From assembly GCF_032118995.1 (NCBI RefSeq), contig NC_092661.1:15695006-15759005 (forward strand): a stretch of 64,000 nucleotides of DNA, given 5' to 3'. Below are positions 1 to 64,000 of this stretch, piece by piece. The first letter of the stretch is position 1, and each line of letters starts with the position of its first letter. This DNA is from Asterias amurensis (taxonomy: Eukaryota; Echinodermata; Asteroidea; Forcipulatida; Asteriidae). Made by a program: the position numbers and the translations under genes. The notes under the pieces were generated by a model, which was not told the origin of the DNA, did not search any database, and saw only the letters and a program-made list of their open reading frames with translations.

Positions 1-125
1 TCATCCAACCAAGCGCATCAAGCTCACGGGATAAATATGCGCCCTTTTTAAGTTTATGGTAGTCCTATACTCTTTGGATTCCTTTAAGAGTGTTATTACA
101 CCCTGTACCAAGTACTACAAATATA

Positions 126-452
126 TTGGTAATTACTCAAAATAATTATTATCACAAAACCTTACTTGGTAACGAGTAATGGGTGAGGTTGACAGTATGA
201 AGCATTGTGAGTTACGGCTTCCTCTGAATTCGACAAAGGAGTAATTTTCAACCAAATTTAATTTTGAGACGTCAGAGTTAGATTTTAAGTCTCTAAATCA
301 AGCATCTGACAAGGGTGTTTTTTCTTTCATTATTATCTTGCAACTTGGACGACCAATTTAGCTCAAACTTCACAGGTTTGTTATTCATATGCTCTCGATA
401 CACCAAGTGAGAAGACTGTTTTGATAATTACCAATAGTGTTCATTGCTACAC
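126..452 (+). repeat. F1-family MITE-like repeat, copy 1
   Basis: Matches the commonest dispersed repeat of the window: it starts with 'ggtaattactcaaaataatt', has 'cttacttggtaacgagtaatgg' in pieces, a central 'gagac..' dyad, and ends near 'ccaagtgagaagactg...accaatagtgtt'. Complete copies elsewhere run about 370-390 bp and begin 'aaaggcagtggacactattgg'. No coding capacity. The ends of this copy have decayed. The first 125 bases of the window hold nothing I can name. Confidence 0.75.
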
Positions 453-556
453 CCTTGTGCCAAGTACTTCATATATTGTTGAGTGTCCGATTTTTAAGAG
501 TATTAGCTGCCAGGTTTCAACCTGACGACAGACAAACTTAAAAGGTTTGGAGACGT

Positions 557-800
557 CAAGCCCGGTTCACACTTCATGTGAGTGCGAATGCGATACGATT
601 TCTGTTTTTGCAGCGAATGTGAGCACATTTCAACTAGTCTTGCCACACGTGAGTTTTGTGTAAAACTAAAAGGGGGAAGGGCATTTTCACAAAATCACCT
701 CATTTACAAATATTTTGTAAACAAATTATTAGTTGCGAATTTGTGACGTCAACATTTTTGAACGTATTCGCATTCTCAGGAAATATGGACCAGGTTTTAG
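557..800. mobile_element. Degenerate palindromic MITE ('agcccggttc' ends)
   Basis: The left end 'agcccggttcacacttc' and 'gcgaatgcgatacg' is answered on the right by 'cgtattcgcattctcagg' and 'atggaccagg'. It is a diverged copy of the clean palindrome at 10651-10816, with extra sequence in its middle. The small open frames over it are by-products of the repeat. From about 800 to 1500 I see no gene or named repeat. Confidence 0.5.
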
Positions 801-1501
801 GATTGTTTGTCAGTTTAGGTTTAACTGGTCAGTGCTCGGTATAGAAGTTAGACACCGTTCTTTTGGAATCATACACAATGGGTACACAATATTAAGCACC
901 GTGGACACATTTAAAGACAGATTGATTTTTTTTTCTGCCCAACAGCTTTTAAGTAGTTTCTTCTTTCTTTTATTTTCCTATGTCCCTTCTTTTCTCAGTT
1001 GCTTATGGGTTTTTCATCTTCTTTTCATGTGCTTTGAGAACCCCAATTAGTGGATATTGCGAAACTAAAATATTAATTGATGTTATTATTAATGTGGTCT
1101 GTTTAAGATTTGTTTGTTTCATTAAAATAAAGTGGTTGAGGTCACGGCATTTATGGCGCATTTTTCCTGGAACAGCCCAAGAAAAAAAAAACCAAAATAC
1201 AAACAGAAAGATTGTCGATTATAAAGGTCAATTTAACAGTTTTGACAGAACGACAAACTGAAAAGATTGTAAAAGGTTTTTAAGCCAAGTGTTTTATATA
1301 GTTTTGTTGATATGAAGATGGACTATACAAAGAGTAAAATACACTCAATTAATACAAACAATTAAGTAGGTAGGCCTACTATAACTGACAAGTAATTTCG
1401 TGGGGTCATATTATACAGCTTGGGTGCAGAACTAAAACATAATTGCGTGCATCTTTAAAATAAATGATAAAAAACTGTATAATTAGAAGAAAAAAACTCA
1501 C

Positions 1502-1571
1502 CTGTCAGGGCACAGTGAGAAATAGAGCAGAAGCAAACAACCACAAACCCAGCTGCAAAGATTGCCAACAT
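1502..1571 (-). CDS. Candidate first coding exon (signal peptide) of a gene leaving the window on the left
   Basis: On the minus strand an ATG at 1571 opens 23 codons, MLAIFAAGFVVVCFCSISHC then ALT, ending in 'acag' followed by the strong donor GTGAGT at 1501. The peptide has the hydrophobic core and small residues of a secretion signal. The exon ends in phase 1, as do the signal-peptide exons of the fucolectin-PAN gene at 55334-58489. No matching second exon is seen between 1 and 1500, so the rest would lie beyond the left edge. Seen: ATG, hydrophobic stretch, donor. Inferred: that it belongs to a secreted, perhaps lectin-like, gene. A chance ORF cannot be excluded. Confidence 0.4.
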
Positions 1572-1770
1572 TTTGTCGAGTAAACAATATCCTATCGGTA
1601 TCATCAGCAGATCGCATGCATCAATGGCTGTAGTATCGCGAGAGCAGACAATGCCTAAGTTTACCGATTTCGCTCGTTGGATCACGTGGGTATCAAGCGC
1701 AGACAAACAAGGCGTCGTGTCACCAATAAAGGAAATTGCAACACAACTTAAAGTAGGTCGCCTACATGGA

Positions 1771-1970
1771 TGATTGTTCCATTTTGCTCAATTAATCGTC
1801 GAGTTTTTTCCTCAAATTATGTGAAAACTATTAAAGAATGTGTACAAGAAACTATTGTTCGTTCTCGTGAGGAAAGTGCTGTTGTTGTAGGCCTGCTTAA
1901 ATGGTGCATTTTGTTCTATCGATTCTCGAATTATGTAAAGAATATTGGAGAGTTTGTACAATAAACTTTT
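1771..1970. repeat. Diverged two-copy tandem duplication of about 128 bp
   Basis: 'ccattttgctcaattaatcg...aaattatgtgaaaactattaaag...tgtacaagaaac' at 1777-1850 recurs as 'gcattttgttctatcgattc...gaattatgtaaagaatattgg...tgtacaataaac' at 1905-1967. Non-coding. The rest of 1572-2340 shows no gene. Confidence 0.45.
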
Positions 1971-2374
1971 CTGAAGTTGCTAATAAGGACAATTCCACCA
2001 TGTTTTGGAGTGCTCGGACAGACGACCGCGACCACGCAATTTTTCAACCCAAATTTATTTTAAGTTATTAGGCCGTTTTTAAATCACGTGATGACTTGTA
2101 CCCTCTAAGCACTTTTAGTAGTTCAGGCGAACAACTCGTCGGCTTTAGACATTGTACGGTTTAGTTTAAATTGCTATGACTGTAACAAACCTCTCATTAA
2201 TTTTGCATGGAGCCAATGGTGACCAATACTTTATAGCCATGGGTTGACAATGCTTTGATGTTTTTTTTATTTTTATGAAACCCCATGTAATAAAATAATA
2301 TAACACGAAGAGATAAAAAGAAAAAGAAAAAATGTTCATTAGCTCCCGCTAACCGGGTCGTTAAATGATTGAAT

Positions 2375-2480
2375 ATGGTAGCAGCAGACTTACCAGGTAT
2401 ATCCATTGTTCTTGGTGATTATGCGCATGCTCAGAGCAACGTAAACAGTGGAAATTTATCTGGTAAGTCTGCTGCCACCG
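2375..2480. repeat. Short inverted repeat (hairpin)
   Basis: 'tagcagcagacttaccag' near 2379-2396 is the reverse complement, with little change, of 'ctggtaagtctgctgcca' near 2460-2477. The arms are about 18 bp with a loop of about 60 bp. It sits directly left of the palindromic minisatellite and may be an element edge. Confidence 0.5.
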
Positions 2481-2705
2481 ATAACTTATCGTGTACGTAC
2501 ATGATAGTTCCAAACTTATCGTGTACATACACGATAAGTTCAACAACTTATCGTGTACTTACATGATTAGCCCAAACTTATCGTGTACACACACAATAAC
2601 TTATTGTGTACGTACATAATAAATCTAAACTTATTGTGTACGTACACGATAAGTTCAACAACTTATCGTGTACTTACATGATAAATCCAAACTGACTTTT
2701 CATGT
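2478..2705. repeat. Minisatellite of palindromic units ('acttatcgtgtac')
   Basis: About six units of roughly 36-40 bp, each carrying 'cttatcgtgtacgtacac' or a variant, several followed by the mirror half 'cacgataagt'. Each full unit can fold on itself, and GTAC is the centre of symmetry. Alternate units end 'caacaacttatcgtg' or 'ccaaacttatcgtg', so a two-unit period of about 78 bp is also visible. Confidence 0.8.
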
Positions 2706-2765
2706 ACGTAAATCCAAACTTATGCGCATTGCTCAGTCTATTAGTTGATGTTCTCGGGTCGGTAA

Positions 2766-5700
2766 ATAGCAGATGAGTTTACCTGTCCCCAACCAAAATT
2801 TGCTAAGCAGATGTCTTAACCTGTTTTATAGTTGAGCTTAACAAAAGGAACAATTGAAGATTGGTTATGCGGTTTTTCTCCTGGCTGGCTGGACCTCTCT
2901 ATTGTTAAGAGATTTGTATTTGACAAAGATCTTTTGTACCACTAGGATACCACTTGCTTAGCAGATGAGTTTATCTGTCCCCCTACCCAAACTTGCTTAG
3001 CTGATGACTTTATCTGTTTAATAGTTGAGCTGAACAAAAGAAGCGATTGAACAGCGCTGATCCGTGGTAGTGCTCTCGACAATAGAAGCTACCACACTCG
3101 CCACTGAGATTGGACATGTAGTTTCTTCTCCTGGCTGGCTGGATCTCTCTATTATTAAGACATGAGTTTTTGACAAAAATATTTTGTACCACTAGGGTAC
3201 TACTTACTTGCTTAGCAGATGAGTTTATCTGTCTCCTGAATAAAGGTTGCTTAAACGATGAGATTACCTGCCCCCTACCAAAACTTGCTTTGCAGATAAG
3301 TTTATTTGTCTCTCATCCAAATCTTGCTTGTAGCAGATTAGTTTACCTGTCCCACTACCGAAACCTGCTTAGCAGATGAGTTTACCTGCCCCCTATCGAA
3401 ACTTGCTTAGCAGATAAGTTCACTTGTCTCTCATCCAAAGCTTGCTTAGCAGATGAGTTTACCTATCCCACTACCGAAACCTGCTTAGCAGATGAGTTTA
3501 TCTGTCTCTCAACCAAAGCTTGCTTAGCAGATGAGTTTACCTATTCCCCTACCGAAACTTGCTTAGCAGATAAGTTTATTTGTCTCTCAACCAAAGCTAG
3601 CTTAGCAGATGAATTTACCTGTCCCACTACCGAAAAATGCTTAGCAGATGAGTTTATCTGTCTCTCAACCAAAGGTTACTTAGCAGTTTAATTTACCTGT
3701 TCGTCTCCCAAATTTTGCATAGCAGATTAGGTTATTTGTCTCTCATCCAAAGCTTGCTTAGTAGATGAGCTCATCTGTCACCCAACACCAAAGCTTGCTT
3801 AACGGATTCATGAGTTGACCTGTCTCCTTCCCAGATTTCTTTAGCAGATATTTGTATGTCTCTCAACCAAAGCTTGCTTATTGGATTAGTTTACCTGTCT
3901 CCCAAACTAAGCTTGATTAGCAGTTGAGTTTACCTGTCCCCCTACCTTTGCCCTTTCCAAGCTTGCTCAGCAGATAAGTTTATCTGTCTCTTAACTATAA
4001 AAGCGTATCTGTTTTTTTGTTGAGCTGAACAAAAGAAGCAATTTATCAGCGCTTTTCCTTGGTACTGCTCTTAACATCAGAAGCTACTACAGTTAGGGAT
4101 CGGGCATGTGGTTTTTCTATTTTTAACTATTTTTTGCAAAGATCTTTTGTATCACTATGGTACCACTTGCTTAGCGGATGAGTTTATCTATTTTATAAGT
4201 GAGCTGAATAAAAGAAGCAATTGAATAGCACCAATCCGTGGTCATGCTCTTAACAATAGGAGCTATCACAGTCGCTGCAAGATTGGGCATGTGGTCTCTC
4301 CTCCTGGCTGGCTGAATCTTTCTTTTGTTAAGAGAATTGTAGTTGGCAAAGATCTTCTGTACCACTAGGGTAGCACGTGCTTAGCAGATGAGTTTATCTG
4401 TCCCCCTACCCAAACTTGCTTAGCTGATGACTTTATCTGTTTAATAGTTGAGCTGAACAAAAGAAGCGATTGAATAGCGCTGATCTGTGGTAGTGCTCTT
4501 GACAATAGAAGCTACTACAGTCGCGGAGATTGGACATGTGATTTCTTCTCCTGGCTGGCTGGATCTCTCTATTGTTAAGAGATTAGTCTTTGACAAATAT
4601 ATTTTGTACCCCTCGGATACTACTTACTTGCTTAGAGAAGAGTTTACCTGCCCCCTACCAAAACTTGCTTTAGCGGATAAGTTTAACTGTCCCACTACCG
4701 AAACCTGCTTACCAGATGAGTTTATCTGTTTCCTGACCAAAGCTTAGCGGATGAGTTTATCTCTCTCTCAACCAATGCTTGCTTAGGAAATGAGTTTACC
4801 TGTCCCACTACCGAAACCTGCTTAGCATATGAGTATATCCGTCTACTGACCAAAGCTTGCTTAGAGGATGATGTTTCCTGTCCCCACTGAAACTTGCTTA
4901 GCAGATAAGTTTATTTGTCTCTCATCCAAAGCTTGCTTGTAGCATATGAGTTTACCTGTCCGACTACCGAAACCTGCTTATCAGATGAGTTTATCTGTCT
5001 CTCAACCAAAGCTTGCTTAGCAGATGAGTTTACCTGTTCCCCTACCAACTTGCTTAGCAAATGAGTTTACCTTCTCCTAGGAAATTTGTTTAATAGTTTA
5101 TCAGCTTCTCAACCAAAGTTTGCCTAGTAGATAAGTTTACATGTCTCCTAACCCAAGCTTGTTCAGTAAATGAGTTAACCTGTCCACCTACCCAAACTTG
5201 CTTAGCAGACAAAATTATCTGTCTCTTAACCAAAGGTTACTTAGCAGTTGAATTTACCTGTGCGTCATCCAAAACTTGCTTAGCAGATTAGTTTTTATTG
5301 TCTCTCATGCAAAGCTTGCTTGTAGCAGACGAGTTTACCTGTCCCACTACCAAAACCTGCTTAGCAGATAAGTTTATCTACTGTCTCTCATCCAAAGCTT
5401 GCTTGACTACCGAAACCTGCTTAGCAAATGTGATTATCTGTGTCTCAACCCAAGCTTGCTAAGCAGATTAATTTACCTGTCCCCCTACTAAAACTTGCTT
5501 CGCAGATGAGTTAACCTGTCTCTAAACCAAAGGTTACTTAGCAGTTGAGTTTACCTGTTCGTCTCCCAAAACTTGCTTAGCAGAAGAGTTTATCTGCCGC
5601 CCAACACCAAAGCTTGCTTAACGGATTCATGAGTTAACCTGTCTCCTTGTTTAGCAGATAATTGTATGTCTCTCAACCAAAGCTTGCTTATCAGATTAGT

Positions 5701-7659
5701 ATACCTGTCTCCGACTACCGAAACCAGCTTAGTAGATGAGTTTATCTGTCTCCTGACCAAAGCTTGCTTAGAGGATGAGTTTACCCTGCCCCCTACCGAA
5801 AATTGATTAGCAGATAAGTTTATTTGTCTCTCATCCAAAGCTTACTTGTAGCAGAAGAGTAGGGAAACAATTAAACTCATCTGCTAAGCACATACTACCA
5901 TAGTGGTACAAAAGATCTTTGCCAACTACAATTCTCTTAACAAAGGAGAGATTCAGCCAGCCAGGAGAAGAACACCACATGCCCAATCTCTGGTAGCTAC
6001 TATTGTTAAGAGCATGACAAGATAAGTGCTATTCAATTGCTTCTTTTGTTCAGCTGACTTATAAAACAGATCTGCTAAGGTAAACTCATCTGCTAAGCAA
6101 GTGGTACCATAGTGATACAAAAGATCTTTACAAAAAATAGTTAATGGCCTGACGTTTCGATCCTACTAGCAGAGTCTTTCTCGAAGGCTAAAGACAAAAG
6201 ATCTTTGTCAACTACAAATCTCTTAACAATAGAGAGATCAAGCCAGCCAGGAGAAAAACCACATGCCCAATCCCTAATTGTAGTAGCTTCTGATGTCAAG
6301 AGCAGTACCAAGGAAAAGCGCTATTCAATTGCTTCTTTTGTTAAGCTCAACTAAAAAACAGATACGCTTTTATAGTTAAGAGACAGATAAACTTATCTTC
6401 TCAGCAAGCTTGGGAAGGGCATGGGTAGGGGGACAGGTAAACTCAACTGCTAATCAAGCTTAGTTTGGGCGACAGATGAACTCATCTGCTAAGCAAACTT
6501 TGGATGAGAGACAAATAACCTAATCTGCTATGCAAAATTTGGGAGACGAACAGGTTAATTCAACTGCTAAGCAAGCTTTGATTGAGAGACAAATAAACTC
6601 ATCTGCTAAGCATGTTTCGGTAGTGGGACAGGTAAATTCATCTTATAAGCAAGCTTTGGTTGACAGACAAATAAACTTATCTGCTAAGCAAGTTTCGGTA
6701 GGGGAACAGGTAAACTCATCTGCTAAGCAAGCTTTGGTTGAGAGACAGACAAACTCATCTGCCAAGCAGGTTTCGGTAGGGGGCAGGTAAACTCATCCTC
6801 TAAGCAAGCTTTGGTCAGGAGACAGATAAACCCATCTGCTAAGCAGGTTTCGGTAGTGGGACAGGTAAACTCATCTGCTAAGCAGGTTTCGGTAGTGGGA
6901 CAGGTAAACTCATCAGCTAAGCAAGCTTTTGATGAGAGACAAATGAACTTATCTGCTAAGCAAGTTTCGATAGGGGGCAGGTAAACTCATCTGCTTAGCA
7001 GGTTTTGGTAGTGGGACAGGTAAACTCATCTGCTACAAGCAAGATTTGGATGAGAGACAAATAAACTTATCTGCTAAGCAAGTTTCGGTAGGGGGCAGGT
7101 AAACTCATCCTCGTAGCAACCTTTATTCAGGAGACAGATAAACTCATCTGCTAAGCAAGTAAGTAGTACCCTAGTGGTACAAAATATTTTTGTTAAAAAC
7201 TAATCTCTTAACAATAGAGAGATCCAGCCAGCCAGGAGAAGAAACCACTTGCCCAATCTCTGCAGTGACTGTGGTAGCTTCTACTGTCAAGAGCACTACC
7301 ACAGATCAGCGCTATTCAATTGCTTCTTTTGTTCAGCTCAACTATAAAACAGATAAAGTCATCAGCTAAGCAAGTTTGGGTAGGGGGATATATAAACTCA
7401 TCTGCTAAGCAAGTGGTACCCTAGTGGTACAAAAGATGTTTGTCAAATACAAATCTCTTAACAATAGAGAGAGGTCCAGCCAGCCAGGAGAAAAACCACA
7501 TGCCCAATCTCTAACTGTAATTATATAGCTTCTGATGTCAAGAACAGTACCAAGGAAAAGCGCTATTCAGTTGCTTCTTTTGTTAAGCTCAACTATAAAA
7601 CAGATTAACACATCTGCTTAGCAAACTTTGGTTGGGGACAGGTAAACTCATCTGCTATT
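2766..7659. mobile_element. Fold-back (FB/TU-like) element with long inverted repeats built of minisatellites
   Basis: The left edge 'aatagcagatgagtttacc' near 2766 is mirrored by 'ggtaaactcatctgctatt' ending near 7659. Inside is an array of about 40-bp units (core 'gcttagcagatgagtttacc', partners 'tgtctctcaaccaaag' or 'ccactaccgaaac'), in one sense until about 5860 and in the reverse sense afterwards. Cassettes of about 200 bp interrupt it. Their marker 'ctggctggctgg' lies at about 2883, 3133, 4308 and 4553, and its complement at about 5954, 6241, 7227 and 7478. A cassette without the marker is near 4000-4165. Order and spacing mirror each other: arms of about 1.65 kb (2766-4400) and 1.79 kb (5870-7659) around a 1.47-kb spacer. 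No ORF worth calling; no clear target-site duplication. Long inverted repeats made of short tandem repeats are the hallmark of Drosophila FB and sea-urchin TU elements. An ordinary satellite with one inversion is the alternative. Confidence 0.75.
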
Positions 7660-8054
7660 GTGTTTGCTAAAATGTGTGATGTGGAGGATGATCGTGGTTA
7701 ACGTCTGTTTAGTCAAAGGCGTAAAACATAACTTGAAGGGGCAGTCAATATTGCAATAATTGTAAGTGTGCTCATGCTCATAATGTGAATTAAACAAACT
7801 TAATTAAATTAAACCGGATTCCCCCATAACTGGGCTAGAGGTAATTATTTTGTAAAGTTTTGAATAGAGGGCGATTCACAAAATACTGTACTTGTTCGCG
7901 GGTCCTTGCTCTATGATCACTGACTTGGATGATGCTCAATGCACCAAAACCACACTCCATCTTCACCATACATCCAAACTGTGAATGGTAAGTTAAATGA
8001 TGCTTTATTTAAAAAAAAAGTTACGTATTACGTTTACACAAAATATCTTACGTT

Positions 8055-8335
8055 TACATTCTATCACACAAAATGTTCCTCTGTTATATTATGCGTTTGG
8101 TGAGAATATAAAACTAAAAAGAACATATTGTCCTTTCTAACATCTGCGTTTGGTATAAATACAACAAAAGGCATAAATTGCTGTATTTAAAATCTGAGTT
8201 TAGTGAAGATTGTTAAAACAAAAATACTGATTGTCGTCTCTCTACAAAGATCTGCGTTAAGTGGAAATTATAAAAACAATCACCATAAATTGTCATCTCT
8301 AACATCTGGGTCTAGTGAAAATTAAAAGCCTGGAA
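8055..8335 (+). repeat. Degenerate minisatellite of about 60-bp units upstream of the first PAN-discoidin gene
   Basis: Four to five diverged units of the form 'ataaattgtcatctctaac...atctgcgtttagtgaaaatt..aaaacaa' (for example near 8098, 8143, 8200, 8255 and 8302). An array of the same unit in reverse sense is at 14437-14660. The stretch 7660-8050 holds no gene that I can see. Confidence 0.65.
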
Positions 8336-8858
8336 TATTAATATTATCGTCTTCATGTTAAGTTTAATTTTTCTTTTGAGTTTCAACGATCAATTCAATT
8401 TCAAGCTTATTATACCAAAGATGAGCCATGTGAATGCCTTTATAAAAATAAAAAAACGAAGGCGAACTACAACCCATGGTCGTTTTCGGAAATAAATGTC
8501 ATGAGATTTTGACCTGAACTTTTCAGTCTTGGTCTATCGTATGCCTTATTCTAGCAAATGTAAATTTTTCAGCTTTTAAAACCGTGTAATTCGACACCTG
8601 AATACGTCATCATTGCGTCATGGCAGCTGTGCTGTCTTCATATTGAGGTTTATAATTGTTTGATGAGTTTCAAGGTTCAAATCACTTTCGAGTCACTAAT
8701 TGTCAATAATGTGGTCGTCATTGTCAGGCCTCGAATTTGTTGTGGCTAAACGGTATTGATCATTAAATATTTGGTACATCAAGAAGAGTGTACGGAAGAG
8801 GATATGTGGGAGATGTTTCGGTACTCAGACTTAAACAAGACGTGGTTAGGGTAGGAAG

Positions 8859-11800
8859 ATGACCATTTTCAGCATTTTGATTTTCCTTTTGCTTGAGACG
8901 TTACTTGAGGTTTCAGCGTCTTATAGCGTGAGTGGTCTTTACCGAGGGGTCTGGTACCAGCCGGTAGAGGACCACGCCCTACTAGGCCAGTCCATCATGA
9001 ATACTATACCACGCATCTCTGCCGTCGGATGTTCAGTTCGGTGCCTCAGCCACCATGGATGTTTCTCTTTCAACTACGATCACATCAATCAAGTATGCCA
9101 GATGAACAACTTCAATGGAGAGCATGCCTGTGACAAACTTAAGGGAATGCCAAATGTCTCTTACTTCGACGCAACTGCACCTCCGAAGATGTGCCAGGTA
9201 TGTACTAATGTTAACAATAGGTTGTCCCAGTCTTTTTCGAATTGTTGAAATGAAAATTACTTAAAACATGTGTTCATTTTTAATTGTAAACGAATGTACC
9301 TTCGCGTCTCGTGATTCAATTTAATTGTTGATTACTCAAAATAATTCTTTGCATAAAACCTGTAATGAGCAATGGCGAGCTGTTGATAGTATAAAACATT
9401 GTTAGCAACGGCTCCCTCTGAAGTTATTTTTTTGAGAAAGAAGTAATTTCTCATTAAAATATTTAAATTTAACTCGATAGCTCAGCTGAGGTCTCGAACT
9501 CAAGCATCTGAGATGAAAGCATACAGCTTGTGCGACCAGGGTAATTTTTTCTTCCATTATTCTCTCGCAACTTCGACGACCTAGAGTTCAAATTTTCACA
9601 GGTTTGTTATTTTATGCATATCTTGAGATACACCAAGTGAGAAGACTGGTCTTTGACATTACCAAAGTTGTACAGTGATTTTAATCGATAGTTTCTCATT
9701 TTAAGGAAATGTGGCTTTTCGTGAAAACAGCGACGATTTTGTGTACTCGCACTTCTTGAAAAATAATATATCAATATTTTACTCATCTGTTTGTGCGGTG
9801 TGGTACTGCAGTTAATTTTGACTGTAAATTGCAATTATTTCGTCTTGAGTTTGTATGTTTAGTTGTTGCCCTGGAAACACATCAACTGAGCGCAGTAATA
9901 GCTGTTTCATTAGGACCAACCGCAGCGAAATCAAAATATTAGCTTGCCTTTGGTTGCAACTGATGACTGCACACCTGTAGACTATATTTGTGAAAAGTTA
10001 CACTACTGTTAAAAAAAAAATCATAATAAAAATGCCAATACAAATTACGCGGACCGTCACCGGTTTCTAATTCATTCTGATGTTTTAATGTATATCGATT
10101 TTACTCGCTGGTTGTAATGATGTGTTTATTCGGTGCATTTTGACTGTAAATAACATGCGTCTTTTGTGTACGTTAAGTTGGTGCCCTTGAAACACAGCCA
10201 CTGTGCGGTTGTAATAATAGCTGATTCATTTGCTGCCACCTAGCGCTCAAAAGTATCACATTTGCTGCTTCTGGTATCATGGCTATGATCGGATGTATAC
10301 TTCCGAAAACATATATAATACGCAAAAAAAAACCGCAAAAAACAAAACTTTCTGTCTTAAATTGAATATACTCACATTTTTCGAAATGAAATTGAATGCT
10401 AGTCTAGTAAATCTCGAAATTTACTGGTTTTCTTTTTAACTTCGTGAACTAACACAGTCCACTATTTTGTAGAACTACACTTTCGACTCGAAAACATTTT
10501 CCTTTAACCATGTTTTATAATAACAAACGCTTGTTATAAAACCCATTGCGCCCAATCCGATAAGGGAACGCTTTTCCTTGAACCAATCAAGGTACATTTG
10601 AATTTAGATGCACTTTTGCCAAAATCCTCGGGAAAATAAATGAACTTTAAAGCCCGGTTCATACTTCCTGCGAATGCGAATGCGAAGCGAATCTTGACGT
10701 CACAAATTCGCAACGAACAATTCGCAGCAGTTGCCCTCTGCTCTACTCTCTTGCGAATAATCGCTGCGAAAGAAGGGTGCTTCGCATTCGCATTCGCAGG
10801 AAGTATGAACCGGGCTTCAGAGGCTAGTAGTAAACTGCATTATGTAAAATCACACTGTGTTTAGGATCCCAAGTTTAATGGATCCGTTTGTGTGTGCATT
10901 GTGATTTCTCTACAGCATAACACCGTTTCTGGATACTGTTATCGTTCTTCGAAGGCCTGCAGTGTTCCTGGTAAGTCGCTGGGATGAAAACAAGATGGTT
11001 TATTACACTGGACAAATTCACACATCCCTTTTTGCCTTTTTATACAATAACTTTGCTTTGTTAACGTGATATGCCTTTGTATATAAGGCCAAGTAAAATA
11101 ACAATTTAGTTTATCGTCCCCGCCCGCCTCCTTTTAGGCCGTTTTCTTTTTCTTTTTATTCCTTTTTTACTACTTACCACATTGAGAAAAAAAAGAAAAA
11201 AATAAGAAGGAAAATAATAAAGAGGGGGGGAGGACGGGAAAAAAACCTAAAGTTCCTTGTTTTGTTTGGCTAAAGGATTAGTCGTTTTGCTACAGGTATT
11301 ATTTTTAGAGATCTCGTTGTACCATTTTCTCTTTATTTCAATTTGCTAGTTATACCTTCCATGGCCATTGAGCTTTTAGACCTATATACCAGTCGTTTTT
11401 CATTGTTTCGTTCGTATATTTTTCTCTCTCAATGTTTTAAAATGTGTACAGCTAAACGTTTTGCATTGTAGTTTTTAAGCAATATTAAAGCAACTTACTA
11501 CTTTGTCCATCTTTGTCTGGACTCAACTGCCGGTCTTAAATTTTGATCGGTGTCATGTGTAACGTTATGTTGTCCACGTGGTTTTCTGTTCTAAAGCGAA
11601 AAGTATAAAAGCATTTCGTATCTGCTTCACTGATTTCTTACCATGCTGGCTCCATTTTCATCTGCTCTGTGTCTAAGTTTGTATTATCCAGTTTATTGTT
11701 TAATGAGTTACCTATTAGCATCGAAATGTATCATTACCCTATGTCGATGTGAAATAAATAAATAGACGTTTTTTTTTTAATAATGCTTTAAAATCTAGAG

Positions 11801-13049
11801 AAACTTGGCCTCGAGGATGAATCCATTCCCGATGAGAGCCTCTCCGCATCAAGTAACTGGGAGCCAAACGGACCACACAAAGGTAGGAGCACAGCGGCAG
11901 GTGGTCGACTCAATAGGGTTCCGCCATCAGTTGACATCAACGCAAATGAAACAATCATAGGAGCATGGCACCCTGCAGTGGCCGATCGAAACCAGTGGAT
12001 ACAGGTGGATTTGGGGTACCAGACCTACGTAACTGCGGTACTCACACAGGGGCGTTATGATGGCACGGACGGCCATTGGGTGACAAGGTACAAGGTGCAG
12101 TTTGAACCACCCGCACTGGCATGTCTTGTTTTCGTCAAAGACAAACTGGGCCGAACTCAGGTATTTTTTATATCTGTCTACATGTTAAAGGCAGTGGACA
12201 CTATGCTGGTAATCACTCAAAGTAATTATTATCATAAAACCTTACTTGATTACGAGTAATGGGGAGAGGTGGTAGTATAACAAATTCTGAGAAACGGCTC
12301 CCTCTGAAGTAATGTAGCTTTCGAGAAAGAAGTAATTTTCCACGAATTTGATTTCGAGACCTCAGATTTAGAATTCGAGGTCTCGAAATCAAGCATCTAA
12401 AAGCACATAACTTTGTGTGACAAGTATTTTTTTTTCTTCATATAATCTCGCAACTTCGATGACCGATTGAGCTCAAATTTTATGCATGTTGAGATACACC
12501 AACTTGGAAGACTAGTCTTTGACAATAACCAATAATGTCCACTGTCTTCAAAGGAACATTACAAAATTAGTGAGAAAAAAACTCGCCCAAGACCACAGAT
12601 TTACATAAAACATACACCGTCTTATGATGATGAGACCAAAAAAACATCTCTTGAAATATGTATGTCTGGAATGTTATTATTTGGTGAGAAATAAGTAAAA
12701 CTTAGATGGCCGATTAATCTTAAACTTCTACAGGTTTTTCAGTTTATGTATAAAATGGTTGAAAACATAGTGGATCGCTACTGTTTTATTAGTAAAAAAC
12801 CAATTCTGAAATGTTCTTTTAAAAATATGTCTATTTTAAATAATAATAAGAAATAATATACTTTTTTCAGTACTAGAAATAATTATGACATTGATCTTCA
12901 CTTACCAGATATTCATCGGAAACACCGACAAAAACACCATCGTAAGGAGAAGCTTCTTCAAGCCCGTATTGGCGGTAAAGATTCGCATCCTGCCTACTGA
13001 TTGGCAACACTTCATTGGTCTGCGTTTTGAGCTGCTTGGCTGTAAATAA
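8859..13049 (+). CDS. Secreted PAN/Apple + F5/8 type C (discoidin) domain protein, 298 aa, four exons
   Basis: Exons 8859-9197, 10916-10970, 11799-12160 and 12909-13049 join in phases 0, 1 and 0 with GT-AG borders. Residues 1-21 (MTIFSILIFLLLETLLEVSA) form a signal peptide. Residues about 24-110 are a PAN/Apple domain (GCSVRCLSHHGCFSFNY...QVCQMNN). Exon 2 supplies 18 residues with the opening cysteine of the F5/8C domain (ACSVPEKLGLE, Cys128). The domain runs through IPDESLSASSNW, NQWIQVDLG and VTAVLTQGRY to IRILPTDW and ELLGCK, closing with Cys297. Discoidin folds bind glycans or lipids and PAN folds bind proteins or glycans, so an extracellular recognition or adhesion role is inferred. There are no membrane segments. 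A convergent paralogue with the same exon plan lies at 17419-22923. Introns carry MITEs. The ATG has no upstream rival in frame with a signal peptide. Confidence 0.88.
9318..9668 (+). repeat. F1-family repeat in intron 1
   Basis: Recognisable 'ttactcaaaataatt', 'gcataaaacc', 'gcaacggctccctctgaag', a central dyad, 'cgcaacttcgacgacc' and 'caccaagtgagaagactgg' followed by 'gacattacc'. Both extreme ends have eroded. Same sense as the host gene. Confidence 0.75.
9770..10240 (+). repeat. Diverged tandem duplication of about 320 bp in intron 1
   Basis: 'ttttgactgtaaat...gttgttgccctggaaacacatcaactg...aatagctgtttcatt' at about 9816-9914 recurs as 'ttttgactgtaaat...gttggtgcccttgaaacacagccactg...aatagctgattcatt' at about 10137-10231. 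Non-coding. The remainder of the intron to 10640 shows no exon or further repeat I can name. Confidence 0.5.
10651..10816. mobile_element. Palindromic MITE ('agcccggttcatacttcctg' ends) in intron 1
   Basis: A 166-bp sequence whose left half (agcccggttcatacttcctg, gcgaatgcgaatgcgaagcg) is nearly the reverse complement of its right half (cgcattcgcattcgcagg, aagtatgaaccgggct). Flanks read 'tttaa' on the left and 'tcaga' on the right; no clear target duplication. The frame open across it is a property of the repeat. A decayed relative is at 557-800. Confidence 0.75.
11340..11766 (+). repeat. Possible LINE 3' tail in intron 2
   Basis: T-rich non-coding sequence ending 'gatgtgaaataaataaataga', a tail style common in non-LTR retroelements. 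No coding domain is visible, so this is only a suggestion. Just upstream (11110-11240) are C/T-rich and A/G-rich runs that are roughly complementary. Confidence 0.25.
12187..12553 (+). repeat. F1-family repeat in intron 3, nearly full length
   Basis: Begins 'ttaaaggcagtggacacta' and ends 'aataatgtccactgtcttc', so the two ends are imperfect inverted repeats. A central dyad 'cgagacctcagatttag / gaattcgaggtctcg' marks the fold. It sits in the last intron of the PAN-discoidin gene. Confidence 0.85.
12551..12825. repeat. F4-family repeat next to the F1 copy
   Basis: Shares 'aaaggaacattacaaaatt', 'accacagatttacat', 'tagatggccgatt' and 'aaacttctacag' with the copy at 55594-55802 in an intron of the fucolectin-PAN gene. 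The ends 'aaaggaac' and 'gttctttt' suggest a terminal-inverted-repeat MITE. Confidence 0.55.
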
Positions 13050-13076
13050 ATGCCTAGACCTACTTGTTTTCAAGGC

Positions 13077-13082
13077 AATAAA
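13077..13082 (+). terminator. Polyadenylation signal AATAAA of the PAN-discoidin gene
   Basis: AATAAA lies 28 bp after the stop codon. Another AATAAA overlaps the stop itself (13045-13050). Either could direct 3' processing; the downstream one leaves a usable short 3' UTR. Confidence 0.45.
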
Positions 13083-13089
13083 GTAAGTA

Positions 13090-13202
13090 GGGAATAATAG
13101 GGGAGCTACTAGTTCTTTGCTCGGGCCTTTATCACACGGCAGTTCGACCGTGCAAGGTTTTAAACGGCCGTGAAAGAACTAGTATAGCTACCCTTTTATT
13201 CC
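13090..13202. repeat. Palindromic hairpin element just downstream of the gene
   Basis: 'ggaataataggggagctact' on the left pairs with 'agctacccttttattcc' on the right, with 'agttcttt' and 'aaagaact' and 'cggccgtg' further in. About 113 bp. It may lie within or just beyond the 3' end of the transcript. Confidence 0.5.
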
Positions 13203-13349
13203 CATTCACAAATACCTTTTCGGTTATAAGGCGTAATAAAGTAAGAAATCTTTCAAACTTATCAGTTTCCGAGTGCTTAAGCTCTGTATGTTTCCACCTC
13301 CATGGTATGTTCAGTTTACATGTACATGTACATGTACGACGTTCGTACG

Positions 13350-13870
13350 CGTGTGTTTTCCGGTGCGGCGGTTTCAACTTTCCGCTGTGTTCAGTTTTCC
13401 GAATGACCAAATACGGTAGCATTACGTCATGCGATGCCTGCGCACAGCAAGCGAAAGTAGTCCATTTTTAGTGCCGTATTGAGTCGCTCGTTACCCTCCG
13501 ATAGCTGTCATGGCGGCGTCCACGAGTCGAGTACAACTAGCGGCAAACGCGTGGATCGTATGAGTTGTTTTTATGCAAGCAGAGTGTGACCTGCCCGAAG
13601 TTGTACCCATGAATACATGTAAAGATGGGACAAGAGATTATGTGACTACACAGAAAAGAATCATAATATATAAATAATTTGGGGTCACTGCTGAGAGAAC
13701 TACAGTATGCGCAAGGGTACTCGCGGCGGTATCTGAGAGGTCACCCGGAAAACTGAACACGCCGGAAAGCTAAAACCGTTCGAACAACGTGATGATATTT
13801 CCGACCACGTCACCCGGAAAACTGAACACGGCGGAAGACTGAAACCGCCACACCGGTTCCGTTCGTGCGC
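13350..13870. repeat. Inverted-repeat region with three copies of a 'cggaaaactgaacac' module
   Basis: 'tttccgctgtgttcagttttccg' (13378-13400, minus sense) faces two direct copies, 'cacccggaaaactgaacacg' followed by a 'cggaa' element, at about 13742 and 13810. Flanking 'gcggtttcaac' and 'gaaaccgcc' extend the symmetry. CpG is frequent here, unlike neighbouring DNA. It may be a decayed element or a promoter-like island. Confidence 0.45.
13510..13557 (+). CDS. Possible first coding exon (16 codons), weak
   Basis: ATGGCGGCG in good Kozak context opens MAASTSRVQLAANAWI, followed at 13558 by a GTATGA donor. The setting is CpG-rich. No convincing second exon was found, and the exon lies inside an inverted-repeat region, so chance is quite possible. 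No function assigned. Confidence 0.2.
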
Positions 13871-14177
13871 ATGCGCGTATAGTCTTGGCGCATATTCGCT
13901 GGTTTTCCTTTCACACACAGCGCAGTCTTGCATCAAGATTTAGCAATATATAGGACTCTTTCTCTGTACACAGGAACAGAGTCCTAACTATTGAGGCCTA
14001 CGGTGGCTGATCTCCGCCAACAAATAAACACCTTTTCAGTAGGGCGTTATAACATAGGGCGTTACACACTGTGAGAAAACGATCGAAACGGGAATTATTT
14101 ACGTTGGAAGCTGCATTATTTCACGAAAATGACGGATTTGTGAGGAATATATGAGGACCAAAACCCACCGCAGAAAA

Positions 14178-14228
14178 ATGTTTACCGCCATGGAATGTGA
14201 ATCTGTTGAAATTAGTGGCTTGTTGAAG
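14178..14228 (+). CDS. Possible first coding exon (17 codons), weak
   Basis: ATG at 14178 opens MFTAMECESVEISGLLK, and the second ATG has a gccATGG context. It ends at a good donor, GTAAGA (14229). A short piece 'gcaacattatttatggcaaacag' near 15386, bounded by AG and GT, could be a following micro-exon, but the phase cannot be confirmed. No family recognised. Confidence 0.2.
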
Positions 14229-14436
14229 GTAAGATTTGAGTTATGAAGCTGTGAAAATTTTCCGCCCCAGAAATGTACCCTGATGTCCAGGACGTCACTG
14301 TAGTACAATACGATAGTGATATTAAGTATTAACCATTGATATAAAGATACGTAAGCTAAGGACTTGCCTAAAGGCTTCTAAGTTAGATTTTGTCAAGAAC
14401 TTAACTGGCCAATAGGCAGCACTGTTTTAACTTAAA

Positions 14437-14660
14437 GGTAATGTTAGAGACAACAATTTATGTGTGTTGCTATACAAATTAATTTGTCTTAACGCATATT
14501 TTAGATACAACAATTTATGTCTTTTGTTATTTTCTCTTAACGCAATTGTAATAGACGGCAATTTATGTCTCTGTTGTATTTTCACTTAAAGCAGTATTAT
14601 AAGAGATGACAATTTATTTTCACAAGTAGATGTTAGAAACGACAATGTATTTGATTACAA
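14437..14660 (-). repeat. Degenerate minisatellite, inverted partner of the 8055-8335 array
   Basis: Units of about 60-65 bp with 'gacaatttatgtct' and 'cttaacgca'. Read on the minus strand they give 'agacataaattgttgtatct...atatgcgttaag', matching the array upstream of the PAN-discoidin gene. The stretch 14660-16030 holds no gene or named repeat I can support. Confidence 0.6.
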
Positions 14661-16032
14661 TCTAAAGTTTATTAGAATCTTCAATTGAAGTATCATTTAA
14701 AGGGAATAATAATGTCATTCCAACTAGACAGCTCCTGTTGTATGTCTTTAAAAAATTACTATAATTCATGATATTTAATAAAAACAGGCAGACTTCAATA
14801 CTGTACACCCAAACCGTTTTCCCCTTAGTATTGTTATTTTCTTGACCGTCAGATAGATGTTACGTTTTTTAATATTCGAGAAAATAGAATTAGCTTTTGC
14901 AAACTGTTTTTCAACCAAAATGACCTAAGGTATGAATTGATGAGTGAGGTATTAATACATCTTAAAGCTACCGGATGCACTTTTCTTCTACCTGTCAAAC
15001 ATAACTTACAGTTTGAGTGGCCAGGGCATGGTTGTTTACCCACTGTATTTGTTACAGCTCAGTCTGGTCCGCTTATTTAACCTATTCATACACATCGGTT
15101 AAAGAGAAAGATGAATTCTCATAGAAGACACTGCTAAAATTTAAAAGACAAGGTTATTATTTAACTTCATATCTATATTTTCTCAGGAGGGATTTTATCA
15201 ATCATGGAGTAAATAAGTTAGTTCATATGATGCATTTACTAAGGTAATATAATAATGTAACTTACGGTACACTTATATAAAAAGTTTCAATTAATTAACA
15301 AAAAATGGAAAATAAAAACCTCACATACTTTAATTGTCTTTGCTTTATTTTTGTTTTCCGTCAATTTGTTCCGTCAATGTTGCAGGCAACATTATTTATG
15401 GCAAACAGGTAAATAGTTCTTTCCCTAGCAAGTACATGTAACTTTAAAAATAGTCAACTTGCAACCATGTGTAAAAAACTAAAAAACAAAAAACATTAAA
15501 AAACACAAACGTTTAAACATGGCTGTACTCGCCAGTTTTGCAAAGATTCAAACATCACTTAGTTTTCAACTTGACCGCTATTGTTGTACCAGATTTTGTT
15601 TTCTATAATAATATACCATCTACATCCTCTGCTCTTAAATCAAAGATATGTAACAGTTGACTGAAAGATCATCTGTAAATAACAACCAGGCTATAGATAA
15701 AATTTACAATCGTCCATTTTAATTAAAGAACCGAGACCTCTGCACTGTGCTATATTGGAGTGAGCTACAAACCTATCAGAACATCTAGACCAAATCTATT
15801 AGCCCTTTTTTGAGGTATGGTGGACAGTATATTTATAGGGGAGCACTGTTCGGATTGGGTGTGTACTGACAGTTACCCAAACCTTTAGTATCGTATAGTA
15901 TTGTGTCCGCCACATCTAAAAATGACTTATTGTTTTAATGACAATGCAGGTAATGGTCGGGTTCTTTTAGTTGACCTGGGTTTTGAATTTTGTTATAGTC
16001 ACAAAATGGCTGTCCAATGCCTGTCATTGTAG

Positions 16033-16370
16033 ACCTTTACTTGAAAGGCATTGAACACTTCGTGTATCACAACTTCTATATAAAATAACAAACCTTCGAA
16101 AACTTAGGCTCAATCGGTCATCGGAGTCGGGAGAAAATAACGGAAAAACCCACTCTTGATTCCGCACGTTTCACCGTGTCATGACATGTGTCAAAAGTAA
16201 ATCCGTATTCTCGATATCGAGGATTGATATTGTTTTAATATTTTCTAAAAAAGTACAGGATTTCATGGAATAATATTTCAAGAGAAGTATTTCACCATTA
16301 CCTTCTGTAAACCCTATAAGTTATTTGTAATCCTGTGAACTTTTATTTCTTTACCGAAAGTGTCCAATGG
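16033..16370 (-). repeat. F5-family MITE-like repeat
   Basis: 'aggcattgaacacttcgtgtatcacaac' in pieces, 'gaaaataacgg', 'gtgtcatgacatgtgt', 'attctcgatatcgagg' and the end 'gaaagtgtccaatggcttt'. The copy at 54917-55246 is the same family in the other orientation. Both ends are related to F1 ends. Confidence 0.65.
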
Positions 16371-16745
16371 CTTTAAAGGCACTGGACACTATTGGTAGTT
16401 GCTCAAAATAATTTTCAGCATAAAAACTTAATTGGTAACTAGCAATGCAGAGCTGCTTGTAGTATATTATTAAACTTTGTGGGAAACGGCTCCCTCTGAA
16501 GTAACATAGTTTTTGAGGAAGAGGTGTCTTCTCAATCAAAATATTACACGATTTTAGGCCTGAAGTATTTTTAGGCATCAGAAACACAAGTCTGTGATAA
16601 AAGTGCTTTTTTTCTTTACGATTTTTTTGCAACTTCGATGACCGAGTCAATATTTTCACAGATGTGTTATTTTATTCACTTGTTGCGAACCGCGAACCAT
16701 CAAGTGAGATATACTGGTCTTTGAAAGCTACTAAAGGTGTTCAAT
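16371..16745 (+). repeat. F1-family repeat
   Basis: Runs from 'aaaggcactggacactattgg' to the region of 'gatatactggtctttgaaag'. Its right third, from 16636 on, is included in the tandem triplication that also copied the last exon of the neighbouring gene. Confidence 0.75.
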
Positions 16746-16833
16746 TATACCTTTGATTTTAACTATGACAAAAAAAACGATTTTACGTTGAACTAGTGGT
16801 TTGATTTCACGACCAAACTAGTGGTTTGCTACA

Positions 16834-16929
16834 TTATTACACCCAAGCAGCTCAAAACGCAGAGCGATGAAGTCTGCCCACTCAATGGGCAAGATGCGAA
16901 TCTTGACCGCCAAGACGGGCTTGAAGAAG
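16834..16929 (-). pseudogene. Extra copy 1 of the F5/8C terminal exon segment
   Basis: The minus strand reads FFKPVLAVKIRILPIEWADF then IALRFELLGC, as in the genuine exon 4 at 17419-17562. One base is missing at the end, so the frame passes through the usual Lys-stop. The copy has no splice acceptor: upstream is MITE sequence. It is therefore 3'-flank or UTR, not an alternative exon. Confidence 0.7.
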
Positions 16930-17125
16930 ACCGTCGATGACCGAGTCAATATTTTCACAGATGTGTTATTTTATTCACTTGTTGTGAACCACCAAGTGAG
17001 ATAAATGGTCTTTGAAAGCTACTAAAGGTGTTCAATTATACCTTTGATTTTAACTATGACAAAAAAAAACGATTTTACGTTGAACTAGTGGTTTGATTTC
17101 ACGACCAAACTAGTGGTTTGCTACA

Positions 17126-17222
17126 TTATTTACACCCAAGCAGCTCAAAACGCAGAGCGATGAAGTCTACCCACTCAATGGGCAAGATGCGAATCTTGAC
17201 CGCCAAGACGGGCTTGAAGAAG
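17126..17222 (-). pseudogene. Extra copy 2 of the F5/8C terminal exon segment
   Basis: Reads FFKPVLAVKIRILPIEWVDF and on to ELLGCK with the stop at 17126, identical in protein to the genuine exon over this span. It lacks the first 16 codons and any acceptor AG at the right place. The identity suggests a very recent duplication or ongoing homogenisation. Confidence 0.75.
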
Positions 17223-17418
17223 ACCGTCGATGACCGAGTCAATATTTTCACAGATGTGTTATTTTATTCACTTGTTGTGAACCACCAAGTGAGATAAATG
17301 GTCTTTGAAAGCTACTAAAGGTGTTCAATTATACCTTTGATTTTAACTATGACAAAAAAAAACGATTTTACGTTGAACTAGTGGTTTGATTTCACGACCA
17401 AACTAGTGGTTTGCTACA

Positions 17419-20400
17419 TTATTTACACCCAAGCAGCTCAAAACGCAGAGCGATGAAGTCTACCCACTCAATGGGCAAGATGCGAATCTTGACCGCCAAG
17501 ACGGGCTTGAAGAAGCTCCTCTCCACGGTGTTATCTGTATCAGCAGTGTTGCCGATGAATATCTAGAAAACGAAGGTTAAAAATGGCATAATGTTTAATG
17601 GCATAATGTTAAGTGAGAAACGATAGCTTTTTATTGCTCACAATATTGCGTGCAATCAACTGGATTAAAAGCCTTGACACTATTGTTAAATACTCAACAA
17701 ATAGTCGTTTGCACAAAAACTTACTTGGTAACGAGTAATGGAGAGCTATTGATAGTATAAAACATTGTGAGAAACGGCTCCCTCCGTAGTAACGTAGTTT
17801 TTGACAAAGAGGTTATTGCTCACTCAAATAATAAAAGACTTCAGCTGAAGCATTTTATTGTGCATCTGAAAGCACAGAAAGTAATGCAACAAGAGTTTTT
17901 TTTTTTTTCTTTCATTAATCTCTTGCAACTTTGATGACCAATTGAGCCAAAAGTTTCACAGGTTTGTTATTCTATGCAAACGTTGGGATACACCAAGTGA
18001 AATACTGGGGCCAATTTCATAGAGCTGCTTGAGCAAAAAATTTGCTTAAGCACGAAAATAGTTCGCTTATTTTATACAGGTTACTGGCAAAAATTTCATG
18101 CCATATACATTACTTGTGACTGGTATTTAGCTGTTGTTTGCTTAGCATAACAATTCAGTTGAGTCTTGGCCGGTAGTCTGATTTTACTAAGCAAGGAATT
18201 TTTTGCTTAAGCAAAATTTTGTGCTTAAGCAGCTCTATGAAATTGGGCCCTGGTCTTTCACAGTTACCAAAACGTGTCCAGTGCCTTTAATTTGAAATAT
18301 TTAATATAAAACTACCTGAGTTTGACCAAGTTGGTCTTTGACGTCAACAAGACATGCCTGTGAGGGTGGTTCGAACTGCACCTTGTACTTTGTCACACAT
18401 TGGGAACGACCATAACGCCCCTGTGTGAGTACCCCAGTGACGTAGGTCGGGTTGTCTAAGTCCACCTGTATCCACTGGTTGGTACCCGCTGCACTAGGGC
18501 ACCATGCTCCTATGATGCCACCAGTAAGGGGAATCTTGTTGAGACGGCCATCAGCCGGTGTACTCTTTTCTGTGTTATTCCAGTTACTTGATGCGGAGAG
18601 GCTCTCATCGGGGATTGACCCATCCTCAAGGCCAAGTTTCTCTGGATTTGGGAGAACAATAACGGGAAACTTTAGACTATCTGCCAATCACCAAGAGAGG
18701 GCACTCTTCACCAGGTAATGTCAACAACTTAGGAATGGGAGAAGCATGAGTGACGGTCACTGACAGCAAATACCTTGTGTTTTACGTGTTTTTGATTTTG
18801 TATTTTAGATTTAGCCAAACTGTACTTTGTTTTTTATAACACATTGCCAGCATAAATCAAACTGTTCTGGAACAGGACGTACTGGACACGAGTTCCCCAA
18901 GGATAACAAGCGGTGTGCATGAGTTTTGGGGAGTGTTTCTTCTAGGGTAATTAGCCAAAATTCCAAAATGCTGACCTACCAAAACTTGAGTAGAAATCTG
19001 AAGTTAAGGTGTATGACATTGTATCTGATTTAATTTTCAAGAGGCTGAGAGACTTTTAAATATTTTTTGAGTATTTTTTTAACTTTTAGCATTTACCATC
19101 GTTTGCTATAGGAGTTGTGCACCCTTACCTGGTAGGTCTGCTGCCCTCTAGTTGCAGAGCTTTCAAACAGTCTCCAATTGAAACTGACGTTTAGGGCTTT
19201 GCTGACAGAATCGACAGACTCGATTACTTACCCCAAAAAATACTGTCCAAAAAAGAACGATTTGGTCGTAATAGATGTTTCATTTGCATCGGGGATATTA
19301 AAATAATATTCATTTTTTGTTTTTACCCATTATACACCGATAGCACTGAATACTCATTACTTCCCCCCGAGTTCTGTGAAAAAAATCACAGGCATATTAC
19401 TCGGTTGGGATTTGAACCCACGACCTTTGCATTTCTAGAGCAGTGTCATGCCAACTATATGTTTTAGTTGAATAAGCAATCACTTTATTCTAATAATATA
19501 GGTTTTCTCGGTCAAATTCGGCAAATGAGCAGTCAATTTAATTTCCATGCGTTCGAATTAAAGCTGTTCTGCTTTTCCACTTGTTACTGCATTTCAAATT
19601 CAGAATTCGGCCATTCAATTTCGTTTTGGGTCGAGTCAAATTCCTTAAGCACTCTGTTCATAGCGTAGCGTCATTCTTTTTCGTGACACACACGCCTCAA
19701 GAAGCGTCTGCGAATTTGAATGCTGCTTTGATGATTTGTTAAATTGAATGATTATTGGTTAATTCGAATGACGCAACATTACATTTGACTAATCCCAAAA
19801 CGAAATCAAATGACCCTTTTGAGTAGCATACGATTTTGCGCGAAATAGACTAGCTTGGTGATTAAATTGGCTGCTCTTTTTCCGAAGTTGACAGAGAAAA
19901 CCTATAGTTACCTGAGATACTGCAGGCCTTCAACGAATTAGACTTTGGGCAAAAAACAGCCTTGTTCTGTAAATTAAGGTATACAAAGAAAATATATATT
20001 TATCAACGGATCAAGTATAGATTAGAGTTAATACATATCAAAAGACCAGTATTGAGTATGACGTCACCATTCAAAAACCTGCCCTATCATGGCAGCGTCA
20101 ATCTGTCTTGAAAGATGGGGGGGGGGGGGGGGGAGGTGGGGACATCGTTAGTCATAACATTTACGACGTAGGGTCCGGGGCTCGAAATTCGAGGCCGTAG
20201 ATCCTCTCTGGTTCAATCTAGGGAGTCTGAGAGGGTGATGTGCCTCCTCTCATACGTTGCAAACTATGATGCACAAATTATTTGCGGTTGGTTAGTGTAT
20301 CAAAAGAAAACCTCAATTATAGCTTGGTATCTATATTATTACTGCATATTTAATGCTCAGGCGCCGTTTCATCCCAATCATCACCAGCATCGTCAAGGGT

Positions 20401-22923
20401 GGGTCCAGACAATAAATAAGAGGGGGGGAATCTATTAAAGATGGAGCGTGCAAGTGTGGAACGCGAAGCCTTTTACGGCGTAGGGTCTGGGCCCGCCTAA
20501 GGGCCCGCGAACATTTTGCATTTTAGATGCTCTGAAGATAGCACCACATGTGGTGCTATCTTAGGCCAATATAAGAGGCATACAGAGGAGAACAGAACAT
20601 AAAGCATGTAAACTGTGAGTAGCAGTAGAACCTTTTGGGTTAACAGCATCTTCAGGTGCGGATCTATGACACAAGTTTTAGGGGGCAAATCCGTCAAAAC
20701 GTGAGCATGCGAATGTGAAGCCTGTACGGCACGGGTCCGGGCCCGCTTAAGGGACTGGGAATATTTTGCATTCTAGATGCTCTGTGGTGCAGTCGTAGGC
20801 CATACTTTAGGGGGCCTAATTGGCAAACGAAACAGAACAATAAGCCTTCAAAATTTTAGCTGTAGAATTTTGGCCCTTTTGGATTTTGGAAATACTTGAA
20901 TTCTTAAAGTCACCTGGAAGTGGTATTTTTTCAAAATAAAGCCTTTGTCACTAATATATGTGTTTTGATGAGTGGAATGTGAATAAACAGTTAACTAAGG
21001 TTTTAAAAAATCAGTTCTTATGTTATTTACAAATTTAAGAGTAGACCCCGACCCGAGAGGGCGCTGTTCGTGACTTCAATCGAGGCAGACTTTGCCTGTA
21101 ATGCGTAGAGTAAACACAATTGCAAAGTACATGTACGGACCAAGTCGTGAGTTTGTACGTTTCAAAAAACATTTTTTGGGTTTTTTTTTCCGGCAATGCC
21201 GACCAGGTGTATTGCTGCTGAATGCAGAAAAACACTTTTTCAGCCCTCAGCCCCCCAAACAACTTTATCTATTTTTTAAACATATAAATCGTGACAAACA
21301 ATTACTAAAAAAATTGTTTTATTGTTCGTAAGCATATACTCTTATGTTTGAAAGAAAAACAATTCTATTTCCAGGTGACTTTAATAAAACAAAATTAAAA
21401 TAAAAGGGTTTGTGTAGTTGATTGCTTGCAATGTTTGTACGCAAGGTTTACGGAAAATGCAAACAATCTCAGAAACGTCTCAATGAATATGGTGTAAAAG
21501 GCAACAGAGTTAATAACAGCCTTGAACGCGGAGTTACATGTGTAAGAAATCATGGCCATTATCGCTCGAACTAGCCATGGAGGCCGCAGAACGGCAATGT
21601 CAGAAAGGGACAGCGCGTCACCGTAAAGTAAACATACAGTATAGTAAATATAAAAGAGTTTAGAACTAAAATAGTATGGAGATGACACGCACGTGCCCTT
21701 TTATAAGTTAATAAGACACATGAGTTAACAAAAACTGAACTGGGGGAACAGAGTGTGTGTCCCCCCCCCCCCCCCCCCCCCCCCCCAACGACGGGAATGG
21801 AAACAGGGTTAGGTCTTCACAGTGCAAACTTGAACCTCGTGATAAAGGTCGTCAAAAACATGCAGGGACTTTTGATATTGTGTCCTCCACCCTTCAAAAA
21901 GTGGGGGACGTGTTCCCCGCCCCCATTACTATAGATTGATGCCCATTACGGGACGGAGGGTTTGGTCTTACACAGTGCAATACTTGAGTTTCATAATAAA
22001 GGGGTTCAAACACATGGGAGACATTTGATATTGTGTCCCACACCCTTCAAACAAAAAAAAGGGGGGACGGGGGACACGTCCCTCCCACTCTTTTAAGAAT
22101 GGGGGTGCAAATCTGTCAAAAAATGGAGCATTCGGTTGTGAAGCCTTTACGGCGTGGGGTCCGGGCCCGCATAAGGGCCCGGGAATATTTTGCATTCTAG
22201 ATGCTCTGTGCTGCAATCTTTTTGAGGGGGATCATTTGATATTGTGTCCCCTCACCCTTCAAAAAGTGGTGTCATCAGTTGCCCCCAGGAGTGATGCCGA
22301 TGGCGGGCAAAGGGTTTGGTTTTAAACAGGACAATACTCGAGCTTCATGATAAAGGTTGTCAAAAACATGGGGGGACATTTGATATTGTGTCCCCCACCC
22401 TTCAAAAGTTGGGGGGGAGGACGTGTCCCCCTGCCCCTCTTTACGCCTATGGGCGTCTGTGACGTGTGCCATACGAACGCTGCGTCCTTCATTGATGTTC
22501 GCGTTTCGACGCGCATACGGTTTGCCCTACAAGATTTCGACTTACATCGCAACAAAGGGGTTATTCAAGATTAGTACGTACCTTGCACGTCATTGGACTC
22601 GCAGTTTCACCGTAATAAGAAACAAGTTGCATTCCTTGAAGGTTGTGACAGACGTGCTCCGCACTGGCGTTGTTCATCTGACAGACTTGATTGATATGAT
22701 CGTAGTTGAAAGAAAAACATCCACGATGGCTGAGGCACCGAACTGAACATCTGACGGCAGAGATGCCTGAGATATTCATGAAGGACTGGCCTAGTAGGGC
22801 GTGGTCCTCTACCGGCTGGTACCAGACCCCTCGGTAAAGACCACTCACACTATAAGATGCTAAAACCCCCAAAAACATCTCTAGCAAGAGGACAAGTAAA
22901 CTGCTTATGATAGGCATATTCAC
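17419..22923 (-). CDS. Secreted PAN/Apple + F5/8 type C domain protein, 288 aa, four exons (paralogue of 8859-13049)
   Basis: Minus-strand exons 22923-22582, 19966-19912, 18641-18316 and 17562-17419 join in phases 0, 1 and 0, the same plan as the upstream paralogue, including a 55-nt exon 2. Residues 1-23 (MNMPIISSLLVLLLEMFLGV then LAS) are a signal peptide. PAN domain about 25-112 (RCSVRCLSHRGCFSFNY...QVCQMNN). Exon 2 gives NKAVFCPKSNSLKACSIS and the F5/8C opening Cys129. The F5/8C domain continues with EKLGLEDGSIPDESLSASS, NQWIQVDL and GVLTQGRY, then IFIGNTADTDNT, IRILPIEW and ELLGCK (Cys287). The role is as for its paralogue: extracellular recognition, inferred. The two genes are convergent, about 4.4 kb apart. 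A MITE sits against the exon 2 donor, and part of exon 4 is triplicated downstream. The ATG at 22923 is the only in-frame start that gives a signal peptide. Confidence 0.88.
17668..18290 (+). repeat. F1-family repeat in intron 3, split by an F6 insertion
   Basis: The left part 17668-18006 has 'ccttgacactattg', 'cttacttggtaacgagtaatgg' in pieces and 'gatacaccaagtgaaatactgg'. The right part 18251-18290 resumes 'tggtctttcacagttacc' and 'gtccagtgcctttaa'. The break falls exactly at 'actgg', as expected for a later insertion. Confidence 0.85.
18007..18250. mobile_element. F6 palindromic MITE nested in an F1 copy
   Basis: Starts 'ggccaatttcatagagctgcttgagc' (in pieces) and ends 'gcttaagcagctctatgaaattgggccc': about 244 bp with inverted ends of roughly 25 bp. 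Internal 'ttgtgactggtat' and 'tgcttagcataac' are family marks. Other copies: 32316-32512, 36055-36235, 43831-44024. Confidence 0.85.
19350..19455 (-). repeat. tRNA-derived SINE-like fragment in intron 2
   Basis: 'cccccgagttctgtgaaaaa', 'tcacaggcatattactcgg' and 'gggatttgaacccacgacc' match the piece at 42738-42810. On the minus strand 'gggttcaaatccc' is a pol III B box. No matching A box at good distance, so only a fragment is claimed. From 18720 to 19350 the intron shows nothing else. Confidence 0.45.
19501..19902. mobile_element. 402-bp MITE with about 40-bp terminal inverted repeats, abutting exon 2 of the PAN-discoidin gene
   Basis: The left end 'ggttttctcggtcaaattcg', then 'gcaaatgagcagtcaattta', mirrors the right end 'ttaaattggctgctcttttt' and 'ccgaagttgacagagaaaacc'. 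Both sides are flanked by TATA (19497-19500 and 19903-19906), fitting a TA or TATA target duplication. On the gene's strand the intron starts GTAAC and the flanking TATA follows directly, so the element lies within ten bases of the 5' splice site. Confidence 0.85.
20118..20136 (+). repeat. Homopolymer G run
   Basis: About 18 consecutive G. Intronic. Likely length-variable and a place where the assembly may be wrong. A C run of about 25 lies at 21762-21786. Confidence 0.9.
20443..20830 (+). repeat. Two copies of a dispersed repeat with 'gtccgggcccgc' core
   Basis: Copies near 20443-20560 and 20686-20830 share 'gtgaagcc', 'acggc', 'ggtccgggcccgc', 'aagggcc', 'atattttgcattctagatgctctg'. A third copy is at 22108-22230. 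The first is followed by a 'agatagcaccacatgtggtgctatctt' palindrome. Intronic and non-coding. Confidence 0.7.
20908..21385 (+). mobile_element. Non-autonomous DNA transposon with a THAP-like N-terminal fragment
   Basis: The ends 'ttaaagtcacctggaa' and 'ttccaggtgactttaa' are exact 16-bp inverted repeats enclosing about 478 bp. Inside, an ATG at 21196 opens MPTRCIAAECRKTLFQPSAP and stops at 21279. The spacing M-P-x-x-C-x4-C is that of the start of a THAP zinc finger, found in P-element-type transposases. The rest of such a protein is absent. The THAP reading rests on very few residues. Confidence 0.6.
21795..22450 (+). repeat. Tandem-like array of a 150-230 bp GC-skewed repeat
   Basis: Three units share 'ggtttggt', 'acttgag', 'cat(g)ataaag', 'tgatattgtgtcc', 'acccttcaaa' and G/C runs: about 21810-21920, 21960-22080 and 22220-22440. 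A 'gtccgggcccgc' repeat interrupts them at 22108-22230. They fill intron 1 close to the first exon of the minus-strand gene. The short open frames over them are artefacts. Confidence 0.65.
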
Positions 22924-23045
22924 ACTCCGTCTGACTACAAAGTCACTGTATCAAATTATCAAGTAAATATTTCTCTACCAGTCATGTGAACAGTTTAAGC
23001 CTTTTCTTGAATTATTTTGGTAGCCATACTTTTGATCTTTTTGGG

Positions 23046-23268
23046 TGAATAAGGGCCTGGTCACACGAGGCAACTCTTGCAGACAACTTGGAGGCAACCA
23101 ACTGCAGTGCATGCTACAGGAACACTTCGGTAGCGCGTGAGTAATTTTTCAAACAATGTCTTACGATTCCCAAAAAACTAATGAGGATATTCAAATGTGA
23201 ATGGATACTCTTTTTGGAGATTGCCTGAAACTGGTTGCCTGTAAGTTGCCTCGTGTGACATGGCCCTA
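23046..23268. mobile_element. Palindromic MITE ('agggcctggtcacacgagg' ends)
   Basis: The left 'agggcctggtcacacgaggc' and 'aactcttgcagacaac' pair with the right 'gcctgtaagttgcctcgtg' and 'tgacatggccct'. About 220 bp, just upstream of the gene starting at 22923. Confidence 0.65.
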
Positions 23269-23270
23269 AA

Positions 23271-23445
23271 GGCCCGGTCACACAGGCCCCGATAACGAGA
23301 ACGATAACGATAAAAATGCACGCCCTCGATTGGTTGAATGAGCGTGGGCGTTCTCTGCGTGGAGCAATTCAACCAATCGCGAGCGTGCATTTTTATCGTT
23401 CTGGTTTTCGTTCTCGTTATCGGGGCCTGTGTGACCGGGCCTTAA
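23271..23445. mobile_element. Nearly perfect palindromic MITE ('aaggcccggtcacacaggcc' ends)
   Basis: 'aaggcccggtcacacaggcc' and 'ccgataacgagaacg' on the left are the reverse complement of the right end, with 'aaaatgcacgc' and 'gcgtgcattttta' inside. About 175 bp. Flanks 'cct' and 'aac' leave a TA-type target possible. Confidence 0.8.
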
Positions 23446-23593
23446 CACATGCCTCATTAAGCTGAGCATGCCTAAATATTTCATTTCATTTATAGTGCAG
23501 GCATCAACTATTAAATGGGCAAAACCAAATGCATTAGAGGCAGCGTTTCCATATGTTGGCCAAAAATGCCAGGGCCCAATTTCACAGAGCTGC

Positions 23594-23752
23594 TTAAAGA
23601 CACTGGACACTATTGGTCATTGTCAAAGACCAGTCTTTTCACTTCGTGTATCTCAACATATACATAACATAAAAAAAACTGTGAAAACTTGAACTCAATT
23701 GGTCGTCGAAGTTGCAAGAGAATAATGGAAGAAAGAAACACCCTTGTCGCAT
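23594..23752 (-). repeat. Truncated F1-family repeat (minus sense)
   Basis: Begins 'aaagacactggacactattg' and runs through 'caaagaccagtctttt' and 'gtcgtcgaagttgc' to 'gtgtgctttcagg', where it stops. The next 40 bp lead straight into half of an F2 element, so this is a junction of two broken repeats. A 20-bp F6 end, 'cccaatttcacagagctgct', lies just before it. Confidence 0.7.
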
Positions 23753-23794
23753 AAGTTGTGTGCTTTCAGGTGTCTTGAGTGATACTAACCCCTT

Positions 23795-23915
23795 GTGTGT
23801 ATCATTATATTCTACTTTTAAATTATCTTTCTTAAACCATTGGCATTTCATAACAAACGGTTTCAAACGCTTTTCAAAGACCAACTCGACCGATCCAAGG
23901 CAACGTGTTCCTTTA
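23795..23915 (-). repeat. Half of an F2 element
   Basis: 'gtatcattatattctacttt', 'cgcttttcaaagaccaactc' and 'gatccaaggcaacgtgttcc' then 'ttta' form the right arm of the F2 palindrome (compare 25531-25918). The left arm is missing. Confidence 0.8.
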
Positions 23916-24164
23916 ATGTAAAAAGCACGATGTATAAAAGAAATATTAATATTGTTACTAGTATGCTTATTATTGTTATTATTGGATAAGTGGGAATGGT
24001 TTTAAGAGCGTAACATGTGTTCAATGACCCGTGCTGTCTGTGGAAAGTGCATTATGTCACACTCAGCGTTGTGGAATGGGGGAGACGCCTTGTCGTCTAG
24101 GTCAAAAAGAGGATGTTCATTGGCTAATCCTGCGCACCGCGCTAAAAAATATGCTTCATTATAT

Positions 24165-24480
24165 ATCATCAGTTCATCAAAGATGGCGGCTGGCTTCTTC
24201 TTTCGTTTGATCTCTGGACCAAGGTGGACAATAAATAAAGGCAAATTGGTGATATTTTAGTGACTTCAAGCCACTTGATGGTATCCTCATCAAGGTCCCT
24301 GAGTCCCTGCTCGCCTTTTGGTGGTCTGAAGTCAGGGCAGTCATGAATGATGTGGCTGATGGTTTGTGGGCTGCCACACTGACACAAATTTGAGCTGATA
24401 GTTTCGATGCTGTGAAGGAACTATAGGCATTATAGGTCCCAGCCAGTTCTATAAGACGATTGAGTTATACCCATGCTGTC
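24165..24480 (-). mobile_element. 3' fragment of a non-LTR retrotransposon (LINE)
   Basis: The minus strand (24387 down to 24169) reads MCQCGSPQTISHIIHDCPDF then RPPKGEQGLRDLDEDTIKWL. The CxCG...QT..H(I)...C spacing is the cysteine-histidine knuckle found after the reverse transcriptase in many LINEs, followed by the charged tail. A stop follows at 24169. The segment 'tttgatgaactgatgatata' beyond it may be the 3' tail. No reverse transcriptase core is present, so it is a dead 5'-truncated copy. The clade cannot be named. Confidence 0.6.
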
Positions 24481-24659
24481 GTCATTGTATAAGGTCTATT
24501 ATTATACGGCTAGCGCTGTTATGCTTGGCTGACATTAATAGTTTATGTTTGACAAAGACCAATCTTCAACTTTGTTTAGTGAAATCGAACACAGTCCTTG
24601 GCTTACAAAACCATACCTTTAGCAACGTCACAGCACGAGGTTAAAACAGAAAGCCACTG

Positions 24660-25400
24660 TTTTTAACAGTGAACACAAAGATTGGTAAAGGTGATTTAAC
24701 TGTTGGAAACTACGGAGCTCTGGAAGTGCCATCCGACATGTTGAGATCCTGACATAATTATCTCCGGACGACGACATCCTAAACGGCGTCAGGATCTCAA
24801 CATGTCGGATGGCACCTCCAGAGCTCCGTAGGAAACAAATGAAATGTTATACCTTTTTTATTCAAAGTTTGCAGAAACGTTGAATTTGGTCACATCATCA
24901 TTTAACACGATTAAATGGTTTGCTTTATACATTCGGCCGTCTATGTCAACCAGCGTGGTTTGTTTATCAATAGAAAGGTCTTTGCCCAAAAGTAAGAGCT
25001 CTGGGGACTGCAATTTTGGAAACAAAATATGGCCGCCATTTCTGAAAGAGCGCTTTTAGAGCGCTTACTTTTATTTTGAATAAATGTGGCTGCTTTTCTT
25101 TTATCGATCTCTTATATTTCCCATTATATGAAGTGAAATTGCGGCCATTTTAATTTATGTAAGAGCCGCCAAAAGCATTACATGTCATTTCAAAGATGGC
25201 ACTTCAGACTTTTCCATTGTTGATAAACAATCCGCCCTGGTTTGCATGGACCGCCTAATGTTAGTAAAATACTCAATCGTGTTACAGATGTTTGAAACAA
25301 ATTTAACATTTTCTGCAATCATTCAATTTGACAATATACCTCCAATAATTGGTTGTTTTGTTTCCAACAAATTCCAGACTATAATTATTTGAGTTTGTGT
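24660..25400. mobile_element. Large palindromic element interrupted by a 120-bp MITE
   Basis: Left-arm marks 'tgttggaaac', 'tttgcagaaacgttgaattt', 'catcatttaacacgatt', 'acattcggccgtctatg' and 'ccagcgtggtttgtttatca' are met in reverse complement on the right by 'tgataaacaatccgccctgg', 'catggaccgcctaatgtt', 'aatcgtgttacagatg', 'aaatttaacattttctgca' and 'gtttccaaca'. The arms are diverged and the middle contains 'gagcgcttttagagcgct'. The outer limits are approximate. Confidence 0.65.
24711..24830. mobile_element. 120-bp hairpin MITE with GGAAAC target duplication
   Basis: 'tacggagctctggaagtgcc' and 'atccgacatgttgagatcct' on the left mirror 'aggatctcaacatgtcggat' and 'ggcacctccagagctccgta' on the right, with a short loop. 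GGAAAC stands on both sides (24705-24710 and 24831-24836). The other arm of the host palindrome carries the uninterrupted 'ttggaaacaaa', which shows the empty site. Confidence 0.9.
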
Positions 25401-25530
25401 GTAACATTGTTACAAACAGTTAGTAGCTATCTTTTTTTTCTTTTCTTTTTGCGTTTATGGCTTTCCATAGTTTTCCACCAACTTCTGTTGGTAAAAACTC
25501 GGGATTTGACGTTGCAATAGAAGGGTCTTT

Positions 25531-25918
25531 AAAGGAACACGTTGCCTTGGATCGGACGAGTTGGTCAAAACAAAAGCGTTTGTAACCGTTTTGTATATAA
25601 TGCATATGGTTGGAAAGCTGTTTTAAAAGTAGAATACAATGATCCACACAAGTTTGCCTCGAAATTGCGTGGTTTTCCTTCTACTGTGCGAACTAACACG
25701 GTCGGCCATTTATGGGAGTCAAAATTTTGACCCCCATAAATGGCCGACGTGTTAGTCGACGAGGTAAAAGGAAAACCACGCAATTTCGAGGCATGTTTGT
25801 GCGGATCATTGTATTCTACTTTTGCAACATCTTTCTACCCATATGCATTTTATAAAAAACGGTTACAACGCTTTTCAAAGACCAACTCGACCGATCCAAG
25901 GCAACGTGTTCCTTTAAT
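25531..25918. mobile_element. F2 palindromic MITE, full copy
   Basis: Starts 'aaaggaacacgttgccttgg' and ends 'ccaaggcaacgtgttccttt'. The two arms of about 190 bp meet at 'gggagtcaaaattttgactccc'. No coding content despite open frames on both strands. Reference copy for the family in this window. Confidence 0.92.
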
Positions 25919-26282
25919 CTAACTTTTCATGTATTGGTATAGGCTACTAAAGCTATGTTTCAAGGGCTTTTATTTTACTACTAAAGTGCATAATAATGGA
26001 CCAACGACAGCCGTATCTTAATATCACACACCCTTTATTATAATATTTCCCGTTATTAATTCACCAGCACTGCTCAAAGGATATCCACATGGCCGCAAAC
26101 CTCTCTTGGGTGTATCTAACTGTTCATGGGTCTGTCTGCGTTGGTATAACAATCGCGATAATTGACTACAGCCGTAAACCATCATCCCCATTTCATTAAA
26201 AAAATCTACTCGGCTGCAGTAGAATATATAGCAAGACAAGTAATAAAATTAACATAATCTAGTATAGATTTACACATGGTGT

Positions 26283-26671
26283 TAAAGGCAGTGGACACTA
26301 TTGGTAATTGTCAAAGACTAGCCTTCACAGTTGGTTTATATCAACTTATGCATAAAATAACAAACCTGTGCAAATTTGAGCTCAATCGGTCATCGAATTT
26401 GCGAGATAATAATGAAAGAAAAAATACCCTTGTCACACGAAGTTGTGTGTGTTTAGATAGTTGATTTCGAGACCTCAAGTTCTAAACTTGAGGTCTCGAA
26501 ATCAAATTCGTGGAAAATTATTTCTTTCTCGAAAACTATGGCACTTCAGAGGAAGCCATTTCTCACAATGTTTAACACCATCAACCTCTCCCCATTACTC
26601 GTCACTAAGAAAGGTTTTACGCTAATAATTATTTTGAGTATTAATTACCAATAGTGTCCACTGCCTTTAAA
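26283..26671 (-). repeat. F1-family repeat, minus sense, full length
   Basis: Begins 'aaaggcagtggacactattg' and ends 'caatagtgtccactgccttt', an almost exact inverted repeat. The central 'gatttcgagacctcaag' and 'cttgaggtctcgaaatc' dyad is intact. The stretch 25919-26282 holds nothing I can name. Confidence 0.88.
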
Positions 26672-27046
26672 GGGAAGGTACACGTTTGGTAATTACTCAA
26701 AACAAATATTAACTTAAAAACTGACTTGGTAACTAGCATTGGAAAGCTGTTGATAGTATAAAACATTGTGGGAAACGACTCCCTCTGAAGTAACCCAGTT
26801 TTTGAGAAAGAGGTATTATCTCACTAAAATATTAAAAGACTTCTATAGCTAGAAGTCTTTTATTCCTATCTGAAAGCACACAAACTCGTCCAACAAGGGT
26901 GTTTTTCTTTCATCATTTTCTCGCAACTTCGATGACCGATTGAGCCTACCTTAATTTTCACAGGCTTATTATTTTTAGCCTATGATGGGATACACTAAGT
27001 GAGGACACTGGTCCTTGACAATTACCAAACGTGTACAGTGCCTTTA
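26672..27046 (+). repeat. F1-related repeat directly abutting the previous copy
   Basis: Begins 'aaagggaaggtacacgtttg' and ends 'ccaaacgtgtacagtgcctt', so it is a subfamily whose ends read 'gtacacgtttgg' instead of 'ggacactattgg'. The centre 'agacttctatagctagaagtct' is palindromic. Back to back with the full-length copy. Confidence 0.82.
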
Positions 27047-28490
27047 ATGCAAACCGAATAAAAACTATTACCCAGACTTTATTATGGTGTTTCTCATGAG
27101 TAATCCACCAACCCCAATCGGTAGATCCTATCGACTTCCCACCTGCGAAGTTGCCAAAATATTGGCGTCTCCAACATTCCTTGAAAAGACAGTGTCCTCG
27201 GTGAGATGGATTGAGCAGATTAAGACCTTCTTAGGGTAGGGATTGGAACAGAAGGGGGTAGAGAAGATTAGCTTTGTTGGGTATCGACCCGTGTGGGTAG
27301 AGCCCCACCAAACCCTCTTTACTATTAAACTGATGTTGTGATGCGATCTTTTCAGTGCCAGGGAACAGTGACCCTGATACGTGTGTGTGTGGAATAATTT
27401 ATAACAGCTTCGTGAGGAAATGGTGTTGATACAAATTTTTGTTGGACTTCCGAAGTGAATTATTTATTTTCTACCGAATCGCTCGGACTGGACTGTTGAG
27501 ATTGGTTTTGTTTCTGGATATCGTAGAGTTTCTGGAAGAGGCGGATATTGTGCCGACACAACGTACAATTTTTTTGTGTTTACATCATGAAATTGAGAAA
27601 GACTCTGCCCCCTGTGGCCGAAACGTCATCAGGCAATGGAGAAAAAAAATTGGATCGTGAAATTAAGACAAGCATTTGAGCATGAGCGTGCTACGTTTTT
27701 GTCTGATCTCCGGTTAATTGCAATAATTTCAACGCCTAATTCTCTGCAAACTTCAAGAATCTGACTGTTTTGTTTTACACAACATTTAACTGTAGAGGTT
27801 AGTGGAGCTACGAGACACAAGAAAATGTTGTTTTCCAAAATATTCAGAATTCATCTTGTAACAAAGAGTTGTCCTGGTGTGAGATCGACCTGCTGGGTCA
27901 AGTAAAGAGATTATGCACGTCACTTTTCGCTGAAATGTTTTTTTCCACGCTGAGTGCAGACGACCGATCAATACTGGATAAACATTCCTCTCAAAAATAT
28001 TGGCAATGTGGATTTTGAATTCGGTCCAGCCTAGAAAATTGCAACAAAATGTTGGAACAGGGAGAAAGCAAAATCCTCTTAGCATCTACCTGCAAGTCTC
28101 GAAGAGGATATTGTTAAAGGAGTATAGTGTTTAGCTTGGAGAAACTGTAGACAATCACAAGTTTCACTCATTTCGAAAACATGAAATATTTAAGAAATAT
28201 AAATCAACATGACGCATGCGACCCCGGTAACGTAAACAAGTCTCTTGTGGAAAAAAATCGATTTGTAATGAATTGACATTGTGTGGGATCGACAGATGTG
28301 GCTTAATATATACTTTCACCTCAACAGTATATAGGTTGGCGTACATAACATTCATGATAAGAACAGGGAAGACTTCAAACTGTTCTCTCAGCAGACAGAG
28401 CTAGATAATTTGCACTGCAGACGATTTCATTAATAACTCTCCAGTTGAGCTGATGTATAACTACAAGTTATTATTAGAGACGGGACAAGT
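27047..28490. other. No gene supported
   Basis: A 51-codon frame at 27084-27239 (MVFLMSNPPTPIGRSYRLPT...) has no splice sites or recognisable family. The 28.1-28.4 kb stretch is AT-rich. Some of it may be 5' flank of the gene at 29298. Confidence 0.5.
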
Positions 28491-28530
28491 GGTTATATAA
28501 TTCACTTTGCCAACGCTGGAACTGACAGTT
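28488..28530 (+). promoter_or_regulatory. Possible TATA-type promoter for the 29298 gene
   Basis: 'gtggttatataattcac' lies about 800 bp before the ATG. A possible 5' exon ends at the donor near 28815 ('gaaaaagtaagat'), which would leave an intron before the coding exon. Sequence resemblance only. Confidence 0.2.
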
Positions 28531-29297
28531 AATTTCGTTTAGACTGATTGGTTTACAGTCGCTCCGTCTTTTTAATAATGTGTAAGCGGAATAAAGTTAG
28601 TGTCGTTGAGTGTGAAACTGTTAGTTGATTGATACGGTCTGGGTTGCTAGTGTGGATCAATCAGCTTCAAATACCGAGCCATCTGCTCTTTGGAACATTA
28701 ATGAGCAGACAAAACCTGGAGTAAAGTGTCGAGCGTATGGAGTATTACCGTTCGTGCTCGGACTATCAAGAAGTTCAACTTCGCAGGAGGATTCGTGCGT
28801 GATGCAAATTGAAAAAGTAAGATTTTGATTTCTGTTTGTCTTACCGGAATCTTCATTTGTGGTGTATATAGTCGATGTTCTTTCAAGAAACTGTTGACAC
28901 TGTATTGTCTAAGGGATACACTTTGCAGATTGCTAAGCTGGATTCGTTTTTGGTGGTGTTTTTTATTATCCTGAGACCTGAGGCCGACAGTTGTCAGAAG
29001 CTATATCTAGATATAGTAGTGACCAGAAGGTAATGACCATGGTTATTGAACCAGGTACTTAATTTTGCAATGAAACCAGTGACTTTGTTAAATTCAGTTT
29101 TATAGCTCCATGGTCTGATTTACATCTGCCAAAAGTTATCTTAAGAGTAGTTTGGACGGCAAACAATACCACTTACAAGTTATAAAATGGAATATCCACA
29201 GAACTAATCATCAAAACGCTGAAGTAATTTTAACCCAGTTCGTGGTTTGAGAAGAAACATTTTCTACCGTCGAACTTCATTTACAAGGATTTTAAAG

Positions 29298-30395
29298 ATG
29301 TCGACACCCAAAGCTGTCACTAAAGTGAAAGAGCGCCGTCACAGCGTGAATGTGACGATGTCAGTGGTCCATAAAACAAACCGGTCTGAAGACAAGAAAC
29401 TGGAGAGACACGTCGAGCATCTCAAACAGAAGGACCACGCCGACAAGGTGCGGCACTGCACCGAGGTCCGCAAGATCGAGAAGGAACTTGAATCCATGCA
29501 GATTCAGGTCCAGAGAGCGAACCGCACTTTCACGAGAAGGGAGACAACGGAGCGTGACGCCCCGTACATGTTCGGCCAGAAGATCGCCGCGAATCAACCG
29601 CGCAAGATCAGGCGGCGAAGCCATCGCGGTGACTCGGCTGCCGCGGCCCTGAACAAGGTCGCAAGTAACGTGGACCTCGGCGGGAAGAATCGATTCCGAT
29701 CGGCGGTGATGGCCGTGTGTGTCGCTAAAGGTATGGGGAGTACCAATTCCTCCCCACAGGATCAGACCAATGAACAAGAGCCATCAGAAGGAAAAGTCAT
29801 CTCGGAGGATAAGATAACTTCTGGAGGAGGTGGTTTTACGACTACGAGAACGCGTAGCCGAACGCACCCAATGGACAGACCCTTCACAAGCCCCGTTAAA
29901 AACTCAAGGCGTTCCTCGTCATTCATGCGTCCAGCGTCGACATCTTTGGATAGCATGCGGACCAGCAATCAAGGGATCAATCCCGCAAGAAGTGCCGGCA
30001 GACGGCACACCGTAGCGAGTCTTGTACGCCCACAGTCACACACGGACTCCCCACCCCCACCATCGACTCTGCCGGACTTGGTGAGTGCTGCCCGTGCAAC
30101 CATCGTGCACGCTGCGGAGTCGGCTAAAGCCGCCTCGATACTCAAACGGAGGGGCAGCGCAGTCAGCACGGTCACGGCTGCCGAGCGGGAGCTCGAAAGA
30201 CGGCGGTCGAGTGCCGCGCTCCGCATGCAGGAGATCAAGACGGACTTGACGAGACGGGACGGGGATCTACAAGATCGGATTAAACTGTTCATCAAGACGG
30301 GCATGCCTGGGGAATCGCTCACCAAGTCACATCGTCGACGGCTCAGTGTATTGCCACTTGAAGTGCATTCAATGGGCTCGAATGACTCCGAATAA
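29298..30395 (+). CDS. Unrecognised basic Ser/Arg-rich protein, 365 aa, single coding exon
   Basis: One uninterrupted frame from ATG 29298 to TAA 30395. Coding character is clear: local GC and CpG are much higher than in flanking DNA and the frame is long. No signal peptide or membrane segment. Residues about 33-75 are charged and likely coiled coil (KKLERHVEHLKQKD...EVRKIEKELESMQIQVQ). The middle is disordered, with SR, RRSSS and proline runs (SPPPPS at 251). RPFTSP stands at 194-199 and LQDRIKLFI at 324-332. The protein is very basic, suggesting a nuclear, nucleic-acid or cytoskeletal setting, but I assign no function. The three-exon gene at 38117-42430, same strand, has RPFTSG and LQQRIQEFI at similar relative places. 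The frame continues upstream without an ATG, so 29298 is the first usable start. The stop overlaps 'gaataaatc', a possible poly(A) signal. Confidence 0.8.
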   Translation: MSTPKAVTKVKERRHSVNVTMSVVHKTNRSEDKKLERHVEHLKQKDHADKVRHCTEVRKIEKELESMQIQVQRANRTFTRRETTERDAPYMFGQKIAANQPRKIRRRSHRGDSAAAALNKVASNVDLGGKNRFRSAVMAVCVAKGMGSTNSSPQDQTNEQEPSEGKVISEDKITSGGGGFTTTRTRSRTHPMDRPFTSPVKNSRRSSSFMRPASTSLDSMRTSNQGINPARSAGRRHTVASLVRPQSHTDSPPPPSTLPDLVSAARATIVHAAESAKAASILKRRGSAVSTVTAAERELERRRSSAALRMQEIKTDLTRRDGDLQDRIKLFIKTGMPGESLTKSHRRRLSVLPLEVHSMGSNDSE

Positions 30396-30484
30396 ATCAA
30401 AACTTTGCGGTGAAACAAAACACTAAAAAAGACAAAACATTTTATAAATATGTAAATTATTATCGCGATCTTTTTACTAGAAAA

Positions 30485-30840
30485 CCGGGCTTACGCTGTG
30501 ATTGCAAATTCACCATGGTGTGGGTTCGAATCCCGGTTACAACAATATTATGTTTCTTTGAGCAAGACAATGTTTGCTTCATTTATTGTATTTATCTTCA
30601 ACCGTTGAGGTAGAACATGAATCTTGTCTACCTCTGCCATGTACTTACCAAGTTGGTACATGTGAGGACAGAAATAGTTCTTGTGGTTGATTTTTAGCTT
30701 GGTGCGCTATTTGTTGCTCAGGCTGTATACTCCAAAGGGAGCTATGATAGTTTAGAATTTACTTGAGCGCCATGAATGGTCTCTGCGTGACCGATTTGAG
30801 CTCTGCACGAAAAACACTATTAATTGTTGTTAAATGAAAT
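30485..30840 (+). repeat. tRNA-derived SINE, degraded
   Basis: 'gtgtgggttcgaatcccggt' is a pol III B box, followed by 'tgtttctttgagcaagac', 'gctcaggctgtatactccaa' and 'agggagctatgatagttta', an arrangement typical of echinoderm tRNA-headed SINEs. The A-box side has decayed. It lies just downstream of the 29298 gene. Confidence 0.55.
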
Positions 30841-31059
30841 GATGTGAGAAATTATTAATGTGTTCACTGCGGTCATCAACGTGGCACTCTGCCCTTACTC
30901 AAACTGGCATGCTTGTCGAGTGGTGTATGTCGCCCTCTCTGTTTCAAACCTGCATTTTGAAGCCGAAGAACAAACCATTTGCAAAATAGATTTGAACATT
31001 TTTTTATATACAATGACTTGCTTAGTCACACATTTTAACTTCCCTGACTGAAGACAGTT

Positions 31060-31505
31060 GCTATGTCAAATGGTCGTCGAAGTTGCGAGATAATATTGAA
31101 AGAAAAAAACCCACCCTTGTCACACGAAGTTTTGTGCTTTCAGAAGCTTGATTTCGAGCCCTCAAAATCCAATTCTGAGGCCTCAAATCAAATTCTTGGA
31201 AAATTACTTCTTTCACAAAAACTTCTCACTTCTCAGAGGGAGCTGTTACTCACGCTGTTTTATACTATCAACAGCTCTCCATAACTCGTTACCAAGTAAG
31301 ATTTTATGCTAATAATTATTTTGAATAATTACCAATGGTGTCCAGGGGTCGATTTCACAAAGAGTTAGGACTAGTCCTAACTTAGGACTAGTCCTAGGAG
31401 ATATACAAATTGCATGGATAGTCGTAAGTTAGGACGAGTAACTGGTCCTAACTCGAGATAAGACTAGTCCTAACTCTTTGTGAAATCCACCCCTGTGCCT
31501 TTAAT
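31060..31505 (-). repeat. F1-family repeat (minus sense), split near its end by a palindrome
   Basis: 'gtcgtcgaagttgcgagata', 'gatttcgagccctc', 'ctcataac...' variants and 'aataattaccaatggtgtcca' run to 31344. 'gtgcctttaa' resumes at 31495. The 150-bp element at 31345-31494 lies between. Confidence 0.8.
31345..31494. mobile_element. F3 palindromic MITE ('ttcacaaagagttaggacta') nested in an F1 copy
   Basis: The left 'ggggtcgatttcacaaagag' with 'ttaggactagtcctaac' mirrors the right 'taagactagtcctaactctt' with 'tgtgaaatccacccct'. No target duplication is clear. Family relatives: 42535-42670, 43217-43390 and 45176-45258. Confidence 0.88.
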
Positions 31506-31739
31506 GTCAATGATAGCTGACGATAAACTGCAAATAATTAATATACATAATGCTCGTTGCGTGGCAAACAAATGTGATGAACTTTTGTAGTTGAATTGTT
31601 GAGGACTCAGAAATTAAGGGGACATGCAAAATGCCTTCTGATTAGGAACGTTGGCCCACAAATTAATAGTAATTGTTTTGAAGTGAATATGGTTGGAAAG
31701 ATCTTTTAAAAGTAGAATATATTGTTCGCATAAATATCC

Positions 31740-32032
31740 ATAATATCATAACAAATTTGTGATAATATTGGCTCAATTGGTCATCGAAGTTGCGAGCAAA
31801 TAATTAAAGAAGAACCACCCTTGTTGAACAAATGTTTGTTTTCAGATGCCCGAGAAAGGCTTCCAGCCTGAATTCTTTCTGAGATTGAAATATTTTAGTG
31901 AGAAAATACCTCCTTCTCAAAAACTACTTTATTTCAAAGGGAATCGTTTCTCACATAAGTTTTATACTATCAACAGCTCTTCGTTGCTTGTTTTATACAA
32001 AGTTGTTTCCAAACGTGTCCAGTGCCTTTAAT
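31740..32032 (-). repeat. F1-related repeat, 5'-truncated
   Basis: 'ggctcaattggtcatcgaag', 'ccgagaaaggcttccagcct' and the end 'ccaaacgtgtccagtgcctt'. It belongs to the subfamily seen at 26672-27046 and 36720-36975. Confidence 0.75.
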
Positions 32033-32315
32033 AGTTCTTTTCGGAAGTAGCTAGGCCTATGTGAAACACGAAAGCATCATTACCCCGTCCCACCGTTAGT
32101 CCCATGTTATACCCCCATGGTCACTGGAGACCTATAAGCCTTGAGACACCAAACTCTTTTCAAGATCCTGCTAATCGGATTTGGAACAAACTGTCAGGAA
32201 AGCCGCCTATGTTTACGCTTTTATTCAATCGGTTCATTTGCAGAAGTTAAGCGGCATGACAATAGTAGATTATCTCTTGTTTGCACGCAAGATTTTAACT
32301 GTTAACAGTTATCCT

Positions 32316-32512
32316 GGGGCCAACTTCATTGAGCTGCTTAAGCACAAAAGCATCTAAGCACAACAAAATAATGCTTACTAGAATAAGGTTACCAGTAAAA
32401 CTACCATGTCACATGTACAATTTGTGACTGGTATCCTGCTCATTTCTGCTTAGCAGAAATGTGTCGAGCAATGTTTTTTGCTTAAAAGCAGCTCTCTGAA
32501 ATTGGCCCCTGT
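32316..32512. mobile_element. F6 palindromic MITE
   Basis: 'ggggccaacttcattgagct' to 'gcagctctctgaaattggcccc', with 'catgtcacatgtacaatttg' and 'tttctgcttagcagaaat' inside. About 197 bp. Confidence 0.82.
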
Positions 32513-32719
32513 GTGTAGTTTTGAACGTGTAGTTGATGACAGTGGCCATAATGACAATGGTAGGATTACGTTTGCAGAATAGCAGTGGAAGGTTGTAGAG
32601 CCGTTCATTGAAAGGGTTTGCGATTATAAGAAGTAATTTGGTGTGGAAACAAAAACAGTATTGGGGTTTGCAGTGTGCCATAACAAAGACAGCAAAAAAA
32701 GTAACTTTTGTTTTCTTTT

Positions 32720-33343
32720 TCAAATGATTTCTTTAGGTGAATTTAATTTAATTTAACCTTATTTATTCTTTTATTTAATTCTGTATTTATTTTCCTTATT
32801 TCTTGCTTTTTTATAATTATTTTTCCGTTAATGTTCTGTCTTGTGCTTTTGTAACTTGATTGTTGTAACCTGTTTTGGTCGAGTAAATTTTAGCAATACA
32901 TAATAGCTAGGCTGTTGTAAAAGCACCTATAATTTTTAAATTGTTACTCATACTCTAAAAATGAAAATACCAGGAGACGGACCATTTAATTACGGTGATT
33001 TTGACGCCTTGTTTGTAACAACCGGTCAAATATTGTTGTCGCGGTGTGCATGCTTACAGATGAAAAGTGCCCAGTCTGCACATTCGTGCTTCATTTGGAC
33101 TGAAAAGAAAATGAAAATGGCGTCCAGCAAACACGTGGCCAATGGTTAAGTAGCTGTGTATGAAGTTCAATCCTGGTGCAATTCTACAAAATCGAAAGAC
33201 ATTGAACCAAACACACTGAAAAGGTTCGCGATGATTCTTCACTTATGTCCAAATATCATGCCTGATATCGGCGGATGGTATCTCCAATCCCAACACCGCA
33301 TTCCTCTTTTACCGCAGAAGGACACCTGGCCTAAAATGTTCTT
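32720..33343. other. T-rich stretch and unassigned sequence
   Basis: 32720-32905 is T-rich with 'ttattt' words and could be a retroelement tail. 32961-33338 has two short frames (starting MKIPGDGPFNYGDFDALF and MYEVQSWCNSTKSKD) without splice sites or family. I do not call a gene. Confidence 0.3.
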
Positions 33344-33541
33344 AAAGGAACACGTTGCCGTGGATCGGTCGAGTTGGTCTACTCTTTGAAGAGCGTTTGT
33401 AACCGTTTTGTATAAAATGCATATGGGTGAAAAGATGTTGTAAAAGTAGAATATAATGATACACACAAACACGCCTCGAAAATGCACGGTTTGCCTTTTA
33501 CCTTGTCGACCAACTCGTCCGATCCAAGGCAACGTGTTCCT
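33344..33541. mobile_element. F2 MITE, internally deleted
   Basis: 'aaaggaacacgttgccgtgg' to 'atccaaggcaacgtgttcct'. The left arm is complete, but most of the right arm and the central 'gggagtcaaa' fold are missing, leaving about 198 of 388 bp. Confidence 0.85.
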
Positions 33542-33603
33542 TTCTTTAGACTCCAAGTACACAACGAAGACAGGGGCGGGTGCGTACAACAAACCCCAAT
33601 AGT

Positions 33604-33755
33604 GGGTGCGTTCGTTAAGCTTCCCTGGGTCGACCCCGGTGTGTGGCGTGTTTTTTTTTCCAGGACGAATGTGTGCAGATAATTACCCACGTTCGTCCTA
33701 GGAAAAAAAACGCCACACACCGGGGTCGACTCAGGGGAGCTAAACGAACGCACCC
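33604..33755. mobile_element. G-family palindromic MITE, short form
   Basis: 'gggtgcgttcgttaagcttc' and 'cctgggtcgaccccggtgtg' on the left mirror 'cacaccggggtcgactcagg' and 'ggagctaaacgaacgcaccc' on the right. The centre is 'ggacgaatgtgtgcagata'. Longer relatives: 46138-46434, 49621-49867 and 50332-50574. Confidence 0.88.
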
Positions 33756-33759
33756 TAAA

Positions 33760-35120
33760 AGCACACGTAGCTAAAAAGCCCGGTTGTTCATGTACAGTGT
33801 ATGTGCCTGGTAGGCCTATAGTACGACGTGTGGCTCAACTTTCATCACAACTACAAGACAACAGTGAAATCCTACGCAGTATCAGCAAACAAACTCCCTA
33901 AACATGCTCGCGGACATAAGTGGACGGTCAAACCTACGAAAACAAAATTCCCGGTAGCCTACTTGGATTTCACATCCTTGCTCCGTTTCATGGACTAACT
34001 CTGTTTTCAGTAGAAAAAAAACTTGGTCATATTCTCATGAACAAGTATGGAGACTGATCTCAACAAACCTATTTGAGTTTGTTAGAGTTTAAGAGATGGG
34101 CTCAAAGTAATAATAAAGGCATTCCTTTTTATGCGTGGTTGACTTCCAAAATCACATTGTTTGTAAAAGATTTAAAACAAAAAACAAAAAAAGGGGAAAA
34201 AAATGTCATTGTGCATTTCCAACACATTTTTTTAGCAGGCAAGATACACTCATCAAATTGTAAGAAATTTCTTTGTATGCAGATTCACCACATACGTTTT
34301 GGTATAGGCCTACCGCCCCTATGTGTTTTTTAGTGTTTCGACGTTTAAACAAGATCATAAGGTGCATTCGATCGATAGGGTTAGTTGACCTTGTATGGAC
34401 CTATGATTTTATGATAAGAAAATAATTAGAATAGGCCTACTTATGAACGATTTCTACTCTAAAAGCCCGTTCACATGAGAGTTATTTAGCAAAGGTCCCT
34501 TGCTAAATTGTAGCATGGTTGTAATACTTTACTTAGTGTACCTCGTGTGGATGGACAACAATTTTTTCTATACTATCCAAAATCTCGCTAAACAATGCTA
34601 CATTTTACAACTCTGCCCAGTTAAATTGATGTCGTGCGAATAGCACTGAGTACAATTTGCAAGCTTGATAAAAGAATTTGTACTTCGGTTATTGCAAGAT
34701 GGAATAAGTACATCTCCTGGAATCACCTATAAAACGAACCATATGAAACAGTTTCGGTACTTTGTGGTACTTAGTACTCTGCCCATTATTCACTAATAAA
34801 TATCAGTGATATGTCGTTATTAATGACTTCTGTATCATTTAATATACGATAAGGTGTGGATAACACTTCAAATTAAAGGGCGTGCAGAATGTGAAGAGAT
34901 CATTAAAAGCATACAGGCCAAAGGGTCGAGTTGGTTCCTACTATTTCAATCGACTATTGGAAAAATCAAAATGCCCTTTGGTTTATAGATACAACGCAAA
35001 CGTTATTGTCATTGTGATAAGTGCTGTGTTTTTAACTTATAGCAAGTGAACATGATTACTTGAGCACGAACAGGTGACAGGCACCAACGATTATAACAAA
35101 ACAATAAACAAAAAGTAGAG
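33760..35120. other. No gene supported
   Basis: Only short, compositionally ordinary frames (for example 34073-34333). 'aaagcccgttcacatgagag' at 34462 resembles one end of the 10651 MITE family, but no partner end is seen nearby. Confidence 0.5.
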
Positions 35121-35124
35121 CCTA

Positions 35125-35632
35125 CACTGCGAAAACTGGTGTTAAATTGATTTTTCCTTCTATATGTGACAACGCAAACGTGGTGTTATTTAACCCCATA
35201 AAACTATATCGTTGTTGGAGTTAAAGGAACACGTTGCCTTGAATCGGACGAGTTGGTCTATAAAAAAGCGTTTGTAACCGTTTGTTATAAAATGCATATG
35301 ATTGGAAAGATAATTTAAAAGTAGAATACAATGATCCACACCAGTTTGCCTCAAAATTGCGGCCATTTATGGGAGTCAAAAATTTGACTCCCATAAATGG
35401 CCGACCGTGTTAGCCGACGAGGTAAAAGGAAAACCGTGCAATTTCGAGGCATGTTTGTGTTGATCATTGTATTCTACTTTTACAGCATCTTTCTACCCAT
35501 ATGCATATTATAACAAACGCTTTTCAATGACCAACTCGACCGATCCAAGGCAACGTGTTCCTTTAACACCATGTTGGTGTTGTCACATATTGATACCAAG
35601 AGAATCAATTTAACATCCCAGTTTTTGCAGTG
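35125..35632. mobile_element. Inverted-repeat element ('cactgcgaaaactggtgtta') split by an F2 copy
   Basis: The left 'cactgcgaaaactggtgtta' with 'aattgatt' and 'tatgtgacaacg' pairs with the right 'caccatgttggtgttgtcac', 'aatcaatttaacatcccag' and 'tttttgcagtg'. Outside the inserted F2 element it is about 160 bp. It is flanked by 'ta' on both sides, which suits a TA target. Confidence 0.82.
35223..35568. mobile_element. F2 MITE nested in the previous element
   Basis: 'aaaggaacacgttgccttga' to 'atccaaggcaacgtgttcct' with the centre 'gggagtcaaaaatttgactccc'. The host halves read 'tggagtt' before and 'aacaccatg' after. 'tta' and 'taa' at the ends fit a small target duplication. Confidence 0.88.
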
Positions 35633-36054
35633 TATAGTCACACAAGAGTTGCAAATTTGTATTCAGAAAAAAAAAGTTACTCCAGGTTTAAATTAACAAC
35701 AACAGCTTCTTCCCATACTCAAATAAATACAAAATAACTCACACAACTATTATTTTTGTTATAAATGTTTTTTTTTTTTTTTTTCAAATTCGATCATGAC
35801 AAATTGTTACACAGGATGGTTATTTTTAAGACAGTAAATGAGGATACTGGTCGCTATATAATTACCAACAGTAAGCTGTTTGACATGTAGCCTACTTCAA
35901 GCTTGTGTATTAAAACATTTAATAGTCTCATTATTTTGCAGATATAGCCGTGTGTTTTAATTAAACCGTTAAGGGTTGATAATGTCACTTCATGAAAACG
36001 CTTAAAACGGATTTTCATCACACTCGGCCCCAGTTGGTGTCACTTCGTGAAACC

Positions 36055-36235
36055 GCTCAACCCAAGGCCATCGCAGAGCTGCTTATAAGCGTAAAATGTA
36101 GCTAAGCACAACAAAATATTGCTTACCAGAACGTTATTCCAACCAAAATACCATGTCATGTGTACAATTGTGCCTGGTATCCTGCTCTTTTCTGCTAAGC
36201 AGAAAGGTGTTTCCGCTTAAGCATCCCTGAAATGT
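36055..36235. mobile_element. F6 MITE, degraded
   Basis: 'gagctgcttataagc', 'ctaagcacaacaaaat', 'ccatgtcatgtgtacaattg', 'cctggtatcctgctc' and 'ctgctaagcagaaagg' identify the family. The outer ends are eroded. Confidence 0.65.
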
Positions 36236-36719
36236 ATTGGTCTCTGATCCGTGTGACCTCCAAATTTTCTCTCACATTGAGTTCATTTGGAACTTGTATA
36301 ACTCGCTACATCCTATACATCAATCAAGTGGAAATCTTGAACTTTATCAGCTGACAAGTTGCCATCTTTTGTTCAACCCAAGTGTTCAATGCTGAACATG
36401 GCGCCCATTCTTCAGGGTGCCACACGGGTACATCCTGGCAACGACGGGGTGGTGTCGCCCAGGACAAAGTGTGTGTTGTTGACATCGTCTATTTATTCCC
36501 AAACTTGGGCAAATAGAAAATGACAAATTTATCTGATTTTTTTTGTGTAACGTTGACGATTGTTAAACAAAAATTAGCAACCTCTTAAACAACGGGGATG
36601 ATTGCACAGTATTATTTGGTTTTTAAACCGTTCGGTTTAATCCAATTATGTAGATTATGCAATAACTGACATGTTTTAATTTCATTTTAAAAGGTGGACG
36701 CCTTTAAGATATTGTCATT

Positions 36720-36975
36720 AATCCTGAATGGTTAAGAAAATAATGAAAGAACAAAAGAAGTGCACACATTTTGGGTGCTTTCAGATGCCCGAGAAAGGCT
36801 TTAGGCCTGAAGTCTTTCTCAGATTCAGACATTTTAGTGAGAAATTACCTCTTTCTCAAAAACTACATTATTTCAGAGGGAGTCGATTCTCACGTTTTAT
36901 CAACAGCTCTCTAAGCCGCTATATGCTAATATATATGTTGAGGAATTACTAGTAGTAGTGTCCAGTGCCTTTAAT
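36720..36975 (-). repeat. F1-related repeat, truncated
   Basis: 'cccgagaaaggctttaggcc', 'ctcagattcagacattttag', 'ctctttctcaaaaactacat' and 'gtgtccagtgcctttaa' match the subfamily at 31740-32032. The stretch 36976-38116 holds no supported gene; part is upstream DNA of the 38117 gene. Confidence 0.72.
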
Positions 36976-38116
36976 CTAATTTCAAACAACCCTGTTCAAA
37001 TCGTCGTCTTTCTTGATTCTGTTTAACCACCGGTGTACATTATGGACTTGTTTCTTTTGGGACCAGACTGTGACGGGATACTTAAAACAACTAAACAAAC
37101 AATGCGTCACGCTCTTTACAGGTTAAGCAAAATCAACAGCAAATCGAGTTACCTTTTGTGTCCGAAACCCATTTCTAACCCATGCAGGAATGTTAGGCCG
37201 ATCTCTCCATAGAAAAAAAAACGACCAGCCGTGGGGGATTATTATTACCAAGCCATGTTCATATCTCTGTAAACAGTACGGCAAAATTACCAGCAAGTCA
37301 AAGTTCTAACAGAGGGGAATAATGGCGTTAACGCTTCGTATCTGAAAATTATGACTTTGTACTTTAGGAAAGCACTTCAACGGAACCAGGAATACTTGAT
37401 GGCTTATAGGCGGGGAATAAAATAGAAAATACACGGCATCATACAACAGCAGTGCCGTGGTCAACCAAAACGTTTAGACGTCTGATGTTGAAACTTACAA
37501 CATAATTCGAAATCGAATTGAATCGTCTAATTGAATCGTCTAATTGAAAGCAAAGTGATAGGGCCTATCTCTATTAAGAACTGAAGTTGGAAATACATAA
37601 AGGACATAGTATCATCTGCATGCAGCTATGTGTTAGTTATTGAATATCTGTTAATTTGCTCGACTTTTCGGTTGTCTATGGTCTTGCGTATCTTCACAAG
37701 GAATGCTGGCTACCGAGAAATGCTTCATCATGTGAAAACGGATCCTGTTGGTCTACACCAACTTGTGACATAGCTACTGCAGTATTCCAGAAGGAATTCA
37801 AGTCATTGGCTGCTAAGAAACAAATCAAAGCTAAGTTCGTTTTCAGAACAAAGCAACTTTCCCAGCTGGAATAGTTTCTCATTCAAAGAGACATTGAAAA
37901 CGGAGGTTAAGACATTCTGGGCACTATTGTAAAAGATTCTTCATCCATGCCGTGATGGGTTTTATTCCTTTTGTTCAAACGCCATAACTACTTCATGGAC
38001 TTTAAAAATAGCTTGATATTTTGAAGACAAACAAATTTTATGATACCTTTGACTGCGAGAGTACATACAATACAGCTGTATATATTCGGCATGATGATAT
38101 AATTTTTAACTAAATA

Positions 38117-41100
38117 ATGGCCGGGAATAGTATTCGATTCACCACGGCCATGGATGATGGCCGGCCGACCAAGGACCCACCGGTCACCGAGGAAGGACAG
38201 TCGGGTCGCGGTGGTGGGTTTTACGACAACAGTGACGCTAAGCTGGCTAACAAGACAGAGGACCACAGGTTGACTCTGGCTATAGAGGGGATCAGATTAG
38301 AGAAGTATCGAAGTGTGATCGACATTGATGATGATAAGAAGAAGGTGGGTTTTTGTTTCAATTTCATATCAATCTGAAATGAAGGCTTTAAAAAGGATGA
38401 AAATGTTAACATTTGCCAGCGTGGGAGTTGGAAACTAACAATGTTTAGTTTCTAAACAAAAAAGGCCAAGCATGGAGTCGAACTTGCCCCATAAATAGTG
38501 CCAAATACGCTGGGCTCCCTCCGAAAGACAACTCGTCTCGCTTGCCCATCAACAAACATGGCGCAGACGATGTTTTTTTTTTTTTTGCATTAAAGTGTTT
38601 ATCCTACACCAAAATGAGCGTGCACATTGTTCAAGTTAATGTGCTTTTTCGAATGCGCTATTACGGTTAAAGTGACACAACTGGGAGAAAATAACGGCAT
38701 AAAAACGTGCGTTTCAATAATTTCACCTCCTGGAGAGAGACAGGCGTAGGGCAAAGAAGGGGAGGGAGTCCAGCGTATTGAGCATTATTTATGGGGCTAG
38801 GAGTTGAACCAAAGCTCACAATAAGGCCAACCTATAACCACCATAACTCTCTTTGGCATTAAAGTGTACCATACCTCTAGTTTATTCAGGTTATTCTCAA
38901 AGCAGTGTGGAATCAGCTACATTTTGGTAATTTAAAGCATTATTTTGGATAAGTGTGTTGACAATATAACAAGTAACCAAAAAAACTGAAAGCACGATCA
39001 TGGTATTATTTTCGTAATGGGAAATATCAATAAAAATAACGGAACACAATTGAGAAAAAAAAAAGTGTAGTCACTAAACCTTTTTTTTTTTTTTTTTCTC
39101 AGTTGTGTTCCGTTATTTTTATTGATATTTCCCATTGCCTGCTCAGCATATCCAGTTTATTTTGTATCTAATTATTTTTTCGTGCCATGTTTGCTTTTAA
39201 ATGATTGTCTTAATCAGCTTTTTATTTCCTGTTTACTTCTATTTTGCCTAGTTTTTGTTTTGTTTGCATTTGATTTTGTTACTCCCTACGTGAAATCTTT
39301 TGGAGTTTGATGTTTGTGTTGTATATATTCTTGCCATGCCTTTATTAAAAGATTGGTCTGGGGGATTGCAGTTGGAGACCGGTCCATTTTTGATTTAGGG
39401 GTAAACATTTAATTTTTCAGTGCCTCTGTTTTATTTTTGGTGCATGAAGTGGATTGGTCCCTGACTGCGGTCCTTTGGATTGACTTTAAATCCCTCCCAT
39501 TGAGAGTGAACTGTTTTCTAAATAATCTCCGTTTTTGAGTGTTATAGTTTTTACGCCATTTTAATTTTGATTGTAATGTTTTACTCATATGTTTAATTAA
39601 TTACTTTTAAGTAACTGTTCTCACCCTTTATAGGAGTGTACAGTACTTCTCCCTCTCAGTCTTTCTGTGTAAGATTTAGGCAATTTTAAATAGTAATGTA
39701 ATGTTTTACTCCAAATTTTTAACTATGTAACTGTTCATGTAATTCTGCTGCTGGCAGCGAATTGAATAGAATTTTAATAAACCATTGAATAATAATAATA
39801 ATCCTACTGCCACTATTTCATTTATTTAAAATTAATATAGTATCTTATCTACTCAAGTGTGGTATTTTTTAATCGATGAGAGTAATATGGCAATGGTAAT
39901 GATATGAGTGTACAGACATTTTCATGCATGATCATACCATTGCCCAACGACCAATCTTGAGATTCAAAACAATAACCCGCTCAGTTCAGAGCTTTGCTTG
40001 TTTCTACCTCCATGTTTTTTTTTTTTTTTTTTTTTGGGGGGGGGGGTGGGGGGAGATATTTGTGTGTTTAATTTTTACATTCATGCACTGATAGGTGAAA
40101 TCCAAACCAATCAATAGGCCTATATGATAAACACAATACTAGAGTTCTGTTTTTTGTTTCTTCGAATTTAGATCATTATTTTGTAATTATGTGATATATT
40201 ATTCTTTTAGGTAAGGAAGGGTTTCCAAAGCCTTCTCTCGCAGCGGCAGTTGCTGGATGTAGCCCGGGCTGATCGCATCGTAGGCCCCGGGCGCTCACCG
40301 GCGGTAGACAGGGGAACGGAAAACCTGATACTAATGAGGAGGTATAGAACGCAAGGCGGCCAACATGTGAGTGGAAAATAAGTACCATTGCTGTTTTTTA
40401 TTCTCTTGCCTAGTTCGACAGAAATACTTGACAACCAATATATTTATTCCACTCGATATTATCTCATAATCCACCCTGTCATAGGCCTACTGACCATCCC
40501 CTGTCCTCACCACTTACTCCTATTGGTTCACAGCCACCAATTGTTTCTAAAATATAAACTTTGGTTGGCTTTAATTTTCCCGCCTTTTTTTCTGGATCCC
40601 TTCCCTTTATCCTTTGCCTCTTTTTTTTCTATAAATGGATATGTATTTGTTTGTACTTGTTGTTTATGCATATGAAGAAGGTAAAAAAGGCCATCTACCC
40701 TACTCATTTTATTTGACATTTAATATCAAAAGAGGGCGCTGTCGGAAAACATTTGTACACAGTTCTCTGCTAGAAAAAAATAAACAAAACTGAACAAAGA
40801 TGAACATTCAATTTAAAATAACTGTGACAAACTTGACTTGATTGAGCCACTGAAGGAACATGATTCATCAGAAATCAGAAACAAAACAATTTACTTTTCT
40901 TCTTGTTGCTGCACATGAACTTTTAAATTCTAAAAAATGAACGTACTAGGGACAAGTGTAAACAGACTATTTTTAAAAAGTGAAAGAATAATTGTGTAAA
41001 TGTTCTTGCTTATCGGACTCAAGTTCCGATGGCCTAGTTATCAGAGTGTGGATTCGAACCTGGGCCATGACACCTGTGTCCTTGAGGTAGGGAGGCATTA

Positions 41101-42430
41101 AACCATAACTGCTTCTCCTACCCCGGGTGAATCGTTACCTACAAAGAGGACTGACACATTATTGCATTTGATTGATACTTTGACGCTTATTTTAAAAGCA
41201 GGGTCTAATTAACAGAATAGTTTTGTTGTAGAGCGCCTTGATCTGGCCACTGGGAAATGATCACTATATAAAAACCATGTACCATTATTATTCTGTAGTA
41301 CACTAAGACTGAAGAAATATGTGTCTATCAAATAAGTACTTATGTTTTCCCCTTATTATGTCAAATGTACGGGTAGATTGTGATAACTTTACAATAATAT
41401 AGGTGATAACTTGTTATATTTAAGAGATAAATTATGATAAATTACGTTCTCTTCAATCTACAAAGTTTCCGTGTGAGTCTGGAGGAAACATTCAGTTTTA
41501 AAACAGAAAAATAACTTTTTAATTTTTTATTTGCAGCCTCTGTCCTCCTCGCCAAGACAGCTATTTCAACCAACTCCTTCAATGCCACATCCGTCTTCAA
41601 AGAAACAGGATACCAACAAACAAACCATTGATCACAATGGAAACCATGGGAACCAGCCAACCACTCAAACACCGTACAGACGACCTCACACTGGATTCCA
41701 TGCAGTGAGACCGTTCACTTCTGGAGGTCGACGGAGGGCTGGTAACCCTCATAGTCCACGTGGGAAGAGTCCCCATAGGGCGGAGTCAGGAGGAGGTGAC
41801 ATATCAATGTCATCAAGTGAGAAAACGACAACCAGAGCAAAGACCGCAACTGGAGTCAGGCAGAACCAGATCAAACTGGATCAATCGAGCCAAAACCAGG
41901 GACAGAACAGTGAAGGCCAGCCCAAACCGGTTCAGACCAGTACCAACCGGAACAGCGTTGACACAGATGACACTGATACAGACGATGACACTGTAAAAGG
42001 AGCATCACGTCCTCGCTCAAAAAGTGCATTTGGGATCGATCAAATAAGTATCCCGACTTACCCCATCGAAGAGGAAATGATGAACATGCATTTTTTCACC
42101 GGCCCAACTATGACGTCACGTCGGTTCAGCGGCTCAATGCAAGGGCGCCCTCAAACTGCCAGCGCGGCAGTCTTGCACGGTCGGTCAAGACGAGAGCTAA
42201 GTCGCTTGACACATATTGACGCCATCACCGCTTCTGAGATGGCACTGAGGAGGAAAGTGTGGCTTGCTAGACATGATGCCAAGAGCAATGTAGGGGAGGC
42301 TGCTCTCCAACAACGAATACAAGAGTTTATTACAAAACTTGATACAGACAAACGAAAGAGAGAGGAACAAAATTGGATGATGTTTGAAACTGAGGACAAG
42401 CGAGAAGATTTGGTTTTGCCTGCTGTTTAA
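38117..42430 (+). CDS. Unrecognised basic, low-complexity protein, 425 aa, three exons
   Basis: Exons 38117-38344, 40211-40366 and 41537-42430 join in phase 0 with GT-AG borders. An in-frame TAA two codons before the ATG fixes the start. No signal peptide or membrane segment. Residues about 40-110 look helical and charged (KLANKTEDHRLTLAIEGIRL, EKYRSVIDI, KGFQSLLSQRQLLDVARADR). The centre is Gln/Asn/Thr/Ser-rich and disordered, with an acidic DTDDTDTDDD run. RPFTSGG stands at 186-192. The C terminus is helical, with LQQRIQEFI at 385-393 and a charged tail. Exon 1 is glycine-rich (GRGGGFYDN). RPFTS and LQxRIxxFI are shared with the 29298 protein, same strand 8 kb upstream, suggesting remote paralogy. 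Function unknown. The introns carry a SINE, hairpins and a retroelement tail. Confidence 0.78.
38488..38813. mobile_element. Inverted-repeat element in intron 1
   Basis: 'ccccataaatagtgccaaat' with 'acgctgggctccctcc' mirrors 'ggagggagtccagcgtattg' with 'agcattatttatggggc'. About 326 bp. The middle includes 'gagaaaataacgg', seen also in F5 repeats. Confidence 0.7.
39017..39137. repeat. Long hairpin with A/T centre in intron 1
   Basis: 'atgggaaatatcaataaaaa' and 'taacggaacacaattgagaa' are the near-exact reverse complement of 'ctcagttgtgttccgttatt' and 'tttattgatatttcccat'. Arms of about 45 bp end in A and T runs around a 35-bp centre. It stands at the head of the T-rich retroelement-like tail. 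Confidence 0.8.
39140..39807 (+). repeat. Probable LINE 3' UTR with AATAAT tail
   Basis: T-rich, non-coding, with repeated 'gtaatgttttactc' words (39571 and 39701). It ends 'aataaaccattgaataataataataat', a microsatellite tail typical of several LINE clades. No coding part is attached. Confidence 0.5.
40020..40054 (+). repeat. T run then G run
   Basis: About 20 T followed by about 17 G broken once. Similar T-then-G tracts are at 56462-56500 and 61846-61866. Likely variable in length. Confidence 0.85.
41021..41310 (+). repeat. tRNA-derived SINE in intron 2
   Basis: 'gatggcctagttatcagagt' (A-box side) and 'gtggattcgaacctgggcc' (B box) are followed by 'gtgtccttgaggtaggg', 'cattaaaccataactgcttc', 'taccccgggtgaatcg', 'gagcgccttgatctggcc' and an end in 'tatataaaaaccatgtacc' with ATT repeats. 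This is the head-body-tail order of echinoderm SINEs. Confidence 0.75.
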
Positions 42431-42534
42431 GTTCAGCTGTTAATATATAAAGTAGTTCAAAAGTATCATACAACTTTATCCCAATAATATTATTTGTTTT
42501 TTACTCCAACTACTTTTGGTAAAGTAACTGCATC

Positions 42535-42670
42535 AGGGGTCGAATCCACAACGAGTTGGGACTATAGTCCTACTAGTCCTAGGAAACGTAAAGGCTAGTC
42601 CCAAGTAAGGACGAGTAACTCGTCCTAACTCGAGATAAGACTAATCTTAACTCTGTGAAAACCACCCCCA
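42535..42670. mobile_element. F3 palindromic MITE, diverged
   Basis: 'ggggtcgaatccacaacgag' to 'actctgtgaaaaccaccccc', with 'gtcctactagtcctagg' and 'taactcgtcctaactcgag' inside. About 135 bp, just past the 3' end of the 38117 gene. Confidence 0.8.
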
Positions 42671-42729
42671 GGTAAAAAGGATATATTTTCATGTTTACCC
42701 TATATGAATGTGCTATACGCATGGTATAC

Positions 42730-42890
42730 TTATTTGCTTTCCCCCGAGTCCCATGGAAAACAATCCACAGGCTACTACTCAAGTGGGATTCGAACCCCTG
42801 ACCTCTGTCATTCAGACAACACAATCAGACAGTATGCAGGTTTTACTGTGTGTACTGTGTGCAGATGCATTCACCACATCAAATATTGCA
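42730..42890 (-). repeat. tRNA-related SINE-like fragment
   Basis: 'cccccgagtcccatggaaaa', 'aatccacaggctactactca' and 'gtgggattcgaacccctgac' match the piece at 19350-19455. The minus strand gives the B box 'ggttcgaatccc'. Confidence 0.5.
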
Positions 42891-43216
42891 GGCTGGTATA
42901 GTTTTTATATCAATTGAAATCATGGTGGATGATATTGAATGGACACTATATAGACCTTTATCACGCTGTCAACATCTTGGTAATATTCCCCGTTTCCATA
43001 ACAGTAATGAATGCTAGCATTCGTTGCACAAACATGGCACCAGACTATTATTTCGTCCAGCCTCAAGTTTGGTTACAATGAGTTGGAATGGAGTAAAATC
43101 AAGACGGCCACACTGTGATAAAGGTCTACAAGAGGGTGGAATGTACTGTGTAGATACATTCACAATACAGTGTCATTCAAAAATAAAGTGGATGGTATGG
43201 AATGGTCAGAAAGTGC

Positions 43217-43390
43217 TGGGGTGGATTTCACAAAGGTAGTCCTAACTTAGGACTAGTCCTAAGCAATGCTAAGAGATAGGACCAGTCCTAAGTTAGGATG
43301 AGTTACTGGTCCTAACTTAGGACCAGTCCTATCTCTTAGCATTGCTTAGGACTAGTCCTAAGTTAGGACTACCTTTGTGAAATCCACCCC
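43217..43390. mobile_element. F3 MITE, almost perfect 174-bp palindrome
   Basis: 'tggggtggatttcacaaagg' and 'tagtcctaacttaggactag' pair base for base with the right arm ending 'ctttgtgaaatccacccca'. The arms run about 75 bp almost without mismatch around a centre 'gttaggatgagttactgg'. The near-identity suggests that it is young or kept alike by repair. Confidence 0.92.
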
Positions 43391-43830
43391 AGGACAGTTT
43401 TTTATTGACTTTTTTCTGCCAGTCAACATGTTATCAGCTTCTTCTTTTTTAGGCTTGATGGTCTAGTATTAGTGTCTACTGTATAGATGCATTCACTACA
43501 TTAGTGAGTGTGATAACAAATTTATCTTCCAGCCTCATTACGTCAATGAGGTTAGGTTTTGTTTTGGTGTTTTGGTTTTTGCACGCGCAGAGTTTAGAAT
43601 GTAATTTTTGCACTGACCGTTTGCGGAGCGTGACGCACTGACAATTACACAGAGTGCAATATAAAAATTGGGAGTAGGTTTAATATAGCTTTTTATATCA
43701 CACTCCGGTTCGAGCATCCGATTGGAGGGTTAGCACTTACTGGAAGATAAGATATCATATTGCAGGCTGGCATAGTGTATCTTTCCTTTAGAGCCAAGAT
43801 GGATAAATATTGAATGATCAGGAAGTACTT

Positions 43831-44024
43831 GGCCCTATTTCATAGAGCTGCTTTAGCAAAAAAAGTAGCTAAGCACAACAACATTTTTTGCTTACCAGAA
43901 TAAGGTTACCAGCCAATCCACCATGTCGCGTGTACAGTTTGTGACTGGTATCCTGCTCATTTCTGCTTAGCAGACAATTGTTAAGCATTATGTTCTGCTT
44001 GAGCAGCTCTATAAAATTGGGCAC
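43831..44024. mobile_element. F6 palindromic MITE
   Basis: 'ggccctatttcatagagctg' to 'gcagctctataaaattgggc', with 'taagcacaacaacatttttt', 'ttgtgactggtatcctgctc' and 'tctgcttagcagac'. About 194 bp. Confidence 0.82.
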
Positions 44025-44152
44025 AGGTTGGTTATCATTTGAACTTTTTAATCAGCTTTTTTTCTGTCAGTGAACAATCACCAAGCCTGTGAGGGGAACA
44101 CACTGCCTGAAACTATATCTAAAAATATTATTTCAAGACCAATCGACTAATG

Positions 44153-44215
44153 TGGAATTCGAACCCTCCCTCCAGATTACAGTACGCGAGTGCTCTACCA
44201 CTGTCGTACCTTACC
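44153..44215 (-). repeat. tRNA-like SINE head, minus sense
   Basis: The minus strand reads 'acagtggtagagcactcgcg' (A box) then 'gagggttcgaattcca' (B box), about 35 bp apart. No acceptor-stem pairing, so it is not a working tRNA gene. Confidence 0.5.
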
Positions 44216-44773
44216 AAGCATTAGAAATTCTAAACAGAAAGGAGACAAATAATTACATTTTTTTCTGCTGGTGTTTTCTTTTTAATGACAACCGGATACT
44301 GTAACTTGTACAGAATTCAAACAGTTTTTTAAACGTTGTAAACTTTTTAGAAGTAAGGCTATTGCAAAAAAAGTTACAGCCCGTAGAGAAATATTTTGGT
44401 AATAAATCTCATCGAGAATTTATGGACTGAGATTGGTTGAGAGCCTGTGTGTTATAATAATGTATACAATTTCTGAATTCAAACCACTCTTTAAAACCAT
44501 GTCACCTATCCAAGGCACAACTTTTTTGTTGTAACCCCGTTTAGTAACTTTACTATATTATTGTTACTGTTTATGGCAAAATGCTCAGGACGCACTATTG
44601 TTTAATTCATATAAACCATCCACTGAATCTGTTCTTGGTGCAGACACTTTTTGCCTAGAGCTGCATGGAAAACTGCTCACAAACACATCGCAAGCTAGTT
44701 AATTAAGACTGGGGTTTAGTTCAATCCTCATCTTGTCCTCCTTTCCTAGCCCCAACTCCATTCCCAGATAACA

Positions 44774-45020
44774 GGGCCCAGTTTCATGGCTCTGCTTACC
44801 GCAAGCAAAAAATCAGCGCTTACAGAAGCAGGGAATTCTGTGCTTATGTCAACCATATTTCGTGGGTTAGCAAGGAATTTTTATTTTTGTGTGACTGCTA
44901 CTCCACGTTTCAAGGCATTCTTTGCTTACACAGCTAGCGCATAAATTTAGTGCTTGCACAGTAAGCAGAGATTGCTGAACGTAAGCGCATAATTTGGCAG
45001 TAAGCAGAGCCATTGGGCCC
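44774..45020. mobile_element. F6-related palindromic MITE ('gggcccagtttcatggctct')
   Basis: The left 'gggcccagtttcatggctct' with 'gcttaccgcaagc' mirrors the right 'gtaagcagagccattgggccc'. Internal 'gcttacagaagcagggaatt' words. About 247 bp. Confidence 0.78.
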
Positions 45021-45258
45021 AGGGGCCGATTTCACAAAGAGCTAAGATTGATCTTAACTTCAAAATCATTCAAAGTTGCTAAATAAAGTGTGATATCACA
45101 ATACAAATCTCTGTCACTACTGAGAATTTGTCTTGCAGGGAATTTTTATTGCTTTGTGAAATCAGGCTCCGGGATCGATTTCACAAAGAGTAAGAACTAA
45201 GAGCTAGTCCTAACTCGAGAAGACTGGTCTTTAATAACTCTTTGTGAAATCGGGCCCT
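45019..45258. repeat. Two adjacent F3-related fragments
   Basis: 45023-45170 runs 'gggccgatttcacaaagagc' to 'ctttgtgaaatcaggctcc'. 45174-45258 runs 'gatcgatttcacaaagagta' to 'actctttgtgaaatcgggcc'. Both have the F3 end with different or shortened middles. They fill the gap between F6 and the 3' end of TFB1M. Confidence 0.7.
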
Positions 45259-45277
45259 GGTCTCCTGTTCTTGAGTG

Positions 45278-51640
<6,363 letters not shown>

Positions 51641-51880
51641 GCCCTGTTTCGTAAAACCTGTAAGCAAGAAAGTTATTGCTTAGCAGAAACAGGTTACCAG
51701 CCAAGATTGTGATAATGTTGCGTTGTGTGACTGGTGCCCCCTCAATATTTGCTTAGCATTTAGCAATGTCACTTGTTTGGACCCACCGGGTTCAAGAGCC
51801 TGCATGCTCAAAGCACAGAAACTACTATACATAAATATGCTTTCCAGAAATGTTGACCAGCTAAGCGAAACGGACCAACT
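51641..51880. repeat. F6-family fragment
   Basis: 'gggccctgtttcgtaaaacc', 'ttattgcttagcagaaac', 'aggttaccagcc', 'gttgtgtgactggtgccc' and 'tatttgcttagcatttagc' place it in the family. The right end is lost, or perhaps replaced at 'ccagctaagcgaaacgg' (51858). Confidence 0.6.
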
Positions 51881-52441
51881 CGTGGCCAGCATCCCATATT
51901 GTTTATCTATATAAAAATTTGCCCAACGATTTTTAGAACATACAACCATTGACTTGATCATCAGTCAAAATAGTAAGATGTAAACTTATCACAAGTTGTG
52001 TTGACCATGTTAGACGTACGGTTGTAATATAGTTATGCAATCGTACATGTAAAAACCAACGCTTACAAAAAACCAAGACAAGCAGACGATAATTCTATAA
52101 AACTGGGCGGAGCTTATTTTTGCCGCCAAAATTGCTGGCATACTTTCGCGTATGCGTCTTTTGTTATGCAAATGAGTTTCCTGGCGAAGTTTTTTAGAAG
52201 GCTCTTTGGTTTGACCGCAAGTGTGTTCGTTATGCAGTTCGCTGTATAAAGAAGCCTACTACACGTGTACTTTACAATTACAACATGGCCGGAGTCATTT
52301 AGCTTTCGGATTCGGACGTCACTTTTTCCTGCGGACATTGCATTTCTCTAAACGAGAACAAGCTCATTGCATTATTGCCCAGTATAAGGGACAACTCATA
52401 GACTTGAACTGTACTTCAGAGGCAAGCAAAAATGCCATGAA

Positions 52442-52582
52442 ATGAGTAAATTACCGCGAAGAACTTGCTGTAGGTTGGTGAGGTCTTGCACAGGGGAACG
52501 GCATGACGGCGAGCTCGCGCAGCAGGGCCTCTTCGTGCAACGGGACCCGACCGCCACACACAGCCTCAACTCGTTCTGCCTG
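52442..52582 (+). CDS. Possible coding first exon (47 codons), unrecognised
   Basis: ATG at 52442 opens MSKLPRRTCCRLVRSCTGER and runs through HDGELAQQGLFVQRDPTATH to SLNSFCL, ending at a good donor GTAAGA (52583). GC is clearly higher than around it. A possible continuation after an AG near 52796 (TDQESCYLTQLRYPVHILTP then Lys-stop) is in phase 0, but the acceptor is weak. It would be a gene divergent from TFB1M. I do not recognise it. The reverse strand of the same stretch is also open for a while, so orientation is not certain. Confidence 0.3.
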
Positions 52583-53374
52583 GTAAGATTTTATTATGAA
52601 CATTTTCTGTATCCTGCCACCACTTTTTCATTCGTTACGAAATAACGTAGTATTTAATTTACTCAAATAGTAATATTCCTTTTTAAGAAAAACGAGTGAA
52701 CAAGTCACAAGTGGTGGCCGGATATGGACAGTTTAACGTATAATTAATATGCCGTACGTTTATTTTCAACATCATTGCACTCAGATTTCCAGACGGACCA
52801 GGAAAGCTGTTATTTGACACAGTTACGGTATCCGGTTCATATACTGACCCCAAAATGAGTCTTGCCTCACGTGGTCAAATCTGGCGCTGAAGTTTTTATA
52901 GTTTAACAACTCGGCCGAAATTTTCCAGCACAGAACGGGATTGCTGTTTTGGGAGGGTCAATGCGTGGATGGGCTGCGGTGCCCAGGCCCGTTTTCCATG
53001 ACTGTGTTTTGGACTTTTATTAAATAGACTTCTGGATTTGACACTATTTATTTCCTGTTTTATGACTTTTATTTGAACTTCTATTATTAACTTCTTTAAA
53101 ACGCTAGAATTGTCTGAACTTAAGAAAAAATCTCGTTTGCAGACAACCTTTTCTTTCAAATGTAATAATATTTGTTCTTGAATCACCTTCATCCAAAGTC
53201 TAGCCTTTTCCACATGAATGTGAGTACAATTTGTGATAGCCGTTCAGCTTTTAAAGCTAGGCTCATTGTCAAATTAATGAAAAAACATTCTAAACAAACT
53301 GGCCAAATTCACTCTTACATAAAAATGACCCTAAGTTTTCTATTAGCATTATTTATAATTTATATAGGACTTCT

Positions 53375-53645
53375 GCAGCTGCTACTAAGCAGGTATTCAT
53401 TTTCTGCTCAGCAGATTTCCAAAATCTGCATAGCAGGTTCCCCAACTTCTAAGCAGATGCAGATTTACAATTTCTGCTAGATTTCCAACTTCTGCTAAGC
53501 GCTAAGCTGATTTCCAAAATCTGCTAGCAGATTCCTGCTAAGCAGATTCCCCCTAAGCAGATTTTAAATTCATGCTTAGCAGATTTCAAGTTCATGCTGA
53601 GCAGAAGCAGATTTCTTAAATCTTCTAAGCAGATTTCCAACATTT
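53375..53645 (+). repeat. Short-period minisatellite ('tgctaagcagatttcc')
   Basis: About a dozen imperfect 15-25 bp units with 'ctgctaagcagattcc', 'catgcttagcagattt', 'ttctgctcagcagatttcc'. The core TGCTWAGCA is self-complementary. No coding sense. Regions 52600-53370 and 53650-54910 show no supported gene. Confidence 0.8.
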
Positions 53646-54916
53646 ACATTCATTATTCTCTCTCACCCCTTTTAAATAAGCTGGCAAAAAGTTAAAAAGT
53701 TATTAAAAATTTATTACTTAGGACATCCACAATAATATCACTGATAATTATAAATAATATGAAAGGTTTGGATTATCTCCTGTGAAAATATGACAGGTGC
53801 ACACTCATTTCATAATCCTGTTGAAAACTTGCAGGCCTATATTGAATGTTTGCAGGATGTGCTTAAAATGTGTGTAGGGTGGGCCGGTGTCATTCAAGAG
53901 TTGGTTACCACAAATTTAAACATTAACTATGACATATTTCTGTATGTAGGCTTTCAACATCTCAACTGTCTTTGCTCAACGTGGTTGAAGGAACGCGTCT
54001 GTGGATTGTCTGCTAATGGGGACTCTGGCTGACTCTGTGAAGTTGAAGGTTTCTTTGGAGTGTGTGGTACTGGTTTTCTGATGATTTGGAGATCTACAAA
54101 GGTAGGACAAGAACAAGATCCTAGGGACTTCGAAAAGGTATATAAGAACTCTTAACCCAGTTTCCCCATTATTGTACAGGTACATGTTGACGTTTTCCTC
54201 TTATTGTTTTCCTTGGAGACCCGACTTGAGTTTCGGTTTTGTTTCTAGTAGCATGTTGGTCGTGGCCAGTGATGCTACTCCTTTTCCTTCTTTTTACCAA
54301 AGGATACTTCCTGGGAAGTTGAAGCTGATGGACCGACATTGTCATGTTTTTTATTGTAATGTTGTCATAAACCGAAACGCTGTAAACCATGGGACTCGAG
54401 CCCACTCCCATCTGCCTGCATGCGAAAGTAGGAGTAAACCCAAGACATATAGATCAATACTTCTTAAGACGAGCAGTTAGTGTTTCAGACATAAATCTGT
54501 TATATATTATTCAAATTGATCAAGAAATATATTGTCTGAAGAACATTTAATTTAGCTGTGTAGATCTGGCTTAAATTTCGCAACTGAGACATTTTTAAGA
54601 CAGGGTTTTAAAATCAAACTCTCTTAGGGCTTAAGTTGTCTGAAATTGCCAACACCTGTATGGTTAGGAAGTACCAATCATAATGAGTTTGTAGGCCTAC
54701 TTCTGAATTCGTGTGAATTTAATTAGTACTTGTGTAAAAAAAGCTGTTGTAAATAGAATAATATTTTTAATTTGTATCTAAAGTTAAAACTATCTCTACA
54801 TTTACCACTGAATCTACAAATTCAATGTTTCAAAGTTGTCCTTAATTGACAGCACTCTTGGTTTTAAATGAAAGTATTCGTACCAAACATCATGATGAGT
54901 TAGTACTTTTTAAAGC

Positions 54917-55246
54917 CATTGGACACTTTCTGAACAGAACAAAAATTAAAAGTTCACAGATTTACAAATAACCTACAGGGTTACAGAAGGTAATTGTGAA
55001 AGACTTCCCTTGAAATATTATTCCATGAAATGCTTAACTTTTTGAGAAAATATTAAAACAATTATCAATTCTCGATATCGAGAATAACGGATTTATTTTA
55101 AACACATGTCATGACACGGCGAAACGTGCGGAAACAAGAGTGGGTTTTCCCGTTATTTTCTCCCGACCCCGTTGACCGATTGAGCCTAAATTTTTACATT
55201 TTATATTTAAGTTGTGATACACGAAGTGTGGGCCTTTGGACAATAC
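54917..55246 (+). repeat. F5-family MITE-like repeat
   Basis: 'aaagccattggacactttct', 'attctcgatatcgagaataa', 'acatgtcatgacacgg', 'tgggttttcccgttattttc', 'gttgaccgattgagcc' and 'gtgatacacgaagtgtgg'. Opposite sense to the copy at 16033-16370. Confidence 0.7.
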
Positions 55247-55276
55247 TGTTTACCGATGTTGCGCGATTGCTTTAAT

Positions 55277-55332
55277 TGGGAATTACTCAAAATAATTATT
55301 TGCATAAAACCTTACTTGGTAACGAGTACTGG
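55277..55332 (+). repeat. F1 fragment forming the 3' flank of the fucolectin-PAN gene
   Basis: 'gggaattactcaaaataatt', 'gcataaaaccttacttgg' and 'taacgagtactgg' end one to two bases from the stop codon of the minus-strand gene (TAG at 55336-55334). The 3' UTR of that gene therefore begins in repeat sequence. Confidence 0.8.
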
Positions 55333-55333
55333 T

Positions 55334-58300
55334 CTAGCCACGGACTACTGCATACACCAAGCAGCCTGGCTGATCATCTGTCTTCAAGTCTCCAGCCTTT
55401 ACATCGTAGAGCTTGCACTGACCAGAAGTCATGACGTAGTCGAAAGACAAACACCCACTAATCATCTTGCACCTCATGAAGCAATGCATGGGTGACTTCA
55501 TGAGAACGTCCGACAGAGGGCGTGGGTTGGCAATACATTTCCCTTCGAATAGCAGTGATGACACCATGCCCGTTGATGCAGCTGTAGATAAACCTTAAAG
55601 GAACGTTACAAAATTGGTAAGAAACAAAAATCGTGAAGAGCACAGATTTACATCACATTCACACGTTTTCACTATTATCTCGTGACCCAGATGGCCGATC
55701 GATTTCAAACTTCTACAGAACTGTCAGTTTATGTATATAGTGGATTACATAACTGCCAGCGACCTTTTAGCTAGCGAAACCACCTCTATAATGTTCCTTA
55801 AACAATGATCGAGAAATACTTTATGAAAGATATCAGAATAAAATTAAATAAAGAAAGCAGACGTTTATGGTTCATTTTGAGATTGTTTTATTGAAAATTT
55901 ATTTGTCCTATCTCAGTAAGCGAACCACTTAAACTCATAAGAACACATTTAGTACAATATCCCACGTCCGGGTATTTACAATGCTATTGAACGCAAAGAA
56001 CTTTCCAGACCTACACAGAGACAAAACCATTACCTGCTGTACTAAAATAATGTCTAACCTGCTTGGAAACAGTATTCCATGGGATACTCTTCAACAATCA
56101 CTTCACACATTGCTAGTAAAGTAGGAGTCTCAATGTCCACGCTGACGTACCGGGCAAGCACGGGCGGGTTACATGAAATCGGTATGTGTCCCCCAGGGAT
56201 CGATGCTTGGTCTGATGTCACTGGTACTCCACACGCGGCATTATTGAAAATGTCGCTTCCTATGCCTGCTCTCACGATAGCGCCAGACAAACGTTTATCT
56301 GTATAAAAGAAGATTTACACATTATTATTAAAAACAGGACCGAAAAATTGTAGAAAGAAAATTACTAAAGGCTTCATTTTTGTTGATTGTAGCCAGAAGG
56401 CCTATACTGAAAAGGGGAAAAATTCTTTTGATACACTTCTGGATATCAATGATAAGTTTACCTTTTTTTTTTTTTTTTTTTTGTTTGGGGGGGGGGGGGC
56501 CTTTTTATTTTGACTTTCGGGGACAGGGGGCGTGGCGACACTATGGTGTTTTCAAATGTTTCCCGGACAATTTGTTTGAATTAAACTTGCCACATGTTCA
56601 TCGCAACGAGTTATTAACATTATAGCGTCAACATGTATAGCATTAAAGGACATTTTCGTTTAGTGTTCTTTCCATATATTACGTGATTCAAAAGTCTCGT
56701 TTTCCTACTTTTTTTCGGGGGTTTTATTCGTCAAAATGCTGTAAAAGATTTCAAACTTGTATATTTTGGCAAAATCAATAACGTGATATTGGATTTTATA
56801 AGACCTACTTGGGCAACCGTTGGGGCGCTATAATAATTTTTTTTTTTTTTACTTTTGAAACTGTTAGAATTAGAGCACTTACTACAACAATCTCCTCTGT
56901 TGACAAGGGTGATACGACCGAGACAGTGGTTTGTCCCCAAGTCAACTTTCCACCATGGGTGCCGGTTTTCCTCTAGAAAGAGAAATAAGTGTTGTGCAAG
57001 TTACACGTTATTATTTTCAAATTCTTAAAGATAAACAACTCTACTCTTGTTAATGATACATTAACAAATAAATAGCTGCATTTTTTACAGTTTTAAACAA
57101 AATGTTAGCTTTGAAGTTATACAGGCCAGATCAAGAACAGAATCGAAGCAAAAATAGTGGCCACTCCAACTTGATCGTATCAAACATTTTGTACAGGGAT
57201 TTCATAGCACTTTGTTTTTTGGATTGCTGTCAATTTAATCCCCTTTTCATTTCTATGGTTTGCCTTTTTGATTTGCAAACCCCAAAAATACACCCGATTT
57301 TCCAGTTTTCACGTGACTGTGCCATACCAAAATTTAATTGTGTATACTGTGGTTTAATTACCCTCTTCCCACAAAAAATTATTTAAAATACAAATTCAGA
57401 AACTTGTGGGAATGTCCACAAAATAAATATCCATGGTATTGAAGGAGAGGGTTTGGTAGATAGGATAGGATAGGGTGCCAGTCTCGAGCGTTTTAGCTAA
57501 CATTTTTTGGGGCCACTGGTCCCATCAGGAAACAAACTTGTGCACTTCAACGGGTCGCGATGCTCAAAACACAGACCGTCGGTGCAATTTTTGGATGCTG
57601 AAAATACACTGTGAAACTAATTTATTACACTTACGGGTGTGAGCGCAACTGAAATCAGACGCACTTGTTCTTAGATCACCATCTATCGCTCGATCTGCTG
57701 TAAAACTAACTGCGAAGTGTTGGTAATTTGAGACCTGGGTGGCTTGCATTCCCTTAAGATTCAGAACTGAAAGTATATGAAACATCAATAGAAAATATTC
57801 AAAAGCCAAGGATGTGATCACTTTAGACCTATTAGATGTGTGTTACGATTCCGATTGTTCCAGACTTATTGTGCAGTTCCCCAGGCCCGATACTACGGAG
57901 GTAACGAAGGCGATTGTATCCAAAATGACAATACTTTGACGTCACGCTGTTGCTTTGTTACATTGTGAGTTTATTCGTATCAGGCAATACCAACCAATAT
58001 TTATACTATTTTGTTCAATAATTGTGAATTTATTTTTTTCACATCAATCACAAGTAGCGTTAGTGTATCAAAGTACAGACATTTTTGGGTGAATTACGAT
58101 TTATTTACCAAACATTTGCAACGATACCAAAATGTTCCCTTGATTTGAGTTGGAGTCCACTATACTCTCTTAGTTCTAACTATTGAAAATTCTTTCTATT
58201 AGATTGAACTTTCACTCTTTCACAGATTGCCCTGAGGGAATAATCTTTCCGGATTGACAATCAATCTTTTTTTAGAGTGACATTTTTCAATCTATACAAA

Positions 58301-58489
58301 CGAGTTGATTTTCAAACAATAATGTTGAATATTTCAATCTAGACTAATGATTGAGTTGTAGTGATAAAAACACTAACCTGTGAGATGGTTGAGGCACCGG
58401 CAGGACGATAGCGGGCAAAACCACACTAGAATTCCAAAAAGAAACAACAACAGGTTTTTCTCCAGCAACATTCCCTCGAAATGAACCAT
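55334..58489 (-). CDS. Secreted fucolectin-type (FTP) + PAN/Apple protein, 273 aa, five exons
   Basis: Minus-strand exons 58489-58378, 57766-57635, 56972-56883, 56298-56059 and 55581-55334, every junction in phase 1. Signal peptide about 1-30 (LLLFLFGILVWFCPLSSC); ATG 58471 (MLLEKN) is an alternative start. FTP domain about 39-185: NLKGMQATQVSNYQHFA, ADRAIDGDLRTSASDFSCAH, HPWWKVDLG and NRGDCC. Eel fucolectin binds fucose through a His and an RxDx4R motif. Here His80 and RGDCCNKR (107-114) match with the expected spacing, so glycan binding is plausible. PAN domain about 195-268: FEGKCIANPRPLSDV, SPMHCFMRCKMISGCLSFDY and GQCKLYD. It ends DDQPGCLVYAVVRG. Likely an extracellular agglutinin or innate-recognition protein; this is inference. 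The tandem paralogue at 61906-63968 has the same exon plan. Confidence 0.9.
55594..55802. repeat. F4-family MITE-like repeat in the last intron
   Basis: 'aaaggaacgttacaaaattg' to 'ctataatgttcctt', with 'cacagatttacatcac', 'cagatggccgatcgatttc' and 'aaacttctacagaactgtca'. About 209 bp with inverted ends 'aaggaac' and 'gttcctt'. A relative is at 12551-12825. Confidence 0.65.
56462..56500 (+). repeat. T run then G run
   Basis: About 20 T, 'gtttg', then about 13 G. Intronic. Of the same type as the tracts at 40020 and 61846. Confidence 0.85.
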
Positions 58490-58654
58490 CTTGACAATCC
58501 AGCCTACTGGTATCTGTAGACACTTCACTAGACAATGACAAATAGCGGCAAAGTTGTTCCATGCAAGCTTATAATATGGTTTGAGTGACGTCAGTGCAGA
58601 ACACGTATATGGCGGAAAACAGCCTACTCGTGTTTTTCTATAGCCAAACACACA

Positions 58655-59043
58655 CCTTAAAGGCACAGTGGACAATATTGGTAATTACTCAAAATAATTA
58701 TAAGCATAAAACTTTATTTGGTGATGAGTAATGGGGAGAGGTTGGTAATATAAAGCATTGTGAGAAACGGCTCCCTCTGAAGTGACATAGTTTTCGAGAA
58801 AGAAGTAATTTTCCACAAATTTGATTTCGAGACCTCAGATTTAGAATTTGCGGTCTCGAAATCAACCATCTAAAAGCACACAACTTTGCGTGACAAGGGT
58901 GTTTTTTCTCTCGTTATTATCTCGCATCTTCGACGACCAATTTGAGCTCAAATTTTCACAGGTTTTTTTATGCATAATGTTGAGATACACCAAGTGAGAA
59001 GACTGGTCTTTGACAATTATTACAAATAGTGTTCACTGCCTTT
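58655..59043 (+). repeat. F1-family repeat, full length
   Basis: 'aaaggcacagtggacaatat' to 'aatagtgttcactgccttt', with the central 'gatttcgagacctcag' and 'gcggtctcgaaatc' dyad. It lies just upstream of the fucolectin-PAN start codon. Confidence 0.88.
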
Positions 59044-59208
59044 CAGTGAAACACCGAACTGTCATGGTTTGTCAGTTCTGGTGTGGCAGGAGATTCTGTC
59101 CCCGGACAATCCGGACGTGACTTCCACTTTGATGCACACACTTCTCGCCTCAACTATTCAGATTTTTAATAGGTTTGATTTTTCATCAACACTTTGAAAC
59201 GTTGTTAA

Positions 59209-59560
59209 AGGAACACGTTGCCTTGGATCGGACGAGTTGGTCTATAAAAAACGTTTGAAACCGTTTGTTATGAAATGCATATGGTTAGAAAGATGTTTTA
59301 AAAGTAGAATATAATGATCCACACAGGTATCACTCAAAATTGCACGGTTTTCCTTTTACGTCGCGAACTATAACACGGTCGGCCCATAAATGTTAGTCGA
59401 CAAGGTAAAAAGAAAACCACGTAATTTCGAGGCATGTTTGTGTAGATCATTGTATTCTACTTTTACAACATCTTTCTATCCATATGCATTTTATAAGAAA
59501 CGGTTACAGAACGCTTTTTAAAGACCGAACTCGACTGATCCAAGGCAACGTGTTCCTTTA
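59209..59560. mobile_element. F2 palindromic MITE
   Basis: 'aaaggaacacgttgccttgg' to 'atccaaggcaacgtgttcctt'. The central 'gggagtcaaa' fold is reduced to 'cggcccataaatgttagtcg'. About 352 bp. Confidence 0.88.
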
Positions 59561-59574
59561 ACTATATTGCTGTG

Positions 59575-60430
59575 TTTGTGATTGCTTGCAATTGACGCAA
59601 CCTAGTTATTGATGTCAGTATGCATTCTACCTATCACTGTGTCCAGGAACTTGCTTCATGGACCAAAGCATTAATATTGAACTTATCACTTGACACATAA
59701 AATGACTACCTAATATTGTGCCCCGAGCAAACTTAAAGGCAGTGGACACTATTGGTAATTACTCAAAATAATAATTTGCATAAAACCTTACTTGGTAACG
59801 AGTAATGGGGGGAGGTTGGTAGTATAAAACATTGTGAGAAACGGCTCCCTCTGAAGTGGAGTAGTTTTCGAGAGAGAAGTAATTTTCCACGAATTTGATT
59901 TCGAGACCTCAAGTTTAGAATTTGAGGTCTCAAAATCAAGCATCTGAAGGCACACAACTGCATGTGACAAGAGTGTTTTTTTCTTTCATAGTTGGTTATT
60001 TTATGCATATGTTGAGATACAGCAAGTGAGATGACTGGTCTTTGACATTTACCAATAGTGTCCACTGGCTTTAATGGTTAGTTCAAAGCAAGGAACCGCT
60101 GTATAAGATTCTACACGCATCCTAGTTATTGAAACCATATATTTATTCTACATGCATGTGTGCCGGAACTTGTTTCATGTACTAGAACATCAACAAAGAA
60201 TTTAACACTTGCCCCATTTAAAATTACTACTAAAAATTTGTGTCAGCTGAAAACTGAATTTTGTTAAATAAAAGCAAGAAACCGTAGGATTAGATTATAG
60301 ACGCATCCTAGTTATTCACAATTGATACTGGTATGCTCTCTACCTATACGGTGTGTCAAAATTGCTTCAAGGGTCAAACCATATTGAACGCAAAACTTGC
60401 CCCATTTAAAATAGCTAGGGTAGATGTAGA
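59575..60430 (+). repeat. Three diverged units of about 170-190 bp, split by an F1 copy
   Basis: Units near 59575-59733, 60080-60275 and 60276-60430 share 'cctagttatt', 'gtatgc(a)ttctacctat', 'gtgtcc.gaacttgcttca' and 'cttgcccatttaaaat' (variants). The F1 element at 59734-60075 lies between units one and two. Confidence 0.6.
59734..60075 (+). repeat. F1-family repeat, nearly full length
   Basis: 'aaaggcagtggacactattg' to 'caatagtgtccactggcttt'. A segment around 'gacgaccgattgagc' is deleted relative to other copies (compare 58915-58955). Confidence 0.88.
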
Positions 60431-61150
60431 AAATACCGGACACTAATTAAGCCAAGGAGTTAAGTACTATGAAAGTAAATAAATCACAGGATCCACACGA
60501 ATTTAATTGTTTATTACACCATTCAACTTTATTAACCTAACAAATATAGGTCATCATATATAATTAGTGAAGCAGTTATATGCAAATGATGATGTCATTA
60601 TTAATTGTCCAGTGTTCCTTGCAGAGAGGGATTACCGAACAGTGGGTTTAGAACCAACGATTTTGTAAAAAGGTCAAATTAATTAGTATGATGGAGGTAA
60701 ACTATCAGATTAACATGTTTCTATAAAGGCTTCGTATCATTTTTCAGTTAAAATTAATTTTCTGGGATAAATTTCTGAAATTATGTAGTTTTTAGAACAA
60801 AATAGAAACAGAACATTTTATTGTTCGGAACACATTCAGGATCCAATTCATATACAGTGTATTCAATGAACATACACACAAAAGATGTATGACCCACCAT
60901 TGAAACATGTCAATGAATAAAGCATCAACAACAGTTTGTCCCGATTTAATTTTGTTAAACATCATATGCTATAAAAATCCAATTAATTACATTAACCCCC
61001 TTTTTAGATTGAGTTTTTCGTACTTTGTGTGTGTGTTTTTGGGTTTTTTTTTCGCTTTGCTACATTGTACACTGGAACACTAGATGGCGCTGTTTTAATC
61101 CTGACCCTTTTATTTTGACAGCCAGGGCTAGATATGAAAGGGTGTCCGTT
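60431..61150. other. No gene supported
   Basis: AT-rich intergenic DNA between the two fucolectin-PAN genes. Nothing beyond short frames. 'ctagatggcgctgttttaat' (61081) resembles the 'agagggcgctgt' word common near repeats here. Confidence 0.5.
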
Positions 61151-61154
61151 ACGG

Positions 61155-61815
61155 CATAATAGCATAACATCATAACAGCGTAGCAGTATAACAGCATAAC
61201 ATCATAAAAGCATAACAGCATAACACCTTATTGGCACAGTGCATAACAGCTTAATAGCAACAGCTCACATCGGGTGCATAACAGCTTTACATCGCAATAG
61301 CAGCAGCAGGTGTATAGCATCATAACATCTTAGCAGTATAACAGCATAACATCATAAAAGCATAACAGCATAACACCTTATTGGCACAGTGCATAACAGC
61401 TTAATAGCAACAGCTCACATCGGGTGCATAACAGCTTTACATCGCAATAGCAGCAGCAGGTGTATAGCATCATAACATCTTAGCAGTATAACAGCATAAC
61501 ATCATAAAAGCATAACAGCATAACACCTTATTGGCACAGTGCATAACAGCTTAATAGCAACAGCTCACATCGGGTGCATAACAGCTTTATATCGCAATAG
61601 CAGCAGCATGTATATAGCATCATAACATCTTAGCAGTATAACAGCATAACATCATAAAAGCATAACAGCATAACACCTTATTGGCACAGTGCATAACAGC
61701 TTAATAGCAACAGCTCACATCGGGTGCATAACAGCTTTACATCGCAATAGCAGCAGCAGGTGTATAGCATCATAACATCTTAGCAGTATAACAGCATAAC
61801 AATCATAAAAGCACA
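61155..61815 (+). repeat. 150-bp tandem repeat, about 4.3 copies
   Basis: 'cataacatcttagcagtata' recurs at 61321, 61471, 61621 and 61771, exactly 150 bp apart, with a first unit from about 61171. Each unit is itself built from 'gcataacagc' words about 10 bp long plus 'caccttattggcacagtg' and 'cacatcgggtgc'. Units differ by only a few bases. It ends about 90 bp before the stop codon of the downstream gene on the minus strand. Confidence 0.95.
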
Positions 61816-61905
61816 ACCTGTGTGTGGACCTGTTTTCGACCGTCTTTTTTTTTTGGGGGGGGGGGATAAAGGTTAAAAGGGGCTTTGCTGTACGGCAAAA
61901 ATGAT

Positions 61906-63968
61906 CTAGCCACGAACTACTGCATACACCAAGCAGCCTGGCTGGTCATCTGTCTTCAAGTCTCCAGCCTTAACATCGTAGAGCCTGCACTGACCAGAAG
62001 TCATGACGTAGTCGAAATACCAACATTCGATACTCATCTTGCACCGCAGGAAACATTGCACAGGTGACTTTATGTGGTTGACCGACAGAGGGCTTGGGTT
62101 GGCAACGCATTTCCCTTCGAGTACTGAAGCAAATGCAGGGTCCAAAGCCATTGCAGCTGTAGACAAAATAAAACAATGGTCGAGGAAATACAATAAAAGA
62201 AGAAAAATGCACATTTAATATAATTAAATAAACAAACAGGAAATATTAATAAGTACCATTAAGTTGTTTTAACACATAATATTAAAACCACTCAGTTTGG
62301 TCATCAAAGTAAGCAAGTCATTCAAATCCTTATTTAAAATGAAATGAAGTAAGTATAAATATAAGAACAGTACATAACAACAAAAAATAATTAGCGTGGC
62401 ATAAACAAATTCTTACTTGTTGACTGAAGGCAGTATTTCATGGGGTACTCTTCGACCATCAATTCACACAGGGTTAAGGAATCTTTAGGTTCAACCCCAA
62501 GCTCATCGTCGTCCACGCTGACGTACCGGGCAATCACGGGCGGCTCGCACAAAATCGGTATGTGTGCCCCAGGGATCGATGCTTGGTCCCAAGTCACTGG
62601 TAACCCACACGCGGCATTTTTAAAAAGGTCGCTCTCAAGACCCGCCCTCACGATGGTGCCATTATAACGCTCATCTGTCAGGGAAAATAATTTGTATATA
62701 ACTGCTAATTGCAAAACAAATTTTAGTACAGCATATTTACAGAATGGCTGAAATGCAAGATGTTGGTGTCATACTTTCGTAAAAGCTGAAACTGTATAAC
62801 GCGTTTCATAACGTTTAAAAGGATAACGGTAATTACTCGTTGTTTAAATTTGTACTTATTTATGACGTGACATTGGAGAACTGTTTCACAAAACAGTCCC
62901 CTCAAACATTCAACCAAAATACACTAGATTGTTGCAAGGTAAAACTCGATCGTTGTGTAAAATGACATTTCAAAGATGTAGGTTGATAGCAATTAATAAA
63001 CAACATTAACTTACAATACATGCTGTCTCTATTTACAAGGGTGACACGACCGATGCAATGATTGGTTCCCAAGTCGACCTTCCACCAAGGATGCACATTG
63101 TTACCTGAAAATGGGAATCATTTTTAAACTGATGCAGCCTATATTTAGACGATGTTCAATGTTCTGATGGTGGTGTGTTGTTTATTTTGACAAAGGCCCA
63201 AATGAGCCGTTTAGTGTAATCATGATCTTTACACGATCCTTCAATAACAGAAAATTTGAAAGTTTGGCGGAAATAAATCAACCTTAGAATAGTTATTTTT
63301 CGAGGTTATTATAAAACTGAATCCGCCGTTAATTTGAAAATGTGACTGGATGTTGCCCTCCACACAAGATAATGTCACCATACTGCATTTCTTGTATACA
63401 AAAAGATAGCGCTCTCTCTTGACTCTTACCTAAGTTGTACTGAGCTCTATGAGTGAACACGCACACACGTATACTATAGGATTAAACGCAGGTTTTGGCT
63501 GTGTATATACTTAGGCACGTCAGATTTAACTGCAAATATCCCGGACCATGAAGGTCATATTGGGGTTCAAAGGTTAATATGGAAGTGGTTTAAAAGGGCA
63601 GATCTCTGCCGTAGTCCACGGGCCTCGAAGTGTGACGTCAGAATGTTCAGCCTATACTAGCACACACGCTACATCTCTGTGTTGCAGTAACGGTGTGGAC
63701 ACTGCTTTTTTACACGTAAAGAAAATCATTCCCTAACTCTGTAAATAATATTGTGTGGACGTGAGTCCACGTAGCCTTCCAAGTCCCTACATTATGTGTA
63801 AAATACCGAATAATTATGAACATATTTTGCACTTACGTGTGTGAGAGCAAGTGGAGAACTTCACTGTAGCTCTTGAATCACCGTCTATAGCTAGATCTGC
63901 TGTAAGATAAACTCCTAGGTGTTGATAAGTTGAGACCTGGCTTGCGTTCATTCCTCGAAGATTCAGAA
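61906..63968 (-). CDS. Secreted fucolectin-type (FTP) + PAN/Apple protein, partial (5' exon outside window)
   Basis: Minus-strand exons 63968-63837, 63104-63015, 62674-62417 and 62156-61906, all phase 1. Exon sizes 132 and 90 are identical to those of the 55334-58489 gene; the signal-peptide exon must lie past 64000. FTP domain: VLNLRGMNASQVSTYQHLG, ADLAIDGDSRATVKFSTCSH, HPWWKVDLGTNHCIGRVTL. Where the paralogue has RGDCCNKR, this one has RDSMYYER, so the RxD aspartate is Ser and the CC pair is lost. The fourth exon carries an insertion, VDDDELGVEPKDS, absent from the paralogue. PAN domain: LEGKCVANPSPLS, SPVQCFLRCKMSIECWYFDY, GQCRLYD and GCLVYAVVRG. The protein probably still folds, but fucose binding of the known type is doubtful. 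No frame breaks. Confidence 0.88.
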
Positions 63969-64000
63969 CTAAAACAATTAATACGAAGAAAAAAACGTTC
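63969..64000 (-). other. Intron 1 of the partial fucolectin-PAN gene
   Basis: Intron sequence running off the right edge, with the acceptor 'tgttttag' before 63968. The signal-peptide exon is not in the window. Confidence 0.7.

Follow-up and report, generated by a model that had tools for sequence, protein, structure and literature searches.

A fold-back-shaped palindromic insertion of satellite repeats in Asterias amurensis

RESULTS

The locus and its setting

The analysis of the window, a stretch of 64,000 nucleotides of Asterias amurensis DNA that starts at position 15,695,006 of contig C14 (20.34 Mb), reveals a palindromic insertion at 2767-7657 (4891 bp, no strand, boundary uncertain by about 1-2 bp), referred to here as W and recognized by its symmetric edges and by flanks that, once joined, align across the junction at two sites on contig C11. 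W lies within an older dispersed repeat, the left part of which (2483-2766, plus strand) consists of an array of 30-bp units at 2483-2693 and a further 73 bp, and the right part of which occupies 7658-7864 on the same strand. On one side of W, a minus-strand frame at 1458-1787 has a signal-peptide-like start, as read from its translation, and on the other side are plus-strand exons at 8859-9245 and 11792-12256 with PAN and F5/8 type C domains. None of 4227 Rfam families reached its gathering score anywhere in the window. A short inverted repeat at 2376-2479 was considered in connection with the ends of W and rejected, being a dispersed repeat of about 104 bp that is separate from the satellite and occurs at no fewer than 40 places (its own included; the best 40 of 1021 candidates). 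A candidate sex-linked region of A. amurensis is placed on chromosome 10 in the available part of the published account, in a numbering not matched to the contigs used here.

Anatomy of the fold-back

The two arms of W are inverted copies of each other. The left arm (2767-4409, plus strand) carries cassettes c1 (2821-2946, without 56 bp that its mirror copy has) and c2 (3011-3196), an array of 39-bp units (3206-3995), a truncated cassette c3 (4006-4091), and cassette c4 (4185-4369). The right arm (5859-7657, minus strand) carries the reversed cassettes c4′ (5901-6071) and c3′ (6194-6364), a 39-bp array (6422-7160), and the reversed cassettes c2′ (7170-7355) and c1′ (7420-7605). Aligned with each other, the arms are 88.1% identical over 1624 aligned bases, with 126 transitions, 68 transversions, and 12 gaps; their inverted match scores 1408 bits versus 442 bits for the best such match elsewhere in the window, and the fold-back is therefore far beyond chance. 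An earlier note had claimed a large fold-back at this place with outer edges that mirror each other, and both claims are borne out, the edges to the base (TAGCAGATGAGTTTACCTGTCCCCAACCAAA at both ends of 2767-7657). With arms of 1.64 and 1.80 kb, W has the long inverted repeats of tandem subrepeats by which fold-back transposons are recognized.

Other parts of that description needed revision. A spacer of 1.47 kb had been claimed and 1449 bp were measured (4410-5858, plus strand); it is not a separate middle domain, being made up of a fifth cassette, c5 (4434-4610, plus strand), and more forward 39-bp units, all of the same satellite family as the arms. Two levels of subrepeat are indeed present, at 39 bp rather than 40, and with a cassette core of about 185 bp in a period of about 250 bp rather than 200-bp cassettes. 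The mirrored spacing holds for the outer two cassettes only, and not for the rest, the count being five forward (the third truncated) and four reversed. The cassette marker said to occur four times in each direction does so in a shorter form, as ctggctggct (2881, 3131, 4304, 4551) and agccagccag (5955, 6241, 7226, 7478), whereas the full ctggctggctgg is found three times forward (2881, 3131, 4551) and twice reversed (7224, 7476).

Identity between the arms is uneven along their alignment. When it was read in steps of 100 columns, the four steps at columns 800-1200 reached only 72-74% and the others 89-97%, except for two shorter steps (of 13 columns at 100% and of 18 columns at 78%). In the low stretch, the left and right 39-bp arrays match better when offset by three units (94% over 319 bases, pair I3), so the low-identity columns were read as the product of unequal exchange. 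In register, the arms match at 91% over 704 ungapped bases (pair I1) and at 91% over 267 (pair I5), and these pairs, together with the mirrored order of the cassettes, show an inverted duplication. The 23 other repeat pairs shown comprise 21 at 71-84% and two, I3 and I9, at 93-94%.

A tree of 84 cassettes joins c1 with c1′ (support 0.93) and c3 with c3′ (0.997) as sisters, and it departs from a clean mirror, with c2 next to c5 (0.905) instead of c2′, and with a three-member group (0.86) of c4, c4′, and a cassette of the nearby block B1, inside which left c4 falls weakly with the B1 copy (0.74). In a comparison of segment scores that covered the arms without right c1-c2, so that c1/c1′ and c2/c2′ were judged from the tree, the left array is closer to B1 (798 bits) than to the right arm (763 bits), and left c4 likewise (320 versus 271 bits). 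Conversion or a more complex history likely lies behind these relationships.

Empty sites and target duplication

When the flanks were joined without W, a single alignment ran across the junction, and it lay on C11. The 30-bp array of the left flank has many matches and was therefore left out when the empty-site search was repeated. Without it, the joined flanks aligned straight across the junction at C11:16507511-16507658 (79%, 123 bits) and at C11:16510945-16511013 (86%, 77 bits), both alignments being one base longer than the query. The seven places scored in this search were these two sites, the two flanks in the window itself, and three matches to the right flank only. The two paralogous empty sites, separated by 3.4 kb, are perhaps not independent of each other; the match of the joined flanks across the junction identifies W as a sharply bounded insertion in the older repeat, at which no loss of host sequence was detected. 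An empty-site test for all eight blocks, confined to 258 kb of sequence, gave no match that crossed a junction by more than 24 bases.

A target-site duplication of 7-10 bp is absent at W, where the left flank ends in GTCGGTAAA and the right flank begins with TTGTGTTTG. Within about 10 bp of the edges, no direct repeat exceeds 4 bp (TAAA, with its right copy beginning 10 bp beyond the right edge). The dinucleotide TA, the target that Tc1/mariner-like elements duplicate on insertion, is present at both outer ends of W; its addition at the junction brought the score of one site from 151 to no more than 153 bits and that of the other from 104 to 105 bits. Twelve junction variants were also simulated, on 60 targets apiece: the raw score rose by 2, with the one-base excess, in 40/58 and 39/58 usable targets for a single A or T, and by 2 in 4/60 and 7/57 for a C or G; a TA raised it by 8 or 13, with an excess of two bases. 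One A or T at the empty site would thus fit better than TA, on the basis of scores and not of letters; the letters that would tell the two apart are GGTAAA(A or T)TTGTG for no TA duplication and GGTAAATATTGTG for a TA duplication. The junction scores and the simulation together suggest that insertion duplicated no more than about one base, and a one-base loss common to both C11 copies could hide a TA duplication.

The satellite family in the genome

The genome searched comprises 491.5 Mb in 23 contigs. All 55 matches to a 34-base cassette pattern, with up to three mismatches allowed, fall on C14, where 54 lie at 15.13-16.64 Mb and a lone one at 0.516 Mb (C14:516296). Queries with the edge cassettes of W gave at least 102 matches for the left and at least 146 for the right, both being lower bounds with 40 first-look candidates scored each, and among the matches listed all lie on C14 at 15.13-16.64 Mb. 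In the C14 stretches fetched, the satellite forms the following blocks: A (C14:15129121-15180275 and 15207297-15219460, one strand, in a region that includes 5000 N), B1 (C14:15436830-15447134, forward then reverse), B2 (C14:15457715-15465080, forward then reverse), W itself (forward then reverse), D (C14:15763339-15767281, one strand), and E (C14:16633651-16637846, one strand). The family thus has what defines a satellite, namely tandem units in blocks with common cassette types, of which the c1 type and the neighboring pair c4-c5 recur in W, B1, and B2, and confinement of the cassette matches to one chromosome, with clustering of all but one of them. A literature search of titles and the beginnings of abstracts returned no description of it.

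The three inverted blocks of C14 differ at their centers. The joint of B1 is a tight hairpin (ACCTGTCCCC / 11 bp / GGGGACAGGT, with TACAGATTTTT in the middle), that of B2 is a place where the array meets a reversed cassette, and that of W is one where the array meets a reversed unit beside c4′. Because the joints are all different, B1, B2, and W did not pass their inverted shape from one to another as a unit. B1 and D mirror each other: the end of the array and its flank match in mirrored orientation at 84% over 560 columns (the flank alone at 78% over 243), the right edge of B1 and the left edge of D have flank in common, and the other side of both holds an F-box/WD40 gene that is 84% alike at the protein level and 89% at the DNA level over 1.8 kb. 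Since flanking sequence and neighboring gene are common to both, in mirrored order, the pair is an inverted segmental duplication. One insert end was also found ahead of nine further array starts, which indicates that the insert in question was amplified with the array.

A comparison of the 16 block edges, taken as BLAST limits that some of the actual ends exceed by tens of bases, shows that the two edges of W have the same start base and the same variants. Both carry AACCAAA and GCTAAGCAGATGT, unseen before the other c1-type cassettes listed. None of the 14 other edges matches this pair: the left edge of E starts about 8 bp further in, and the remaining 13 differ. The left edge of A, the right edge of B1, and the left edge of D start within a few bases of one common phase of the 39-bp unit. 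The genome check proposed in the earlier note, for copies with both edges in common and different flanks, therefore found none among the 14 other block edges read.

The 39-bp unit beside NOSIP-like exons

Among the matches listed, the 39-bp unit occurs on C4, C6, and C14 only, lying 58-350 kb from the start of C4 and at 26.18-26.27 Mb of the 26.31 Mb of C6. A NOSIP-like exon (E = 1.1e-12 against Pfam zf-NOSIP) stands within 0.5 kb of the unit in all 14 copies on these two contigs (nine on C4 and five on C6, by comparison of coordinates), and C22 holds four further matches to the exon with no 39-bp array beside them among the matches listed. The orientation of array and exon at the start of C4 mirrors that at the end of C6, which is what an exchange between chromosome ends would give, if the contig ends are taken as putative telomeres. 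The presence of the unit by amplified NOSIP-like genes near two contig ends offers a second place to study the movement of minisatellites between chromosomes.

DISCUSSION

Origin of the palindromic insertion

In our reading, W is probably an inverted-duplicated, palindromic fragment of a local two-level satellite found on one chromosome, integrated by end joining or template switching. A broken satellite end might have folded back on itself, or a copying fork might have changed strands, and either event would yield an inverted dimer whose outer ends are identical; such a dimer could then have become joined to the ends of a nearby break, or been copied into place by a template switch in cis, with no transposase involved, and its units later reshuffled by slippage, unequal exchange, or conversion. 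The evidence for this history is the placing of all 55 cassette matches on C14, the three different joints, the sister pairs c1/c1′ and c3/c3′, the C11 empty sites, and the lack of a 7-10-bp duplication. Against it, ends that stop at the same base and a host repeat that fits together around them are also what a transposon with terminal inverted repeats leaves, and the common phase at which A, B1, and D begin or end might mark a preferred end. The pairing of c2 with c5 and the closeness of left c4 and the left array to B1 speak against origin as a clean mirror.

It is unlikely, in our estimate, that the host repeat first received the satellite as a simple one-strand array, which underwent inversion in place only afterwards. 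Such inversion seems common in this satellite, as B1 and B2 in the same chromosome region are inverted with joints of their own, and the 12% divergence of the arms is similar to the 11% measured for the B1-D duplication across the best 1.8 kb. An inversion in place would, however, be likely to bring some of the left flank rightward or to end inside the array, whereas W terminates at one and the same base on both sides and its flanks match up in the manner of the copies on C11.

That W is a non-autonomous fold-back transposon with terminal inverted repeats of subrepeats, a single surviving or dead copy, we regard as improbable. The fold-back transposon proposed in the earlier note keeps its anatomical part: W resembles a fold-back element in shape, with two subrepeat levels, ends symmetric to the base, TA at both of them, insertion into a pre-existing repeat without detected host loss, and the internally repetitive long inverted arms of Tetris, Tm1, and Galileo as the available texts describe them. 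Membership in a transposon family is not supported. No second copy with both edges appears among the matches listed or the 14 other edges, all 55 cassette matches lie on one contig, the centers of the inverted blocks differ, the spacer is the same satellite, a 7-10-bp target duplication is absent, a TA duplication is disfavored, and the longest of 26 frames in W has 103 aa and shows no transposase-like feature by eye, nor does any other. A coding array was rejected too: although some frames stay open across the 39-bp unit, none exceeds 103 aa, and on inspection by eye the frames display the repeat. The absence of a duplication is not final on its own, since, in the available texts, 8 of 53 complete Tm1 elements (PMC3169594) and 12 chimeric Galileo copies (PMC3573991) are without a matching one. 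The chimeric route does not suit W, however, as its two flanks fit together.

Palindromes are a known class of artefact, and a read folded back by a missed adapter is hardly credible here, with arms that differ at 12% of aligned positions and by 12 gaps and with three blocks that have different joints.

Beyond the origin of W itself, we consider it conceivable, if no more than a tentative suggestion, that this satellite moves as ready-made palindromes, inverted dimers with defined ends inserting as units and leaving no transposase footprint. This would provide a route for satellite spread and a transposase-free origin of fold-back-like structures. The present case shows how a structure like the textbook fold-back transposon can be a satellite product, and the tests that tell the two apart are the joints, the edges, the empty site, the target duplication, and dispersal.

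Comparison with known systems

The FB elements of Drosophila and the TU elements of sea urchin, compared here by description, have inverted arms of short subrepeats, as W has; dispersal and a longer target duplication are typical of them, and neither was found for W. Higher-order satellite arrays with local inversions show composite units, chromosome restriction, variable block length, and differing joints, all of which are seen in the satellite of W. Unlike such arrays, one palindromic block here has inserted, with sharp boundaries, into a dispersed repeat to which it is unrelated.

In anatomy, W is closest to Tetris, Tm1, and Galileo. As far as the available texts describe them, Tm1 of root-knot nematodes (PMC3169594) and Galileo of Drosophila (PMC3573991) have composite terminal inverted repeats with a variable number of tandem units, as in W, and an empty paralogous site served as evidence for Tm1 as it does here. 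They differ from W in their target duplications (mostly 9 bp in Tm1 and mostly 7 bp in Galileo), their many copies, and their transposase-coding relatives. Tetris, the Drosophila virilis fold-back transposon from which a satellite arose, is in the available text like W in its long inverted arms (up to 1735 bp) with tandem repeats (of about 220 bp), in having no coding capacity, and in that the arm repeats also form satellite arrays (PMC4079207). It is unlike W in its 8-10-bp target duplications, its three structurally complete copies, its distinct outer flanking domain, and the scattering of copies along all chromosomes, again as described in that text (PMC4079207). If satellites do move as ready-made palindromes, fold-back "elements" would have a satellite origin, in the opposite direction to Tetris, where a transposon gave rise to a satellite.

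Inserted repeats and neighboring features of the satellite blocks

Along contig C14, which carries the window, two inserts of ~0.5 kb were observed within cassettes of region A, where the satellite runs on one strand; these inserts, at C14:15132663-15133183 and C14:15136615-15137174, have terminal inverted repeats reading AGAGGGGCTACAGGAT and TTAA on the flanks. The end of this insert also precedes nine more array starts in region A. A palindromic-looking repeat of ~430 bp, likewise flanked by TTAA, is inserted in block B1, where the satellite runs forward and then in reverse (C14:15446380-15446810). Beside this block, a 2.6-kb unit that includes part of an F-box/WD40 gene, intronless, is present in three copies with 99.9% identity (C14:15447337-15455125). 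A single cassette match was further located at C14:516296-516329, ~14.6 Mb away from the cassette cluster of this contig.

Elsewhere in the genome, a NOSIP-like exon is found close to contig ends in nine copies on C4 (C4:59397-349953) and five on C6 (C6:26181071-26263256), every one of them adjoined by an array of the 39-bp satellite unit, and C22 holds four further matches to the exon.

Within the window, exons encoding PAN and F5/8 type C domains form two paralogous sets, one on the plus strand (8859-12256) and the other on the minus strand (18304-22950). Tandem repeats include a 293-bp unit (16635-17515; three copies, 97%) and a 150-bp unit (61164-61817; 4.4 copies, 97%), the latter overlapping 8-bp and 24-bp units. 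The right arm of the palindromic satellite insertion contains an extra stretch of ~50 bp (ggcctgacgtttcgatcct..., window 6144-6195) opposite a 103-base gap in the left arm, and this stretch may resemble the ends of other mobile elements.
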